64,000 bases of DNA from Bremerella volcania (GTDB lineage: Bacteria > Planctomycetota > Planctomycetia > Pirellulales > Pirellulaceae): NCBI RefSeq assembly GCF_007748115.1, contig NZ_CP036289.1, forward strand, positions 3,038,001-3,102,000, read 5' to 3'. Below are positions 1 through 64,000 of this stretch, one piece after another. How positions within the stretch are numbered: the first letter of the stretch is position 1; every line of letters begins with the position of its first letter. Under the pieces are notes generated by a model, which was given only the letters and a program-made list of their open reading frames with translations, made no database searches and was not told the DNA's origin. The position numbers and the translations under genes are program-made.

Positions 1-48
1 GTGGTTCGGGACGCCTACCCGATCACTTACGAAGCGCCCAAAGCTTAG
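1..48 (+). CDS. C-terminal end of an upstream gene (partial)
   Basis: Frame 1 is open from the window edge to a TAG at 46-48, leaving 15 codons that read ...AYPITYEAPKA. This could be the tail of a gene entering from the left, but the fragment is too short for family assignment. The sequence from 49 to about 285 shows no clear gene before ispG. Confidence 0.3.
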   Translation: MVRDAYPITYEAPKA

Positions 49-285
49 AGCGACTCGCCGATAACTGGATTGTCCTGAACGGGCTACGGCGGCGATGGTC
101 TTCGTTGACCTGCATCGACGAATCTTAAGGATTCGCCTGCTTCGGTCGCCTTGCCCATCTTGCCTCGCTGGTGTTCATGCCAAACCATCTATCGGAGAAC
201 CGCTCTAACCAATCGTGATGTTGCCAAAACCACTGCGGTTGTAGACAATACAGCAAAAGTCTTTCAACCGTGGGAGTTTACAACG

Positions 286-1428
286 TTGGAAATCGTTCGC
301 AATCCGACGCGCAGTGTCGCGATCGGCAGCATCACCATCGGATCTGGCCACCCGATCGCCGTCCAAAGTATGACGGCGACCAAGACTCAGGACATTGATG
401 CCACCGTCGCCCAGGTCACCGACCTGGAGAAGGCCGGTGCCGACGTCATTCGGATTGCCGTCGACAATAAGAAGGACGCCGAAGCGCTGGCCGAGATTCG
501 CAAGCAAACCACCGGCAACCTTTCGGTTGACCTGCAAGAGAACTACCGGCTGGCCGAATTGGTCGCTCCCCACGTCGACAAGATCCGCTACAACCCCGGG
601 CACCTTTACCACCACGAGCGCGAGAAGCCGTGGCAGGAGAAGGTCGAGTACCTTATTGGCATCGCCAAGGATAACGACTGTGCCGTTCGCATTGGGGTGA
701 ACTGCGGCAGCGTTGATCCTGCCAAGCTGGCCCTCTACGAAAAAGACGACTCGATCACGCCGATGCTGGAAAGTGCCTGGGAGCACTGCGACCTGGTCGA
801 CAGTCTGGGTTTCCACCGCTTCTGCGTTTCGCTGAAGGATAGCGATCCGCAAAAGGTGATTGAGGTGAATCGCCGCTTCGCCAAAAAGCGCCCCGACGTG
901 CCTCTGCACCTGGGTGTCACCGAGGCCGGCATGCCGCCCGATGGCATCATCAAAACACGCATCGCCTTCGAGCAGCTGATCGGCACCGGTATTGGCGACA
1001 CGATCCGCGTTTCGCTGACGGTCCCCAACTCGCGCAAGGGGGAAGAGATCGAAGCAGGCCGCAAGATCCTGGACGACATCGCCGCCGGCCGCGTTCGTAC
1101 AGTAGTCGATTACGGATTGCAAACGCTCAACATCATCAGCTGCCCGAGTTGTTCGCGGGTCGAGAACGAAGCGTTCGTCGATCTGGCGGCCAAGGTGAAA
1201 GAGCTGACCGAGTATGCGAAGGATCATAAGATCACCATCGCCGTGATGGGTTGCCGCGTGAATGGCCCCGGCGAGACCGATGATGCCGATCTCGGTTTGT
1301 GGTGCGGGCCCAACTTCGTGAACCTCAAACGCGGTGGCGAAGCGATTGGCGCGTTTGGCTACGAAGAAGTGCTCGAGAAACTGAAGGAAGAGCTGGATCA
1401 GCTGATCGATGCTCAAACGGTTGGTTAA
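286..1428 (+). CDS. ispG: 4-hydroxy-3-methylbut-2-enyl-diphosphate synthase (IspG/GcpE)
   Basis: IspG catalyses the reductive conversion of MEcPP to HMBPP, the penultimate step of the MEP isoprenoid pathway, in the cytoplasm. The family N-terminal block ([16 protein letters not shown]) is present. The C-terminal iron-sulfur ligands are visible as CPSC (in [10 protein letters not shown]) and GCRVNGPGE, the latter also carrying the conserved Glu. The frame stays open upstream to a TTG at 151. I prefer the TTG at 286 ([11 protein letters not shown], 380 aa) because GGGAG lies about 10 nt upstream and the family homology begins there. A 10-bp hairpin follows the stop. The function is secure; the start is less so. 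Confidence 0.95.
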
Positions 1429-1440
1429 CTCTTTCCTGTC

Positions 1441-1463
1441 CCCTCTCCCTTCGAGGGAGAGGG
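1441..1463. repeat. GGGAGAGGG palindrome, copy 1
   Basis: CCCTCTCCCT (1441-1450) and AGGGAGAGGG (1454-1463) form a perfect 10-bp inverted repeat with a 3-nt loop, just after ispG. It has no T-tract, so it is a poor intrinsic terminator. A near-identical unit sits at 4602-4625, which suggests a dispersed palindromic element. Confidence 0.7.
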
Positions 1464-1505
1464 AACAAGAGTTTGGGTAACTAGCTCTAAACCTAAGGAC
1501 CACGG

Positions 1506-2333
1506 ATGGGTCGCTTCCAACAACTTGTCGAACTTCGCCTGGCACTGCTGGTCGGTAGCTGCGCTTGGCTCGCGGTTGGTTGTACGATGTGGAGCAACCA
1601 GATCCATGATCCCCCGCCGACGTTCGTCGATGATGTTCCGCTGAAGATTGAAGCCGACTTCGATCTGCAAGACGATAGCCAGGTGCTGCAAGAGGTCCGC
1701 AATCTGAAGATGGAATTGCGGGACGACCTGGGCATTCCATTCTCGAACGACAAGATTCACGTCCGTATCTTCCGCGATGGGACGACGTTCGCCGAGTTCA
1801 CTCAGCAGCACTTCCCGCAGCTCAACGGACGCCGAGCCCTGTTTGTGGTCGAACGCGGTGAGTACTACGTCTATGCGATCTGGTCCGAGAGTGTCCTGTC
1901 TGATCTGCGGCATGAACTGACGCACGCGTATCTCAATTCGTCGGTTGGTACCCTTCCCTTGTGGCTCGACGAAGGCCTGGCCGAATACTACGAAGTGGCT
2001 GGCGTGCCGGGACGGCTCAATCGCGAGCATCTTCCCTGGCTGGCCGATGGCATGCGAAGGGGCAACTGGCAGCCGGATCTGGAACGGTTGGCCACGCTGG
2101 CCAAGCCAGAGCAGATGGCCGCGAACGATTACGCCGAAGCATGGCTGTGGGTCCATTACCTGATGCAGAACCAACGTAGCGATATCATTCGCAGTTACCT
2201 CGTTGCCCGCCGCGACAAGCAAATTGTCGATCCGATTCCACTCGCCATCCGCAACACGATTCCGCAAGCGGAACTTAAACTGGCCAGTCACATCAGCACA
2301 ACCTACCCTGTCGACAAACCACGCCTGCCATGA
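1506..2333 (+). CDS. Lipoprotein with DUF1570-type zinc metallopeptidase motif
   Basis: The 275-residue protein begins with a hydrophobic export signal and a lipobox-like LAVGC, suggesting a lipoprotein anchored outside the cytoplasmic membrane. The middle carries HELTH, a zincin HExxH site, followed about 20 residues later by LDEGLAEYYE, whose Glu could be the third zinc ligand. This arrangement matches the DUF1570/peptidase MA-like group common in planctomycetes. The substrate is unknown. Its TGA overlaps the ATG of the next gene (ATGA), so the two are probably co-translated. Confidence 0.75.
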   Translation: MGRFQQLVELRLALLVGSCAWLAVGCTMWSNQIHDPPPTFVDDVPLKIEADFDLQDDSQVLQEVRNLKMELRDDLGIPFSNDKIHVRIFRDGTTFAEFTQQHFPQLNGRRALFVVERGEYYVYAIWSESVLSDLRHELTHAYLNSSVGTLPLWLDEGLAEYYEVAGVPGRLNREHLPWLADGMRRGNWQPDLERLATLAKPEQMAANDYAEAWLWVHYLMQNQRSDIIRSYLVARRDKQIVDPIPLAIRNTIPQAELKLASHISTTYPVDKPRLP

Positions 2334-3304
2334 TCCTCCGCGCCGCGACCGTTCAGTTTCAGCACGCCCCTGGTGATAAAGCAGCCAACCTGGCCACCGT
2401 GGCCAGGTTCGTCGAGTCGGCCGCCGACGAGGGAGTGCGCTTGATTACCTTTCCCGAGATGTGCCTGACCGGCTACTGGCATGTGCGGAATCTCGACCGC
2501 GATGCGATTGATGCTTTGGCGGAAGAAGTCCCCGGCGGACCTTCGACCGTGGCGCTGGTGCAGCTGGCCGAAAAGCATCAGATGATCGTCGGGGCCGGGC
2601 TCATCGAGCGGGCAAGCGACGGCCAGCTTTACAACACATATGTCGTGGCGATGCCTGACGGCAACGTGCATGCCCACCGAAAGCTGCACTGTTTTATCAG
2701 CCAGCACATGAGCAGCGGCGATCGTTATACGGTCTTCGACTCTCCCCTGGGCTGTAAGCTTGGTGTATTGATCTGCTGGGATAACAACCTGGTGGAGAAT
2801 GCCCGAGCGACGGCACTGCTAGGGGCCGATATCCTGCTTGCCCCACATCAAACCGGCGGAACCGCTTCGCGCAGTCCGCATGCGATGGGACGGATCGATC
2901 CGGAAGTCTGGCACGCACGTGCGGAAGATCCCCAGCGCTTGGCCGCTGAGGTTAACGGGCCGAAAGGACGCGGGTGGCTACTGCGGTGGTTGCCGGCCCG
3001 CGCGCATGATAACGGCTTGTTTCTTCTTTTCAGCAATGGGATTGGTCTGGACGACGACGAAGTGCGAACAGGCAATGCGATGATCCTGGACTGCTACGGC
3101 CGGATCGTGGCGGAAGCGACTGAGCCGAACGATTCGATCGTCGTTGCCGACCTCGACATGAGCTTGCTGGATAAGTGCACCGGCCGGCGGTGGATCCGCG
3201 GCCGACGTCCGGAGTTGTACGGCATTCTGACCGAGAAACAAGGCGGCGAACTCTCGCCCCGCGAGGCCCGGTTCTCGGAAGCTTCTACGGAAGAACGTTC
3301 CTAG
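2330..3304 (+). CDS. Carbon-nitrogen hydrolase (nitrilase superfamily)
   Basis: This 324-residue protein has the three catalytic positions of the nitrilase superfamily: Glu in FPEMCLTGYW, Lys in RKLHCF and the nucleophilic Cys in LGVLICWDNN. Members hydrolyse amides or nitriles, or transfer acyl groups; the substrate cannot be read here. It lacks a signal peptide and is probably cytoplasmic. An ATGA overlap couples it to the putative metallopeptidase upstream. The C-terminal 30 residues are charged and probably disordered. Confidence 0.85.
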   Translation: MILRAATVQFQHAPGDKAANLATVARFVESAADEGVRLITFPEMCLTGYWHVRNLDRDAIDALAEEVPGGPSTVALVQLAEKHQMIVGAGLIERASDGQLYNTYVVAMPDGNVHAHRKLHCFISQHMSSGDRYTVFDSPLGCKLGVLICWDNNLVENARATALLGADILLAPHQTGGTASRSPHAMGRIDPEVWHARAEDPQRLAAEVNGPKGRGWLLRWLPARAHDNGLFLLFSNGIGLDDDEVRTGNAMILDCYGRIVAEATEPNDSIVVADLDMSLLDKCTGRRWIRGRRPELYGILTEKQGGELSPREARFSEASTEERS

Positions 3305-3452
3305 CGCTGGGGCACACATAGTTCATCTTCTTCCGAAGGGCCGGCCTTTCAGGCCTTAGGAGATTGACGTGGACCATCGGGTGGCGATGTTGGGCATGCG
3401 TCGTTCAGGAAACCCTTGTATGTTGAAATCTGTTTAGATTTACATTGGAATC

Positions 3453-3497
3453 AAGCTATCCCACGTAGTGAGCGTAGCGAACGGAGTGGGATAGCTT
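3453..3497. repeat. 12-bp perfect inverted repeat left of the IS110 gene
   Basis: AAGCTATCCCAC (3453-3464) and GTGGGATAGCTT (3486-3497) are exact reverse complements separated by 21 nt. The hairpin lies in the gene-free stretch between the nitrilase and the IS110 transposase. It has no T-tract. It could be a pre-existing REP-like element, a target site, or part of the IS left end. Confidence 0.65.
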
Positions 3498-3499
3498 TG

Positions 3500-4576
<1,077 letters not shown>

Positions 4577-4601
4577 AATTAAACACAGTCGCTCACCCTA
4601 G

Positions 4602-4625
4602 CCCTCTCCCTGCGAGGGGAGAGGG
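4602..4625. repeat. GGGAGAGGG palindrome, copy 2
   Basis: CCCTCTCCC (4602-4610) pairs with GGGAGAGGG (4617-4625) across a 6-nt loop. The unit matches the one after ispG at 1441-1463, and both are followed by GAAC or AAC. It lies between the IS110 stop and the 3' end of the minus-strand GNAT gene, at or near the IS right boundary. Confidence 0.65.
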
Positions 4626-4629
4626 AACT

Positions 4630-5583
4630 TTATACGATTGGTTTACTCATCAGGCGGAGTTCGTCGATGGCTTCGAAGCCTAGGGTATCGACGACCTGGG
4701 TCAGGATCGCGTTCTCGCTGGCAACTTGGGTTTCGACGACGGCGGTCCCTTCTTCGGTCATTTGCCGAAGCGTTTCGGCCAGGAAGAACTGGGCCTGAAC
4801 TTGCGTGCAGCCGCTCAACGTTTCCAGGTCGACAATGCCGCTCATGCGAACGCCGCGGAGGTGACTGAACGCTTCCATTTGAACGACCGTCAGATGGGCG
4901 AGTTCGCGGCTGTCCTGCTTCTGGACCAGCGCGTAGCGGGTGCGATGTTGATGCATGTAGATGCACGCATCGCGGTAGCTGGTATAGGGAGGATCGTCTT
5001 CCCGCATGACGTTCAGCGACCGCCGGGCAGTAATCTGGTTGCGATCGACCGGAGGACGAAAGCCTCGCAAAGCTCGACTGTAAACACCCCAGCTTCGAGC
5101 TTGGCCAAAGCCATGCCGCGCGGCCAATTCAATCATCCGCGTATCGGACACGAGAGTACCGCGGTTGCAACTTCCTTTTGCCAGCCCGAAGTAGAAAGGC
5201 CCCGGCTCGGTCGTTCCACCCAGCAGGATGGAGGTTGCCGAGGTTTCTCGAACGATGGCTTCGGCCGCATGAACGAGCGCGTCTTCCACCTCGGCCGCTT
5301 GGGGGATGTTCGCCGCCAAGACGATCGGCAAATTAGCGACCTCCGCGTGAAGGTCATCCGGCAGCATGAGACCGCTGGGCACCAAGTGGGCCATGCCTGC
5401 GAGCTTCCCTTCGATCTCCGCGATCAACAGGTTCTTCGGCTGGAAATAGGGCTTGGCAAAAACCTGGGCTTCCAGCAGCGTCACCGCCATGGGCTGAGCA
5501 AGTCCCCGACTGATGGGCTGATGGTTCCAGAGTTCCACCAGTTTGGGAGGATCGCTGTTGGAAAAGGGTCGAACGACGATCAA
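4630..5583 (-). CDS. GNAT-like N-acetyltransferase, tandem-domain (tentative)
   Basis: The 317-residue protein begins MIVVRPFSNSDPPKLVELWN, like the start of GNAT acetyltransferases. Residues about 1-150 and 190-317 look like two half-sized GNAT-type modules; the second includes LAHLTVVQMEAFSHLRGV. The acetyl-CoA P-loop is not clearly conserved in either half, so activity is uncertain. Similar two-domain proteins are common in planctomycetes. The start is TTG without a strong Shine-Dalgarno. The IS110 element lies just beyond its 3' end but does not interrupt it. Confidence 0.55.
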   Translation of the reverse strand: MIVVRPFSNSDPPKLVELWNHQPISRGLAQPMAVTLLEAQVFAKPYFQPKNLLIAEIEGKLAGMAHLVPSGLMLPDDLHAEVANLPIVLAANIPQAAEVEDALVHAAEAIVRETSATSILLGGTTEPGPFYFGLAKGSCNRGTLVSDTRMIELAARHGFGQARSWGVYSRALRGFRPPVDRNQITARRSLNVMREDDPPYTSYRDACIYMHQHRTRYALVQKQDSRELAHLTVVQMEAFSHLRGVRMSGIVDLETLSGCTQVQAQFFLAETLRQMTEEGTAVVETQVASENAILTQVVDTLGFEAIDELRLMSKPIV

Positions 5584-5790
5584 GAGAACAACAATTTCGG
5601 CGAAGTGGGGATGTTAGAGTTCCTATCTGTTAAGCGTATCCCAAATGTCGCTGAGCGGAAAGGTAGGCGGGTATTGATGCGAGAGGGGCCGTTTGAGGGA
5701 GTGACGAGTGACGCGGTAATTCCCAGCAACAGAACGAACTTTCGCCCGAATACGGCGCTTTGATCGGTGCACGTTTTTATGCCCAATCGC

Positions 5791-6378
5791 CTAGGAGGAA
5801 GCGTCACCCTTTGCGTCCGGATCTTCAAAAATGCTGCGGCTGGATGCCGTGCCCCACGTACGCTGGTTGTGCTGCTGGCTTTGGCCGGGGGCGATCGTTA
5901 GCCAATGCCACGGGCCGTCGTGCACCATCCGAGCTACGATGGCGATCTGGCCGACGTGATAGGTGATGTGGGTTATCGAACGCGTGAGGGCCTGGGGGAT
6001 TGTGTGGCGTTCTCCACGGATGAAGATGCGCTGGTCGATGTTCGACGGATTGATTTGCTTGATTGCGGAACTCAACGCATCCCAGCCGGCGTCGAAATGA
6101 GCCAACAGCGCCGCGCGGTCCCCTTCCCACTCTTGGAATTCGGCGTCGCGATCACGATCGGGCTTCTCGCCGTCGGTCGTCAGAAAGTCGGTCCAACGGC
6201 TGCGAAGGTTACCCCCCAGATGCCGCAGCAGAATCGCGACCGAATTGATCCCTGGGGCGGGATGGGCATGCAGTTCGGCATCGGAGAGTTGCGCGACGGT
6301 GGCGTCGATCATATGCCGATACGAAGCCACCGTCGCGGCTATCGCGCCGATCCATGCCTGGCTGTCGGGGGTCTCCAT
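5791..6378 (-). CDS. DinB-superfamily protein (DUF1572-like)
   Basis: This 195-residue protein resembles the DinB/YfiT four-helix superfamily. Three histidines suited to metal binding are visible: LLRHLGGN near residue 52 and ITHITYHVGQ near residue 137. DUF1572 members include Bacillus DinB-like proteins and some thiol-transferases; the reaction here is unknown. The last 25 residues are polar and probably disordered. It starts with ATG and is transcribed with DUF1080 upstream of it on the minus strand, 58 bp away. Confidence 0.7.
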   Translation of the reverse strand: METPDSQAWIGAIAATVASYRHMIDATVAQLSDAELHAHPAPGINSVAILLRHLGGNLRSRWTDFLTTDGEKPDRDRDAEFQEWEGDRAALLAHFDAGWDALSSAIKQINPSNIDQRIFIRGERHTIPQALTRSITHITYHVGQIAIVARMVHDGPWHWLTIAPGQSQQHNQRTWGTASSRSIFEDPDAKGDASS

Positions 6379-6436
6379 GGCGTGTCCCTTTCGTTTCCGC
6401 TGGAACTTCTTCGCATGATGGACCCGTTCCCCGCGA

Positions 6437-7102
6437 TCAAAGTTCGCGCAGGCGGATCTCTTGGAAGTAGAACACGCTTCCGGGGTCGTGGGCTTGAATG
6501 GCCAGGGCTCCGCCGTTGGGATCGATCAGTCGCTTGGCTCGGCTGGCGGGACGCTCGGGGTTGTCAGGCTCGGTGTAATCGACCAATTGCTGGTCGTTCA
6601 CGTGAACTTGGATTCGTTTGCCTTGCACTCGAATGCGGATCGTGAACCACTCCGTCTCGTCGACGGGGGACTGGTCGACCTGGACGACGGCATAAAGACT
6701 GCCCGTTTTGTTCTTTTCTTTCGCGGAACTATTGAGCTGTACTTCGTACCCTTTGTTCAGATACTTGCCGCCGCGAAGCTCGCGATCGGTGTGAAAGAAG
6801 AAACCAGAGTTCGAGCCAGGCTCGCTGCGAGCCACGGCGACGAGTTCAAAGTCCTTGAACTGGACGTCTTGGTCGGTGTCCCCCACGTAAAAGAGGTGCG
6901 CCATGCCGTTCTTGCCATGGGCTTTCAACTTGCCGTCGGTGACGGTGAACGACTCGGGATGGGCATTGGCCTGCCAGCCGGTTAGGTCTTTGCCATTGAA
7001 AAGTGATTTCCAAGACGAGGCGTCCTCGGCCACCAGACTGCCGGGCAAAAAGCAGAACGACACGATGAATAGCGTCAGCGAAACGTACGGGATGGTGTTC
7101 AC
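6437..7102 (-). CDS. Secreted DUF1080 (3-keto-disaccharide hydrolase-like) protein
   Basis: The 221-residue protein has a signal peptide of about 24 residues ending near LVAEDA. A single DUF1080 concanavalin-like beta-sandwich follows, recognised by WKSLFNGKDLTGWQ, SGFFFHTD, the GYEVQL strand and the C-terminal FYFQEIRLREL. DUF1080 is greatly expanded in planctomycetes and has been linked to carbohydrate (3-keto-glycoside) hydrolysis. The start is GTG. Confidence 0.85.
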   Translation of the reverse strand: MNTIPYVSLTLFIVSFCFLPGSLVAEDASSWKSLFNGKDLTGWQANAHPESFTVTDGKLKAHGKNGMAHLFYVGDTDQDVQFKDFELVAVARSEPGSNSGFFFHTDRELRGGKYLNKGYEVQLNSSAKEKNKTGSLYAVVQVDQSPVDETEWFTIRIRVQGKRIQVHVNDQQLVDYTEPDNPERPASRAKRLIDPNGGALAIQAHDPGSVFYFQEIRLREL

Positions 7103-7234
7103 GGGGAATGCCCTATCGATCGAAGGAGAAATAAGGTGGGTATGTCAGGAGACTATGATATTGGAAGAGCGGAAGCAACGAGGTCACTTTTTCAAGCCGC
7201 GATTCACCAACGATCGAAGTAAGCAGGGCCGGTA

Positions 7235-7642
7235 ATGGATAACCCTTACGAATCTCCGCTGGAGCAAGGCTCGTCGCCGGCGAGGAGCGATTCCCTTTCC
7301 TTGGGCTGGGCGATCTTCAGTGGTGTAGTTTGGTCGGTCGGTGCTTCGTTACCGATCACGGCCCTGCTGGTGACCTTCTTTCGGTTTCCGATTCCCTTTA
7401 GGGGCATCGTTTCGGGGCCTTCGTTCATTCCGCTGGCGATGTTCGCGCTGCTGATGTACGGCATCTTCTTGGGGGGCTTCCTTCCGTTGGCGGCTGCTGG
7501 CGGGATTGCGGGAGGGATTGCGCGGGCAATCAGTTCGACACCCGCCCGGCAGCGTTGGATTCTCAGAATTCTTGCCGTAGGTGCATCGTTCGCTCTATTG
7601 CTGCTGTTGGCGACGCTCGATTGGGTGATCGGTCCTTGGTAA
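7235..7642 (+). CDS. Small multi-pass membrane protein, unknown function
   Basis: The 135-residue protein starts MDNPYESPLEQ, a short motif found at the N-terminus of many planctomycete membrane proteins. Three hydrophobic segments follow, at about residues 25-48, 63-95 (Gly/Ala-rich) and 108-130. No catalytic motif is visible. It has its own start 132 bp from the divergent DUF1080 gene. Confidence 0.6.
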   Translation: MDNPYESPLEQGSSPARSDSLSLGWAIFSGVVWSVGASLPITALLVTFFRFPIPFRGIVSGPSFIPLAMFALLMYGIFLGGFLPLAAAGGIAGGIARAISSTPARQRWILRILAVGASFALLLLLATLDWVIGPW

Positions 7643-7947
7643 ATGCTTTCTCAGCAACTTGTTGAAGCGATTTTCCTAAAATGATACTTATGGGTGGCGT
7701 GAAGCGTCCTAAAAGTAAAATTCCGGAAAAATCTAAGAATCAGATAGTAAGGGAAAATTTGGGCGTACGAAACATAAACAGGGACACTTAAGTTCCCTTA
7801 CGCGTTTCGTTCCTCATTTATTCATTGTCTGACTGACGAATTGTCGGTTGGGCCGAGCTCCCTGGGTGGCTATTGCTTGTCCAGTCACCAATCAGGTGCC
7901 ATCGCACCTTCATCCTTCCTCTTCATTCTTATTTTATGAGATGCCCC
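7643..7947 (+). promoter_or_regulatory. Leader region of DUF1559 cassette 1 with a palindrome
   Basis: No gene is visible in these 305 bp. The stretch 7660-7780 is A-rich compared with its surroundings. At 7780-7798 there is a near-palindrome (AGGGA-C-ACTTAAGT-TCCCT) with a single unpaired base and no T-tract. It may be an operator or an mRNA hairpin of the DUF1559 transcript. I could not assign -35/-10 boxes with confidence. Confidence 0.35.
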
Positions 7948-8961
7948 ATGACTACTCGAACCTCTCGAAGTTGCCGTCGCGGTTTCACGCTCGTGGAATT
8001 GCTGGTTGTGATCGCCATTATTGGCGTACTGATCGCCCTGTTGTTGCCTGCGGTGCAGCAAGCCCGTGAAGCGGCTCGCCGGATGCAGTGCTCGAACAAC
8101 TTGAAGCAGATCGGCCTGGCGATGCACAACTATCACGACACCTTTCAGTCTTTTCCCTCGGGTTACATTGAGTTGAGCATCTCAGATAACCAGGGACACT
8201 GGACCTGGTCGGCGTTCATTCTTCCCTTCATGGAACTGGGCAACGTTACCGATGCTCTGCAAGTCGGCCGCGTGAATCCGAGCCAGGCACTGACGAACAA
8301 TCAGGCCGTCATGCAGGGAACCTACGATCCGTTTCTATGTCCTTCCGACGCGGGCCCCTCGGTCAGTGATCCAGGCGAATGTGCCGGGTGCGCGATCGAG
8401 AACGCTGGCGGAACGAATCTTGGTCTTTCCAAGACGAACTACGTGGGGGTCAACAGTTCGGCCTACGTGCGTGCGAATCAGGCTACTAACTTCGGCGATG
8501 GAACGACCGGGGCGACCGGGATGTTCTTCAAGGACAGCGACACGCGGATGCGTGACGTTACCGACGGGACGAGCAACACGCTGATGGTTGCCGAGCGCGC
8601 GTACGTCTTGAATCGCGAATGGTTCGGATCGAGCGAACTGTTCGCCACGCGTGATAAGAACGGGAAAGGTCCGGATCACTATCAACACCCCGACAAGGCT
8701 AACTTCGACCAAGGCCTGTACCGCACGCTATGTACGACGTTGTTTTCGCCAAACATCGTGATCGGGACGACGACTTCCAAGAACCAAGCCAAGAACCATG
8801 GTATCTCCAGCCTGCATCCAGGGGGGGCGATGGCTGTTTTCGCGGATGGATCGGTCAGCTTTCTGTCGGAAACGATTCCGAGCAACACGACCGGTACGAC
8901 CGACACCATCATGGAATACCTGGGCAACATGCAAGATGGCCAGGTAATCGGCGAGTATTAA
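7948..8961 (+). CDS. DUF1559 pseudopilin-like protein, cassette 1
   Basis: The protein has the type II/IV prepilin signature: a short basic leader (RR), the cleavage motif [12 protein letters not shown] and a hydrophobic helix, then [18 protein letters not shown]. The large C-terminal DUF1559 (SBP_bac_10-like) domain ends with the conserved LHPGGAM...FADGSVSFL motif. After peptidase cleavage it should be assembled or anchored at the cell surface. ATG 7948 (MTTRTSRS) is chosen; ATG 7936 and the upstream TTG 7873 are in frame but lack Shine-Dalgarno support. It is followed at 55 bp by a small lipoprotein gene, the usual pairing. Confidence 0.92.
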   Translation: MTTRTSRSCRRGFTLVELLVVIAIIGVLIALLLPAVQQAREAARRMQCSNNLKQIGLAMHNYHDTFQSFPSGYIELSISDNQGHWTWSAFILPFMELGNVTDALQVGRVNPSQALTNNQAVMQGTYDPFLCPSDAGPSVSDPGECAGCAIENAGGTNLGLSKTNYVGVNSSAYVRANQATNFGDGTTGATGMFFKDSDTRMRDVTDGTSNTLMVAERAYVLNREWFGSSELFATRDKNGKGPDHYQHPDKANFDQGLYRTLCTTLFSPNIVIGTTTSKNQAKNHGISSLHPGGAMAVFADGSVSFLSETIPSNTTGTTDTIMEYLGNMQDGQVIGEY

Positions 8962-9016
8962 TCTTCCTTTCTTCCTCCATAGTTATCTTGAAGAACTCCA
9001 TCGGAGACACCTATTC

Positions 9017-9457
9017 ATGCAATTCGTTGCTTCATTTCTAAAACCGAACGCCTCGTTGGCCATCGTGGCCGCGATTGCTTTGTGCGTGGTGATTGGCTGC
9101 TCGAAGGCGGACGGCCCAGACCTGGGTTATGTCGAGGGAACGGTCACGTTGGACGGCAAGCCACTGGATGGTGCCGAGGTTCAGTTTGAACCAACCAATG
9201 CACGCCCCTCGGTTGCTTTTACCGACGAGAATGGCCACTATGTGTTGAAGTTTACCGGCTCGCGCGATGGAGCCACGATCGGCACGCATACCGTGCGGAT
9301 TCTTTCGGCCCGTGGTTCCAGCGGCGGCGAAGGAGACGGCCCCGTCGTCAAGGCCCGCCCCGAACTGCTGCCCCCGAAGTACCACGAGAAGTCGACCCTG
9401 ACGGCCGACGTTCAAAGCGGTAATAACACGATCGATTTTGACCTTCAATCGAAGTAG
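9017..9457 (+). CDS. Carboxypeptidase-regulatory-like lipoprotein, cassette 1
   Basis: The 146-residue protein has a signal peptide ending in the lipobox VVIGC. A transthyretin-like beta-sandwich follows: VEGTVTLDGKPLDGAEVQF, then FTDENGHYVL and a terminal IDFDL strand. Such proteins almost always accompany DUF1559 genes in planctomycetes, and a role in envelope assembly is inferred only from that linkage. A strong intrinsic terminator (9487-9522) closes the two-gene unit. Confidence 0.85.
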   Translation: MQFVASFLKPNASLAIVAAIALCVVIGCSKADGPDLGYVEGTVTLDGKPLDGAEVQFEPTNARPSVAFTDENGHYVLKFTGSRDGATIGTHTVRILSARGSSGGEGDGPVVKARPELLPPKYHEKSTLTADVQSGNNTIDFDLQSK

Positions 9458-9486
9458 TTTTCGTTTGAATCGCTGATATCCCACAG

Positions 9487-9522
9487 AAAGCCATGCTCGC
9501 CTCGGTGAGCGTGGCTTTTTTT
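9487..9522 (+). terminator. Intrinsic terminator of DUF1559 cassette 1
   Basis: AAAGCCATGCTC (9487-9498) pairs with GAGCGTGGCTTT (9507-9518) through 11 Watson-Crick pairs and one G-T wobble. A run of seven T follows. Confidence 0.85.
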
Positions 9523-9656
9523 GTTCCCGTCGTTTGGAAGTCTAGGTGATTCAGACATTTCCGCATTGCCCCCCATGCAAGCAGTCGCTATTCTCTCGCC
9601 ACCTTACTTAGCAAGAGACAGGCAGAGACGAATAGATTTGGGGGGAAGTGCTAGCA

Positions 9657-10634
9657 ATGGTCGAGGATCCAGTGATTTCCGTGGTGATACCACTGCCGGA
9701 CGACCGTGGGCACGCGTACGACTCTTTAAAAGGCTTCACCCAGCAGACCCTTGATGTTACTCACGAGGTGATCGTGCCGACCGACGCGGCGTCACGCGAC
9801 GAGATCGCCTGGCTGGTCGATCTATTTCCCCAGGTACATTGGATTTACCGGCCTGGGGTGAATGTGAATGCCCTGTATAACTTCGGTGCGGCGGTCGCAC
9901 GCGGCACGTACCTCTACATCTCGGAATCACACTGTATTCCACGCGCCGATTGTCTGCAGCAGATCTACGATTTCGTCCAAGAGTCAGGTCTGCCGGCTGC
10001 CTGTAGCGCGAGTGACGGCATCAACGCGAACTACGTGGCGCGGTTTGAACAGAGGATCTTTGAAGAAGACTTTCATCACTGGATGAACGCCAAGAAGTGC
10101 AAGATCGCGATCCGTGGTACGTTGATTGAACGCAGGTTGTGGGAACAGATCGGCGGCTTCCAGGACGAGTTCGGTCACTTTGCCGAAATGCTGATCGGTC
10201 GCCAACTGGAGGCGGCCGGCGTACAGTTCGGTCTTGCCGCGAAATCGTTTGTATCGCATTGCAACCAGGTGAGTTTGAAACTACTTTCGGACGAGCTTAT
10301 CGAATACGGCGAAGACGAGTGCCGCTCGTGCCACCTCATGTCGAAGGAGATGCACGTTGCCAACACCCGGGAATGGGCAGAACGCGAGTGGCTGCAAGGA
10401 AACACAGTATGGCTTCGGTTTCGCCAGGCGAAAGAATCGTTTCGTCAACGACTTCGCAAGCTCGCCATCACGTATCTTCCCATGCCGGCGGAGTGGCGGT
10501 TTCGAGTTTTCCGCCGCTACTGGCAAGGAGCGATCCGCCAAGGCCGACTACGATACCTGGCCTCGATGAAGACGCAGCATGCGGTGCCCGAAGAGGTTGT
10601 TCAGTCGCCGGTTGCCTATCAGAAAGCGGCTTAA
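9657..10634 (+). CDS. Glycosyltransferase, family 2-like
   Basis: The 325-residue protein starts with a GT-A fold: ISVVIPLPD, a nucleotide-binding stretch with VDLFPQVHWIYRP, and YLYISESHCIPRAD in place of the usual DDD metal motif. The second half includes IRGTLIERRLWEQIGGF, typical of GT2. The DxD motif appears as SESH, so metal binding may be altered. ATG 9657 is preferred because GGGGGAAG lies about 9 nt upstream; GTG 9648 would overlap that site. It stands alone between a terminator and the small-gene/HNH pair. Confidence 0.8.
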   Translation: MVEDPVISVVIPLPDDRGHAYDSLKGFTQQTLDVTHEVIVPTDAASRDEIAWLVDLFPQVHWIYRPGVNVNALYNFGAAVARGTYLYISESHCIPRADCLQQIYDFVQESGLPAACSASDGINANYVARFEQRIFEEDFHHWMNAKKCKIAIRGTLIERRLWEQIGGFQDEFGHFAEMLIGRQLEAAGVQFGLAAKSFVSHCNQVSLKLLSDELIEYGEDECRSCHLMSKEMHVANTREWAEREWLQGNTVWLRFRQAKESFRQRLRKLAITYLPMPAEWRFRVFRRYWQGAIRQGRLRYLASMKTQHAVPEEVVQSPVAYQKAA

Positions 10635-10708
10635 TGGGCCTGTTTTCTGGACTTTCCAGAGTCCTTCAAGGTATACTTTGAGAAAGTCTTACCATAAGGG
10701 ATAGATTC

Positions 10709-10993
10709 TTGAGTGACGTTTCGCAGCCCGCTGGTCCAATGCAATTTTCTGAGGCAGCTATCTTCGGCCGGGTCGTTGAAAGTTCGGGCGAACTTTCTGT
10801 AGAGATAGCGGAACACATTCTGTCGCTCGCGATCTCAGCGGATGACCAACGACGCGTAAAGGTCCTCTTGGAAAAGAACGCCGGTGGTCTCTTGACCGAA
10901 GCTGAACATGAGGAGCTAGAAAACCTCAACCACGTTGCCGATTTACTCTCGCTATGGCATTCACGAGCGCGGCGTGCGCTCCGTTCAAAATAA
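10709..10993 (+). CDS. Small acidic partner of the HNH gene, unknown function
   Basis: This 94-residue, mostly helical protein ends with LLTEAEHEELENLNHVADLL and a basic tail ARRALRSK. Small proteins of this sequence type recur immediately upstream of HNH genes in cyanobacteria and planctomycetes, which suggests an obligate partner. The start is TTG with AAGGGA 8 nt upstream. Its stop TAA shares an A with the ATG of the HNH gene (TAATG), so translation is coupled. An antitoxin-like or regulatory role is possible but not shown. Confidence 0.65.
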   Translation: MSDVSQPAGPMQFSEAAIFGRVVESSGELSVEIAEHILSLAISADDQRRVKVLLEKNAGGLLTEAEHEELENLNHVADLLSLWHSRARRALRSK

Positions 10994-11394
10994 TGGATGC
11001 AGGGCTGGTCCAACGTGTTCGTCAGCGAGCCAACGATGTCTGCGAATACTGCCGCATGCCACAAGCAGTGCACCTGCTAACTTTTCCCATCGATCATGTG
11101 ATTGCACGTCAACATGGCGGTGAGATGGACTTGGAGAATCTGGCGTTGTCCAGCGTTCGCTGCAATAGCTTTAAGGGGCCAAACATCGCGGGACTCGATC
11201 CTGAGTCGGGTGAGTTGACACGGTTGTTTCATCCGCGAACCGACATTTGGGAAGAACATTTCGAGGTTCGTCAGGCATACATTCACGGCCAGACGGCGGT
11301 TGGCCGTACAACCGTTGTCGTCTTGAACATGAACCATTCCGACTATGTTGCTTTGCGTGAGTCGATTATTCTCGAAGGGAGATTCCCTGGTTAA
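10993..11394 (+). CDS. HNH endonuclease with a substituted zinc ligand
   Basis: The 133-residue protein has the HNH core: CEYC (C17, C20), DHVIARQHGG (D34, H35, H41) and ENLAL...RCN (C57). Related proteins normally carry a second CxxC before the final Asn; here the first Cys is Ser54 (SVRCN), so the structural zinc site has only three Cys. The tail (GPNIAGLDPESGELTRLFHP, then a GRTTVVVLNMN strand) is characteristic of the family. It overlaps the upstream small gene by one base. The frame is open to 10954, but the coupled ATG is the natural start. Confidence 0.85.
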   Translation: MDAGLVQRVRQRANDVCEYCRMPQAVHLLTFPIDHVIARQHGGEMDLENLALSSVRCNSFKGPNIAGLDPESGELTRLFHPRTDIWEEHFEVRQAYIHGQTAVGRTTVVVLNMNHSDYVALRESIILEGRFPG

Positions 11395-11400
11395 CGCTTG

Positions 11401-12693
11401 TTAGTTGGACACGGCATGATAGCCTTTGCTGGCCATTGATTCAGGCACCAGTGGCTGGCCAAATCCATCCCACGGGGGCACCGGGCGCGTGGCAGGTTTA
11501 TCGCCTGGTTTTGCCTTCTCTTGCGGCTGGATCACTTCCGTCTCTTCCAAGGTAACTCCCCCGCCGCTGGCCGTTTGGCGCTGGGTGGATTGGCAGTTAG
11601 CGATCAGGCAATCGGTGAGCGTGATCTTGTGTTTCGCGCGGTCGTCGGTCATCGCGGCAACGCCCAGGTCGTAGAAGGTGCACAGCTTCGCGGTGATCGG
11701 TCCTCCGTTACACCAGATGCCGGTGCCGCCGTAGCCGACGTAGCAGTTTTCTAAGGTGGCCGTCGTCCAGATGCGCACCTGGCGGCCGTTGGCCAAGGCG
11801 ATGCAATCCTTCAGTTGCACGTCTTCGACCTTTAAGTCGTAGCCGGCATCTTGATTGCGAATGGCACGGCAGCGGGTCAATGTGGTTCCGACCGTGTTGC
11901 CTTCGACAACGAACCCATCCCCGTTTTTATAGCGGTTCTTTTGCAGCGGCATCATGTTGTTCGCCGCGGTACAGTCCTCGAAAGCGATGTGCGTGTTTGG
12001 AGCACCGCCACTGTTGACGTTGAAACCGAACGGCAGAAGCTCGGTATGCTTTTCCCATTGGGTGTCCGCCTGAGAACAATCAGCCACGCAGCCGCGGAAA
12101 ACGACACGATCGCACCCTTGCTCGAGCCGGAAACCATGTTTGCTGTAGCGAAGCAGGTCGCAGCCTTCGAGCCGCAGATCATCGCAATCGCTCAGGTAGA
12201 ACCCATACCTGCAATGCTGCACGTCGACGTCGTCGAACGCCAGATGCGAGCGTCCCTCTGTCCCGGCCGCTTTGTCGGCAAAGATGCCAGTGCGGTAGCC
12301 ATCAATGCGCAGGTTTTGAAACGTGATGTGCGATGCCTTGTCGCCCAGGCGAATCGCCGTGGCACCTTTGCCAGGAGCTTCGATCGTCCAGGTATGCGTG
12401 AACCTGGGAAGGCCATCTCCGCGATCCACTCCGCGGATCGTAATCGGGGCTTCGGCCGTTCCGCGACAATCAATTGTGAGCGGCACGCCGGCGTAGTTTC
12501 CACCACCAAGCTGAAGCGTATCGCCGGGTTTCAAGTTGCCAATAACCTGGGAGAGCGATCCACCAGCGTATGCCGAATCCCAGGCGGTTCCATCTTTCTG
12601 TCCTGCACCTGTGGGCGTGACATATAGGTCAGCAGCACGCGATAGGGAGAAAAAGCTGAGGGCAAGACAAAGGGCAAGCGTGGGAATTTTCAT
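11401..12693 (-). CDS. Secreted right-handed parallel beta-helix protein
   Basis: The 430-residue protein has a signal peptide cleaved near SRAADLYV. LYVTPTGAGQKDGTAWDSAY and LKPGDTLQLGGGNYAG are typical openings of polysaccharide-lyase-like beta-helices (PL9/DUF1565 type). Repeated short strands such as ITFQNLRIDGYRTGIF and LRLEGCDLLRYSKHGF follow to about residue 385, rich in Cys and Asp. No catalytic residues can be assigned. It lies 223 bp downstream of the retron RT on the same strand; I see no reason beyond position to link them. Confidence 0.8.
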   Translation of the reverse strand: MKIPTLALCLALSFFSLSRAADLYVTPTGAGQKDGTAWDSAYAGGSLSQVIGNLKPGDTLQLGGGNYAGVPLTIDCRGTAEAPITIRGVDRGDGLPRFTHTWTIEAPGKGATAIRLGDKASHITFQNLRIDGYRTGIFADKAAGTEGRSHLAFDDVDVQHCRYGFYLSDCDDLRLEGCDLLRYSKHGFRLEQGCDRVVFRGCVADCSQADTQWEKHTELLPFGFNVNSGGAPNTHIAFEDCTAANNMMPLQKNRYKNGDGFVVEGNTVGTTLTRCRAIRNQDAGYDLKVEDVQLKDCIALANGRQVRIWTTATLENCYVGYGGTGIWCNGGPITAKLCTFYDLGVAAMTDDRAKHKITLTDCLIANCQSTQRQTASGGGVTLEETEVIQPQEKAKPGDKPATRPVPPWDGFGQPLVPESMASKGYHAVSN

Positions 12694-12916
12694 TGATGGG
12701 AACCCAAGGGGGAATCGTCAGATCGTTGGCAGATGCAACTGACTATAACGCGAAAGGGGAACCGATTGCATCCGTTTGGAAGGCATTCTTGGCGGATCGA
12801 GCGGATGTTTTAGCGATAAATCCTGAGCGACATGGCCAGCCCGTGCCGGCCGACGTCGGCTAAATTTCAAGATATGGAAAAAGCTTACCTCTTGAGGACA
12901 CGCCATGTGACTATTA

Positions 12917-14248
12917 TCACGACACGGTCCAGTCGATTTGTTCGAGGATCGCTCGCAACTTTCGTCCTCGATCGGGATGGATCATTTCCACAAACGAAAC
13001 ACGGCCTGCCAAATGACTTTGGAAGTCATCATGCCCTTCTCGATTTTGAGAAGCGGGGCCCGTTCGAACACAGTTGGACAAGATTGCTTTCAGGCGATCG
13101 TAGTCCTTCCGCAAGATATTGGGTCGTTTGTTAACGACAATTCCCGCGATTCGTTGTCGCACTCCTTTCCTCATGATCTTGGTCTTGCGGTAGTGCACCG
13201 TATAGCCCTCTTCCATGGCGATAGCGGCTACGTGAACGGAGAAGCGACGGCAGATTCGAGCGAACTCGCAGTCGCCGGAGAATGCCAGGTCATCCGCATA
13301 GCGAGTAAACGAGGCATTCATCTTGCGGGCTAAGCCGGCTAATCGACTGTCCATTCGAAAGGCACAAAGGTTTGCCAGGACGGGTGATGTTGGAGCCCCT
13401 TGCGGCAGGTGAGGACGCGCATAACGGCGTATTTTGTATTGAATCTTTGCCGGTGGGGCGTGATCCAACGCATTCCAGATCTCGGTTGGGGCGGAGTTCG
13501 TACAGAGACCCGTGAGTAGGTCAGCGACGCAGTCAGGGTAGCCGAGCGAACGAAAGATCGCCTGAACCTGAGCGGCGCGAATCGATGGGAAGAAGTCCTG
13601 AAGATCCATCTTGAGGACAACTTCCCTGCCAATATGCGGACGGGCAAAGGAAGAAATCGAACGGCCGCATCGAAAGCCGTGCGAGGCATCGTGCGGCGGC
13701 AAATGGTTTAAGATGTCTTTCAGAATTCGACGCTGGATAGTCTTCAGTCGAGGCTTGGGGGCTTCGATCAGACGAAACTCTCCGGGCCGCTTGGGAAGCA
13801 GGCGATAGCGGTAGTGTTGCAGCTTCGGCTTATTCTGTTTGGCTTCGAGTTGGCGTCGATCTGAGAACCAAGCCAGTTCGCCTGGCTTGAGGTCGAGCCA
13901 ATGCGACAGGTCTTGCGGCGTTCGAAGGTTGAGGGGAGCTTGCCAGGTCGTTGTAACCGCAGGGGCGACCATTTCAGGGGCGGGCCTGAGCAAACTCGAG
14001 AACTTGAATCGCCCATTTTGATAAGCGTTGCGAAAACCCTGGTCAGCGAGAAGGAAGGAGACGACATCCGATTTTCGGGGTCGAATACGATCGCCGAAAG
14101 TTTTCGCGAGACGTTTAGCGAGGGGACGTAGCCAGCGGCCTCGTTTGGAGAGGATCTGGCTGCCACGCTCAACCAATGCATCGACGTCAAATGGCCCGTC
14201 GACAAAGACGCCCGCTAAGTTAATGGCGTAGAACTGAATCGTGTGCAT
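12917..14248 (-). CDS. Retron-type reverse transcriptase with long N-terminal extension
   Basis: This 443-residue enzyme carries RT motifs in order: RT1-like RLLPKRPGEFRLIEAP (149-164), HGFRCGRSI (190-198), motif A MDLQDFFPSI (D215), LPQGAPTSP (281-289), catalytic YADD (317-320), GYTVHYRKTKIM (348-359) and RQRIAGIVVN (364-373). It should make branched msDNA from the adjacent RNA. The retron NAxxH motif appears as FARPH (201-205) and the VTG of motif 7 as IAG (367-369), so it is a divergent member. Residues 1-145 form a basic, helical extension of unknown function, longer than in compact retron RTs. The ATG lies only 7 nt from the a2 repeat, without a clear Shine-Dalgarno. No effector gene adjoins it. 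Confidence 0.9.
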   Translation of the reverse strand: MHTIQFYAINLAGVFVDGPFDVDALVERGSQILSKRGRWLRPLAKRLAKTFGDRIRPRKSDVVSFLLADQGFRNAYQNGRFKFSSLLRPAPEMVAPAVTTTWQAPLNLRTPQDLSHWLDLKPGELAWFSDRRQLEAKQNKPKLQHYRYRLLPKRPGEFRLIEAPKPRLKTIQRRILKDILNHLPPHDASHGFRCGRSISSFARPHIGREVVLKMDLQDFFPSIRAAQVQAIFRSLGYPDCVADLLTGLCTNSAPTEIWNALDHAPPAKIQYKIRRYARPHLPQGAPTSPVLANLCAFRMDSRLAGLARKMNASFTRYADDLAFSGDCEFARICRRFSVHVAAIAMEEGYTVHYRKTKIMRKGVRQRIAGIVVNKRPNILRKDYDRLKAILSNCVRTGPASQNREGHDDFQSHLAGRVSFVEMIHPDRGRKLRAILEQIDWTVS

Positions 14249-14255
14249 GAAAACA

Positions 14256-14427
14256 GGGTGGCGAAATGGCTAACGCGTCTAGTCTGGCTTGAGCCATCAT
14301 GCGCGAGGCGCATCGTTGCTCAAGCGATGGAATTGCTTACCATTCAGGGTGCTCCGGGGTATCCCCGGAGAGATTTCATTCACTGAAACAGATGAAGAGG
14401 AAATCAGCTTAACGCATTTCGCCACCC
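14256..14427. repeat. a1/a2 inverted repeat bounding the retron RNA
   Basis: GGGTGGCGAAATG (14256-14268) and CATTTCGCCACCC (14415-14427) are exact reverse complements 146 bp apart. Inside the arms, the minus strand carries two related 9-mers, GCGTTAAGC (14415-14407) and GCGTTAGCC (14276-14268). Confidence 0.95.
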
Positions 14428-14428
14428 C
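14256..14428 (-). ncRNA. Retron msr-msd RNA
   Basis: Read on the minus strand, the RNA runs from about 14428 to 14256. The ends are a perfect 13-bp repeat: a1 at 14427-14415 and a2 at 14268-14256. Directly after a1 the RNA reads GCGUUAAGC, whose G at 14408 is a candidate branching guanosine, similar to the UUAGC context of known retrons. The msr part has an 8-bp stem with a 3-nt loop (14352-14370) and a weaker stem (14372-14377 with 14400-14405). The msd part is a long imperfect hairpin (14287-14325): an 8-bp outer stem, an internal loop and a 6-bp inner stem. The whole RNA sits immediately 5' of the RT gene, the canonical order. Confidence 0.88.
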
Positions 14429-14645
14429 GCATGAATTCTAGCGGGTTGCTTTGAAGAATGCGAAGACGTTTGACCTGGCCAGATGGGCCGAAAGAAAATT
14501 AGTTCCGCGCACGACGAACGTCAGCCTCGTGCCATGGACTTGAACAGAAAGTCGAACAAGAGACTGAGACATCGGTAAGCCGGTCGAAGCGCCCGCCGGT
14601 GGGACGCTTCTTTGCCGACATTTAACCTAGATGTGAAATCTGTGA
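14429..14645. other. Gap between cold-shock gene and retron
   Basis: No gene is apparent in these 217 bp apart from the retron promoter. A hairpin at 14584-14611 (GAAGCG-CCC with GGG-A-CGCTTC) lies just 3' of the cold-shock gene. It has no U-run on the minus strand, so any termination of the csp transcript would be weak and read-through into the retron is possible. Confidence 0.4.
14435..14464 (-). promoter_or_regulatory. Predicted promoter of the retron transcript
   Basis: On the minus strand, TTCGCA (14464-14459) and TAGAAT (14440-14435) match sigma-70-type -35 and -10 boxes at 4/6 and 5/6 positions with an 18-nt spacer. The expected start, 7 nt further on, is the G at 14428, immediately before the a1 repeat. 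The agreement between the predicted start and the RNA end supports both calls. Confidence 0.55.
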
Positions 14646-14843
14646 CTAAACAGGCTTCACGTTTTCGGCACGTGGACCCTTAGGGCCTTGGCCTTCGGTG
14701 TAGGAGACGCGCTGACCTTCGTGAAGTTCCTCGAAGCGAACGCCGTCCAAATTCGAGAGGTGGAAAAACAGGTCCTTGTTCTGACCCGTGTCGATGAAAC
14801 CGAAGCCTTTGTCGGTGAGACGTTTGATGATACCTTCCGGCAT
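14646..14843 (-). CDS. Cold-shock domain protein (CspA-like)
   Basis: The 65-residue protein is a single cold-shock OB fold with both RNA-binding motifs, KGFGFID (RNP1) and DLFFHLS (RNP2). It should bind single-stranded RNA or DNA and melt structure. ATG 14843 (MPEGIIKRL) follows AAGGA at about 8 nt; the longer frame to 14888 adds residues not seen in the family. It is the nearest same-strand gene upstream of the retron RNA (217 bp). Csp genes are common housekeeping genes, so the link may be chance. Confidence 0.92.
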   Translation of the reverse strand: MPEGIIKRLTDKGFGFIDTGQNKDLFFHLSNLDGVRFEELHEGQRVSYTEGQGPKGPRAENVKPV

Positions 14844-15014
14844 GATCCATTCCTTGAGAGCAAATTTAGCAGGACAGCCGGGAAACACTTTGTTTAACGG
14901 TAGTCATTGCATAAAAGAGCATTTTACGACGAAAACCGCCCGAAGGATAGGACGCTGAAAAAGTTCCCCCGACATCTTAAAAAAGGGATGTGCGGACGGC
15001 TTTTCGGCCTGCCC

Positions 15015-15662
15015 TCAATCCCCAGAAAACTGCTGAAAAAGGTCGTTTTTCAGGTCGAAAGCCTCGGATGCCGGGACGTCGTTGCGGGTACTCTTGGCAA
15101 TCGAACCTTCGGCCGTCCAGAGAAAAGGATAGAAGAAAAAACAGCGATCCCGGGCAAGTCGCCGGGCATCGGCCTGCCAAGATGTCCAACGCAGATCGCG
15201 ATAAAAATCGCTCAGACCGCCGGTAACTGCGATGTGGAACAGGTCGGTGTAGCCGATCTCAAGAGGCTCCCATTCGAGATCGTCCGGCGCCAGGTAATAG
15301 ACGTTGCCAAAGTCTTCCCCCAGCTTGCCCCCGTTGATGGAAAAGAACCCGCCGATGGCGTCGTCCGCGATCAAGTAGAAGCCGTGGCTACGTCCTTGAT
15401 TCCATGCCGGTAAGGTTCGCGTGAAACTTGGATGACCGGAACCGAGAAAACGTAGCCAGCCGTCATCGACGACGATTCCGCCCGTTTCGTAGGCGATCGC
15501 ACCCATGGTACTGCGAGTTGTGACCTGCACATCCAGCAGTACCTGTTCGCGCTGATCGGATGGAGGCAGGATCTCGACGTGAACCGTCGCCGCCGCGATC
15601 CATTCTTGAATGCGCTGCATCCCAGGATCACTTTCGTCGATAAGTTCTTCCAACGTTCGCAT
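15015..15662 (-). CDS. DUF2625 family protein
   Basis: The 215-residue cytoplasmic protein begins MRTLEELIDESDPG and carries the DUF2625 core: QVTTRSTMGAIAYETGGIV, LRFLGSGH, DDAIGGFFSINGG, and VYYLAPDDLEWEPLEIGY. The function of the family is unknown. The frame is open for 27 more codons, but those overlap the bestrophin gene and do not match the family, so ATG 15662 is taken. It starts 23 bp after the bestrophin stop, implying one transcript. Confidence 0.85.
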   Translation of the reverse strand: MRTLEELIDESDPGMQRIQEWIAAATVHVEILPPSDQREQVLLDVQVTTRSTMGAIAYETGGIVVDDGWLRFLGSGHPSFTRTLPAWNQGRSHGFYLIADDAIGGFFSINGGKLGEDFGNVYYLAPDDLEWEPLEIGYTDLFHIAVTGGLSDFYRDLRWTSWQADARRLARDRCFFFYPFLWTAEGSIAKSTRNDVPASEAFDLKNDLFQQFSGD

Positions 15663-15685
15663 GGCTTGGCGGGAGGTGCACGAGG

Positions 15686-16645
15686 TTAGATCAATAAATG
15701 GTCGACCGGTTTGATTGGTTCCGGCAGATCCTCGTCCGGGCAACCGGAAAGCTGCAGGACGTTTCGCTCGATCATGGTGGTCAGCTGCAGCAGCGGCAAG
15801 TCATTGTCGTCGGTCATGAAGGGTTGTTCGATTTCATCCCCCACGGCATCCAGACCCAGGAAGAAGTAAGCAACCAGCGCGACAACCAGAGGCGTCAGTG
15901 GTCCGACCGTGTCGTGCAGACCGCAAGGAAGCGCCATGCAGTAAATAAATACGGTGCGGTGGGTCAGCACGCTGTAGGTGTACGGAATGGGCGTACTCTT
16001 GATCCGCTCGCAGCCTCCCTGGATGCCCATCATTTCCGTCAAGCAGTTGTGTAGCAGCGGGACGTGGTACGTATCGAGTCGCCCCTTGCGCCAAGCCGAA
16101 TTGATCTGGCGCGAGATTCGATCGGCGATCGCCGCCGGAACGTTGTCCTGGGCCAGGTCATGCTTGAGCTGCGCGTCGCCTGGTAGCTGTTCTTCCAGGT
16201 CGGTTGCCGCATCGGTATCGCGCAGGCGATGCCGCAGGGCGTGGATATGGCAAATGATCAGCCGCACCATGTGCAGGCGCTGTTGTTGGACTTCGCCGGA
16301 AGTCTGGGTGCCATCCCCGCTGTTGGCATCATCGACGAGCGTGTTGATCTGCATGGTGAAACTTCGGCAGACGTTGACCATGCGTCCCCACAGCTTGCGG
16401 CCTTCCCAATAGCGATCGTACGACGCGTTGTTGCGAAAGCCGAGAAAGATGGCCAGGGCCAGGCCGACCACGGTAAACGGGGCCATGGTCAGCGTATAGG
16501 CTTGCTCGGGAAAGGTGTAAGCGATGACCGTGATCAGGATTGACCAGAAAAACACAACGGCGACGCGCGGCCAGATCGATTCCATCGTCGTTCCATGAAC
16601 GGCGAAGATCATTCCCAGCCAGCTTTCTTTGTCCGTAACGATCAT
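15686..16645 (-). CDS. Bestrophin-like anion channel (UPF0187)
   Basis: The 319-residue membrane protein matches the bacterial bestrophin family: two N-terminal transmembrane helices (about 25-45 and 52-72), then FLGFRNNASYDRYWEGRKLWG, the strongly conserved post-helix motif. Two further helices lie near 225-265 (IYCMALPCGLHDTVGPLTP). Family members form pentameric anion channels. Length is normal and the start is ATG. It is co-directional with and close to DUF2625. Confidence 0.88.
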   Translation of the reverse strand: MIVTDKESWLGMIFAVHGTTMESIWPRVAVVFFWSILITVIAYTFPEQAYTLTMAPFTVVGLALAIFLGFRNNASYDRYWEGRKLWGRMVNVCRSFTMQINTLVDDANSGDGTQTSGEVQQQRLHMVRLIICHIHALRHRLRDTDAATDLEEQLPGDAQLKHDLAQDNVPAAIADRISRQINSAWRKGRLDTYHVPLLHNCLTEMMGIQGGCERIKSTPIPYTYSVLTHRTVFIYCMALPCGLHDTVGPLTPLVVALVAYFFLGLDAVGDEIEQPFMTDDNDLPLLQLTTMIERNVLQLSGCPDEDLPEPIKPVDHLLI

Positions 16646-16738
16646 GGAATACTTGTGCCTGATAGCAAGGAGGTGCCGAGGTGCTTGTCGAACAAGTTAC
16701 CCGATCCGCCCCTGCCGTGGCAACCAAGCCATGTTTCG

Positions 16739-18301
<1,563 letters not shown>

Positions 18302-18596
18302 TGAATTTCGTCATGAAGAAGAAGGTTAGTCAGGCGGGATTTGCACCGGGGGGTGCCGCGATCTGGAACGTTGAGTATAGCCGCGTAATGAACGACTCGC
18401 CAGGATTTCCAAGAGCGGCGAAAAACACCATTTGACGTTCGTGCCAATAAAGTGGATAATAATGTCCAGAATAAAGCGTTTGCTTGATGATTGAGATTTC
18501 CCTCCCCTGTCATCCACTGACACGAACTCAGATTTTCTGGCGGTCCCAGGTAACCGCTCGCGAGGTAGTCTGAGAGACATGAAAGCAGGCTTCGCT

Positions 18597-19886
18597 ATGA
18601 AAACTTCATGGATCTTCATTTTAGCGACGATGTTGTTGGCCGTATCTCAGCTCTCGGCTCAGGAGCCGTACGACGAAGAGCCCATCAACTACAGCGACAA
18701 ATCGGTCGACAACCCGGTTGCCCGCGTGCAACAACAATTGGACGAGGGTAAGCAATCGCTGGAATTCGACGAGGATCACGGCTTTCTTAAGTCGGTCCTC
18801 CAAGCGTTGGAGATCTCGCCTGAGTCACAGGTGCTGGTCTATTCGAAGTCGAGTTTTCAGCTCCAGCAAATCTCTCCGCGTCGCCCTCGGGCCCTCTATT
18901 TCAACGACGAATCGTACGTAGGGTGGGTGCAGCGCGGTGATGTGCTGGAGGTGATGACGACCGACCCGATTCGAGGAGAAGTGTTTTACACGCTCGAGCA
19001 AAAACCGGAAGAGCAGCCACGGTTCGTTCGCGATCAGGGGCAATGCACGGTATGCCATGCGTCTTCGCGTACCCAGCGCGTCCCAGGCGGGCTGGTGCGA
19101 TCGATGTACGTGATGTCGAGTGGAATGCCGCATTATGGTTCCGGGACATTCAATACGGACCAGACGAGCCCCCTTTCCGAGCGTTGGGGTGGTTGGTACG
19201 TGACCGGAACGCACGGCGCGATGCGACACATGGGAAACGTGATTTCGGAAGATCGCTACAAGCCTGAGGAACTCGATCGTGAGGCCGGGGCGAACGTGAC
19301 CGACCTGAGTGAATTGTTCCAGGTCGAAAAGTACGTGACGCCTCATAGCGACATCGTGGCGCTACTGGTGCTTGAGCATCAACTGCAGATGCAGAACTTT
19401 CTGACGCTGGCCAGTCACGAAGCTAGACGTTCGGCCCATCACGATCAGGTGATGAACGAGGCGCTAGAGCGCCCTGCCGATCACGTGAGCGACACGACGG
19501 TGCGGCGCGTGCAAAGTGCGGCCGACAAGGTCGTCCGGCACATGTTGATGGTCGACGAAGCTCCCCTGACCGATGCCGTCGCGGGAACGTCGCGTTTTGC
19601 CGAAGAGTTCCAAGCGAAAGGAATCAAGGACTCCCAGGGACGCTCGCTGCGGGACCTGGACTTGAAGACGCGGCTGTTCAAGTACCCGTGCAGCTACCTG
19701 ATCTATTCGAAGACCTTCGATCAGCTTCCGTTGAACATGCAGACCACGATCGCGCAGCGGCTGCGGGAAGTCCTTGACGGTGAGGACACCAGCGGCGACT
19801 TTGATCACCTCTCCACTGCCGACCGAAAGGCAATCTCAGAGATCCTCCAGGAAACCAAGCCAGAGCTTTGGAAACTGGGGGAGTAG
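18597..19886 (+). CDS. Secreted protein with one CxxCH haem motif, unknown family
   Basis: The 429-residue protein has a signal peptide (cleavage near LSAQEP). A single c-type haem site, CTVCHAS, lies near residue 153, followed by MYVMSSGMPHYGSG and a Gly/Trp-rich stretch with a possible Met or His axial ligand. The C-terminal third is helical and ends with a charged region. I do not recognise the family; it may be an electron-transfer or peroxidase-like protein. ATG 18597 is preferred (AGCAGG about 8 nt upstream) over ATG 18579. It converges with the AraC regulator. Confidence 0.65.
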   Translation: MKTSWIFILATMLLAVSQLSAQEPYDEEPINYSDKSVDNPVARVQQQLDEGKQSLEFDEDHGFLKSVLQALEISPESQVLVYSKSSFQLQQISPRRPRALYFNDESYVGWVQRGDVLEVMTTDPIRGEVFYTLEQKPEEQPRFVRDQGQCTVCHASSRTQRVPGGLVRSMYVMSSGMPHYGSGTFNTDQTSPLSERWGGWYVTGTHGAMRHMGNVISEDRYKPEELDREAGANVTDLSELFQVEKYVTPHSDIVALLVLEHQLQMQNFLTLASHEARRSAHHDQVMNEALERPADHVSDTTVRRVQSAADKVVRHMLMVDEAPLTDAVAGTSRFAEEFQAKGIKDSQGRSLRDLDLKTRLFKYPCSYLIYSKTFDQLPLNMQTTIAQRLREVLDGEDTSGDFDHLSTADRKAISEILQETKPELWKLGE

Positions 19887-19892
19887 GTTGGC

Positions 19893-20834
19893 TTACGACC
19901 GCTTCGGCTTCTCGTTGGATCGCTCGCGATGCCGGTACTCGCCCGGCGGGCATCCTTCTTTCGCCACCATTAGCCTACGGAAGCGTTCCTGGCTGCTAAA
20001 TCCGGCCAGGTAGGCAACCGACTTAATCGGTAGGCTTGTTTCGGTGAGCAAACGCTTGGCACGTAAAAGTCGGCAGTGATTGATCTCGTCAAGCACGGTG
20101 TGCCCCAGGCTGGCCATCATCTTGCGTTCGAGCGTGCGGCGTGTTGTTGGCAGGGATGCCACCAACTGATTGACTGAGAGGGGGCGGTCGCTGTGGGTCC
20201 AGATGATGTCGAGCGCTCGATTGACGATGGGGTCGTCCACTGGGTTGGTGCGACCGGTGTATGTGGACGCGGCGGGACGCTGCACGGTGGGTAGGTGCTC
20301 CATGGACAATGTCAGCAGTTCCATGGCATTGGCGCAAACCGTCGGCGTATGTCGCAGCGGATCGGCATGGATGCGATTGAGCAGTCGGTCGAACGTCTCA
20401 AGGAACGAGTCGGCTTCAGCCGCATCCAACTTCGCGAAGGCGTTGTCGGGAGAAATGGTCCCCTGTTCGACGAGTCGGTGCATGAACTCGCCATGGATCG
20501 ACAGCCACCGCTCGGTCCAGCCAATCTCGCGTTTGGGGCGATAGCGATGCCAAACACCGGGGAACAGGAGAAAGAGCGTTCCTCCCTCGATCGAAACGCG
20601 ACCACTGGGGGCTGACTCGAATTCGCCGCGCCCCGAGCTGATGAACTGGATCTGAAACTCCGGCAGTTCGCGTCCTCGTTCCCACGAGAAGTGATAGATG
20701 CCCGGGTGCTGCCCCGGTGGATAGTTCACATTCGGCGGGACGGTGCCGCGGCCCCCTCCGGTGACATAGAAGCCGAACTGCATGTCTTGATCGGAAATGG
20801 GCAAGTAATGAAAGAAACTGTTTTCTTCGTTCAC
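19893..20834 (-). CDS. AraC/XylR-family transcriptional regulator
   Basis: The 313-residue protein has an N-terminal cupin-type sensing domain (residues 20-140, including FQIQFISSGRGEF and LFPGVWHRYRP). A C-terminal pair of helix-turn-helices follows, with NQLVASLPTTRRTLERKM and VAYLAGFSSQERFRRLM; the latter is the AraC signature. The ligand is unknown, and such regulators in planctomycetes often sense sugars. The start is GTG. The 350 bp beyond it lead to a divergent DUF1559 cassette, a possible target. Confidence 0.88.
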   Translation of the reverse strand: MNEENSFFHYLPISDQDMQFGFYVTGGGRGTVPPNVNYPPGQHPGIYHFSWERGRELPEFQIQFISSGRGEFESAPSGRVSIEGGTLFLLFPGVWHRYRPKREIGWTERWLSIHGEFMHRLVEQGTISPDNAFAKLDAAEADSFLETFDRLLNRIHADPLRHTPTVCANAMELLTLSMEHLPTVQRPAASTYTGRTNPVDDPIVNRALDIIWTHSDRPLSVNQLVASLPTTRRTLERKMMASLGHTVLDEINHCRLLRAKRLLTETSLPIKSVAYLAGFSSQERFRRLMVAKEGCPPGEYRHRERSNEKPKRS

Positions 20835-21188
20835 GGTCTCGACGACCTCCGGCAGTAGCAGCTGCGCCAGGATTAATCACACCATGGATGAAAATACTAC
20901 GATGTTGTGTCGCAAATCGTGTGAATCAGAAGTGTGGATATCTGAACGCTAGAATCGGCAATTCATCAAATGGAACTAGATATCAGCACCATAGCAAGCG
21001 TGATATGGTAATGATATTGCAATTCAGGCAGGCAAAAGACCGAAGTGCAACACCTTTGATTGTCGCAAAATAAGGGTCGTTTGTTCAAGGGGAAACTCCT
21101 TCAAAAGGTATAATTAGTCGTGTAGCAACTGCCTCGGCTACATGCTTGTTCTCGTGCTATTCACACCGTATTCCTTTCGGAGAGATTC
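20835..21188. promoter_or_regulatory. Divergent intergenic region, AraC regulator / DUF1559
   Basis: This 354-bp stretch holds no supported gene and is AT-rich around 20880-21110. It must contain the promoters of both the AraC-type regulator (leftward) and DUF1559 cassette 2 (rightward). GGAGAG just before 21189 is the ribosome site of the DUF1559 gene. No operator could be defined by eye. Confidence 0.4.
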
Positions 21189-22154
21189 ATGAAACGCGAC
21201 GTCTTAGCCTCACGACGATCGTTTTCCCCACAACGCGGTTTTACGCTGGTTGAATTGTTGGTGGTGATCGCCATTATTGGCGTTTTGATTGCCCTCTTGC
21301 TGCCCGCCGTGCAACAGGCACGCGAAGCGGCTCGTCGCATGCAATGCTCCAACAACCTGAAGCAAATCGGCCTGGCGCTGCATAACTTTCATGATACCTA
21401 CGGCAACTTGCCTCCTGGCGGCAGCCGAACCGGTCACGGTGGATACACGTGGGGAACGTTCATTCTTCCCTTCATCGAACAACCGGCCGTTTGGGACGCT
21501 ATCTTGGAAGAGTCTGGCAACTATCCTCCCGATCCAACCGGCAAGTCGGGCTCGATCTACTGCGGTTGCCACCAATATGGTGTGTGGACCACGCCTGGGC
21601 CGGAAGCGACCGTGCTGGAAGCGTTCATCTGTCCTTCCGATACGCTCGCTGAAGTTCGTCCCGGTTCCGACATGGGGCATCAATGCGGGAAGGCGAACTA
21701 TGCCGGTAGCCTGGGGCACGGACATGGTTCCGACAATGGTTTCTTTAACCGATTCATTACTTCGATTCGATCGCTACGGGACGTGACCGATGGTTTGTCG
21801 AATACGATCGCGATCGGCGAAGCGGGGGGCGGTCGTCTTGCTGGTGCACCGGATGGCGAGAACCCAACCTACCCGGTTTGGGCGGGTAGCCCCAAAGGTG
21901 GTTCCGGCACGGCATTGACGCACTGGGGGCCACTGCGAGAAGCATGGCACGGCGTGCCGATCAATCTTTCCAACGGTGGCGGTCCGGCTGGTGATCCTGC
22001 TTCCTGGGACAAGGGCTTCGGTAGCTTGCATCCAGGCGGAGCCATGTTCCTGTTCGGCGATGGTTCGGTGCACTTTCTGGCTGAAACGATCAACCTGGAT
22101 GCCTATGACAACCTGGGTCAGATGAACGATGGTGAAGTCGTCGGCAACTACTAG
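21189..22154 (+). CDS. DUF1559 pseudopilin-like protein, cassette 2
   Basis: The 321-residue protein has a basic leader, the prepilin site [17 protein letters not shown] and the family block [20 protein letters not shown]. The C-terminal DUF1559 domain ends LHPGGAMFLFGDGSVHFLAE. GGAGAG stands 7 nt before the ATG. A terminator hairpin at 22175-22202 separates it from its lipoprotein partner, so the downstream gene is expected at lower level. Confidence 0.93.
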   Translation: MKRDVLASRRSFSPQRGFTLVELLVVIAIIGVLIALLLPAVQQAREAARRMQCSNNLKQIGLALHNFHDTYGNLPPGGSRTGHGGYTWGTFILPFIEQPAVWDAILEESGNYPPDPTGKSGSIYCGCHQYGVWTTPGPEATVLEAFICPSDTLAEVRPGSDMGHQCGKANYAGSLGHGHGSDNGFFNRFITSIRSLRDVTDGLSNTIAIGEAGGGRLAGAPDGENPTYPVWAGSPKGGSGTALTHWGPLREAWHGVPINLSNGGGPAGDPASWDKGFGSLHPGGAMFLFGDGSVHFLAETINLDAYDNLGQMNDGEVVGNY

Positions 22155-22174
22155 TCGACTTCTGTCGTGGTTTT

Positions 22175-22202
22175 AAAAAGCGAGCCGGAGGGGCTCGCTT
22201 TT
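22175..22202 (+). terminator. Intrinsic (attenuating) terminator inside cassette 2
   Basis: AAAAAGCGAGCC (22175-22186) and GGCTCGCTTTT (22192-22202) form an 11-bp stem with a 5-nt loop; the right arm supplies the T-run. It lies between the DUF1559 gene and its lipoprotein gene. Confidence 0.8.
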
Positions 22203-22283
22203 GCGGCATGCATGCGTGGGCCGGAACAGAAAAGAGCACGCATCGGTTCTCGACTCGATATCCTTCTAAGAGGAAACCAGGTC

Positions 22284-22673
22284 ATGAAAAGTTGGACAAT
22301 GGGAATAATCGGCGTGTTGGCACTAACGGCTTTGGCGGGCTGTAATTCCAACGCAAGTGTTACCGGAATGGTCACCGCAGGCGGAGAAACGGTGGACGGG
22401 GGGAGTATCGTCTTTCGTCCGCTCGCCGAAGGGGTGAAACCGGCGATCGGCAAGATCAACGCGGATGGCGGATACTCGTTGGTGACTGCCGGAAACGGGG
22501 GCGTTCAGCCTGGGGAGTACCAGGTGATGTACATGCCGCCGGATCAAAAGGAAGATGAAGCCGGTCGGGCTCTCGGTCCACCCGTCAAGTGGCGAAAGTT
22601 TCGAGCGCCATCCAGCCCCGTGAGTGTCGATTCGGGTGAAAACGACATTCCGATCACACTCGAGAAAACTTAG
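22284..22673 (+). CDS. Carboxypeptidase-regulatory-like lipoprotein, cassette 2
   Basis: The 129-residue protein has a signal peptide with lipobox LTALAGC, then one transthyretin-like sandwich (VTGMVTAGGETVDGGSIVF, GGYSLVTAG, PGEYQVMYM). GAGGAA stands 8-9 nt before ATG 22284; the longer frame to 22167 lacks support and would run through the terminator. It is the partner of the DUF1559 gene upstream. Confidence 0.85.
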   Translation: MKSWTMGIIGVLALTALAGCNSNASVTGMVTAGGETVDGGSIVFRPLAEGVKPAIGKINADGGYSLVTAGNGGVQPGEYQVMYMPPDQKEDEAGRALGPPVKWRKFRAPSSPVSVDSGENDIPITLEKT

Positions 22674-22687
22674 TTGACTCTACGAGC

Positions 22688-22723
22688 AAAGGCCCATGGT
22701 AGGAATGCCATGGGCCCTTTTTT
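22688..22723 (+). terminator. Intrinsic terminator of cassette 2
   Basis: AAAGGCCCATGG (22688-22699) pairs with CCATGGGCCCTTT (22708-22720), giving a 9-bp GC-rich core, with TTTTTT at the end. Placed between convergent cassettes 2 and 3, it terminates the plus-strand unit. Confidence 0.88.
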
Positions 22724-22760
22724 ACTTCTTGACTTCAAGCAATCCTCGTAAAGCTTGCTA

Positions 22761-23180
22761 CTATTTTTGGGCCAGGTCGAAGCTGAACTCATTGGGCCCG
22801 GTCGCCGTCACGTCAACCGGGATTCCTGGCGAACCGACGGCGAAGCGTTTCGGGACGATGTCCTTTCCGGCGTCGGCATCCATCAGCTGAAATTGAACCC
22901 GATGCTTGCCAGGGACGGCTCCCAGGGAGTTGGTCGGATAGTAAACCTTGAACTTCCCTTCGGCGTCACTCGTACCGCGTGACGTGCCGGCGTCGGCCTC
23001 TGGTTCGAATAAAACCTGAATGTTAGGAAGTGGCGTTCCTCCCATGGTGACCACACCACTGACTTCGGCAAGTTCCGGCCCGCTACTCGACGAACTGAAG
23101 CAACCGGCGGCGGTCGACGTAACGAGCGCGGCAAGCACCACCAGAAACAATCTACAGGCGTGAGCGTGAAAAGGCTTCAT
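22761..23180 (-). CDS. Carboxypeptidase-regulatory-like lipoprotein, cassette 3
   Basis: The 139-residue protein has a signal peptide with lipobox TAAGC followed by a Ser-rich linker. A transthyretin-like domain follows: VSGVVTMGGTPLPNIQVLF, GTSDAEGKFKVYY, PGKHRVQFQL and a C-terminal EFSFDL strand. It follows the DUF1559 gene by 21 bp on the same strand. Confidence 0.85.
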   Translation of the reverse strand: MKPFHAHACRLFLVVLAALVTSTAAGCFSSSSSGPELAEVSGVVTMGGTPLPNIQVLFEPEADAGTSRGTSDAEGKFKVYYPTNSLGAVPGKHRVQFQLMDADAGKDIVPKRFAVGSPGIPVDVTATGPNEFSFDLAQK

Positions 23181-23201
23181 GCGTTTAATTTCCCTTGGTG
23201 A

Positions 23202-24167
<966 letters not shown>

Positions 24168-24591
24168 GTTACCAGTGGTCCTGTACGAATTTGGTGAATG
24201 AACAGATCAATTACGAGACCAGTACTTTCCCTACTCCTAGCCCGAGAGGCAGTGATTAAGCAGGAAGTGATCTCCCACGTCAGGCACGTGCCATGCCAAA
24301 ACACACGCGTGACGCTAAAGAGATATAACGTGGCATCATCGTGCATGTCCTAAGTGGGTGTTCCTGAACGATTTACCGATCTAATACCCGGAGAGGACGT
24401 TTTTTGACCACCGAGAGGAGTGGTTTTTCGAGTGCTGCGAACGCGGCACGACATTGTCGCGCAATTCAGCAGGCCTCCGCCTGAAGTTAGCGTCGATGGG
24501 GCATGGGACCGATAGCCTCAGCGCTGATACGATAATCGCCGCGAACCTTTCCGGGCTGTGTGGCATCGGAAGTTAGTCATCCGTTCGGATC
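24168..24591. other. Gene-free intergenic region
   Basis: These 424 bp separate the divergent cassette 3 and the arylamine acetyltransferase gene. No open frame has family resemblance or a ribosome site. GACGTTTTTT near 24410 is not preceded by a convincing stem. The region probably carries both promoters. Confidence 0.4.
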
Positions 24592-25452
24592 ATGGAAAAG
24601 CAATCGATCATGGATCAAGTCGCAAGCTCGCAGGAAAGCGTTTCGGATTATGTGGACCTGGATGCCTATTTCCGGCGAATCGGCTACGAAGGTCCTCGCG
24701 AGGCAACGCCAGCCGTGCTCAACGACATCGTGCACGCTCACGTACTGACGATACCGTTTGAGAACCTGGATGTTCTGCTGGGGAAGCCAATTCTCCTGGA
24801 TCCGGCTTCGCTACAAAAGAAACTGGTGCACGATCGTCGCGGGGGGTACTGCTTCGAGCAGAACGGGCTACTGCTGTTGGTGCTGGAGGCGATGGGGTAC
24901 GACGTCGCTCCGATTAGTGCCCGGGTTAAGTTAGGGTACGCGCGAGGCGAGATCACTCCTCGAACACACCTGGTAGTGCGGATAGAAATGGATGGTTCTT
25001 CGTGGCTGGCCGACGTTGGGGTGGGCGGCCTCAGTCCTACCGCGGTGTTGAAATTGGAACTCGATCTTCCGCAGAAAACGCCTCACGAGACGCGACGGAT
25101 CGTGCGGGATGGAGATCTTACCTTCCACCAGGCCTTGTTGGCCGGCCAATGGGAAGATGTGTATCAGATGACGATGGAGCAGATGCCGTTGATCGATCGC
25201 GAGGTGGCCAATTGGTACACGTCGACCAGCCCCAAGTCGCGATTCAAGAACCTGTTGATGGTGGCCAAGGCCGCGCCCAGTGGCGTCAGGTTGACGATGT
25301 TGAACGATGAGTTTTCGGTGAGGGATGCCAATGGTAAAGCCACCAAGACTCCGATTGGTACGCAAGAAGAAATGCTCGACCTGTTGGCCGAGCATTTCGG
25401 GGTTGAGCTAGAAGGGAGTGACCGCGCCAATTTGCCAGTCATCCGCGGCTGA
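24592..25452 (+). CDS. Arylamine N-acetyltransferase
   Basis: The 286-residue enzyme transfers acetyl from acetyl-CoA to arylamines or hydrazines. The Cys-His-Asp triad is visible: Cys in RRGGYCFEQN, His in PRTHLVVRI and Asp in SSWLADVGVGG. DLDAYFRRIGY and IPFENLDVLLG near the N-terminus are also family motifs. ATG 24592 is used; ATG 24610 (MDQVASS) is an alternative. It converges with the SGNH gene, 7 bp apart. Confidence 0.92.
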   Translation: MEKQSIMDQVASSQESVSDYVDLDAYFRRIGYEGPREATPAVLNDIVHAHVLTIPFENLDVLLGKPILLDPASLQKKLVHDRRGGYCFEQNGLLLLVLEAMGYDVAPISARVKLGYARGEITPRTHLVVRIEMDGSSWLADVGVGGLSPTAVLKLELDLPQKTPHETRRIVRDGDLTFHQALLAGQWEDVYQMTMEQMPLIDREVANWYTSTSPKSRFKNLLMVAKAAPSGVRLTMLNDEFSVRDANGKATKTPIGTQEEMLDLLAEHFGVELEGSDRANLPVIRG

Positions 25453-25459
25453 GTTCCAC

Positions 25460-26566
25460 TCAGTTCGAGCCGAGGGCTTTTTCCAAGACCGGCTTGAAGA
25501 TCTCGGCTTGCCGCATGAAGCCCAGGTCGCTGGCATGCGAGGCGTCGGTGGCACCTTCAGTATCGTCGCCGTAAAGGTGATCCCCTTCAATGTAATACAG
25601 GTTTTTGACGCCAGCGTCGGTAAGCTCTTGATACGCCTTCTTGAGCGCGGCATGGTTGGCCGTATGATGCTGATGCCGGGCCGGTAAAATCCAGTCGTTC
25701 GTGTTGCGGCGGTCCTCGACCAGGATGATCGGCGTGTCCGGCTTGGCGGCGCGAAGCTGCTTCACCAGCGGCACACAGCGCTGGGCAACGTCCGTGGCGC
25801 CCATGTTTGGCAGACAGTCGATCACATAGGCCGCGGCATCGACTTGAACCAGGTAGTCACCCACTTCCTTGTGCATCCGGCCATTGCCAGAGAAGCCGAG
25901 GTTAGCCACCGGACGATCGAACCAGCGTCCGAGAATTGCCGTATGCACCATGCCTGGGCGGCTGGCACAAGCACCATGCGTGATGCTGGTACCGTAGAAC
26001 ACAATCGGCTTCTCGCGCGGTGCGATCTCTTCGAACTGCGATCCCTTCTTGACCCCAATCTTCAGCGATTCAATTCCGTTATATAGCGGCAAGTAGGCAG
26101 CAAACTCGCGGTGACCAGGAGCCAGGCCGCTGATCCAGTTGGTTTTTACCGTTTGCGCGGTGGGCTTGGTCACGGTGACCCACTTCCACTTCCCGTCTTC
26201 ATCGCGAGCATACAGATCGACGCCGCTGACGCCGGTGGCTGGCATATGCGGCATGGCGATGCCGCCATCCTTCAGCTTGTAGTCGATCCAGAACTCAGTG
26301 GCGTCGGTTTTGAAGCGGGCCATCATGCCGGCACTGTCTCGGCTGAGTCCCCATACGGCCGGCGTCACTTTTCCTTCGGCAGAAGCTGGCAGGCGATCGA
26401 ACCAGCGCGCACGATCTTGCTCTGGCAGAATTCGGCCTTCGACTCCCCACTGGGTAACGTCGTACCAGTCGATATTGTCGTCGGTTTTATCCTGAGCGAC
26501 GAGCGACTGAAAAGAGCTTAACGAGAGAATAGCGACGACGAAAAGGAGCGTCGGGAAGGTTCTCAT
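25460..26566 (-). CDS. Secreted SGNH/GDSL-type esterase with GxDLY domain
   Basis: The 368-residue protein has a signal peptide cleaved near LVAQDK. An N-terminal beta-sandwich with SGVDLYARDEDGKW (GxDLY domain) precedes an SGNH hydrolase domain. There the block I serine is in YGTSITHGAC, Gly in the DRPVANLG region, Asn in GFSGNG, and the catalytic Asp/His in DASHASDLG. It probably deacetylates or de-esterifies a carbohydrate outside the cytoplasm. ATG 26566 follows TAGGAA at suitable spacing. Confidence 0.88.
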   Translation of the reverse strand: MRTFPTLLFVVAILSLSSFQSLVAQDKTDDNIDWYDVTQWGVEGRILPEQDRARWFDRLPASAEGKVTPAVWGLSRDSAGMMARFKTDATEFWIDYKLKDGGIAMPHMPATGVSGVDLYARDEDGKWKWVTVTKPTAQTVKTNWISGLAPGHREFAAYLPLYNGIESLKIGVKKGSQFEEIAPREKPIVFYGTSITHGACASRPGMVHTAILGRWFDRPVANLGFSGNGRMHKEVGDYLVQVDAAAYVIDCLPNMGATDVAQRCVPLVKQLRAAKPDTPIILVEDRRNTNDWILPARHQHHTANHAALKKAYQELTDAGVKNLYYIEGDHLYGDDTEGATDASHASDLGFMRQAEIFKPVLEKALGSN

Positions 26567-26653
26567 GAGATGGTTCCTAAGGTGGGACGGACGGGTAGGA
26601 TTCCCCGACCGTAATTGGTTCACCCGGAACAAGCAAGTAGAGAGTCGTGATAC

Positions 26654-27682
26654 CTATTGGACGGCATCGATCGCCTTTTGGGCTTCCTGGCCATAGTGCG
26701 TGTCGGCGTAGCGACTGATGACGCGTCCCATCATTCTTTTCAGCGTGACTGGGGAATTCGCCTTTTGTTTGCCTTGATCGTAAAGCTTTTTAGCCGTCAG
26801 CTCGTTCTGAAAGACTTCGTCTTCCTCCAACTTGTCGACCAGTTCTCGGCAGGCGCGTCCTTGGGGCGTCGATTTGAAATCGGTGGCCACCATTTCTGCG
26901 ATTTCATAACCCTTGATCTGCTGGGGAATCGTGCCTTCTCGCGAGGTCTTGATGGTTTCAATTTGACGATTCAAGTAGTCCGTAACGGCCGAGTTGAATT
27001 CATCGGCCAGCGATTCGTCCATGTTCTTTCGCAGGGAGATAAGCGACCGCTCGTCCAACTTGGCACCAATTTCCGCAGGCCACAGGATTTCTCTCAAGCG
27101 TGGCGACATATCGGTTGTCAGGATCGAAAAACTTCCACCCATCCCCGATTTCATGTCGCGGACAATGGAGAATTCCTTCGTACCGTCGTTCTTGGGAAAA
27201 TAGCTGCCTGCCGAGGATCGCCCGGCCTGCATGCCATCTTTGAAGACGGAATACATAAAGAGTTCGCTTTGAAAACCCATTCGCTGGACGATCGAGGGAT
27301 CGTCTCCGTGGAAAATATTCGGCCCAACCAGGTTGCGTTCCACGGCGTAGCTGACGCCGCGCGTGGTTTCATCGGCGTTGATGGCAAACAGCACGACTGG
27401 CTGGTCGCGAATCATTTCATGGATTTGTGCGAAGAGCTCCGGGGACCAGGCGTTGCACTTGGGGCACCAAGAGGCGTAGATCATCACGACTGGAGTCTTG
27501 TCGCCGATCGACGCTGGTGACGGTACGCGCCCTTGCCAACGCACGCCTGCCAAGGCCTGGTCGAGCGTAACGTTCTGGACGGGGACCATCTGCATGCCAG
27601 GGGCTGGGTTCTGCCCAAAGGCCAAGCCTGAGAAGTTCAGGGTAACGAGTGCGACGATTGAAGCTAGAGAAAAACGATGCAA
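26654..27682 (-). CDS. Secreted thioredoxin-fold protein
   Basis: The 342-residue protein has a signal peptide ending near LAFGQ. A thioredoxin-like domain follows (about 45-150) with redox motif WCPKC inside VVMIYASWCPKCNAW. The C-terminal half is helical and charged, with no recognised domain, and could be a binding module. The TTG at 27682 is chosen because GAGGAG stands 8 nt upstream; the frame is open to a TTG at 27700. Function is presumably extracytoplasmic disulfide exchange. Confidence 0.75.
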   Translation of the reverse strand: MHRFSLASIVALVTLNFSGLAFGQNPAPGMQMVPVQNVTLDQALAGVRWQGRVPSPASIGDKTPVVMIYASWCPKCNAWSPELFAQIHEMIRDQPVVLFAINADETTRGVSYAVERNLVGPNIFHGDDPSIVQRMGFQSELFMYSVFKDGMQAGRSSAGSYFPKNDGTKEFSIVRDMKSGMGGSFSILTTDMSPRLREILWPAEIGAKLDERSLISLRKNMDESLADEFNSAVTDYLNRQIETIKTSREGTIPQQIKGYEIAEMVATDFKSTPQGRACRELVDKLEEDEVFQNELTAKKLYDQGKQKANSPVTLKRMMGRVISRYADTHYGQEAQKAIDAVQ

Positions 27683-27919
27683 GATGAAACTCCTCGACAA
27701 ACGGTATGGACGGATTCGATTGAAGTCGTTGCGATACCGTTCGTCAAGGTTGTTCGCCTCCCCCGCTAGGGATGTTTGTCGGGTTTTGCGCAGATTTTAC
27801 GAGATGCCGTCCTGACGCGACCTCATCTGCCTCCTTCAGTAACCATGACGCGCAAAGCGAGATTATGTGAGAAAGAAGAAAATCGGATCGGACCCGGTGG
27901 TGGAGTGCACACGTCGGCA

Positions 27920-28510
27920 CTATGGGATCCCGTCCTGACGCTCCTTGATGTACAGCTTTTCGTAGCCCTTCTTGCCGTAGTACTTGTTACCAGCTTCGCC
28001 GAGCATCGCCTGGCACTTCTTTTTGAATTCTCGCATATTGCCGGCGGCAAAGTCTTTGGCGGCGCTGGTAAAGGTTTGCATCAATCCTCCACTGAGGAAC
28101 CCATTTTTGTAGTGCAAGAATAGTGCCTGGGCGAAGTGCGCATCGGCTTCCATTTCCTGCATGGTCATGCGCCATTTTTTCATGTCTTGGATCATGTGAG
28201 TCGCTTCATGAGCGATCGTGCTCCAGTGGTCTGGAGTATTGAGCGGCTTGGTCTCTGAGGTTAGATACAAACAATTAGAACCCATTTTGTAAAACGCCTT
28301 GGCTCCCGGGATTTCTCCATTGCCTTCATAGACGCGGATTCTCTTACTCGCGATCATCTGTCCGATTTCTTCGTAGTATTTGGGTTTGTAGCCCGGCAAG
28401 TTTGGCAGATACAGGCGAGGAAAATTAAACTTCTTCACGATTCCTCCATGCTGTAGAAAATGGGCGATCTGGTCGATTTTCTTTTGCTCTAATTCTGTCG
28501 CGGAAGACAT
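27920..28510 (-). CDS. Putative zinc metallopeptidase-like protein (HEATH)
   Basis: The 196-residue protein has no signal peptide. HEATHM near residue 100 is an HExxH zinc site, and QEMEADAHFAQALF about 18 residues later provides a Glu suited as third ligand, as in gluzincin-type domains. The N-terminal half is a helix followed by a beta segment (IRVYEGNGEIPG). Such single-domain proteins occur as toxins or housekeeping peptidases; nothing here decides. GAGG precedes the ATG. The gene stands alone, with a 238-bp gap before the thioredoxin gene. Confidence 0.6.
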   Translation of the reverse strand: MSSATELEQKKIDQIAHFLQHGGIVKKFNFPRLYLPNLPGYKPKYYEEIGQMIASKRIRVYEGNGEIPGAKAFYKMGSNCLYLTSETKPLNTPDHWSTIAHEATHMIQDMKKWRMTMQEMEADAHFAQALFLHYKNGFLSGGLMQTFTSAAKDFAAGNMREFKKKCQAMLGEAGNKYYGKKGYEKLYIKERQDGIP

Positions 28511-28785
28511 GGTAGCCTCTGGGATAGGGTGCTGCTGGAATGACGCTTGTGCGAGGTGATTCGCTTCGCAAAAGCGGCCGTCTGGTAGGTAAATGGCAGA
28601 AGTCGAGAAAACCTTTCAGAGAATTTTGCTCGAACAGTGCCGGTAGGTGGGGGATTCGCTGGCTGGCAAGCCGTGGTTCGGCCTTCACGGAGATTAACGG
28701 AAAAAATAGAAAGCGGTTGCCCACAAAAGGTCACGATTACGCGAAATGCTTAGGGAGGACGTTCGACCTGTGGAGACTTGTAGAT

Positions 28786-29454
28786 ATGGAATCAGATAAT
28801 CAGCAAGATGCGGATCACGCGGAGCGGGTCATCCTGATCCACGGCCTGTCTGGTAACCGGTGGGTGTTGGGGCCGCTCAATCGGTTTCTCGCGCAGAACC
28901 AATATCTCCCGACACGTTGGTGCTACCGTAGCGTGGGAAACAGCGTGACCAACCATGCCCAGCGGTTACGAGCGTTTCTCAAAGGGGAAGCCGACTCGCT
29001 GGAGCCGCTGCACTTCGTTACGCATAGCATGGGGGGAATCATCCTCAGGGCTGTGCTTGCGGACATGCATTGGCGCAGGCCAGGGAGACTCGTCATGCTG
29101 GCACCCCCAAATCATGGCTCAAGAGTCGCTGCGCTCGCGGCCCGCGGGCTTCATTACCTCTGCCCTGCCCTGTCCGATATTTCTACTTCGCCCGATAGCC
29201 TGGTACATCGACTGCCGATGGTCGACTCGCTTGATACGGGCGTGATTGCCGGGACACAGGACATTCTGGTTCATCTGGAAAGTACCTACATCGAGAATCA
29301 GGTCGATCACGTGCTCGTTCCGTGTGGACACAATCGCATCTTGCGTCATCCGGAATCACTGCGAGAGATTCTGCACTTCCTGAGAACCGGTCGCTTTTCC
29401 GAGGGGGCCTGCCGCACGGCACCGGCCGCTTCGCCGCGCGGCGTTATGGTATGA
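28786..29454 (+). CDS. Alpha/beta hydrolase (lipase/PGAP1-like)
   Basis: The 222-residue protein has VILIHGLSGNRW (oxyanion region), the nucleophile elbow THSMGG with the catalytic Ser, MLAPPNHGS, and a C-terminal His in VPCGHNRIL. This is typical of small cytoplasmic lipase-like hydrolases. ATG 28786 follows GGAG; the upstream extension to 28540 shows no homology. The last 20 residues are low-complexity and arginine/alanine-rich. Confidence 0.82.
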   Translation: MESDNQQDADHAERVILIHGLSGNRWVLGPLNRFLAQNQYLPTRWCYRSVGNSVTNHAQRLRAFLKGEADSLEPLHFVTHSMGGIILRAVLADMHWRRPGRLVMLAPPNHGSRVAALAARGLHYLCPALSDISTSPDSLVHRLPMVDSLDTGVIAGTQDILVHLESTYIENQVDHVLVPCGHNRILRHPESLREILHFLRTGRFSEGACRTAPAASPRGVMV

Positions 29455-29496
29455 TGGGGAGTACTGAATTCTCCACTGCCCCGAGACCGCACCTAT

Positions 29497-30018
29497 ATGC
29501 AGTTTGTACCTTGCACCTACGAAGAACACGCCCAGGCGATTCTGGAGATCTTTAACGACGCGATCGTGCATTCCACGGCGCTGTATGATTATCATCCGCG
29601 TCCCATGGAAAGTATGGTTACTTGGTTCGCCACCAAGAAGGCAGGTAACTTCCCCGTGATTGGCGTCGTCGACGAGGCTGGCCAACTGATGGGCTTTGCC
29701 AGTTACGGGACCTTTCGCCCCTGGGCCGCCTACAAGTACACCGTTGAACATTCGGTCTACGTTCATAAGGATCATCGCGGTAAAGGGCTCGGTATGATGC
29801 TGATGAAACGGCTGATCGAAATGGCCGAACAGAACGATGTTCATGTTCTGGTTGGCGGCATCGATCTGAGCAACGCGGGAAGTGTTCGCCTGCACGAGAA
29901 GCTCGGCTTTGAACTCTCTGGGACGATACGACAGGTCGCCTACAAATTCGGTCGCTGGTTAGACCTGGGGTTCTATCAATTGGTGCTCAAAACGCCGTCC
30001 CAACCAGTCGAAGGTTAA
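29497..30018 (+). CDS. GNAT N-acetyltransferase, phosphinothricin-acetyltransferase type
   Basis: The 173-residue protein contains the full GNAT fold of the PAT/bar subgroup: IFNDAIVHSTALYDYHPRP, the EHSVYVHKDHRGKGLGMMLM acetyl-CoA loop (R/Q-x-x-G-x-G/A), GGIDLSNAGSVRLHEKLGF and GRWLDLGFYQ. The natural substrate may be an amino-acid-like compound. It is followed at 45 bp by a Rieske gene in the same direction. Confidence 0.9.
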   Translation: MQFVPCTYEEHAQAILEIFNDAIVHSTALYDYHPRPMESMVTWFATKKAGNFPVIGVVDEAGQLMGFASYGTFRPWAAYKYTVEHSVYVHKDHRGKGLGMMLMKRLIEMAEQNDVHVLVGGIDLSNAGSVRLHEKLGFELSGTIRQVAYKFGRWLDLGFYQLVLKTPSQPVEG

Positions 30019-30063
30019 CGTGGAATTCGCAGCTGAGACTCTTGCGCCAGGAAAGGAAGATTG

Positions 30064-30384
30064 ATGCCGAATTGGATTGACGTCGCGGCCGAAGCCGACT
30101 GCCAGCTTGGTCAAGCGTTGGAGGTGGTTGCCGCCAAGAGAATGGTCGCCGTCTATCACACCGAGGAAGGCTACTTCGCGACCGATGGCATGTGCGCTCA
30201 TCAAGGAGGCCCGGTCGGTCAGGGAGAACTTTGCGGCAACATCGTGACCTGTCCCTGGCATGGCTGGCAGTATGACGTCACCAGCGGCAAGCACCTACTC
30301 AGCTCGATCCATCTCGATTGCTATCCGGTGAAAGTCGAAGATGGCCGCATCTGGGTCGACATTCCGTCTGACGACGAAGGTTAG
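30064..30384 (+). CDS. Rieske [2Fe-2S] ferredoxin-like protein
   Basis: The 106-residue protein is a single Rieske domain. The cluster ligands are C-x-H in MCAHQGGPVG and C-x-x-H in CPWHGWQYD. It resembles the small ferredoxin subunit of dioxygenase or NirD-like systems, but no oxygenase gene is adjacent. ATG 30064 is preceded by GGAAGGAAG; the TTG one codon earlier is less likely. Confidence 0.9.
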   Translation: MPNWIDVAAEADCQLGQALEVVAAKRMVAVYHTEEGYFATDGMCAHQGGPVGQGELCGNIVTCPWHGWQYDVTSGKHLLSSIHLDCYPVKVEDGRIWVDIPSDDEG

Positions 30385-30425
30385 GCAGTGACCGTAGACT
30401 CGGTCGTTATGCTGACCGAGCTGCC
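30384..30425. other. Hairpin between convergent genes
   Basis: CTCGGTC (30399-30405) pairs with GACCGAG (30414-30420), and the flanking GGCAG (30384-30388) pairs with CTGCC (30421-30425). This extended stem lies between the Rieske gene and the lipoprotein of cassette 4. It has no T-tract; it may slow polymerase or simply be structured spacer. Confidence 0.45.
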
Positions 30426-30464
30426 GTGATTGAACCGAAGACGCTTGGAACGGCGGAACTCGTA

Positions 30465-30893
30465 CTATTTGCCGTTCTTCTTCAGGTCGAAGTTCATTTC
30501 TTCACTTGGGCCCGAGATGGTCGCCTTCAGTGGAGTCAGATGCTTGGCGTTGTAGTTGGGATGCGTAATCGTTTCCAATTTCTGACGCGTACCGCTATCA
30601 GGCACACCCTTTAGAACGTATTCTTCCCCAACGACCTTGGTGCCTAAGACCATAACCTTCTTTTCACCCGGTTCTACCTCGGCCTGGTAGGCGCCGTCTT
30701 TGATCGGGGCGCCGGCGGCCTGTGTTTCTCCGTCGACCGATAGGAACGTGATCAGGCCCCCTTCAACAGGTTGGCCTTCGACCGATACGGTGCCGCTGAT
30801 CGGCACGGTAGTCGATGCGGGGCCACCGCAGCCCAAAAACAGAGGAATCGAACAAACAATCGATAGTACAGCAAATTTCAGAGAGTATTTCAT
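30465..30893 (-). CDS. Carboxypeptidase-regulatory-like lipoprotein, cassette 4
   Basis: The 142-residue protein has a signal peptide with lipobox LFLGC. The transthyretin-like domain reads ISGTVSVEGQPVEGGLITF, GAYQAEVEPGEKKVMV and ends MNFDLKKNGK. ATG 30893 (MKYSLK) is chosen; the open frame to 30968 overlaps the hairpin separating it from DUF1559. It is the partner of DUF1559 cassette 4. Confidence 0.85.
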   Translation of the reverse strand: MKYSLKFAVLSIVCSIPLFLGCGGPASTTVPISGTVSVEGQPVEGGLITFLSVDGETQAAGAPIKDGAYQAEVEPGEKKVMVLGTKVVGEEYVLKGVPDSGTRQKLETITHPNYNAKHLTPLKATISGPSEEMNFDLKKNGK

Positions 30894-30960
30894 GGCTAAA
30901 GTCGCTCTTGGCAGTACGAAAAGATAAGAGTTGGGGGGAGTCGCGGCTTGGCTTGAAACG

Positions 30961-30998
30961 AAAGGCATCGCGCCGGCTCGGATGCGCGATGCCTCTTT
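30961..30998 (-). terminator. Attenuating hairpin inside cassette 4
   Basis: On the minus strand, GGCATCGCGC (30993-30984) pairs with GCGCGATGCC (30973-30964), followed by TTT. It lies between the DUF1559 stop and the lipoprotein gene, the same position as the hairpin in cassette 2. Confidence 0.6.
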
Positions 30999-31013
30999 CG
31001 AGATTTATTCTGG

Positions 31014-31958
31014 CTATGGAAGCTGCAGCGATTCGCCACCGCGACCCGACAATGCGGCTTCCCATACGGTGTCGCTGATCGTTTCGGCAACGAAGCGAAC
31101 CGAGCCATCCATCATGCTCACGTTCACACCGCCGGGATGATTGCTGCGAGCTGCGATCTGATATTCCTGGTTGCTGCCAACCTGGGTACATGGCATCCGT
31201 CGATAGTCGGCATGGTTAGGATCTTCGGTCGTATCTTTACACTGACGACACTGGTCAGGAACGCGCGAGTTCGGCGTGTTGATCGACATGAAGCCGGGGC
31301 TCCCTTCGTCGTTGAGCATGTCGCCGCGGTTGTCATCAAGCTGGTTGGGCGAAGCAATCAAAATCTCGGAGAAGCCTGCGGTGTTTGACGTGCCATCGGT
31401 CAGGTCTGCAAAGCGATACATGTGACGAACACCAAATGGCGAACCGCTAAAGATGGCCTGATCGGCGGCGTTCTGGTGCAGGTGGGTATTACCCATGTTC
31501 GTAACGTAGTTTCCCATGACTCGCCAGTAAGTATCGGACTGCGCCTGGGTGACGTTCACTTTGTCGGACGGGCAGTAATAGCCGGACACAAATACGCGAT
31601 GCGTGTCGATGTTGGGCGAAGTGTAGAAGGGATCGGCAATGTTGTATTGATCGTACAGGGCCGACTGTTCGATGAATGGCCACATGAAGACGGCGAATGT
31701 GACTCGTTGGTACGTTTGGCCATTCTCGACGGTGCCGCCGCTATTCATGGCAGCCAGCGGCATGAACCCTTTGTTGATGTCCGCGAAGTTGTGGGAGGCC
31801 AATGCCCACTGCTTCAGGTTATTGGTGCACTGCATGCGACGAGCGGCTTCGCGGGCCTGTTGGACCGCCGGCAATAGCAATGCAATCAGAACGCCGATGA
31901 TGGCGATGACGACCAGGAGTTCGACGAGGGTAAAGCCTTGTCGTGAATGAGTTCGCAT
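31014..31958 (-). CDS. DUF1559 pseudopilin-like protein, cassette 4
   Basis: The 314-residue protein starts [15 protein letters not shown] with the prepilin motif, then [19 protein letters not shown]. The DUF1559 domain ends [21 protein letters not shown]. It contains an extra Cys pair (QCRQCKD) near residue 235 that the other three copies lack, a possible disulfide. Confidence 0.92.
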
Positions 31959-32581
31959 AGTTGACGGCTTTCAAAGAAAAGTGGTGAAAACGATCGTTGC
32001 CCAATTCGAGTTCGTGTTCGACTGCCCGAAAATACGTGCGTTGGAATAGACCGCGGATAGGCAGAAAAAACGACCAAATGGAAAAGATTAAGATGACTGT
32101 TTTGGTAGATTCTACAGTCGATGCGGTGATTTAGCTAGACCATAATTGAGAAATGTTGTCGTTTTGGGCCATGTGTTTCCATGGCCGTTGTATGCCTTGA
32201 AAGTCTCGAAATTGCCAATTTGTAACCCTGTTATTGCAAAAATGTAACAATTGTCTACCCGCAAAGGAGGGTGTGCTCCATATTTGCAAGGGGGCTTCAG
32301 AATCGAGGTGGATGAGTTTCTTTGCGATTCCCGGTTGTTCGCTCGTTGATCGAGACTATCGGCGACTCCTGACCATCGAGACCCGATGCCTGTCGAAGAT
32401 GGGTACTCCACCTAGACACTTGGCAAAATTCCGGTCATTGGGATTGAGTAGGTTCAGAACTGCCCTGGCAAGCCATCGTGACGTAACTATTCGTGGACGA
32501 TAGGCGTCGGCAGTCACTAGAATAGTTGGCGACCGTTCTCTTGCCGTTGTTCTGTCTCACCAGGCTAAGGAGCCTTTCGTC
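31959..32581. other. Long gene-free, AT-richer stretch
   Basis: These 623 bp separate divergent genes. The part 32050-32260 is visibly AT-richer than the surroundings and contains two copies of TGTAAC about 20 bp apart (near 32220-32250). An 89-codon frame at 32234-32503 has no ribosome site or family likeness. Promoters for both neighbours must lie here; no RNA gene was recognised. Confidence 0.4.
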
Positions 32582-33802
32582 TTGTTGGAAAACTCGACAC
32601 TCCATCGTCACCCGCTTCTTATCGTTGCATTCCTGATCGTCGCGTTTTGCGTAGGTAACGCGGGCAACGTACTCGCTCAAGAGGAATTCTCGAACGCGAC
32701 TAAGGACGAAGAACTGATCGCGCAATTGGGAGACGAGCAGTACCAGGTTCGCGAAGATGCGGAAGCTCAGATCATGAAGCGAGGGGCCGACATGCTACCG
32801 CTGCTTCGTGAAGCACGCAGGTCGCCTGACCCGGAAATCCGGTTGCGAGCTATAACGCTCTATAAGCAGTTGAGTGATCGCGTGCGGGAAGACAATTTCA
32901 ATCGTTTTACCGATATGGCCAAAGACGTCGATCTGCCAGGCTGGAATCGTTTCAAAGAGCGGCACGGCGATACCCGAGCGACGCGCAAGCTGTATGTCTC
33001 GATTTTAAAAGATGAATGGGACGTGATCGCGGCGCTCGAGACACAGCCGCAGATGATGGACTACCTGCTTTTTCAGCGAGCCAACAAGATCCGTGAAGAT
33101 TTGTATGGCCCTAATCATGTTCAGATATCCGAAGGAACGGCGGCCGCCATGCTGCACGCGACCTCGTTCGACGACATTCGGATTACGGATCCGACGATGG
33201 ATCAACTCAAATTCCTGCTCGCCGCACCGCAGGTCACCACCAGCTTGCAAGACCCGGAAAGTGCCGGACCTTTGCTGAGCGTCTTCGATCAATGGCTGGA
33301 AACTAATCTGAAGTCGGGACGCTTCACGCAGGAAATGCGATTTGTCGTGCTTACTACGTGTCTGCGGGAAGGCATCAAGAGTGGCAAGATCGTCGCCAAG
33401 CAAATGCTCGACGAGCGGGCCAGTCCAATCTACCAGAACGGTTTCGGCCAATTCGGAGCGATCAATGCGACCCAGCAAATGATGTACGCGATGCTCGCGA
33501 TCGCGAAGCTGGGTGGTAAGGAAGATATCGAGTATCTCAGTAAGTACTTCGACGACGAAACCGAGGTCTCGCTGCCGACCGTTCAGGGAGACCAATTCAA
33601 CACCCAGCTGAAAGACGTTGCGCTGGTCGCCGTACTGCACATTTCGGGCGAAAACCCGAAAGATTTTGGCTATCCGCGCATCTCGACCGATCCGAATTTT
33701 TTATACAACATTCGCTCGATCGGTTTTACCACGGCCGAGCAGCGCGAGCAGGCCTTCCAGAAATGGGAGAAATCCCAACGGCGTGGGCCCGCCGAAAAGT
33801 GA
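32582..33802 (+). CDS. Secreted HEAT-repeat-like protein, unknown function
   Basis: The 406-residue protein has a signal sequence ending near NVLAQEE. Residues 40-100 (ELIAQLGDEQYQVREDAEAQ, LLREARRSPDPEIRLRA) look like HEAT-type helical repeats. The remainder is helical without recognised motifs. The start is TTG with AAGGAG 9 nt upstream. Similar proteins are planctomycete-specific and may scaffold periplasmic complexes. Confidence 0.6.
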   Translation: MLENSTLHRHPLLIVAFLIVAFCVGNAGNVLAQEEFSNATKDEELIAQLGDEQYQVREDAEAQIMKRGADMLPLLREARRSPDPEIRLRAITLYKQLSDRVREDNFNRFTDMAKDVDLPGWNRFKERHGDTRATRKLYVSILKDEWDVIAALETQPQMMDYLLFQRANKIREDLYGPNHVQISEGTAAAMLHATSFDDIRITDPTMDQLKFLLAAPQVTTSLQDPESAGPLLSVFDQWLETNLKSGRFTQEMRFVVLTTCLREGIKSGKIVAKQMLDERASPIYQNGFGQFGAINATQQMMYAMLAIAKLGGKEDIEYLSKYFDDETEVSLPTVQGDQFNTQLKDVALVAVLHISGENPKDFGYPRISTDPNFLYNIRSIGFTTAEQREQAFQKWEKSQRRGPAEK

Positions 33803-33935
33803 TGCTAGCGTGCTGTCAATTTGGATTGACCAGATTCTCTGAAATTGGCATGATCCCGCGACGTGTTTTTGAGTAGCGCCCCAGCTCGCCATGGACGATA
33901 CTTAGAAAAGCACGCTATTGCTTTAGGAGAAACGC

Positions 33936-34541
33936 ATGCGCAGGGTCGCGCCAATCATTTACGTCGTTGTAATCGCTTCGGCCGCTTCGCTCGGCTGCCG
34001 GTCCCCTTACCACCAGGACCAACTGGGCGTCTTGGGTGCCGGTACCGGTGCTTTGGCGGGTGCGGCGATTGGTAGTGCTTCAGGTCATACCGCCGGTGGT
34101 GCAATCATCGGTGGACTGGTCGGTGCCACTGCGGGATCGGCCGTCGGAGCGCACATGGACGAAGTCGAAGCCCGAAATCAGGCCCTCTTCCAGCAGCGTC
34201 TGGGACGAAGCATCGAAGGACAAACAACCTTTGATGATGTGATTGCGATGAGCAAGGCCGGCCTCGGCGACCAGGTAATTACCACGCATATCCGCCGGCA
34301 CGGTGTGGCTCAGGTGCCATCGGCTCAGGATCTGGTTTATCTGAAGACAAACGGCGTGAGCGATGCCGCCATTAACGCAATGCAAAATCCGCCGGTCGAA
34401 GTTGTCTCGGCCCCGGTGCGAGACCGGGTAATCGTTGAGGAACACTACTACGGCCCCGCCCCATACTGCGGCCCGCACTGGCATCGTCGCCACTACCACC
34501 ATCGACCAGGAGTCCATTGGGGCATCACGGTCGGACACTAA
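33936..34541 (+). CDS. Glycine-zipper lipoprotein with His-rich C-terminus
   Basis: The 201-residue protein has a lipobox (AASLGC). A glycine-zipper membrane segment follows at about residues 30-70 (GAGTGALAGAAIGSASGH, GGAIIGGLVGATAGS). A short alpha-helical region contains FDDVIAMSKAGLGDQVI, like the helix-turn repeats seen with other glycine-zipper proteins. The C-terminus is Tyr/His-rich (HWHRRHYHHRPG) and may bind metal. A terminator follows. Confidence 0.75.
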   Translation: MRRVAPIIYVVVIASAASLGCRSPYHQDQLGVLGAGTGALAGAAIGSASGHTAGGAIIGGLVGATAGSAVGAHMDEVEARNQALFQQRLGRSIEGQTTFDDVIAMSKAGLGDQVITTHIRRHGVAQVPSAQDLVYLKTNGVSDAAINAMQNPPVEVVSAPVRDRVIVEEHYYGPAPYCGPHWHRRHYHHRPGVHWGITVGH

Positions 34542-34574
34542 TTAACGCTGCGGCGTTTAGCTTGAAAACATATT

Positions 34575-34604
34575 AAGGGAAAGCTTCTTCGGCTTTCCCT
34601 TTTT
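34575..34604 (+). terminator. Intrinsic terminator after the glycine-zipper gene
   Basis: AGGGAAAGC (34576-34584) pairs with GCTTTCCCT (34592-34600), followed by TTTT. Confidence 0.82.
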
Positions 34605-34724
34605 CATTGCGCCGTAAAAGAATTGTGTGTGAATTCGCTTGAGCCCCCGTCGGTTCCTTGGTGAATCTAGCGTTATACTGAAACCTCTAGATCCAGGCGG
34701 ACCATTTTATTGGTGAGATACGGA

Positions 34725-36461
34725 ATGAGTAGCGAACCCGCAAGCGGAAACCCAGAAGCACCTGAGTCGCAGGCCAGCGACATGGTAGCCAGTGCCGAGA
34801 AGCGTTACCTTCCTCCACGCTGGATTTGGGTGGTTAGTACCTTGTTTCTAATACTAGGAGTCGTGGGATTCTTCGGACGTGTCCTCGGCAACGGACCTCT
34901 GGCCGATCTATATGACGCGTTGTGGATTTTTCGCGACCCGGCGATCTGCAATGTGATGGCACTAATCGGCGGCTTCTTTGCCTGCTTCATCCCGCTCGTC
35001 TGGTTTACCTTTGCCAGCGGATGGCCGGCTGCGATTCGATTTACGCCGATCACGCTGATCGGCTTGATCGTCGTCGGTTTCTTTGCGGTCTACGAGATTC
35101 GAGGAGTCTCCGGCGAGATGGTTCCCCGGTTCGGTTACCGCTTCGGAAAAGCACCAGACCAGCGTCTGGGCGAGTTTACCGCTTCGGAAGCGAATCAGGC
35201 TGGAGACGAGTCCCTTACCGTCGCCGACGATCCAAATGCGTTTCCTCAATTCCTTGGCCCTGAACGCGACAGTCGTCTGCCCGGTCCCCAACTTGAGACC
35301 GATTGGGCCGCCCATCCGCCGGAAGAGATTTGGCGAATGCCGATCGGTGCCGGCTGGTCGGGCTTCTCAGCCCTCGATGGTCGGATCTACACGATGGAGC
35401 AGCGTGACCATGAAGAACTGGTGACCTGCTACGACATGAAGACCGGCACGCCTATCTGGGGAACCGGCATCGAGGCGCGTCACTACACGGTGATGGGTTA
35501 CGTCGGACCCCGCTGTACTCCGCTGCTCTTCGATGGACGTGTCTATGCGTTGGGTGCTACCGGAGTGCTGCGCTGTTTGAATGGGCGTAGCGGCGAAGTC
35601 GTTTGGCAGCACGACCTGTTAGAAATGTATGGCGTTTCGTCCGACGTCGAGGTGAAGAATATTGCCTGGGGCCGCGCGAATAGTCCGCTGGCTTATGAAT
35701 TGGACGGCCGCAAGATCGTCATCATTCCTGCTGGCGGGCCGGACAAAACGAAAAAGGACGCAATGGTCTCACTGGTGGCCTTCGATGCGGCAACGGGAGA
35801 GACCGTCTGGGAAGGTGGACACGAACAAATCAGCTACGCCTCGCCCAGCGTTGCTCAGATCGACGGCAAAGACCAGATCATCAGCGTGAACGAATCGACC
35901 ATCACCGGTCACGATCCGGCGACCGGCAAGCAGTTGTGGTCTTTTGACTGGCCGGGCAACTCCAACGGAAACGCAACCTGTTCTCAGGTGCACTCGCTGG
36001 GGAACAATCGCTTCTTTGTCTCTAAAGGTTATGGGCAAGGTGCGAGTATCTTCGAGGTGAAAGCGGACGGAGATGGTTTCACGACCGAAGCCTTGTGGAG
36101 CAATACCCGCGTCTTGAAGACCAAGTTCACCAATGTCGCGATCTTGGGTGACTATGTCTTCGGTCTGAATGACGGCATCTTGGAAAAGGTTAAGTTGGAA
36201 GCCAAACGCCCCGAATGGCGCGAACGTGGTTTTGGCCACGGCCAGGTTTTGTTGGTGGATGATGTGCTTTTGGTGATGGGGGAAGAAGGGAACCTGGCGG
36301 CAGTCGATACCGCCTCGGAAGACTACCACGAGTTCTCGCGGATTAAGGCGCTCTCCGGTGAAATCGCTCCGACGTGGAACCCAATGTGTCTGTACGGCGA
36401 TTTGCTGCTGGTGCGCAACGCCGAGGAAGCAGCTTGCTACAAGCTTCCGACGAAGAACTAG
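34725..36461 (+). CDS. Membrane-anchored PQQ-like beta-propeller protein
   Basis: The 578-residue protein has three transmembrane helices in its first 135 residues (about 32-55, 75-100 and 105-125). A PQQ-type propeller follows from about residue 170, with blade motifs such as GRIYTMEQ, CYDMKTGTPIWGTG, LRCLNGRSGEVVWQHD and VSLVAFDAATGETVWEGG. This arrangement is common in planctomycetes; no enzymatic residues are identified. Its stop overlaps by 4 bp the end of the minus-strand acyltransferase-like gene. Confidence 0.8.
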   Translation: MSSEPASGNPEAPESQASDMVASAEKRYLPPRWIWVVSTLFLILGVVGFFGRVLGNGPLADLYDALWIFRDPAICNVMALIGGFFACFIPLVWFTFASGWPAAIRFTPITLIGLIVVGFFAVYEIRGVSGEMVPRFGYRFGKAPDQRLGEFTASEANQAGDESLTVADDPNAFPQFLGPERDSRLPGPQLETDWAAHPPEEIWRMPIGAGWSGFSALDGRIYTMEQRDHEELVTCYDMKTGTPIWGTGIEARHYTVMGYVGPRCTPLLFDGRVYALGATGVLRCLNGRSGEVVWQHDLLEMYGVSSDVEVKNIAWGRANSPLAYELDGRKIVIIPAGGPDKTKKDAMVSLVAFDAATGETVWEGGHEQISYASPSVAQIDGKDQIISVNESTITGHDPATGKQLWSFDWPGNSNGNATCSQVHSLGNNRFFVSKGYGQGASIFEVKADGDGFTTEALWSNTRVLKTKFTNVAILGDYVFGLNDGILEKVKLEAKRPEWRERGFGHGQVLLVDDVLLVMGEEGNLAAVDTASEDYHEFSRIKALSGEIAPTWNPMCLYGDLLLVRNAEEAACYKLPTKN

Positions 36462-37588
36462 CTGGCCTTGTCGATGAGCCAGTCTTCGAGGTTCGTCTGC
36501 TTGATGGTTGGCGCACGTAGCAGATAGGCACGTTCACCAATCAAAGCATTGAGCCAGGGGCGATAGACGAGCGTGGAGAGTGCCCGCGTGCTGATGCTGG
36601 CTTTGACCTGGGCTTCGACGTTCTCGGCCAGACGACTGTAGGTAGCCGGCACGATGTTGGGCTCGGGGCCGAGATGGATAAGTGACTCGGTGCCGCTGCT
36701 AAGCGTGTGGTAGACGGCTTGCCACAAGTGCTGAGGCTTGTCGACCCACTGACAGATGAGGTCGCGAACGTTTGAGTCGTTGTAACTACACGCGCCGGTC
36801 ACCAGCGACAGCACCGGAGGCTTGGGGGCGGTAAACCCGCTTTTCATCTGGCTCATCAACAGCGAGGCCCGAGAATTGATATGCTCGCGCCAGACGATTG
36901 GCGTGTGCATCGGGGGCCACTTGTGAGGATTCTTCTTCAAGTGAACGCGATCGGCGATGGTTTCCTGAAGCCGTTTGTGCAGACGCGTCGTGGTGTCTTC
37001 TTCACCAATGACGATCAGCGAGTTTGGGGAAAGAATCGCCGAGATCCCGATCAGCCCTTTTCCCTCCGCGTTAATCTCTTGGCAAAGATGATGAACGCGA
37101 TCGGCGCTGAGAGTCTTCTTGCGACAAAAAACAACCGCGAGCGTACATGTCGGTGCCAGCTTGGCGGTATCGGTGGATAGGGAAAGTGGTATGGTAAGTG
37201 CGTCTTCCAGGCTTAAGCATTGGCCTGCAACCAAAGCCGTCAGTTCACCGAGGCTGTAGCCCATCAGGTATTGGGCCTTGGCCAGTTGGACATGGTACTC
37301 CTGTTCGAGAATATCGACGTGCGCCATTTCCACGGCCATGATCAGCGCGATCGCGTCCGAGTAACTATCCAGGTCCGTCTCCTCGCCCCGGCTCACTCGA
37401 CCCAGCAAATCAATCCGCCGATGCATTACGTCGGACGCAATCCGGCCACATTGCTCTAGCCGTCTAGCCACGTATCCGCCGAACCGCGGGTGGTTTAGTA
37501 ACTCCGGCGTGCGGCCCAAATTCGTGACGTTGTAGCCGCGAAAGACGAACGCAGTCGTACTCAGTTGCCCAGTTATCTGATCCGCCAT
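36458..37588 (-). CDS. Acyltransferase-domain protein (FabD-like)
   Basis: The 376-residue protein shows features of malonyl-CoA:ACP transacylases: nucleophile elbow LMGYSLGELTAL (Ser112) and His in PPMHTPIVW, with VLSLVTG near the end. It is otherwise divergent and longer than FabD (about 310), and the usual GQGSQ start is replaced by FVFRGYN. It may transfer an unusual acyl group. ATG 37588 (MADQITG) is used; the frame is open to 37678. It diverges from the SDR gene, sharing a 124-bp promoter region. Confidence 0.7.
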   Translation of the reverse strand: MADQITGQLSTTAFVFRGYNVTNLGRTPELLNHPRFGGYVARRLEQCGRIASDVMHRRIDLLGRVSRGEETDLDSYSDAIALIMAVEMAHVDILEQEYHVQLAKAQYLMGYSLGELTALVAGQCLSLEDALTIPLSLSTDTAKLAPTCTLAVVFCRKKTLSADRVHHLCQEINAEGKGLIGISAILSPNSLIVIGEEDTTTRLHKRLQETIADRVHLKKNPHKWPPMHTPIVWREHINSRASLLMSQMKSGFTAPKPPVLSLVTGACSYNDSNVRDLICQWVDKPQHLWQAVYHTLSSGTESLIHLGPEPNIVPATYSRLAENVEAQVKASISTRALSTLVYRPWLNALIGERAYLLRAPTIKQTNLEDWLIDKAS

Positions 37589-37712
37589 GATGGATGTCGT
37601 CGTCGGGGTGCGTGTCGGGTGGAAGCTCTTGCCTGATGCGTGGCATCCCGTATTGCCTACCGACAATATACAATGCACTCAGCTTCAATGTGAAAAGTAG
37701 GACCAGACGACC

Positions 37713-38537
37713 ATGGAAACCATCCCGGAAACCGCAACGACCGATTTCAATTTGAAGGGAAAAGTCGCGGCCGTGACGGGTGCTGCCAGCGGAATCGGCC
37801 GAGCGATTGCCTTGCAACTGGCCCGTCAGGGGGCTTCCCTAATCCTGCACACGCGCAGCAACGATCACGGCCTGCGCGAGACCGCCAACCTGGCCCAGGC
37901 CATCCGTCCTCAGATTGCGGTCGAGTTATTGATCGAAGACTTCCAAGATCCACAGCAGCAAGATCGCTTTTGTCAGCAGGCCTGGGATTGGAGTGGAGGG
38001 ATTGACATTCTGGTTAATAACGCTGGAGTGGATGTCCTGACTGGTGAGGCCGCACAGTTAACCTTCGAGGAAAAGCTGGAACTCGTCTACCGCGTCGACG
38101 TCGTTTCCACGATTCGAATTGCCAGAGCTCTGGGTAGCAAGATGAAAGCCATTCCTGGTAGAAGCATCGTGAACATCGGCTGGGATCAAGCCGCGCATGG
38201 CATGGAGGGAGACAGCGGCGAGATGTTTGCCGTCTCGAAAGGGGCGATCATCGCGTTCTCGAAGAGTTTGGCCAAGTCGCTCGCACCCAACGTACGCGTC
38301 AATTGCGTCGCCCCTGGCTGGATTCAGACCGCTTGGGGAGAAGAAAGTTCTGACTATTGGCAAGACCGCGCCCAACGCGAGTCGCTGGCGCAGACCTGGG
38401 GTAAGCCGGAAGACGTTGCGGCGGCGGTTGGCTTTCTCGTTTCTCCGGCGGCGCGATTCGTCAATGGACAAGTCGTTCCGGTCAACGGTGGATTCAACCA
38501 TGGAGGTCAGCTTCCACGAAACGTGAAGGAGTCTTAA
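37713..38537 (+). CDS. SDR-family protein lacking the catalytic Ser/Tyr
   Basis: The 274-residue Rossmann protein has the NAD(P) motif TGAASGIG (22-29), NNAG (102-105) and a typical C-terminus (APGWIQTAWG, VNGQVVPVNGG). The active site is altered: the usual Ser region reads NIGW (154-157) and the YxxxK motif reads FAVSK (F172, K176). It may bind a cofactor without the standard reaction or use other residues. It starts the plus-strand run that includes DUF6513 and pabBA, 7 bp before DUF6513. Confidence 0.85.
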   Translation: METIPETATTDFNLKGKVAAVTGAASGIGRAIALQLARQGASLILHTRSNDHGLRETANLAQAIRPQIAVELLIEDFQDPQQQDRFCQQAWDWSGGIDILVNNAGVDVLTGEAAQLTFEEKLELVYRVDVVSTIRIARALGSKMKAIPGRSIVNIGWDQAAHGMEGDSGEMFAVSKGAIIAFSKSLAKSLAPNVRVNCVAPGWIQTAWGEESSDYWQDRAQRESLAQTWGKPEDVAAAVGFLVSPAARFVNGQVVPVNGGFNHGGQLPRNVKES

Positions 38538-38544
38538 AGGCGCA

Positions 38545-39969
38545 ATGCCCCAGCCTCACATTCATTTCGTTACGGGGAAGCTGGCTGAATCGTCTCTGCG
38601 AAGCGTCCTGGCCCAGTTGGCGCCCAAGGCAGGCTTCGAGTATTCGGTACAGGTCCTCAACATAACCGTTGCCGCGCTGATGACGGCCGACTGGATTGCC
38701 CGGCGGATTCAAGTTCCGCCGGAAGCGACCCAAGTGATGGTAACCGGATATTGCCGAGGCGACTTAAAGCTGATCGAAGAAGCGGCCGGCGTGCCGGTCG
38801 AGCGTGGTCCCAAGGACCTGCGGCAACTTCCGGACTGGTTCGATCAACCTTCCCTGGCCGATGACTATGGCGAGTATGACGTCGAAATCATCGCCGAGAT
38901 CAATCACGCACCCAGCTTCACTCTGGAAGAGATCGTGGCCGAGGCCCGCGAGCTCCGCGCAGCTGGTGCCGACCGTATCGATGTGGGATGCGATCCCGGT
39001 AGCATCTGGGCAGGAGTCGCCGACTGCGTGAAGGCGCTGCGCGATGAAGGCCTACAGGTTTCAGTCGATAGCCTCGAACCGCAAGAGATTGCCCCTGCAG
39101 TGAAGGCCGGGGCGAGCCTGGTATTGTCCGTCAATTCAAGTAACCGCGAGCACGCGGCCGATTGGGACTGCGAAGTCGTCGTGATCCCGGATGATCCGAA
39201 ATCACTGAAAGGGTTTGACGAGACGATTAACTATTTGGTCGGTAAGAACGTTCCCTTTCGCTTGGATCCGATTCTCGAGCCGATCTCGTTCGGGTTCACC
39301 GAAAGTATCGTCCGTTATTATGAAACCCGACGTCGCTATCCCGATGCCGAGATGATGATGGGCATTGGCAACCTGACCGAACTGACCGATGCCGACTCGG
39401 CCGGCATCAATGTGATGCTGCTGGGAATTTGCCAGGAACTGGGCATTCGCAGCGTGCTGACCACGCAGGTCATCAACTGGGCTCGGACGAGCGTTCGGGA
39501 ATGCGATCTGGCTCGGCGTTTGATGCGGTACGCGCTAACGCATCGCACGCTCCCCAAGCGGATCGAGCCGAAGCTGGTGACCCTGCGCGATCCGAAGTTG
39601 AGCGAGCCTACGGAGGAAGAGTTGGCTCAACTGCCCCAGCAACTCAAGGATAAGAACTACCGGCTGTTCGTCGCTCAGCAGACGCTGCACTTGATCTGCA
39701 GTGACCTGCATTTGCGGGATGATGATCCCTTCTCCCTCTTCGAGAAGTTAGAAGAAACGAACCCGGCCAACTTGAATCCATCGCACGCGTTCTACCTCGG
39801 TTTCGAGTTATGCAAAGCGATGACGGCTCTTCATTTGGGTAAGCAATACCGTCAGGACGAAGCACTCGACTGGGGCTACCTGACGCACGCCGAAGAGTCG
39901 CACCGCATCAATCTTCATAAGGATCGACGCAAGTCCGAAGAGCCGGGGGAGGTCAATGATGAATCGTAA
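38545..39969 (+). CDS. DUF6513 protein (dihydropteroate-synthase-like)
   Basis: The 474-residue cytoplasmic protein matches the DUF6513 family found with methanopterin genes in methylotrophs and planctomycetes. Its core (residues 130-350) resembles a TIM-barrel pterin-binding domain: EELRAAGADRIDVGCDPG-like strands, VSVDSLEPQEI, LVLSVNSSN and MMMGIGNLTELTDADSAG. It probably joins the pterin to the beta-RFA unit in H4MPT synthesis, by inference from the family and its neighbours. Its end overlaps pabB by 14 bp. Confidence 0.82.
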   Translation: MPQPHIHFVTGKLAESSLRSVLAQLAPKAGFEYSVQVLNITVAALMTADWIARRIQVPPEATQVMVTGYCRGDLKLIEEAAGVPVERGPKDLRQLPDWFDQPSLADDYGEYDVEIIAEINHAPSFTLEEIVAEARELRAAGADRIDVGCDPGSIWAGVADCVKALRDEGLQVSVDSLEPQEIAPAVKAGASLVLSVNSSNREHAADWDCEVVVIPDDPKSLKGFDETINYLVGKNVPFRLDPILEPISFGFTESIVRYYETRRRYPDAEMMMGIGNLTELTDADSAGINVMLLGICQELGIRSVLTTQVINWARTSVRECDLARRLMRYALTHRTLPKRIEPKLVTLRDPKLSEPTEEELAQLPQQLKDKNYRLFVAQQTLHLICSDLHLRDDDPFSLFEKLEETNPANLNPSHAFYLGFELCKAMTALHLGKQYRQDEALDWGYLTHAEESHRINLHKDRRKSEEPGEVNDES

Positions 39970-41386
39970 CCCTGTGCTCGGAACTCCGTTGGTCACTCCG
40001 CTGGACGCACGCTTTACGCCTGAGCATGTCTTCGCTCGCCTCGCCCATATTCCGCATGTGCTGTGGCTGGACAGTGCCCGGCACGATGACACGCTTGGAA
40101 GGTATAGTTTTCTGATGGCCGACCCGGTCGAAGTCATCCAGGCCGGACCACTTCAGATGGAAACTGCCCTGGCCCGGTTGTCGGAACTGGAGAGGACGTT
40201 TCAACTGGCTCGGATCGCCGATCTTCCTCCGTTTCAGGGAGGCGCGGCGGGCTACTTTTCGTATGACCTGAACCGGGCATTTGAAAAGGTTTCAGAGGCC
40301 AGGTTCAACGAGTTTCACCTCCCACTCATTTCGTTCGGCATCTACGACTGGGTAGCGGCTTGGGATCATGCCCAAGGAAAAGGTTGGTTGTTCTCGACCG
40401 GCTTCCCCGAAGTTGATTCGGACAAACGAGAAGCTCGCGCCAAGACAAGGGCTGATGAGATCCTGGCACGGGTGGAGCGTGATGCCCAATTCTGCAAAGA
40501 AGTCGAATCGGGAAGGATTGTTCCCGCGTCGGAATTGGCTCCCTGCTTTGCCTGCCCGGAGTTCCCTGGCGTGATGAGCAACTTCCCTAAGGAAGATTAC
40601 CTGGAAGTCGTTCGCAGGTCGGTCGAGTACATCCACGCTGGCGATATCTTTCAAGTCAATTTGTCTCAGCGATTGATTGCAGAAGCTAGGTCGTCTTCTC
40701 CTGAGTTGTATTTGAAGCTACGTAAGAAGAACCCCGCCCCGTTCGCTGGATACTACGACTTCGGCATGGGGCAGATCGTTTCGGCTTCGCCAGAGCGTTT
40801 CATCTCGGTTCGTGATCGCACGATCGAATCGCGACCGATCAAGGGGACGCGTCGTCGCAGTGGCCGACCTGAATTGGACATGTTTTGGGGCGACGAATTG
40901 ATCCGCAGCGAAAAGGATCGGGCCGAGAATGTGATGATCGTCGATCTGCTAAGAAATGATTTATCGAGGATCTGCGATCCGCCGAGTGTCGAGGTGACGA
41001 GCCTCTGCGGACTGGAAACCTACCAGACGGTGCAACACCTGGTGTCGATCATCGTTGGGAAGCTGAGCCCAGATGTGGGCATTCGAGACATTCTCCAGGC
41101 GATCTTCCCCGGCGGTTCGATCACCGGCGCGCCGAAGATTCGGGCCATGGAGATCATTTCGGAACTCGAGCCCACGGCTCGCGGACCTTATTGCGGCTCA
41201 CTGGGATATTTCGGTTTCGACGGTTCGATCGACTGGAATATCCTCATCCGCACGGTGATCGCTTCGGCCGGTTGGTGGCAGTTTCCGGTGGGCGGGGGCA
41301 TTGTGGCCGACTCGGACCCCTTGCGGGAATATGAGGAGACGTGGCATAAAGCAATGGGGCTTCTCCATGCGGTGCTCGACGAATGA
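39956..41386 (+). CDS. pabB: Aminodeoxychorismate synthase component I (PabB)
   Basis: The 476-residue enzyme converts chorismate and ammonia to 4-amino-4-deoxychorismate. The chorismate-binding domain shows FQVNLSQRL, SASPERFISV, IESRPIKGTRRR, AENVMIVDLLRNDL and FPGGSITGAPK. The PIKGT lysine is the PabB (not TrpE) signature. GGGGGAGG precedes two consecutive ATGs; the first is taken. It is translationally coupled to pabA (ATGA overlap) and overlaps DUF6513, so it belongs to the methanopterin run. Confidence 0.94.
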   Translation: MMNRNPVLGTPLVTPLDARFTPEHVFARLAHIPHVLWLDSARHDDTLGRYSFLMADPVEVIQAGPLQMETALARLSELERTFQLARIADLPPFQGGAAGYFSYDLNRAFEKVSEARFNEFHLPLISFGIYDWVAAWDHAQGKGWLFSTGFPEVDSDKREARAKTRADEILARVERDAQFCKEVESGRIVPASELAPCFACPEFPGVMSNFPKEDYLEVVRRSVEYIHAGDIFQVNLSQRLIAEARSSSPELYLKLRKKNPAPFAGYYDFGMGQIVSASPERFISVRDRTIESRPIKGTRRRSGRPELDMFWGDELIRSEKDRAENVMIVDLLRNDLSRICDPPSVEVTSLCGLETYQTVQHLVSIIVGKLSPDVGIRDILQAIFPGGSITGAPKIRAMEIISELEPTARGPYCGSLGYFGFDGSIDWNILIRTVIASAGWWQFPVGGGIVADSDPLREYEETWHKAMGLLHAVLDE

Positions 41387-42048
41387 TCTTGGTCATCGAC
41401 AACTACGATAGCTTCGTGCACAACCTGGCGCGGTATTTTCGCCAGTTGGGGCAAGAGGTACGCGTGTGTCGCAACGATGCTATCACGATTGACCAGATCA
41501 AGCAGATGCAACCGGCCGCGATCGTTCTTTCCCCGGGGCCATGCACACCCACCGAGTCTGGCGTTTGCCTGGATGTGGTCGGGCAGCTTCATCTAGCGGT
41601 ACCCATCTTGGGCGTGTGCCTGGGACATCAAGCGATCGTCGAGGCGCTGGGTGGTCGTGTTGTTCGTTCGAATCGGCCGATGCATGGCCAGGCCTCGCGC
41701 ATCACGCATGACGGGGGTGGTGTTTTTCGTGGGCTTCCCTCCCCGATGCAAGTTGGCAGGTATCATTCGTTAATCGCGGAAAGAGAAAGCTTGCCGGCAT
41801 GTTTACGGATCGATGCCCAGACCGATGACGGAACGATCATGGCGGTCTCGCACGAGGCTCTGCCGGTTGTGGGCGTTCAGTTTCATCCCGAGTCTGTTCT
41901 TACCGAGCACGGCTACGCGCTGCTGGCCAACTTTCTGCAGATGGCGGGACTGCCTTCGACGGCTAACGTTGACATCGCCATGCCCAAGATCATCGTACCG
42001 GGGGGGCCGATTGCCGGAGAGGACATTTATTGGAGCCACGAACTGTGA
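41383..42048 (+). CDS. pabA: Aminodeoxychorismate synthase component II, glutamine amidotransferase (PabA)
   Basis: The 221-residue class I amidotransferase supplies ammonia to PabB. The triad is visible: Cys in GVCLGHQAI, His and Glu in GVQFHPES. MILVIDNYDSFVHNL and SPGPCTP are family motifs. It carries about 30 extra residues at the C-terminus compared with E. coli PabA. It overlaps pabB by 4 bp and DUF447 by 4 bp (GTGA). Confidence 0.94.
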   Translation: MILVIDNYDSFVHNLARYFRQLGQEVRVCRNDAITIDQIKQMQPAAIVLSPGPCTPTESGVCLDVVGQLHLAVPILGVCLGHQAIVEALGGRVVRSNRPMHGQASRITHDGGGVFRGLPSPMQVGRYHSLIAERESLPACLRIDAQTDDGTIMAVSHEALPVVGVQFHPESVLTEHGYALLANFLQMAGLPSTANVDIAMPKIIVPGGPIAGEDIYWSHEL

Positions 42049-42644
42049 GCGATCTCCGATTACGTATCGTCGAGGGAATGCTCACGACGCAGAATGCCGA
42101 TGGCACGGTGAACGTGGCTCCGATGGGACCTCGCGTCAACGACGAGTTCACCCAGTTTCTGCTGCGTCCCTTTCCTGGGTCCCGTACGTACGAGAACTTG
42201 CTGCGAACACGCCAAGCTACGTTTCACGTGACCGACGACGTCGAGATGATTGCCCAGGCAGCCATCGGGGACTTGCATCAATCACCAGAATTTCATTCGG
42301 ATAGTGGCGAGGGTTATCACATCCTTGCTGGCTGCTGCCGCTGGTATCAGTTAGAAGCGGCCCAGGTCGATACGTCCGGAGAGCGGGCCGCATTGACTTG
42401 CCGCGTCGTACGGATGGGACATCTGCGAAACTTTTTGGGACTCAATCGCGCAAAGCATGCGGTCTTGGAACTGGCCATTCTGGCAACACGCGTGCATCTA
42501 CTTTCGGCGGAAGAAATCGATCAGGCGATCGTCATGATGAGTCCCTGGGTCGAGAAAACTGGGGGCGATGCGGAAGTCCGGGCCTGGGAATTCCTCCTAT
42601 CGGCGATCCAACAGCGGCGATTTGCGGGCAGGGAATCGTCCTAA
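42045..42644 (+). CDS. DUF447 (flavin-binding-like) protein of the methanopterin cluster
   Basis: The 199-residue protein begins MSDLRLRIVEGMLTTQNADG and resembles the DUF447 family, split-barrel flavin reductase-like proteins that recur in H4MPT gene clusters. NVAPMGPRVND and ATFHVTDDVEMIAQAA are family-type segments. GTG 42045 overlaps the pabA stop by 4 bp and is preferred over TTG 42030. Its reaction is unknown. Confidence 0.8.
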   Translation: MSDLRLRIVEGMLTTQNADGTVNVAPMGPRVNDEFTQFLLRPFPGSRTYENLLRTRQATFHVTDDVEMIAQAAIGDLHQSPEFHSDSGEGYHILAGCCRWYQLEAAQVDTSGERAALTCRVVRMGHLRNFLGLNRAKHAVLELAILATRVHLLSAEEIDQAIVMMSPWVEKTGGDAEVRAWEFLLSAIQQRRFAGRESS

Positions 42645-42670
42645 GGCCTTAAGTTCGGTAAACTGCTGGG

Positions 42671-43672
42671 ATGCCACTTTTCAAGCCGTCACCCCTGGTA
42701 GGTTCGTCGTCTTCGCTGCTGGCGAAGTTGACCGTGGGCGCGCGCCTCCATTTCGGTCTGCTGGCGTTTGACTCGGAAGAAGCCTCGTTTGGCGGAGTTG
42801 GTGTGATGATCGATCACCCGGGTCTGGAAGTTCACGCCAGTGAAGCGGAACACTTTACCGCGACAGGCCCACTTGCCGACCGCATCGAGTCGTTCGCCCA
42901 TTTGTGGAAGCAGTCGACCGATCTCGAGTTGCCGGCGGTGCAGATGACGACGCGGGGCCAACTCCGCGATCATGTAGGGCTGGGCTGCGGTACGCAGTTG
43001 GGGTTGGCTGTGGGGACGCTTCTTTCCAAGTTGGCGGGTTTCCCTCTGCCGGACATTCCGACCCTGGCGGCGACGGTCGATCGAGCGAAACGGTCAGCCA
43101 TCGGATGTTATGGATTTCTGGAGGGTGGTTTTCTGTTTGAGACCGGCCATCACGACCAAGCGTTTCCACGGCTTGCGTACCGTGGCGAGATTCCCTCCCA
43201 GTGGCGATTTGTTCTGGCAACACAGCACGAGTTGCATGGGCGGCACGGCGAGGATGAAGAGGAAGGTTTTCGTCAGCTAGATCGCGTACCGGAACCCACA
43301 ACGGCGCGGCTTCGACAACTGGTTGAAGGGGAAATGATTCCGGGCCTGGAAGCATCGGATATGGGGCGCTTTGGTGAGGCGGTCTATCAATACGGCTGCC
43401 TGGCCGGCGACTGTTATGCTTTGCTGCAAGGGGGTCGCTACGCGAACCCAACGTGCACCGATCTTGTCCAGCGGATGCGTTCGTTTGGAATCACAGGCGT
43501 AGGGCAAAGCTCGTGGGGGCCCACCATCTTTGGTTTGTGCGAAGATGGCCGGCAAGCCGAGGCACTTTGCACTCACCTAAGAGAGCGGTATTCTGAAAGC
43601 CAGTTACAGCTGGAGATTTCCCGGCCAAATAATCGCGGTGTCCAACTTCAGTGGGCTTCGCCAAACGGCTGA
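42671..43672 (+). CDS. Beta-ribofuranosylaminobenzene 5'-phosphate synthase family protein
   Basis: The 333-residue protein is the committing enzyme of methanopterin synthesis by family: it joins p-aminobenzoate and PRPP with loss of CO2. GHMP-superfamily motifs include ARLHFGLL, SFGGVGVMIDHP, HVGLGCGTQLGLAVG (the nucleotide/phosphate loop) and GQSSWGPTIFGL near the end. Its place directly after pabBA, which make p-aminobenzoate, supports this role. Confidence 0.9.
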   Translation: MPLFKPSPLVGSSSSLLAKLTVGARLHFGLLAFDSEEASFGGVGVMIDHPGLEVHASEAEHFTATGPLADRIESFAHLWKQSTDLELPAVQMTTRGQLRDHVGLGCGTQLGLAVGTLLSKLAGFPLPDIPTLAATVDRAKRSAIGCYGFLEGGFLFETGHHDQAFPRLAYRGEIPSQWRFVLATQHELHGRHGEDEEEGFRQLDRVPEPTTARLRQLVEGEMIPGLEASDMGRFGEAVYQYGCLAGDCYALLQGGRYANPTCTDLVQRMRSFGITGVGQSSWGPTIFGLCEDGRQAEALCTHLRERYSESQLQLEISRPNNRGVQLQWASPNG

Positions 43673-43698
43673 TAAGCTATTGAGAGGAAGCGGAGTTC

Positions 43699-44412
43699 AT
43701 GCCTCATCTGGGCGTTAATATTGATCATGTTGCCACGATTCGCCAGGCTCGCAATACCAATGAACCTGACCCGGTTTGGGCGGCGGCCCTCTCCGAATTG
43801 GGGGGCGCGGACTGTATCACGCTTCACCTTCGCGAAGATCGCCGCCACATTCAGGACCGCGACCTGGAAGTGATGCGGCAAACCGTCAAGGTCAAGCTGA
43901 ACCTGGAGTTGGCCGCGGAAGCCGATGTGGTTTCGATTGCATGCCGCGTGAAGCCTGACCAGGTGACCCTGGTGCCAGAACGCCGCGAAGAAGTCACCAC
44001 CGAAGGGGGCCTGGACGTCGTCACCCACGAGGCATCGATCGTCCGAGCAATCGATCAATTTCGAGAAGCTGGGATTTCCGTCAGTCTGTTTCTGGATCCT
44101 GATCCGAAGCAGATCGAAATGGCGGCCAAGCTGAAGGTGGACGCCGTCGAACTGCACACCGGGCAATACGCTCTCACGCGGGGGCGCGAGCAGCAAAAGG
44201 AACTGGCGCGTCTCTCGATCGCTGGCGAGCAGATCCACAAAGCCGGCATGCAGCTACTTGCGGGGCATGGGCTGACTTATACGAATGTTCAGCCAATTGC
44301 ACAGATTCCCGAAATGGCCGAACTTAATATCGGTCACAGTATCGTTTCGCGAGCCGTTTTCGTTGGTTTTCGCGACGCGGTGGCCGAAATGAAACGGCTG
44401 ATCACGCTCTAG
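43699..44412 (+). CDS. pdxJ: Pyridoxine 5'-phosphate synthase (PdxJ)
   Basis: The 237-residue TIM-barrel enzyme condenses 1-deoxyxylulose 5-phosphate with 3-amino-2-oxopropyl phosphate in vitamin B6 synthesis. Motifs [40 protein letters not shown] and the terminal [16 protein letters not shown] are complete. It lies 26 bp after the beta-RFAP synthase gene and may be read with it. Confidence 0.96.
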
Positions 44413-44511
44413 TCGGCACTGGCCAAATTTACACGCGTATCGTATTATAGGCCGGTCCTAGACAGGCTTTCGTTCTTCGTTAATTCGTTTTCAATCTGTT
44501 GGTGTTTCAGC

Positions 44512-45399
44512 ATGACACGCAAAGGTAGCGGCTTCGCAGGCGTATCGGTAGCAATCACGACTCCCTTCAAGGGAGGTTTGGTGGACTACGACTTGCTGAA
44601 ACAACAGGTTGAATTTCAGATTGAAGCGGGCGTGGATTGCCTTTGTCCGGTAGGGACCACGGGCGAGTCCCCGACCCTGTCTCATGACGAGCACGAACGC
44701 GTCATCAGCGTGGTTATCGAAACGGTGGCCGGTCGCGCGAAGGTGATGCCTGGGACGGGCTCGAACAGTACCCACGAAGCGCTCAAGCTCACGCGTTGGG
44801 CAGCTGGAGAAGGCGCGGATGCGGCCTTAGTCGTCGCACCCTACTACAACAAGCCGACTCAAGAAGGTTTCTACCAACACTTCAAAGCCTTGGCCGAAGA
44901 CTCGTCGATTCCGATCTGCGTGTATAACATTCCTGGTCGTACCGGCAAGAACATCGAACCAGAGACGATTGCCCGCCTGGGCGAACTGGACCAGATTCAA
45001 CTGGTGAAAGAAGCGACCGGCTCGATGGATCAGGCCTCCCAAACGCTGGAACTGTCGAACCTGACGCTTCTGAGCGGTGACGACAGTATGACCCTGCCAC
45101 TGATGTCGATTGGCGGCGCAGGGGTGATTTCGGTCGTCGGCAACATCGTTCCACAGGACATGTTGCAACTGGTCAGGGCCGCCGCCGCAGGGAATTACGC
45201 CGAAGCGCAGAAGATGCACTTCAAGTTGTTTACGCTCTGTCGCGAAATGCTCGGTCTCTCGACCAACCCGATTCCGATCAAGGGTGCCATGAAGATGCTC
45301 GGCCGTGACTCGGGCGAACTGCGTCTGCCGATGACGCCGCTGTGCGAAAACGGCGAGAAGCGTTTGGCTCAGGTTCTGACCGACTACGGTCTGCTTTAG
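44512..45399 (+). CDS. dapA: 4-hydroxy-tetrahydrodipicolinate synthase (DapA)
   Basis: The 295-residue enzyme condenses pyruvate with aspartate semialdehyde in the lysine/diaminopimelate pathway. [25 protein letters not shown] (the proton-relay Tyr) and [11 protein letters not shown] (Schiff-base Lys) are clear. Length is normal. It follows pdxJ by 99 bp, with an AT-rich gap that may hold a separate promoter. Confidence 0.95.
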
Positions 45400-45429
45400 T
45401 ACTCGTTCAGGATTATTCACCGAGCTGCC

Positions 45430-46530
45430 ATGCCGTTTGTCGTCTATCTTTGCGAGTTTGGGACGATCTACGGTGGCGAGAACTCCATGCTCAGCGGACT
45501 TCAGGCCATGCAGCGCCGCGGCTATGAGGTCGCCGTAGCGTGCCCGGCCGAAGGCCCTTTGGCTGAGCAGTTAGCCAAGCTCGATGTGCCTGACCTGCCG
45601 TTCAACTGGACTGACGACGCGGGAAGGCGAATACCGCTGGAGCAACTCCGCGAGCACCTTGCGGCCATTACGGCAACTTGGAAAGCCGATATCGTGCATG
45701 CCAACAGTCTGTCGGTATCGCGGATCTTAGGCCCTGTACAGCGGCCGCAGGGTACGAAGTTTGTTGGCCACCTCCGCGACATCATCAAACTGAATCGTCG
45801 CGTCGTCAGCGATATTTCTTCGCTGGATGAAATCTATTGTGTTTCGGGTGCGACACGATCTTTTCATTTAGACCAAAGGCTAACGGCTGATAATTCCTTG
45901 GTGTTGCACAATGGTATCGACTTAGAAGAATTCACTCCGCCCTATACCCGGCAAGAAAATCGTCCCCTCAAGCTGGCCTACGTAGGACAGCTGGTGATGC
46001 GGAAGGGAATCGACGTGTTACTGGACGGTTTTCGGCGGGCCCATGCTGCCGGTGCGGACATCATGCTCGACCTGTATGGCGAATGCCATTCGACCAAAGA
46101 AGAAGCACGACAGTATCTGGCCAACGCTGAGCGTTTCGTCGATCAATGGAACTTGAATGAGCGGGTTCGTTTTCGAGGGCGAACCGATCGTGCCTGCGAA
46201 ATTCTTCAGAAGGCCGACATTCTCGTTCATGCGGCCCGGCAGGAACCATGGGGGCGCGTTCTGCTGGAAGCCGGGGCATGCGGATTGCCCATCGTCGCGA
46301 CCGATGTCGGAGGAACCCGCGAGATGTATCCGCGGGGAGAAGCATTGCTTGTTCCGGCTGACGATCCGGAATCGCTGGCGCAGGCGATTGGAAAGCTCTG
46401 CCAGTCGCGGGACCTTCGCCAATCGATGGGAAGAAGTGCAAGGCAACGGATCGAACAATTCGACATTAACGATTATGCGGATAAACTGGCCGCTCGTTAT
46501 CGAAAAGTACTGCGGGGCACCGTGAATTGA
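45430..46530 (+). CDS. Glycosyltransferase, family 4
   Basis: The 366-residue GT-B enzyme has an N-terminal acceptor domain (GTIYGGENSML, ADIVHANS). The C-terminal donor domain shows LVLHNGIDLEEF, LAYVGQLVMRKGIDVLL and the EX7E-type motif EPWGRVLLE, with GGTREMYP after it. It lies 30 bp after dapA. The product is unknown; envelope or exopolysaccharide synthesis is likely. Confidence 0.88.
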   Translation: MPFVVYLCEFGTIYGGENSMLSGLQAMQRRGYEVAVACPAEGPLAEQLAKLDVPDLPFNWTDDAGRRIPLEQLREHLAAITATWKADIVHANSLSVSRILGPVQRPQGTKFVGHLRDIIKLNRRVVSDISSLDEIYCVSGATRSFHLDQRLTADNSLVLHNGIDLEEFTPPYTRQENRPLKLAYVGQLVMRKGIDVLLDGFRRAHAAGADIMLDLYGECHSTKEEARQYLANAERFVDQWNLNERVRFRGRTDRACEILQKADILVHAARQEPWGRVLLEAGACGLPIVATDVGGTREMYPRGEALLVPADDPESLAQAIGKLCQSRDLRQSMGRSARQRIEQFDINDYADKLAARYRKVLRGTVN

Positions 46531-46659
46531 CTCAAGAGACAGGACGGCCTCTTATTGTGAGCTAGGCTAAGGTGACTGGAGAGGTTCGAGAGGCGGATCG
46601 TATCCGGTCAGTCACACTCTTCTCACTGAGCCTTGTCGAAATCGCAATGTAGGTTTGCC

Positions 46660-47001
46660 ATGAGCATGTCTTGCCAGGAACTTGCCAGCCGCATCGAACG
46701 GATGCAGCCCAACGCCGAACCTCGGGATGTTGCCCGGCTGTGTTTGCTGCTATCCAACTGCGTCGAGAATATTGGAGAACTCGACGACGATAATCTATTG
46801 ACGGAGGCGTGGAAAGAAATGGGGCTGCGCCTGCAAGCGGCTACCGATCAGCATGCGGCCATGACCGATGAATTGGACGAACTGGCAAATTCAGACCCGC
46901 GAAAGTTTTCGCCTGAGCAAATCTGGGTTCTGATCCGAGCGATCAAAGTCCAAAGCCAGATTCTTCAAATGTACGTCGGTCAACCCATGATCGACGTCTA
47001 A
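46660..47001 (+). CDS. Small helical protein, unknown function
   Basis: The 113-residue protein begins MSMSCQELASRIERMQPN and is predicted all-helical and acidic, with no signal or recognised motif. The frame is open to TTG 46633. It converges with mgtE, 8 bp apart. I assign no function. Confidence 0.5.
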   Translation: MSMSCQELASRIERMQPNAEPRDVARLCLLLSNCVENIGELDDDNLLTEAWKEMGLRLQAATDQHAAMTDELDELANSDPRKFSPEQIWVLIRAIKVQSQILQMYVGQPMIDV

Positions 47002-47009
47002 GGCCCGCC

Positions 47010-48359
47010 CTACTCGAGTAGTAAGAGAGCGACCTTCAGGTAGATCACGATTCCAAAAAGGTCGATCAGCCCGGCCACGAACGGGTTGCTCATCAAGGCC
47101 GGATCAAGCCCAATCTTTTTGAACATCAAGGGCAACATCGAACCGATCAACGTTCCGGCTATTACTACCAGAACCAGCGTCGTCGGAACCACCAGCGCTG
47201 AATAAGGCGTCGGGGATTTGAAGAGAGCCAGCAGCATCCCCATAAACGCCATGATCAAGCCTAGGATCAGGCCCATCGCCAGCTCGCGGCGCATGATGAT
47301 CCACCAGTCGCGAACACTGGCTTCTCCTTTGTTCAGAGCGGTAATGACGAGCGTTGCCGATTGATTCCCTGAATTTCCGCCAGTGGAGATGACCAGGGGA
47401 ATAAAGATGACCAACCACGGAATCCGCTCAAGGTCGGACTCAAACTGTTCCAATGCGAACGTCGTGAGGAAAGCCCCCACGAACAACACGGCAAGCCAGA
47501 CACCCCGCTTGCGGCTGAGCGTCAGCACGGAAGTGCGCAGGTAGGTCTCTTCCAGCGGTTCCACGGCCGCCGCACGGTAGGCGTCTTCGGCCGCCTCTTC
47601 GACGACCACGTCGAGAATATCGTCGTGCGTAATAATACCAACCAGTCGCAGTTCCTCGTCGACCACGGGAATCGCCAAAAGGTCGTAGTCGGCCATCTTG
47701 CGGAGAACGTCCTCTTGGTCGTCCAGCACATTGGCGTGGATGACCTCAGTCTCCATGATCTCGCTCAAATGCTTTTGGGGCTTGCTCAGCGCCGAGACAA
47801 TATCGCGAGTCGAGACAACTCCATGCAGGCTTCCGAAATCGTCGACCACGTACAAGTAATAGATAGTTTCGAGGTGCTCGGCTTGATCGGTCAGTTCCTT
47901 GAGGGCCTCGCGCGCAGTGAGGTTTTCGCTCAGCCGTGCCATTTCGGTCGTCATGATGGCACCGGCGGTTCCCTCTTCGTAGTTCGAAAGACGGAGCACG
48001 TCGCGGCGATCGTCGACGGAAAAGCAGGCCAGAATCTGCTCGGCCGTTTCCTCTTCAACCTCGCCCAAAAGATCGACCTGGTCGTCGGCCGACATCGTGG
48101 CGACCACCGGAGCAACCGACTCAGGCGGCCGTGCCTCGAGCATCTCGACTTGCCGGTGATAGTCGAAATACGAGAGGATCTCGCCCTGTAGGCTTAGATC
48201 TGCGTGATCAAGCACCCCCCAGGCCTCTTCCGGGGAAAGGCCCTCCATGAACTCGGCTGTGCGTGCCGGATGCAGAGCCGTACAGAACTCGCGGAGACCG
48301 TCCGAGTCGTTCTCGGCCAGCATCTCACGAAGTTCCGGCAGGTACAGGGTGTTGATCAT
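47010..48359 (-). CDS. mgtE: Magnesium transporter MgtE
   Basis: The 449-residue protein has the three MgtE parts. The N domain (20-130) contains VLDHADLSLQGEILS-type helices. The CBS pair (135-260) shows YLYVVDDFGSLHGVVS and IPVVDEELRLVGII. The membrane domain has five helices (285-449), with IPLVISTGGNSGNQSATLVI being the conserved pore segment. The cytosolic domain senses Mg2+ and gates the channel. No Mg2+ riboswitch-like structure is seen upstream. Confidence 0.95.
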   Translation of the reverse strand: MINTLYLPELREMLAENDSDGLREFCTALHPARTAEFMEGLSPEEAWGVLDHADLSLQGEILSYFDYHRQVEMLEARPPESVAPVVATMSADDQVDLLGEVEEETAEQILACFSVDDRRDVLRLSNYEEGTAGAIMTTEMARLSENLTAREALKELTDQAEHLETIYYLYVVDDFGSLHGVVSTRDIVSALSKPQKHLSEIMETEVIHANVLDDQEDVLRKMADYDLLAIPVVDEELRLVGIITHDDILDVVVEEAAEDAYRAAAVEPLEETYLRTSVLTLSRKRGVWLAVLFVGAFLTTFALEQFESDLERIPWLVIFIPLVISTGGNSGNQSATLVITALNKGEASVRDWWIIMRRELAMGLILGLIMAFMGMLLALFKSPTPYSALVVPTTLVLVVIAGTLIGSMLPLMFKKIGLDPALMSNPFVAGLIDLFGIVIYLKVALLLLE

Positions 48360-48659
48360 GGGTGTCCTTGGATGAATTAGCCAAATTCGCTCAGGATTCG
48401 CGGGTTTCAGGTACTATCTTACTGATCTGAGCTCTTCATGGGAGGGATGCCCTAGACGATCAGAAGGAACTCTAAAGTGAACTTCAGATCAATTTGCCTA
48501 AAGGATGTGCAAAGGGGGCATGGTAAGTGATTGACTTTCCTTCCCCCTGAAAGTACGCTCTACGTATCAAATATTACCAATAGTTGGGTATTTCCTTCGT
48601 TTTGCTGGGGGCACTTTTTTGTGCAGCAACGAAACGAAGAAAATATCGAACGTTACAAA

Positions 48660-49418
48660 ATGGATCCGTTCGATATGCTACGAGGTCAAGACTCGCCGGC
48701 TACCGGTGGAGATCAGCTCTCCGAGTGCGAACTGAAGCTCGGTTATACCTTCAAGAATCGTGAGCTTCTGCAGTCGGCCCTGACCCATGCATCGGGTGCC
48801 AACCATCGGCTGGGAAGTAACGAGCGCCTCGAATTCCTCGGCGATGCCATTCTCGGCAAGTTCGTCTGTGAGACCCTTTTTCGGATGTTTCCGAATTACT
48901 TGGAAGGGGATCTTACACGCATCAAATCCATCGTCGTCAGCCGCAGTACGTGCGCCCGGTTAAGTGATCAGATGGGGCTCGAGCCGTTTTTGATTCTGGG
49001 CAAAGGGATGGCCTCGACGCAGTCCCTTCCCAAGTCACTGCTGGCGGATGTATTCGAGGCAATCATCGCCGCGATCTATTTGGATGGGGGCGATGAAGCG
49101 GTGAATACGTTCCTGGCGAGCGTGCTCGAAGACGAGATCGATCAAGCTTCCGCAGGGGAAGTGGGCAGCAACTACAAGTCAATGCTGCAACAGTTCGCCC
49201 AACGGGAATACGGCACGACGCCCAATTACGAATTGGTTGCCGAAAAAGGTCCTGACCACAGCAAGTTCTTCAACGTGGCGGTCGAGCTTCAAGGCACTCG
49301 TTATACTTCTGCCTGGGGGGCCAACAAAAAGGAAGCTGAACAACGGGCCGCCAAGAATGCCCTCCACGAGATCCAAGGGGAAAGTCCTCCTTACACAGAA
49401 GACATGGAGCCTGGGTAA
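48660..49418 (+). CDS. rnc: Ribonuclease III
   Basis: The 252-residue enzyme cleaves double-stranded RNA during rRNA and mRNA processing. The signature NERLEFLGDAIL and the catalytic residues in LLADVFEAIIAAIYLDGG are present. A C-terminal double-stranded RNA-binding domain (from NYKSMLQQFAQ to ANKKEAEQRAAKNAL) is complete. The frame is open to 48531. ATG 48660 (MDPFDML) is chosen by homology; GTG 48621 with GGGGG upstream is a real alternative. A leader of about 170 bp separates it from mgtE. Confidence 0.93.
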   Translation: MDPFDMLRGQDSPATGGDQLSECELKLGYTFKNRELLQSALTHASGANHRLGSNERLEFLGDAILGKFVCETLFRMFPNYLEGDLTRIKSIVVSRSTCARLSDQMGLEPFLILGKGMASTQSLPKSLLADVFEAIIAAIYLDGGDEAVNTFLASVLEDEIDQASAGEVGSNYKSMLQQFAQREYGTTPNYELVAEKGPDHSKFFNVAVELQGTRYTSAWGANKKEAEQRAAKNALHEIQGESPPYTEDMEPG

Positions 49419-49649
49419 TTTGGCCTGGGACTTTTGAATCTTAACAATCGCCGCCCCTCCAGAGATTCCAACCCGATCGATCGAGTCAATCGGCCAATCT
49501 GACATGTTGGTTCAGCGCAACTTGCCATCTCTTTTTGCAGCATGCCGGTGTGCGTGTACTAACTTCCTATTGTGACAAGTCTTTACGTCGCATCGATGGA
49601 AATAACACCCCACACATGAACCCTTTGATTCATCAGCGGTAAACGGGAT

Positions 49650-50081
49650 ATGGATTGCCCCCCAATCACCAAGACCTTGCCCCCACTGCAGTGTCTGCCC
49701 AGTCTTCAGTCACTGCATGTCCTGGCAACTGAGGATCAGCCGTTTCATCAAGAGCTATTGAAACGTGCCCTGAGTCGCCATGGTGCGACATTTCACGTTG
49801 AAGCGGACGGCGAGTCGACCCTGGCGCGAGCCGATCTGACCAGCTTCGACGTCATCCTGCTTGACTTGATGCTACCGGATACCGATGGTCTGCAATTGGC
49901 AAAAGCACTGCACGACCGAAATGTGAAGGCACCCATGGTGGCGATTACCGCCGGCACGATGACCTACACGCCTGAGGTGTGTTACGAAGCAGGCTTCCAG
50001 GGCTTCTTAGAGAAGCCCTATTCGCCGATTGGACTCGCCGAGATGATTCGCTCGGTATGCGATTTGCCATCCAATGCCTAG
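49650..50081 (+). CDS. Stand-alone response-regulator receiver domain
   Basis: The 143-residue protein is one CheY-like receiver. The acidic pair is in LATEDQPFH, the phosphoacceptor Asp in VILLDLMLPDTDG, the Thr in VAITAG and the Lys in GFLEKPYSP. No output domain or kinase gene is adjacent, so it probably acts by protein interaction. The N-terminal 20 residues are proline-rich. It overlaps by 4 bp the end of the convergent gene. Confidence 0.88.
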   Translation: MDCPPITKTLPPLQCLPSLQSLHVLATEDQPFHQELLKRALSRHGATFHVEADGESTLARADLTSFDVILLDLMLPDTDGLQLAKALHDRNVKAPMVAITAGTMTYTPEVCYEAGFQGFLEKPYSPIGLAEMIRSVCDLPSNA

Positions 50082-50821
50082 CGGATGGTAATCGCCTGCT
50101 TGAGCGGTTCCAGGATGTTGCCGATCACGTACTGATCCAACAGGCCGACCGCTTGATCGTGTAGCCGCTCGAAAGCCGTGACATACGTTTCGCTCTCGTC
50201 CAAACTGCCGAAGCGGCGAACCGTCAGATAGACGCTTAGCTGTTCCTCAGGGAACTCTCCCGTGCGGACGTGATACGCGGAAGTTCGCGTTTCGATGCTG
50301 AGGCGGAATTGGGTTCGACATTCGTCGTCCAGACTACACTGAATCGCCGGTTCGAAACCGATGATTCGGTTGTCACTCCCCTGCACCATTCTTTCCAGCG
50401 CCGGTGGAAGCCCCAGAGCGTCGGCCACCAGTTGGTTATGGTTGCCGCTGTAGGTGAAATCGAATCCGTACATCGCGTTAAGCGACTCACAGTCCAAAGG
50501 ACTTATGGAAAGTGCGTACGGAATCTGGTCAAGGACAAACCGATGCTGTTCGACCGCTTCGTCAAACGTGCTTGGATTAACGTGCCCCGACAAAATGCGT
50601 TTCGGTTCAACGGACGTCCAGCGGTAGCTGCCGCCGTCTTTATCCTCTTCCAGGACGAATTCGTTCCGGTCGCGCGAGTAGAAATTCCGCATTTTGGGAT
50701 AACGTTTGCGGACCTGCTCGAAAAAGTGAAGAACCGTGTCTCGCCCGCTAGGTAAATCCATCTCCGTATTGAGATTCATGTTGATGTAAAAATCGTCAGT
50801 CAGCGAGCGGATATCGACCAT
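50078..50821 (-). CDS. Conserved protein of unknown function
   Basis: The 247-residue protein begins MVDIRSLTDDFYINMNL and is mixed alpha/beta, without signal peptide or catalytic motif I recognise. A strong Shine-Dalgarno (AAGGAGG) precedes ATG 50821, so expression is likely. Its end overlaps the receiver gene. The frame continues upstream to 50878 but without homology. Confidence 0.6.
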   Translation of the reverse strand: MVDIRSLTDDFYINMNLNTEMDLPSGRDTVLHFFEQVRKRYPKMRNFYSRDRNEFVLEEDKDGGSYRWTSVEPKRILSGHVNPSTFDEAVEQHRFVLDQIPYALSISPLDCESLNAMYGFDFTYSGNHNQLVADALGLPPALERMVQGSDNRIIGFEPAIQCSLDDECRTQFRLSIETRTSAYHVRTGEFPEEQLSVYLTVRRFGSLDESETYVTAFERLHDQAVGLLDQYVIGNILEPLKQAITIR

Positions 50822-50950
50822 CCAATCCTCCTTATGATGTTTGTGCGCGGCGAACCACGGGGCCGGCAGGAGTGGCACAACCCACTTGCAAGTATAGAAT
50901 GACCGTCACAAAAGTGTCAAAGGTGCCATGCTAGGTGAAGGACACAGCCC

Positions 50951-51529
50951 GTGACGATACAAAATGGTGTAACTATCAAACAAGACAGTACTTCGTTCAA
51001 ATCGGTTCAGCTAGAAACGTCTCTGGGGCCCGCCGAAGTGAGCTGGATGGGTGAAAAACTCAGCCGTTTCGCGTGGCTTCCTAAGCGAGCTAAACCAAAG
51101 CGGAGATCGTTTCCTGAAGATCTGACCGACACTCAGCAAGAGTTGCTTCAAGACATTGCCGACTACGCTGCTGGTATCCGTATCGATTTTGCGGATGTTC
51201 CCACCGACCTGTCTCATGGTACCCCTTTTCAGCAGCGGATCTGGGAGGCCTGCCAGCGGATACCCTACGGCGAAGTCGTCACCTACGGGGAACTTGCCAG
51301 GCTCGCCGGGCGACCGGGTGCTGCCAGAGCCGTCGGAACGGCCATGTCCCAGAACCGAATCCCCTTGATCATCCCTTGCCACCGAGTCATTTCGGCGGGG
51401 AACAAGATCGGCGGATTCACCAGTCCCCAAGGAATCAGCCTGAAAAAGCAGCTACTCGATCTGGAAGCTGGCGGTCCCACCGATTTTCGGATGCCGCAGA
51501 AAAGTAATTACCGGAAAATGCCGAAGTGA
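50951..51529 (+). CDS. Methylated-DNA--protein-cysteine methyltransferase (Ogt-type)
   Basis: The 192-residue protein repairs O6-alkylguanine by transferring the alkyl group to Cys in the invariant IIPCHRVIS motif. The helix-turn-helix segment GEVVTYGELARLAGRPGAARAVG is followed by the active site, with GGF thereafter, as in the family. The N-terminal domain is divergent. The start is GTG. Divergent from the gene at 50821. Confidence 0.93.
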   Translation: MTIQNGVTIKQDSTSFKSVQLETSLGPAEVSWMGEKLSRFAWLPKRAKPKRRSFPEDLTDTQQELLQDIADYAAGIRIDFADVPTDLSHGTPFQQRIWEACQRIPYGEVVTYGELARLAGRPGAARAVGTAMSQNRIPLIIPCHRVISAGNKIGGFTSPQGISLKKQLLDLEAGGPTDFRMPQKSNYRKMPK

Positions 51530-51706
51530 TAAGAGCACAACAACTTAGAAGATGTCTGCAAATGATCGTGAGAAAGCCATTTTTTCGCCGATCCTGAACC
51601 TAACTTCCCAGCAGGCGTCTTTACGGGAACCGAACACGTCCCTATAATCCAGGGTCTTGCTTGAGAGAGAATCGCCGATAAGGTACTCGATCAAGTGAAA
51701 AACGAT

Positions 51707-51780
51707 GTGGGTGTAGCTCAATTGGATAGAGCATCGGTCTACGAAACCGAAGGTTGAAGGTTCGAGCCCTTCCACCCACG
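51707..51780 (+). tRNA. tRNA-Arg (anticodon ACG)
   Basis: A complete cloverleaf is visible: acceptor GTGGGTG/CACCCAC, D-arm GCTC...GAGC, anticodon stem TCGGT/ACCGA around loop CTACGAA, and T-arm GAAGG/CCTTC with TTCGAGC. Discriminator is G and CCA is not encoded. ACG is expected to be edited to ICG to read CGN codons. Confidence 0.97.
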
Positions 51781-51787
51781 CTGAAAG

Positions 51788-51825
51788 AAAACGCCGTAAA
51801 TCGATGGATTTGCGGCGTTTTTTTT
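51788..51825 (+). terminator. Intrinsic terminator after tRNA-Arg
   Basis: AAAACGCCG...AAATC pairs with GATTT...CGGCGTTTT, then a run of T up to about 51825. It lies 8 bp after the tRNA. Confidence 0.88.
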
Positions 51826-51877
51826 GTGCGCTCATCCTTGTGCCTGATAGCTGCCAAGATCCCGGCCAAAAGCCTCG

Positions 51878-52936
51878 TCAGTTATCCTGACGCACAACCC
51901 GAAATCCAATGTAGCTGAATGCGTCGTGGGCTTCGGCAAACGCTCGTACGGAAGAGCGGCATTGGAGTGGAGCGACGTACCAGGAGCCTCCCCGTAGCGA
52001 ACGCCAGTCACCATGTTGATGCTTGGGAGTATCTTCCGGGCCTTGCGGGTCGACGATTGGCTCGGGCTGGGTTCGGGAGCCCTTCTGACGAGCCTCGGCG
52101 AGCATATCGTCGTAGTAGCGGTCCGAGTACTTGTCGGAGCACCATTCCCACACGTTGCCATGCGTATCGTAGATCCCCCAGGCGTTGGGCCGAAAGGACT
52201 TGGTCGGAGCAGTGAAGGCGAAACCGTCTCCGTCCTTTGATGCAAGACGCACGACGCGCTGGCGAAGAACGTCTTCCGGATGCAGTGCATAGAGAGTGGC
52301 ATCAGCCACGTTGCCCACGGCGTATACGCTGTCTGGTTCCTCGCCACTGAAGTAGGAACTACGCGTTCCGGCGCGACAAGCATATTCCCACTGGGCTTCG
52401 GTGGGAAGCCGATAGGTCACTCCTTCCTTCTGAGAAAGCCATTGGCAGAATGCCTGGGCGTCGTGCCAGCTGACGCATGTCACTGGGTGATGGTCGGATT
52501 GTTCAAAGCCGGGATTCTTCCAGTTGGCACCTTGGACGAGCGAGAACCGATCGAGTGGGTCTTTCGCGTCCGGTTGGAACACCCAGGCTTCGCCAGCTTT
52601 CTCCGCGTCGGTTTGGTAGCCCGTGGCTTCAACAAAGGCGCGAAACTGCGAAACGGTGACTTCGGTTTCTCCAATCGAAAAGTCATGCGAAAGCCGAACC
52701 GGAAACGAAGGTTTCTCGACGTAATCATGGATCTCGCGCTGGTAGGCACTCGCTTTGTGCTCCAGTTTCAAACGATGTTCGTCGAGCATTCCCATCTCGA
52801 ACTCGCCCTGTGAGAGACGAATCATCGTCATGCCGAGTGAGTTGCGTGCCGCGTCTTTATCTTCACCACTCGCGTGAGCTTGCCAGCAAACGGAAAGCAG
52901 AAGAATGAAACTCAAGATTAGTGCTCGACGTGCCAT
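51878..52936 (-). CDS. FGE-sulfatase-domain protein (SUMF1-like), secreted
   Basis: The 352-residue protein has a signal peptide (cleavage near AHASGED) and a formylglycine-generating-enzyme-type fold: GETEVTVSQFRAFV, VSWHDAQAFCQWL, RLPTEAQWEYACRAG, GNVWEWCSD and LRGGSWYVAPLQCRSSVRA. True FGE has two catalytic Cys near that last motif; here only one Cys is present (LQCRSS), so it is probably not a formylglycine-generating enzyme. Its ATG follows directly on the DUF1552 stop. Confidence 0.85.
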   Translation of the reverse strand: MARRALILSFILLLSVCWQAHASGEDKDAARNSLGMTMIRLSQGEFEMGMLDEHRLKLEHKASAYQREIHDYVEKPSFPVRLSHDFSIGETEVTVSQFRAFVEATGYQTDAEKAGEAWVFQPDAKDPLDRFSLVQGANWKNPGFEQSDHHPVTCVSWHDAQAFCQWLSQKEGVTYRLPTEAQWEYACRAGTRSSYFSGEEPDSVYAVGNVADATLYALHPEDVLRQRVVRLASKDGDGFAFTAPTKSFRPNAWGIYDTHGNVWEWCSDKYSDRYYDDMLAEARQKGSRTQPEPIVDPQGPEDTPKHQHGDWRSLRGGSWYVAPLQCRSSVRAFAEAHDAFSYIGFRVVRQDN

Positions 52937-54262
52937 CTAACTTACCAACGCTTGAACGAGGCCTGTGCTGTCTTGGAACTGATCTCCTACTTGAACGCCA
53001 ACTCGATCCAGCATCGTGTGCCAGACCGATGCCAGTGGAATTTCCGATTCCAGCTTCAAATGCCCGCAATGCTTGATGCCCAAGGCGGAACCACCGCTAA
53101 CAATCGTTGGGAGGTTGTTCTTGCTGTGCTCAAAGCCCATGCCGCTCGATAATCCAAGCACGGTTCGATCGAGAAGCGTTCCATCCGCTTCCCGAATCGA
53201 ATTCAAGCGATTCAGAAAGTAAGCCCAGTGATTCATATAGATCGCGTCGACTCGGGCCAGCTCTTCCAGGCTTTGAGGGTCGTTTCCATGATGCGAGAGA
53301 GCGTGATACCCTTTCGATACGTTGAACTCGGGATAAACGCCCCCAGCGAGTTCCTTTCGCACGACGTACGAAATGACGCGAGTCGAGTCGGTTTGAAACG
53401 CTAAGGCGATCAGATCGTACATCAGCTTGGCGTAGTCGTCGTAAAGATAGTCGCCGCTGCCTTCGGGGCCGGCCATTTTCTTTTCGTAAGTGCCGTGTAA
53501 GTCATCGGTTTCGACCGGCGGCTTGGGTGTGTCGGCCCATTCAACACGACGAGCAAGTGACTTTTCAAGTTCTCGGACCGATGTGTAGTATTGGTCCAGT
53601 TGGTCTCGGTCGCTCTGGCCCAGTTTGCTGGCCAACTGCTTGGCATCATCACGAACGAGATCGAGTATCGATCGACGACGTCGAAACTCGTTCTTTTCCT
53701 CTGCTTTCTGCTCGGGGGTGTCCGGACGGAACAGGCGGTCGAAGAGGACTTTGGGATCGTTTTCAGCGGCGAGCGGCACGCCTTGTTCGTTCCATGAAAT
53801 GGTCGCGAGTGCCTGGCTACCGTAGTTCGTCCCGCGATCGACCGATAACTGAAGCGACGAGAATCGCGTATCGGATCCGATTGCCTGAGCGGCGATCTGA
53901 TCGGGGCTCTGCCGCTGGCGTTCTCCTTTGGCGATTGACGTACTGAACGGATAAGCGCCGTCGTGACCTCCCCCTTCTTTCAAGAAGGTTCCGTTGATCG
54001 CCGTGAATTGCCCACGGTGTTTATCAAGCGGTTTCAGAATGCGGGAGGCCTGATATTCGATGCCCTCTTGTTCAGGCCAGAACTGACGCATGTTCATCCC
54101 GGTTCCCAGGTAGAACATACCCATCCGTGCCGGTGCTTCTGGCGTAGGGGCTGCCAGAACGCTGGAAGGCATCATCGCTTCGAGGTATGGAAGTGCCATC
54201 GCAACCCCGCTTCCTCGCAGGAAAGTGCGACGCGAAATCCAAGGCGTTTTAGAACTGGGCAT
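52937..54262 (-). CDS. DUF1552 protein with Tat signal
   Basis: The 441-residue planctomycete protein begins with a twin-arginine leader (SRRTFLRGSGVAMALPYLE). DUF1552 features include YLGTGMNMRQFWPEQEG, LFDRLF, SVRELEKSL and VLGLSSGMGFEHSKNNLP. DUF1552 genes nearly always follow DUF1592/1585 cytochrome genes, as here. The biochemical role is unknown. Confidence 0.9.
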   Translation of the reverse strand: MPSSKTPWISRRTFLRGSGVAMALPYLEAMMPSSVLAAPTPEAPARMGMFYLGTGMNMRQFWPEQEGIEYQASRILKPLDKHRGQFTAINGTFLKEGGGHDGAYPFSTSIAKGERQRQSPDQIAAQAIGSDTRFSSLQLSVDRGTNYGSQALATISWNEQGVPLAAENDPKVLFDRLFRPDTPEQKAEEKNEFRRRRSILDLVRDDAKQLASKLGQSDRDQLDQYYTSVRELEKSLARRVEWADTPKPPVETDDLHGTYEKKMAGPEGSGDYLYDDYAKLMYDLIALAFQTDSTRVISYVVRKELAGGVYPEFNVSKGYHALSHHGNDPQSLEELARVDAIYMNHWAYFLNRLNSIREADGTLLDRTVLGLSSGMGFEHSKNNLPTIVSGGSALGIKHCGHLKLESEIPLASVWHTMLDRVGVQVGDQFQDSTGLVQALVS

Positions 54263-54292
54263 GAGGACTTCATCCTGTGAATAGTGCGTGAG

Positions 54293-56842
54293 TTATTTAG
54301 TATGAAACGCCTGGCTGGCGACGACGCCATGAATCAGGGAGGAGAGCGTGTAGTTGTTGGCCTGCATTTGCTCGGAGAGCTGATCAATTAGCACGCGGTC
54401 GGCCGGTTCAATGGGCCTACCCAATGCATAGGTCAGCATCTTCTCGGACAAGCCATGCGCAAAACGCTCCTTTTGATCGAGCAAGAGCAACTTGAAATCA
54501 TCAAAACTCTCGAACGAGCTTCCGTTGGGCAGCGTTCCTGAGGCATCGATCGGCGGTGTGTTGCGACCGCGAAAGTTTTCGCCGTCCTGGTTGGTTCGCC
54601 AGGCTCCGATGGCGTTGAAGTTCTCCAGGGCCATACCGTAGCAATCGATCGTCCGGTGACAGGCCGCACACGAAGGAATCTGTTGGTGCTGAACCAATCG
54701 CTCGCGGACGGTCAAGTTTTCCCCCTTGATGTTGGGTTCCACTTCGCCGGCATTGGGTGGCGGTGGATTCGGAGGATCGTTGAACAGAACTTCCCGGACG
54801 TAAACGCCGCGGTTCACCGGTTTGGTTCGGTTGCCGTCGGAGCCACGCATGGCAACGCCGGCCATGGCGAGCAAGCCTCCGCGCGGAGAGTCCTCGGGCA
54901 GCGTAACGCGACGGAATTCGTTGCCTTCGACTCCAGCGATTCCATAAAACTTGGCCAGTCGCTCATTAAGCATGGTCCAGTCGGCGTCGAAGAACGACAG
55001 CGCCGATTCGTCCTTTCGAAGGATCTCATCGAAGAATGCGATCACTTCGCCAACCATCGCTTCGCCGAGGGAGTCGTCGTATTCTTTGTACAGGTTGGCA
55101 TCGGGCATGAAGTTGCGGAACTCATCGGTCTTCAGCCATTGGGCTCCGAAGCCTTGCACGAATCCGTGACTCTTGTCATCGGCCAGCATTCGATCGACCT
55201 GGGCCGAGAGAATGCCTGGTTGGCCAAGCTGCCCACTCTCGGCGAGTTGAAATAACTCTTCGTCAGGCATGCTCGACCAAAGGAAGTAGCTCAGCCGCGA
55301 GGAAAGCTCCCAACTGGTCAAGGGACGCTGCTGATCGGATGTTGATGGTTCAACAATGTAGAGAAACTTGGGGGAACATAGGATCGAGATAAGTCCAGTG
55401 CGGACGGCATCGTGATACGACTCGCCGGCCGCAAGTTCAGATCGGCACAGAGACACGACCTTTTCTATTTCGTCCTGGGTGACTGGCCTTCGAAAAGCTT
55501 TGGGAAGAAACTGAGTGAAGATGTCGCGCAGGTAAGCCTCATCCTCGGGTGCGTTTTCACCTCGAAAGAAGAGCGTGTCATGGCTTTTGGGGGGCCACTG
55601 GTCGTACAGTGGGCCTTCACACTCGAGCCAATCGACCACCAGTTTACGCAGCTTGCTGGTGTCGGCGGCATCGGGGTTCGGCTTTCCCCACGTAAGGTTT
55701 TCTAATTGTTGACGCGATTGAAGCCGCATCACCTTCTCGTAATCTTTGGCCGTACCGGCCTGTTGCTGTTGTTTGCGAATCTCGTTTCCGACGCGACTTG
55801 AGGTTTGAAAGCCAGTCTGGTTCACGATCGAGACGTTGTACTCGCCAGATTTGGGATCACGGGGAACGACGACTTCGTAAATCTTCGGCTCGTCGGTCAC
55901 TTCCGTTTCCAGCAAAAACTGTTGGTCGGCGCTTGGGTGTCCTTGTCGCACGCGCATGATGACCGGCTCGCCGTCAGCGCCACGCTCGCCCCAGGCGCGG
56001 ACACGGATGCGATACATGCCGTTGACGGGTATCTCGTTGCGGGTTCCTGGGTACTTCATCACGCCGAACGAACGCGTCGAGCCTTGCATGAGGACGATCG
56101 CCTTTTCCTGACACTCGATTCCGGGCGTGGCGCACAGATAGTCAATCGCACGATTTTCAGCAATATCCTCCATCTCCAGCCGCATCGTCTCGGTTGCGAA
56201 TGGGGGAGGTCCATCGACGATCGCTTTATCGGCAATCCGTTGGGCAACTTCAAAGTATTTGTCCAGTAGCGACGGATCGAGCATGAGCGCAACGGAAACT
56301 TTGTCGAAGCCCTCTGCGGTACCGTCAGGCGGAAGAACGCCCTCCGGGCTTTCGCCAGGCAGGAATCTGAGGTGCAACAGGTCGCGAACCGTGTTGGTAT
56401 ATTCGGCTCGATTCATCCTACGGAGAATTACCCGGCCACCGTTGCCAAGACTGTCTCGCTGGGCCTGACGCAATTCCGCCGCGATCCAATGGGTAACAGC
56501 GGCCAGTTCGGCTGTCGTCGGCGATGGCGAGTCTTCCGGGGGCATCTCTCCCAGATTCATCTTGTCCATCACCTCGATCCAGGTGCTTGCCGAGGACGAC
56601 TGGGTGAAGTCCTCTTCAAGCGTATCAAGTCGTAGATCGGCCTCTTGTGTTTCCGCGCCGTGGCAGTCGTAGCAGTAGGCTTTGAGGAAAGGTCGAATCT
56701 TTTGGAGGAAGTGCTGATTGGGGGCTGACGATGGCGTTGATTGAGCTGCAAGCACATCAACAAACGCGACTGCCATGAGGAATGACGTAACGATCGTTAG
56801 CCAGCACATCGAGCGAGTTAGCGAACAGCGGGATGGAATCAT
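54293..56842 (-). CDS. Planctomycete cytochrome with DUF1587/1592/1588/1585 domains
   Basis: The 849-residue protein has a signal sequence. A cytochrome-like module with CYDCHG (first 90 residues) is followed by DUF1587 (NRAEYTNTVRDLL), a middle domain, DUF1592/1595 (SSRLSYFLWSSMPDEELF), DUF1588 (SCAACHRTIDCYGMALENF) and a DUF1585 C-terminus. This is the standard order in planctomycetes. It is the first gene of the DUF1592-DUF1552-SUMF1-like unit and is probably periplasmic. Confidence 0.92.
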   Translation of the reverse strand: MIPSRCSLTRSMCWLTIVTSFLMAVAFVDVLAAQSTPSSAPNQHFLQKIRPFLKAYCYDCHGAETQEADLRLDTLEEDFTQSSSASTWIEVMDKMNLGEMPPEDSPSPTTAELAAVTHWIAAELRQAQRDSLGNGGRVILRRMNRAEYTNTVRDLLHLRFLPGESPEGVLPPDGTAEGFDKVSVALMLDPSLLDKYFEVAQRIADKAIVDGPPPFATETMRLEMEDIAENRAIDYLCATPGIECQEKAIVLMQGSTRSFGVMKYPGTRNEIPVNGMYRIRVRAWGERGADGEPVIMRVRQGHPSADQQFLLETEVTDEPKIYEVVVPRDPKSGEYNVSIVNQTGFQTSSRVGNEIRKQQQQAGTAKDYEKVMRLQSRQQLENLTWGKPNPDAADTSKLRKLVVDWLECEGPLYDQWPPKSHDTLFFRGENAPEDEAYLRDIFTQFLPKAFRRPVTQDEIEKVVSLCRSELAAGESYHDAVRTGLISILCSPKFLYIVEPSTSDQQRPLTSWELSSRLSYFLWSSMPDEELFQLAESGQLGQPGILSAQVDRMLADDKSHGFVQGFGAQWLKTDEFRNFMPDANLYKEYDDSLGEAMVGEVIAFFDEILRKDESALSFFDADWTMLNERLAKFYGIAGVEGNEFRRVTLPEDSPRGGLLAMAGVAMRGSDGNRTKPVNRGVYVREVLFNDPPNPPPPNAGEVEPNIKGENLTVRERLVQHQQIPSCAACHRTIDCYGMALENFNAIGAWRTNQDGENFRGRNTPPIDASGTLPNGSSFESFDDFKLLLLDQKERFAHGLSEKMLTYALGRPIEPADRVLIDQLSEQMQANNYTLSSLIHGVVASQAFHTK

Positions 56843-57328
56843 TCCGAAGACCTACGTGGAACGGCTTCACTTAGAAGCCATTCCGATGATGGGATGGGGG
56901 TAGGAGAAGGAGGTGGCTAGGGGGTATGAAACTATGATCCAAATTACCAAATGGTTTCAGTTTCTCGAATCAAATTTCATGGCAATGGATCGCTCGCATG
57001 GGGATCTGTGTTACACCGGATAGGACGCCCAAGTCGCGGCAATGACCGAGATAATCGCCCTTAATGATTCTGTCATAAGAAGATACGCGTGAGGCCGGTA
57101 ATCCTGACAAAAGGTTTCGTGATTCGACTTGTTACGGGAATTGAATCAGGTCAAAGGACTCAACTGTCACAAGAGTGGTTGTAAATTGATCGGATAATGT
57201 TAAAAATCGCGCAAAAAGATAGCGAGCCGGCCGCGGTTTCCGACTATCTTAGATGAGGAAATGGGGGCCTTCGACGCCCCACTTTTTCGCTGCTTATTGA
57301 CAGAAATAATCTTGCTTGAGTCTCGTTG
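56843..57328. other. Divergent intergenic region with orphan terminator
   Basis: These 486 bp contain no supported gene. The plus strand carries a terminator-like hairpin at 57262-57287, 42 bp before the amidohydrolase start. A TTGACA (57297-57302) lies after the hairpin but has no matching -10. The stretch 57060-57230 is AT-richer and may hold the promoter. Confidence 0.4.
57262..57287 (+). terminator. Leader terminator/attenuator upstream of amidohydrolase
   Basis: TGGGG (57262-57266) pairs with CCCCA (57277-57281), closing a loop with CTTCGA at its centre, and TTTTT follows. No plus-strand gene precedes it for more than 400 bp, so it terminates a short leader or small RNA. Confidence 0.5.
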
Positions 57329-60300
57329 ATGAAACGTTCGTTCCCGCTCGCCATCCTTCTGCTGGCCTTCCTGTCGCTCGCTGCTACCGCTCAGACCTTT
57401 CCGCCCACTTCACGACACGAAGATGGTTTGCATCGTCATCCGCTGCGCGTCTTTGCGCTGACCGGAGGGAAGGTGATCCGATCGGCGGGTAAAGAGCCAG
57501 TGTCGGCCACCATCGTGATCCGTGATGCCAAGATTGTGGCGATTGGCAGTAAGGTCGATATTCCGGCCGAAGCGAAAATTATCGAACTGGATGGCAAGTT
57601 CGTTTACCCAGGCTTCATCGACAGCCATGCGGAAGTCTCGTTGGACGAGGCCAACAGCCGTCCGCCGACCAGTTATTGGAATGAAAACATCCGGTCCGAA
57701 TTCGACGTGCGAAACGCGCTGAAGAAAAGCGACTTGTCGGCGGGAGAACTTCGGAAGCAAGGGTTTGTGGCGCGGTTGATCGCCCCGCAAGATGGAATCG
57801 TCAAAGGTCGCTCGGCGATTTACGCGCTGGGAGATGACGAGCTGGCGCAGCTGGTACTTCGCGATCAGTTTGCGCTTGCAGGAGAGTTGACGCTTGCTCG
57901 AAGACGTGGACGCGGCAGTTACCCGAACTCCCCGATGGGAGCCGTTGCCCTGGCAAGACAGGCTTTCTATGACGCCCAGTGGTATCGCGACGCTCACCGG
58001 GCAGCACGCGCGAATACGGATCTCCCTCTTCCTGAACAAAACGTGACGCTTGCCGCGATGCAGCCTTATGTGGATGGCAAGCTTCCCGTGATGATCGAGA
58101 CAAGTAATGATCAATTCCTGTTGCGGGCCGATGAGTTTGCGCGCGAGTTTGGCCTCGATTTGATCGCTATCGGTAGTGGCCGCGAATACCGCCAGCTAGA
58201 TGCGATTGCCAAAACGAAGCGAACGATCGTCGTTCCGATTGATTTCGCCAAAGCACCCAACGTGGCGACCCCGCAGGCCGCTGACGACGCCACCTTGCAA
58301 GCCCTGATGCACTGGGATCATGCGCCGGAGAATATTGCCCGCTTGATCGATCACAAGGTGGAGGTTCTGCTGACGACGCATCGACTCGAGTCCCCTTCCC
58401 TGTTCCTGAAGAACTTGCGAATCGCGGTGAAACGCGGTTTGGATGAAGCCGATGCTTTGGCGGCGATGACCATCGTGCCAGCCCGCCGGTTGGGAATCGA
58501 CAAACAGTTGGGCACCATCGACGAAGGCAAGCTGGCTAGCCTGGTGGTCACTTCCAAACCGTGGCACGAAGAGAAGGCAGAAGTCGTCGAGACATGGGTC
58601 AATGGCCACCGTTATGAACATCAAGACGATCTTCCGCAGGGATTGGCTGGTGATTGGAAACTGTCGATTCAAGAGGCTCCCGCCAAGACGGATCAAGTGC
58701 TCCTGATCAACTTGGTGGGGGATAAGAACCTGAAAGGAACCATCCGCCCGGCAGAAACGACACCGAAGTTCAAGGACAAAGTCGAACTCAAATCGATCAA
58801 GTTCGAAGATGGTTTGCTCACGGCACAGTTCATCGCTGATAGCTTTGGCAATCACGGTGTTGCCACGCTGTCGATCGCGTTCCAGGACGACGTCGAGGCG
58901 CGTTACGGTTCCCTTCGGTGGCCAGATGGGTCGGTCTCACCGGTAACGATGACCCCTTCAGGCATGCAGACCAACGTTCAAGAGGAGTCCGAGGAAGCCG
59001 AAAAAAAAGAAGGCGACGATAACACTGAAAAAACAGCGGATAAGAAGAAGGAAGACGAAGACAAAGACAAGCGACTTCGCATGGCCAGTTTTCCTGTGCA
59101 GTATCCGCTGGGTGCTTACGGACGAGAGGAAGCGGTCAAACAGGAAGCCGTCGTCGCGTTCACGGGCGCAACAGTCTGGACGAGTGCCCCTCAAGGAAAG
59201 ATCGAGAAGGGAACGGTCCTCATTAAAAATGGCAAGATCGAGAAGGTTGGGAAGAACGTGTCCATTCCAACCAATGCGATCGTCGTCGATGCGACCGGCA
59301 AGCACATCACCGCGGGGCTGATCGATTGCCACTCGCATATCGCGACCGATGGAGGGATCAATGAAAGCGGTCAGGCAATTACAGCCGAGGTTCGGATTGG
59401 CGACTTCGTCGATGCGGACGACATTACGATCTACTGGCAGCTCGCAGGCGGGTTAACGACCGCCAATGTGCTGCATGGTTCCGCTAATCCAATCGGCGGT
59501 CAGAACCAGGTGATCAAGATGCGCTGGGGATCGAGTTACGACCAACTAAGATTCCGAGAAGCTCCGGCCGGCATCAAGTTCGCCCTCGGGGAGAACGTCA
59601 AGCAAAGCAACTGGGGAGATGATTTCAATACCCGCTATCCACAAACGCGCATGGGGGTCGAACAGGTCTTCCGCGATGAGTTCCGCGAGGCCCAGCAGTA
59701 TCAACAGGCTCACCGAGACTACGCGAAGAACAAACGAGGACTTCCCCCTCGCCGGGATCTTGAACTCGATGCGATCATAGAAATCCTGAACGGAAAACGT
59801 TGGGTCCACTGCCATAGTTATCGGCAAGATGAAATTCTGGCTCTGATTCGTGTGCTGGATGAATACGACATCACGATCGGTTCGCTCCAACACATTCTGG
59901 AAGGGTATAAGGTCGCCGACGCGATGCAGCAGCACGGGGCGACTGGATCGACCTTCTCGGATTGGTGGGCCTACAAAGTCGAAGTGAGGGACGCGATTCC
60001 CTACAACGGCGCGCTCATGCATAACCAAGGCGTGGTGGTTTCGTTCAACTCTGACGATTGGGAACTGGGACGACGCATGAATCAAGAGGCCGCCAAGGCC
60101 GTCAAATATGGCAACTTGTCGCCAGAAGAAGCACTCAAGTTCATCACCATCAACCCGGCCATTCAACTCCGGATAGATAAGTACGTCGGTTCGATCGAGC
60201 CTGGCAAACACGCTGATCTAGCCATCTGGTCCGGTCCACCACTCTCCAATTTCAGCGTCTGCGAACAAACCTGGATCGACGGCAGCAAGTATTTTGACCG

Positions 60301-60487
60301 TCAGGAAGAACAGCAGCGACGCGAGAGGGTCGCCGAGATGAAGAACACGCTAGTGCAAAAAATCCTCGATACGAGAGCCCCCATGATGGAAGAAGGAGAA
60401 TCGCTCGAAGATGGATCGCAGTTGTGGCCGCGTCACGACGAGTTCTGTCATTCGCATGATGAGCATGAGCACGGCCATGAGCATTAA
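57329..60487 (+). CDS. Secreted tandem-domain amidohydrolase
   Basis: The 1052-residue protein has a signal peptide (cleavage near ATAQTF) and two amidohydrolase-type domains. In the first (about 45-440) the metal motif reads GFIDSHAEV (HxE, not HxH), so it is probably inactive. A Glu/Lys-rich linker (about 555-590) precedes the second domain, with GLIDCHSHIATDG, WVHCHSYRQDEI and FNSDDWELGRR, a complete set. The C-terminus is His-rich (HSHDEHEHGHEH). An imidazolonepropionase- or prolidase-like activity is possible. ATG 57329 is used. Confidence 0.85.
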   Translation: MKRSFPLAILLLAFLSLAATAQTFPPTSRHEDGLHRHPLRVFALTGGKVIRSAGKEPVSATIVIRDAKIVAIGSKVDIPAEAKIIELDGKFVYPGFIDSHAEVSLDEANSRPPTSYWNENIRSEFDVRNALKKSDLSAGELRKQGFVARLIAPQDGIVKGRSAIYALGDDELAQLVLRDQFALAGELTLARRRGRGSYPNSPMGAVALARQAFYDAQWYRDAHRAARANTDLPLPEQNVTLAAMQPYVDGKLPVMIETSNDQFLLRADEFAREFGLDLIAIGSGREYRQLDAIAKTKRTIVVPIDFAKAPNVATPQAADDATLQALMHWDHAPENIARLIDHKVEVLLTTHRLESPSLFLKNLRIAVKRGLDEADALAAMTIVPARRLGIDKQLGTIDEGKLASLVVTSKPWHEEKAEVVETWVNGHRYEHQDDLPQGLAGDWKLSIQEAPAKTDQVLLINLVGDKNLKGTIRPAETTPKFKDKVELKSIKFEDGLLTAQFIADSFGNHGVATLSIAFQDDVEARYGSLRWPDGSVSPVTMTPSGMQTNVQEESEEAEKKEGDDNTEKTADKKKEDEDKDKRLRMASFPVQYPLGAYGREEAVKQEAVVAFTGATVWTSAPQGKIEKGTVLIKNGKIEKVGKNVSIPTNAIVVDATGKHITAGLIDCHSHIATDGGINESGQAITAEVRIGDFVDADDITIYWQLAGGLTTANVLHGSANPIGGQNQVIKMRWGSSYDQLRFREAPAGIKFALGENVKQSNWGDDFNTRYPQTRMGVEQVFRDEFREAQQYQQAHRDYAKNKRGLPPRRDLELDAIIEILNGKRWVHCHSYRQDEILALIRVLDEYDITIGSLQHILEGYKVADAMQQHGATGSTFSDWWAYKVEVRDAIPYNGALMHNQGVVVSFNSDDWELGRRMNQEAAKAVKYGNLSPEEALKFITINPAIQLRIDKYVGSIEPGKHADLAIWSGPPLSNFSVCEQTWIDGSKYFDRQEEQQRRERVAEMKNTLVQKILDTRAPMMEEGESLEDGSQLWPRHDEFCHSHDEHEHGHEH

Positions 60488-60545
60488 TTCGTCGCTATGA
60501 AGTTCCGGTCCACTTTCCTCCGCTGATTTCTCGAAGATTTTTACA

Positions 60546-61799
60546 ATGCTTATTCCTACCCGAACGCTTACGATCGTCACCCTTGCCTGTCTCGCAGGTG
60601 TTGTCGCTGCTTCCGATCAGATCCCTGGTGCCATGCCCAAGGGGCCGGTGGCGATTGTTGGGGCGACGATTCATCCTGTTTCCGGCCCAGCGATCAAGCA
60701 AGGTGTCTTGGTTTTTGAGCAAGGACAGATCACGGCAATCGGCGAAGGGATCATGGTTCCGAAAAATGCGCAGATCATTAAAGCCGCTGGTAAGCATGTC
60801 TACCCAGGGCTGTTCGAGCCCTATTCTCGCATCGGCTTGACCGAAATTTCGGCGGTTCGCGCGAGCAACGATTTTCGCGAATCCGGCAGTCTAAATCCGA
60901 ATGTGAAAGCCCATGTCAGCGTTGACCCCGATGGCGAGATCATCCCGGTCACTCGCTCCAACGGCGTCCTATTAACCATGACGGCACCAGCCGGTGGGAT
61001 AATTTCCGGGCAAAGTGCCGTGCTTCAGCTGGATGGTTGGACCTACGAAGACATGACCGTGCAGCCGCGGGCCGGCATGATTGTTTCTCTGGATAGCGAA
61101 GCGGAGAAAGAGCGTCTGGAAGCGTTTTTCGACGAAACGCGACGCTACCACCAAGGACAAGAGGCGAGGTCCAAGATCCTGCACGACTCTCGGCTCGAAT
61201 CGATGAGTAAGGTGCTCAGCGGCGAACAGCCGCTCATCATTCAAGCCGATCGGGCAAACGACATCACCAGGGCTATCACGTTCGCCAGCGATCAGAAAGT
61301 AAAGCTCGTCATCTTCGGAGGATACGATGCACCTCAATGCCGCGAGTTAATGAAGAAGTACGACATTCCGGTCATCGTCTCAGCCATTCATCGGAACCCT
61401 CGTCGACGAGACGACCCGTACGACGCCGCGTACACGTTGCCCAAGCGTCTTCAAGATGCCGGTATTCGCTTTTGCATTTCCGGCTTCGAGCGATCCAATG
61501 CGTGGAATGTCCGAAATCTACCTTACCATGCGGCTACGGCTGTAGCATTCGGTTTGAGCAAAGAGGACGCTATTCGCGCGATTACGCTTTCCCCCGCGGA
61601 GATCCTGGGAGTCGCCGCACGAGTTGGAAGCCTGGAAAAGGGAAAAGACGCGACGCTGTTTCTCTGCGATGGAGACCCGCTCGAGGCTGCAACCCAGATT
61701 CAATCGGCCTGGATCGCCGGAAAGCCGGTCGACTTGAGCAACAAGCAAACGATGCTTTACGAGAAGTATCAGCAAAAGTACGAGCAATCGAAGAAATAG
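60546..61799 (+). CDS. Amidohydrolase-like protein with degenerate metal site
   Basis: The 417-residue protein has a signal peptide (near VVAASDQ). It has the composite beta-domain and barrel of amidohydrolases (GAIVGATIHPVSG-type start, KHVYPGLFEPYSRIG, LSPAEILGVAARVGSLEKGKDATLFL). The HxH motif is replaced by EPY, and the later His and Asp ligands are not evident. It resembles the inactive first half of the preceding protein and lies 58 bp after it, so the two are probably partner subunits. Confidence 0.82.
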   Translation: MLIPTRTLTIVTLACLAGVVAASDQIPGAMPKGPVAIVGATIHPVSGPAIKQGVLVFEQGQITAIGEGIMVPKNAQIIKAAGKHVYPGLFEPYSRIGLTEISAVRASNDFRESGSLNPNVKAHVSVDPDGEIIPVTRSNGVLLTMTAPAGGIISGQSAVLQLDGWTYEDMTVQPRAGMIVSLDSEAEKERLEAFFDETRRYHQGQEARSKILHDSRLESMSKVLSGEQPLIIQADRANDITRAITFASDQKVKLVIFGGYDAPQCRELMKKYDIPVIVSAIHRNPRRRDDPYDAAYTLPKRLQDAGIRFCISGFERSNAWNVRNLPYHAATAVAFGLSKEDAIRAITLSPAEILGVAARVGSLEKGKDATLFLCDGDPLEAATQIQSAWIAGKPVDLSNKQTMLYEKYQQKYEQSKK

Positions 61800-61961
61800 T
61801 CGATTCTAGCTTGCTGGCGTAGTGATTTTAAATTCCATTAACATTCTGGCATTCTTTTCTGCGAATCCTCATGATAGAGCCATTCCCAACGAACTAATGG
61901 TCCTGGCAGATTGTCTTATTGAGACAACGAGGATAACGGAAACGTTGGAACAGGAAGAGGA

Positions 61962-62612
61962 ATGGACTACTGTCAGTTTTTGGAAACACTGCTGGGTGAG
62001 GGACGCGCTTCTGTGCCAGCATTGGGGCCGATCCCGGTCAGGCAAAAGGCTGCCGCGGTAGAAACCCTTGCGCGGTATGAACGGCTATGGCGTCGCGAGT
62101 GCCCTAGTCCGATTCCGGATTATCATCCGGACGCGGCAAACTGGGCGGCCGAACAGTTTTGCTTGGCGTGCCAGTTTGCAATCTTTCGCGACGTTGACGA
62201 GCAAACGATGCGTGCGGCGCTGACAACATCGCTTGAAAGTGACGACGGTCCCGATGTCCATTACTCGGTCGACCTGGTGTTTCGCTTTCTACCGGATCTC
62301 GTCAAGTTCGTTCACGCGGCCTCTAGTGACGACCCGCTCGAAAGCATTTTGCGAGGATGGGCTCTTCGATGGCCATTGTCTTCCGTGGGGTTGCCAGGTA
62401 TCGAGGTCGCCGAAATCGATCACGGAGTTTTTTACCAAAGCTCCGGGCTTATGTCGTTGTATGTCGATCGAATCGTGACTTGCGCGGATCGGTCGCGGCT
62501 CATTGATGACGTGGTGCGCGAACATGTATTGGCTGCCGTGGGAATGTACCCTGATCTGGCCCCGCATTTGGCATTAAATGAATACCTGACTGAAAATGGA
62601 GAGATGGCGTGA
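61962..62612 (+). CDS. Unknown protein preceding MoxR ATPase
   Basis: The 216-residue helical protein has no signal or known motif. AGGAAGAGGA stands before the ATG. Its stop overlaps the GTG of the MoxR gene by 4 bp, so the two are translationally coupled. Similar positions in MoxR-vWA operons are held by poorly characterised partner proteins; I infer such a role only from context. Confidence 0.6.
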   Translation: MDYCQFLETLLGEGRASVPALGPIPVRQKAAAVETLARYERLWRRECPSPIPDYHPDAANWAAEQFCLACQFAIFRDVDEQTMRAALTTSLESDDGPDVHYSVDLVFRFLPDLVKFVHAASSDDPLESILRGWALRWPLSSVGLPGIEVAEIDHGVFYQSSGLMSLYVDRIVTCADRSRLIDDVVREHVLAAVGMYPDLAPHLALNEYLTENGEMA

Positions 62613-63787
62613 GTTTTGTTCCTTCGCTAGAGGAAACGCCTCAGATTTTAGAGCTAGGCGTCAAGCTTCGCGAAAGCGTCTTGGAGCCCATGAAGCAGGC
62701 TTTCGTGGGCAAGGACGAAATCATCGACCTGCTCGGAATCTGCTTGGTAGCCCGCGAAAACCTTTTTATCCTGGGACCGCCGGGAACCGCCAAGAGCGCT
62801 TTAGTACAGCAATTGGCTCGGCGGATGGAAGGTAAGGTATTCGACTATCTACTCACACGATTTTCGGAACCGAATGAAATCTTTGGCCCATTCGATATTC
62901 GGAAACTGCGCGATGGCGAACTGGTCACCAATACCGAGGGAATGCTGCCGGAAGCGACGTTTGTGTTCTTGGACGAACTACTCAATGCCAATAGCGCTAT
63001 CCTCAATAGTCTGCTCTTGGTCCTCAATGAACGCATCTTCCGTCGAGGTCGCGAGACACGCCATCTGCCGACGTTGATGGTGGTGGGGGCGAGCAACTGT
63101 CTGCCGCAAGACGAAGCACTGGCGGCCTTGTTCGATCGATTCTTGCTCCGGGTCCGTAGCGACAATGTTCATCAGGAACAGCTGGCCAGCGTCTTATCAG
63201 CCGGGTGGCAGTTGGATACGCGGCGGAATGACCTTACCGCTGAGGTGACCGTTGAAGAGATTCAGCGGCTCAACTCGCTCCTCGCTCAGGTGGACCTCTC
63301 CGGCGTGCAGCCCATTTATGTCGATTTAGTGCATCGGCTGCGGCATGTTGGGGTTGCCGTCTCGGACCGTCGGGCGGTCAAACTACAAAGAATATTGGCA
63401 GCGAGTGCCCTGCTCTGCGGTCGGTTGGTGGTGAATCGCACCGATCTTTGGGTCTTGCGTCACATTTGGGATCGGGAGGAGCAACAAGACGTCCTCTCGG
63501 CGATCATCGACGACGTTCTTCGTGAAGCGACCGAGGAGGAAGTCGCTACGAGTCACCCTCGTAGCCAGGATAACGATACGCCTGACGCCGAGCGTCTTGC
63601 CGCCGAACTGGAGCGTATTGCAGATCGGATCGAACGTGGCGATTTGCCGAAGACCGACCGAGCATACATCCGAGACCAACTGGGACTGCTCGCCGCGCGT
63701 TGCCAGTGGGTACGCGAGGCGCAACAACAGGCTCATCTCGAGACGACCGTCAATCAGCTATTAGAGCGTCTGGGAGCCGAAGCGTGA
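62609..63787 (+). CDS. MoxR-family AAA+ ATPase
   Basis: The 392-residue protein has Walker A GPPGTAKSALV, Walker B FVFLDELLNAN, a pre-sensor segment RHLPTLMVVGASN and the MoxR-type lid (LFDRFLLRVRSDN). It is similar in layout to RavA-type ATPases, which act with von Willebrand A partner proteins on metal-site or complex assembly. The C-terminal 90 residues are helical and charged. The start is GTG, overlapping the upstream gene, and its stop overlaps the next gene by 4 bp (GTGA). Confidence 0.92.
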   Translation: MSFVPSLEETPQILELGVKLRESVLEPMKQAFVGKDEIIDLLGICLVARENLFILGPPGTAKSALVQQLARRMEGKVFDYLLTRFSEPNEIFGPFDIRKLRDGELVTNTEGMLPEATFVFLDELLNANSAILNSLLLVLNERIFRRGRETRHLPTLMVVGASNCLPQDEALAALFDRFLLRVRSDNVHQEQLASVLSAGWQLDTRRNDLTAEVTVEEIQRLNSLLAQVDLSGVQPIYVDLVHRLRHVGVAVSDRRAVKLQRILAASALLCGRLVVNRTDLWVLRHIWDREEQQDVLSAIIDDVLREATEEEVATSHPRSQDNDTPDAERLAAELERIADRIERGDLPKTDRAYIRDQLGLLAARCQWVREAQQQAHLETTVNQLLERLGAEA

Positions 63788-64000
63788 CAACCTTCGTGTG
63801 GAAGCTGCATCGCGAGGCATGCGAGCTACTCGGTATCGTGCGAACGCAGCCGAGCTTGGAGGTGTGCGTCGATGGGGACACGGTGTGGATTCGCTGCAAG
63901 GATGCGAGCGATGATTTGCAAAGGGCGTTTATGCAATTGCCGGTGGTTCATAGCGTAGCGACGGACGACGGCCAATTGATCGAGCGGGGCATGCGTGTTC
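63784..64000 (+). CDS. Gene downstream of MoxR (partial, cut by window end)
   Basis: GTG 63784 overlaps the MoxR stop (GTGA), and the frame stays open for 72 codons to the window edge, reading MTTFVWKLHREACELLG and GDTVWIRCKDASDDLQRAF. It is probably a MoxR partner protein of the kind found in MoxR-vWA operons; the fragment is too short to identify a domain. Confidence 0.6.
   Translation, partial: MTTFVWKLHREACELLGIVRTQPSLEVCVDGDTVWIRCKDASDDLQRAFMQLPVVHSVATDDGQLIERGMRV

What the first reader, a model, noticed from the sequence alone, without database searches (positions are those of the whole stretch)
12917..14464. Complete retron with divergent RT
The sequence shows a retron unit in canonical order: a -35/-10 pair, an RNA with a 13-bp perfect a1/a2 repeat, msr hairpins, a long msd hairpin and an RT gene starting 7 nt after a2. 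Retrons are anti-phage systems in other bacteria. The RT has FARPH instead of NAxxH and IAG instead of VTG, so it belongs to a divergent branch.
Basis: partly seen in the sequence, partly recalled or inferred. Interest (0 to 1): 0.92.

Follow-up and report, generated by a model that had tools for sequence, protein, structure and literature searches.

The report
Solo retron of an untyped family
A planctomycete chromosome carries a retron, a gene pair that should make a small DNA-RNA hybrid, from a family found in many bacterial phyla that has its own conserved RNA but no recurring partner toxin gene beside it, so its job is an open question.

Summary
At 12917-14464 (minus strand) lie a promoter-like pair, a 173-nt structured RNA and a 443-aa reverse transcriptase (RT) starting 7 nt after a2. 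The RNA is far more than chance: fold z = -7.32; in 16 sequences (window plus 15 relatives) 25 of 39 pairs show two-sided changes, and none of 500 shuffles reached any of five measures. A covariance model finds the RNA upstream of the RT in 75 of 80 named loci, the best hits of a capped search, and at E<1e-3 in 18 of 21 loci of a sister subfamily not used to build it. No Rfam family matches. The RT is a retron RT (nearest solved: Ec86) in a clade (100/99) apart from type XIII and from RTs that I take for Mx162- and Mx65-like; PADLOC holds it only as RT_other/RT_outgroup. Its N-terminal five-helix domain has no known fold. No neighbour gene family recurs in more than 7 of 94 loci, and the RT tree largely follows phyla. 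Best reading: a true retron of an untyped family without a cis-encoded effector. msDNA and function are untested.

The parts
14435..14464 (-). promoter-like pair TTCGCA-18-TAGAAT
   Evidence: 9 of 12; 0.9 such sites expected by chance in the region; TATAAT-like hexamers enriched before the RNA in relatives
14253..14430 (-). retron non-coding RNA (msr-msd), full covariance-model match
   Evidence: 137.2 bits; the window copy (as L001) is one of the 21 model rows; the only strong full-length match in the genome
14409..14427 (-). a1 strand of the closing helix (13 bp, bulge C14414, 5 bp)
14408..14408 (-). inferred branch (priming) guanosine in TAAGC
   Evidence: AAG invariant in the 16 rows of A1; present in 63 of 75 loci; role inferred from Simon et al. 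2019 (PMC6868368, passages)
14372..14405 (-). msr hairpin 1 (variable sequence, covarying)
   Evidence: helix 2: 4 of 5 pairs with two-sided change
14352..14370 (-). msr hairpin 2, CTCCGGGG-ATA-CCCCGGAG, most conserved element
   Evidence: helix 3, 100% of cells paired
14287..14325 (-). msd hairpin (outer 8 bp, inner 6 bp)
   Evidence: helices 4 and 5 (97.3 and 98.8% of cells paired)
14272..14284 (-). conserved GACnnGACnCGTT motif next to a2, inferred start of the template
   Evidence: several invariant or nearly invariant columns; role inferred
14256..14273 (-). a2 strand of the closing helix
12917..14248 (-). retron reverse transcriptase, 443 aa
13943..14248 (-). N-terminal domain (aa 1-102), five-helix bundle, no known fold
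   Evidence: models; no convincing match
13634..13648 (-). region X motif FARPH (NAxxH position)
13289..13300 (-). catalytic YADD
   Evidence: YADD in 67 of 68 rows, SADD in one
13142..13150 (-). region Y motif IAG (VTG position)

Best explanation
This is a genuine retron of an untyped family without a cis-encoded effector. One transcript from about 14428 folds with a1 paired to a2 (pairing shown by covariation; start inferred). The RT binds the conserved msr hairpins (inferred), uses the 2'-OH of G14408 as primer (inferred from the conserved AAG at the end of a1) and copies the msd hairpin from the GACnnGACnCGTT motif into an RT-DNA of roughly 55-75 nt (inferred), giving a branched msDNA-RT particle. 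A family-specific five-helix N-terminal domain is part of the RT (predicted with high confidence). Since no toxin gene is encoded beside it in any consistent way, the particle most likely acts through this domain or through partners encoded elsewhere on the chromosome, as a sensor or adaptor and not as half of a cis-encoded toxin-antitoxin pair (inferred, weaker).
For: RNA: z -7.32. 39 pairs, 25 with two-sided changes; 93.9% of cells paired against 79.8% shuffled and at most 48.0% when slid; none of 500 shuffles as high. The model finds it upstream of the RT in 75 of 80 named loci (65 of the 70 not used to build it) and in 18 of 21 subfamily-B loci at E<1e-3 (none used). 0 of 4 type XIII and 0 of 5 other myxobacterial retron-RT loci match; of 14 further loci only the two relatives, Burkholderia L261 and Tsukamurella L262, match. 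RT: PADLOC RT_other 2.4e-152, RT_outgroup 6.9e-145; the first 18 Foldseek rows are retron RTs; clade A+B 100/99. Selection: third codon positions differ at 58%, first and second at 24 and 19%, over 442 codons between the window and its nearest relative. No partner: no neighbour family in more than 7 of 94 loci; of 149 nearest ORFs from 40 loci no Pfam or PADLOC family matches more than 2. Long inheritance: group labels need 11 changes on the RT tree, least possible 8, shuffled mean 36.6.
Against: Literal NAxxH and VTG are absent. 5 of 80 named loci show no RNA: L117, L128 and L140 begin within the RT gene, but L101 and L137 have upstream sequence and still lack it, as does L014. The RNA sequences for the covariation test and the model were picked by a visible hairpin, which favours good ones. 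Presence is patchy: by my count 16 of 60 relatives and 6 of 9 genomes of the genus, and two genus members have other genes between the same flanks, which fits a dispensable, defence-like element as well. Some neighbours do match defence models (61 PADLOC families hit among the 149 ORFs, many being alternative models of a few proteins). The neighbour search covers ORFs of 70 aa or more and would miss a tiny toxin or a trans-acting effector.
Confidence: 0.85

Rival explanations
1. An ordinary anti-phage retron whose effector is encoded elsewhere in the genome: phage damage to the msDNA particle frees or activates a trans-encoded toxin.
For: Retrons studied in their hosts (E. coli, Bacillus subtilis, Salmonella) act in phage defence (PMC12548924, passages). 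Patchy presence and a locus occupied by other genes in two sister species.
Against: The Pfam families shown for neighbours (25 of 136) are largely metabolic or transport genes; the RT tree largely follows phyla; none of the 80 best viral-contig hits aligns before residue 85. The one linked candidate found, a membrane protein beside subfamily B, is absent from all 16 genomes tested that carry the window's subfamily.
Confidence: 0.4
2. A single-gene system: the N-terminal five-helix domain is itself the effector or the piece that binds its target, as fused domains may do in types XI and XII.
For: The domain is aligned in 50 members across phyla, predicted confidently alone (pLDDT 86.3) and in the full protein (93.9). 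PADLOC lists single-gene RT fusions (RT-Protease_XI, RT-TIR_XII).
Against: No invariant column and only M1, A12, R28, W39 nearly invariant in 50 members, so no catalytic site is visible; no Pfam family for the window's copy; no PDB fold (best E 1.3). Sister subfamily B has a matching RNA but a different N-terminus.
Confidence: 0.3
3. A housekeeping (non-defence) retron: the msDNA particle serves a normal cell function and is kept by inheritance within lineages.
For: Sister subfamily: 26 genomes of one planctomycete family match at E<=1e-40 and only one genome of that family is listed without a match (matches may include other RT types). RT tree follows phyla. Myxobacteria: msDNA in 27 of 28 strains and vertical inheritance (Simon 2019, passages). 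A 2015 paper reports msDNA acting in gut colonisation (PMC4569332, start of abstract).
Against: In the window's own subfamily presence is patchy (16 of 60), one genus member carries a broken copy (G004), and some loci lack the RNA.
Confidence: 0.25
4. A decayed relic that no longer makes msDNA.
For: NAxxH and VTG are changed; a fragmented copy exists in G004.
Against: Intact ORF, YADD present, codon-position pattern of purifying selection, covarying RNA.
Confidence: 0.04

Closest known systems
PADLOC RT_other (PDLC02949) and RT_outgroup (PDLC03740, described as 'retron')
   Same: Best HMM matches over nearly the whole RT; RT_other covers residues 8-441, so the N-terminal domain too. The RT clade is thus already catalogued.
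   Different: Only RT models; I saw no assigned type, RNA or partner for them in these tools. The founding paper (Mestre et al. 2020) is not held.
Myxobacterial retrons Mx162, Mx65, Sa163, Ne144
   Same: Extended RT N-terminus, vertical inheritance, branch G in CAGC for Mx162 and Sa163, and Mx65 also lacks the N of NAxxH (passages). The Myxococcus member of this family also reads CAGC.
   Different: RTs that I name by recall as Mx162-like (L150, L151) and Mx65-like (L149) lie outside the A+B clade and have no R1 match. Ne144 was not available.
Type XIII retrons (PADLOC RT_XIII)
   Same: Third-best PADLOC match (4.2e-98).
   Different: RTs lie outside the A+B clade, though they do not form one clade themselves; no R1 RNA match in 0 of 4 loci (three called XIII by PADLOC, L018 by the tree); no recurring partner gene here.
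Retron Ec86 (Eco1), PDB 7v9u and 7v9x
   Same: Best solved relative by sequence (4.5e-31) and by fold (5.0e-21, target TM 0.79).
   Different: Its solved chains are about 110 residues shorter, so it lacks this N-terminal domain; it is solved in complex with its effector (title).

Membership tests
Retron | RT of the retron clade, not group II or DGR | tested here: met
   DGR RTs were compared by fold only, and the tree holds a single long-branched group II row
Retron | structured RNA upstream of the RT closed by an a1/a2 inverted repeat | tested here: met
Retron | conserved guanosine at the inner end of a1 | tested here: met
   invariant AAG in 16 rows; 63 of 75 loci; of the 12 others 8 read CGAG or CCAG by eye, 4 neither
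Retron | region X NAxxH and region Y VTG | tested here: not met
   FARPH and IAG; N in 2 of 68 rows, VTG in 7 of 68. Not strictly defining: 14 of 16 validated retrons have each (PMC6868368, passages)
Retron | branched msDNA is made | not testable with these tools
   needs total nucleic acid
Tripartite anti-phage retron | co-encoded effector gene | tested here: not met
   trans effector and very small ORFs not excluded
Tripartite anti-phage retron | protects against phage | not testable with these tools
   needs phage assays
Type V retron (cold-shock effector) | CSD_V / Se72-type effector | tested here: not met
   csp at 14646-14888 scores 37.9 bits against a cut-off of 82 for retron_eff_Se72 and 2.2e-10 for CSD_V; it is also present at the locus in G001 and G005, which lack the RT
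Type XIII retron | RT groups with RT_XIII; shared RNA | tested here: not met
Mx162 / Mx65 lineages | RT groups with them; shared RNA | tested here: not met
   reference RTs named by recall
Any Rfam 15 family | match at gathering score | tested here: not met
   window whole, three loci; with lax threshold on 14200-14500 only three weak unrelated matches

The most novel reading that the evidence does not exclude
An ancient retron family, spread over Planctomycetota, Acidobacteriota, Verrucomicrobiota, Gemmatimonadota, Myxococcota, Actinomycetota and three classes of Pseudomonadota and inherited mainly within phyla, that works without any cis-encoded toxin: the msDNA particle itself, through the RT's own helical domain, carries out a regulatory or sensing role that is not toxin-antitoxin abortive infection.
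Probability: 0.35. Interest if true: 0.85.

Novelty: new variant of a known kind. Interest (0 to 1): 0.6.

Why it matters
Retrons were found through msDNA in myxobacteria, and what retrons without a linked effector do is still unclear (some lack proximal effector genes: PMC8867640, passages). This family gives a defined RNA that matches no Rfam 15 family, a covariance model, two subfamilies that share the RNA but differ in the RT N-terminus, and members in cultured genera (for instance Paraburkholderia, Undibacterium, Massilia, Myxococcus). That makes a direct deletion test possible, and offers new RT-RNA pairs for DNA production.

Tried and rejected
Cold-shock gene as effector (type V): rejected, a generic CSD gene kept with and without the RT. 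HNH/PtuB-like gene at 10954-11394 as partner: rejected, no match at E<=1e-6 in the eight stretches searched from G001, G002, G004, G005, G006 (two), G007, G008. N-terminus as death-like EAD1 domain: one of 50 members at E 0.029, the window's own copy none; not pursued. Weak hits of the N-terminal profile to designed helical proteins (best 8.4e-5) taken as helix-repeat matches; this is a judgement. Subfamily-B membrane protein as effector: within 210 nt downstream of the RT in 9 of 20 subfamily-B-like loci and 2.5 kb away in a tenth, but in 7 of the 8 further-tested genomes of that family it lies away from the RT match, and it is absent from all 16 subfamily-A genomes tested; Pfam and PADLOC give nothing. 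Viral origin: not supported.

Rows dropped. From the first RNA alignment (A1): L003 (cut), L014, L015, L038, L041, L042; the model later found RNA in L003, L015, L038 and L041. From the tree: the Tsukamurella RT (my pattern missed its YGDD), group II L269, and five of the 21 subfamily-B loci; no DGR row was in the tree. In one search eight named loci were left out as partial or atypical. In one search L122 (a metagenome bin labelled Bordetella parapertussis, label doubted) was given its own class 'unk' (without it 10 changes); labels were typed by hand from record titles. Neighbour ORFs over 900 or under 90 aa were not in A7. Mestre et al. 2020 and a 2021 review could not be read.

Full report
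What is there. The window lies in a 6.5-Mb single-contig genome (G000); kin are planctomycetes by the titles. On the minus strand a 443-aa ORF (12917-14248) is preceded by a 173-nt RNA (14428-14256) and a promoter-like pair (14464-14435). The closing helix is longer than noted: 13 bp, a bulged C14414, then 5 bp ending at AA 14410-14409, directly before G14408.

Is the RNA real? The window sequence folds at -79.4 kcal/mol against -49.77 +/- 4.05 for shuffles (z -7.32, 0 of 200 as low). I aligned 16 upstream regions, the window's and 15 from relatives found through the RT and chosen because the hairpin could be seen. The consensus has 39 pairs, 25 with compensatory change on both sides. Against shuffles, 93.9% of cells pair (79.8% expected), cells changed on both sides number 98 (26.6 expected), covariation is 0.459 (0.179 expected), with 0 of 500 shuffles as high for any of the five measures. 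With partners slid by 1 to 3 columns at most 48.0% of cells pair. The structure was derived from these same sequences, which favours it over slid versions. By eye, in three rows the aligner put a gap in the wrong place within a1/a2, so the count for that helix is conservative.

How widespread? 75 of 80 have a match upstream of the RT, 73 of them at E<1e-12; 10 of the 75 had been used for the model. L117, L128 and L140 begin within the RT gene; L101 and L137 lack the RNA despite upstream sequence. Of 21 loci of sister subfamily B, none used for the model, 18 match at E<1e-3, one (L046) at 0.0054, L051 only by a short hairpin and L045 not at all. Of these 21, 16 are placed in B by the tree, the rest by sequence only. 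Type XIII loci (0 of 4) and the five other myxobacterial retron-RT loci (0 of 5) do not match. Of 14 further loci two match: a Burkholderia relative and an actinobacterial (Tsukamurella) plasmid relative at E 1.1e-5. Titles name Planctomycetota, Acidobacteria, Verrucomicrobia, Gemmatimonas, Myxococcales and alpha-, beta- and gammaproteobacteria; many are metagenome bins whose labels may be wrong. No Rfam 15 family matches. In the window's genome there is one strong full-length copy.

The RT. PADLOC's best models are RT_other and RT_outgroup, then RT_XIII. NCBIfam's St85 model matches below its cut-off; group II and DRT2 models score far lower. The nearest solved structure by sequence and by fold is retron Ec86; the first 18 fold matches are retron RTs, then group II (2.3e-10), DRT2 (3.7e-10) and DGR (3.9e-9). 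In a 72-row tree subfamilies A and B form one clade (100/99), A 99/95 and B 100/95, with the type XIII rows and the RTs taken as Mx162- and Mx65-like outside; the type XIII rows are spread over three branches there. YADD is kept in 67 of 68 aligned rows. Region X is mostly [FYH][AV]xPH (first residue F 47, Y 8, H 6, G 3, N 2, A 1, C 1; last residue H in all 68) and region Y mostly xAG, VTG in 7. By Simon et al. 2019 (PMC6868368, passages read) 14 of 16 validated retrons have NAxxH and 14 have VTG, so these motifs are typical and not strictly required.

The N-terminal domain. Residues 4-77 are predicted as five helices (full model pLDDT 93.9; residues 1-102 alone 86.3). No Pfam family for the window's copy, no PDB fold match better than E 1.3. 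In 50 members no column is invariant and only M1, A12, R28, W39 are nearly so, which argues against an enzyme and for a binding or scaffolding role (inference). Subfamily B has another N-terminus, often starting MGLFDFIRQLFFG or similar, of a kind also seen in some type XIII RTs and the Mx65-like RT.

No recurring partner gene. Among 94 loci, clustering all ORFs of 70 aa or more within 8 kb gives no family in more than 7 loci; by eye the largest clusters look like transporter-type, sulfatase-like and DUF1559-like proteins. Of 149 nearest ORFs from 40 loci, no Pfam or PADLOC family matches more than 2; among the Pfam families shown (25 of 136) are aconitase, uroporphyrinogen decarboxylase, queuosine synthesis and the like. 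Against this reading, 61 PADLOC families were hit at E<=1e-6; many are alternative models of one kinase beside L065, others are PDC-M05A/B, PDC-S07 and mad8, so a few loci do have a defence-like neighbour. In subfamily B a membrane protein follows the RT in 10 of 20 loci; it also occurs in all 8 genomes of that family tested, in 7 of them away from the RT match, and in none of 16 subfamily-A genomes, so I do not count it as an effector.

History. Within the genus 6 of 9 genomes have the RT (G004 in broken pieces). In G000, G002 and G008 it lies between the bestrophin/sulfatase side and a beta-helix gene. G001 and G005 have the same flanks with other genes in between; in G006 the bestrophin gene and the RT lie on different contigs. 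So it comes and goes over short times. Over long times the RT tree follows taxonomic groups: 11 changes where 8 is the least possible and 36.6 the shuffled mean (labels assigned by hand from titles). Of the 80 best viral-contig hits none aligns before residue 85, and no phage record covers 80% of the RT (44 records); one of 139 plasmid records does, a 1.1-Mb Burkholderia replicon.

How it most likely works. Shown: conserved paired RNA, AAG at the end of a1 in all 16 rows of A1 and in 63 of 75 loci of the wider set, intact retron-type RT under purifying selection. Inferred from retron biochemistry: 2'-OH priming at G14408, copying of the msd hairpin from the GACnnGACnCGTT motif, a small RT-DNA branched to the RNA. 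Inferred and weaker: with no toxin beside it, the particle acts through the N-terminal domain or unlinked host partners. Defence through a trans effector remains the main rival.

Known or new? Retrons are known, and this RT clade is already in PADLOC without a type. Searches of the held papers for retron with Planctomycetes, Rhodopirellula, Mx162, census, outgroup, orphan and vertical inheritance listed no title or abstract start that describes this RNA or a planctomycete retron; I read passages of four papers and opened none of the others, and the key classification paper was not held, so it may have listed this family. A 2022 review (PMC8867640, passages) says that some retrons seem to lack proximal effector genes. 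I rate it a new variant of a known kind.

Noticed in passing
window 12813-12866 (-): The 54 bases starting about 50 nt past the RT stop match (72%, E 4.4e-4) the last 18 codons of an outer-membrane-like gene that occupies this slot in sister genome G001; in G002 a weaker scrap (12 codons, E 0.13) lies on the other side of the retron. The retron may have replaced that gene.
   Followed up: partly
L249 5986-7340 and L250 5946-7822: Between the same flanks two sister genomes carry different genes (an OMP-like ORF; a DUF1559-like and a lipoprotein-like ORF, named by eye), so this is a variable slot.
   Followed up: partly
window 10709-11394 (+): Small ORF followed by an HNH gene with weak PtuB (Septu) similarity (1.6e-9); no match to the HNH in the genus stretches searched.
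   Followed up: partly
L043-L063, L272-L291: Sister RT subfamily B: 26 genomes of one planctomycete family have an RT match at E<=1e-40 and one listed genome of it has none; most B loci have the same RNA type. Near-universal presence is unusual for a defence system.
   Followed up: partly
L020, L149 and subfamily B RTs: RTs of different retron clades start with a similar short amphipathic-looking peptide (MGLFDFIRQLFFG, MSWLDWFKGWFSPKP, MSFLNWLTSLFKPKP).
   Followed up: no
L262 2677-3951: Actinobacterial plasmid RT related to this family with YGDD in place of YADD and a recognisable RNA upstream.
   Followed up: no
G000:C1:2857106-2857360 and 2449829-2450089 (outside the window): Two EAD1 (effector-associated domain) matches over Pfam's cut-off in the same genome.
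   Followed up: no
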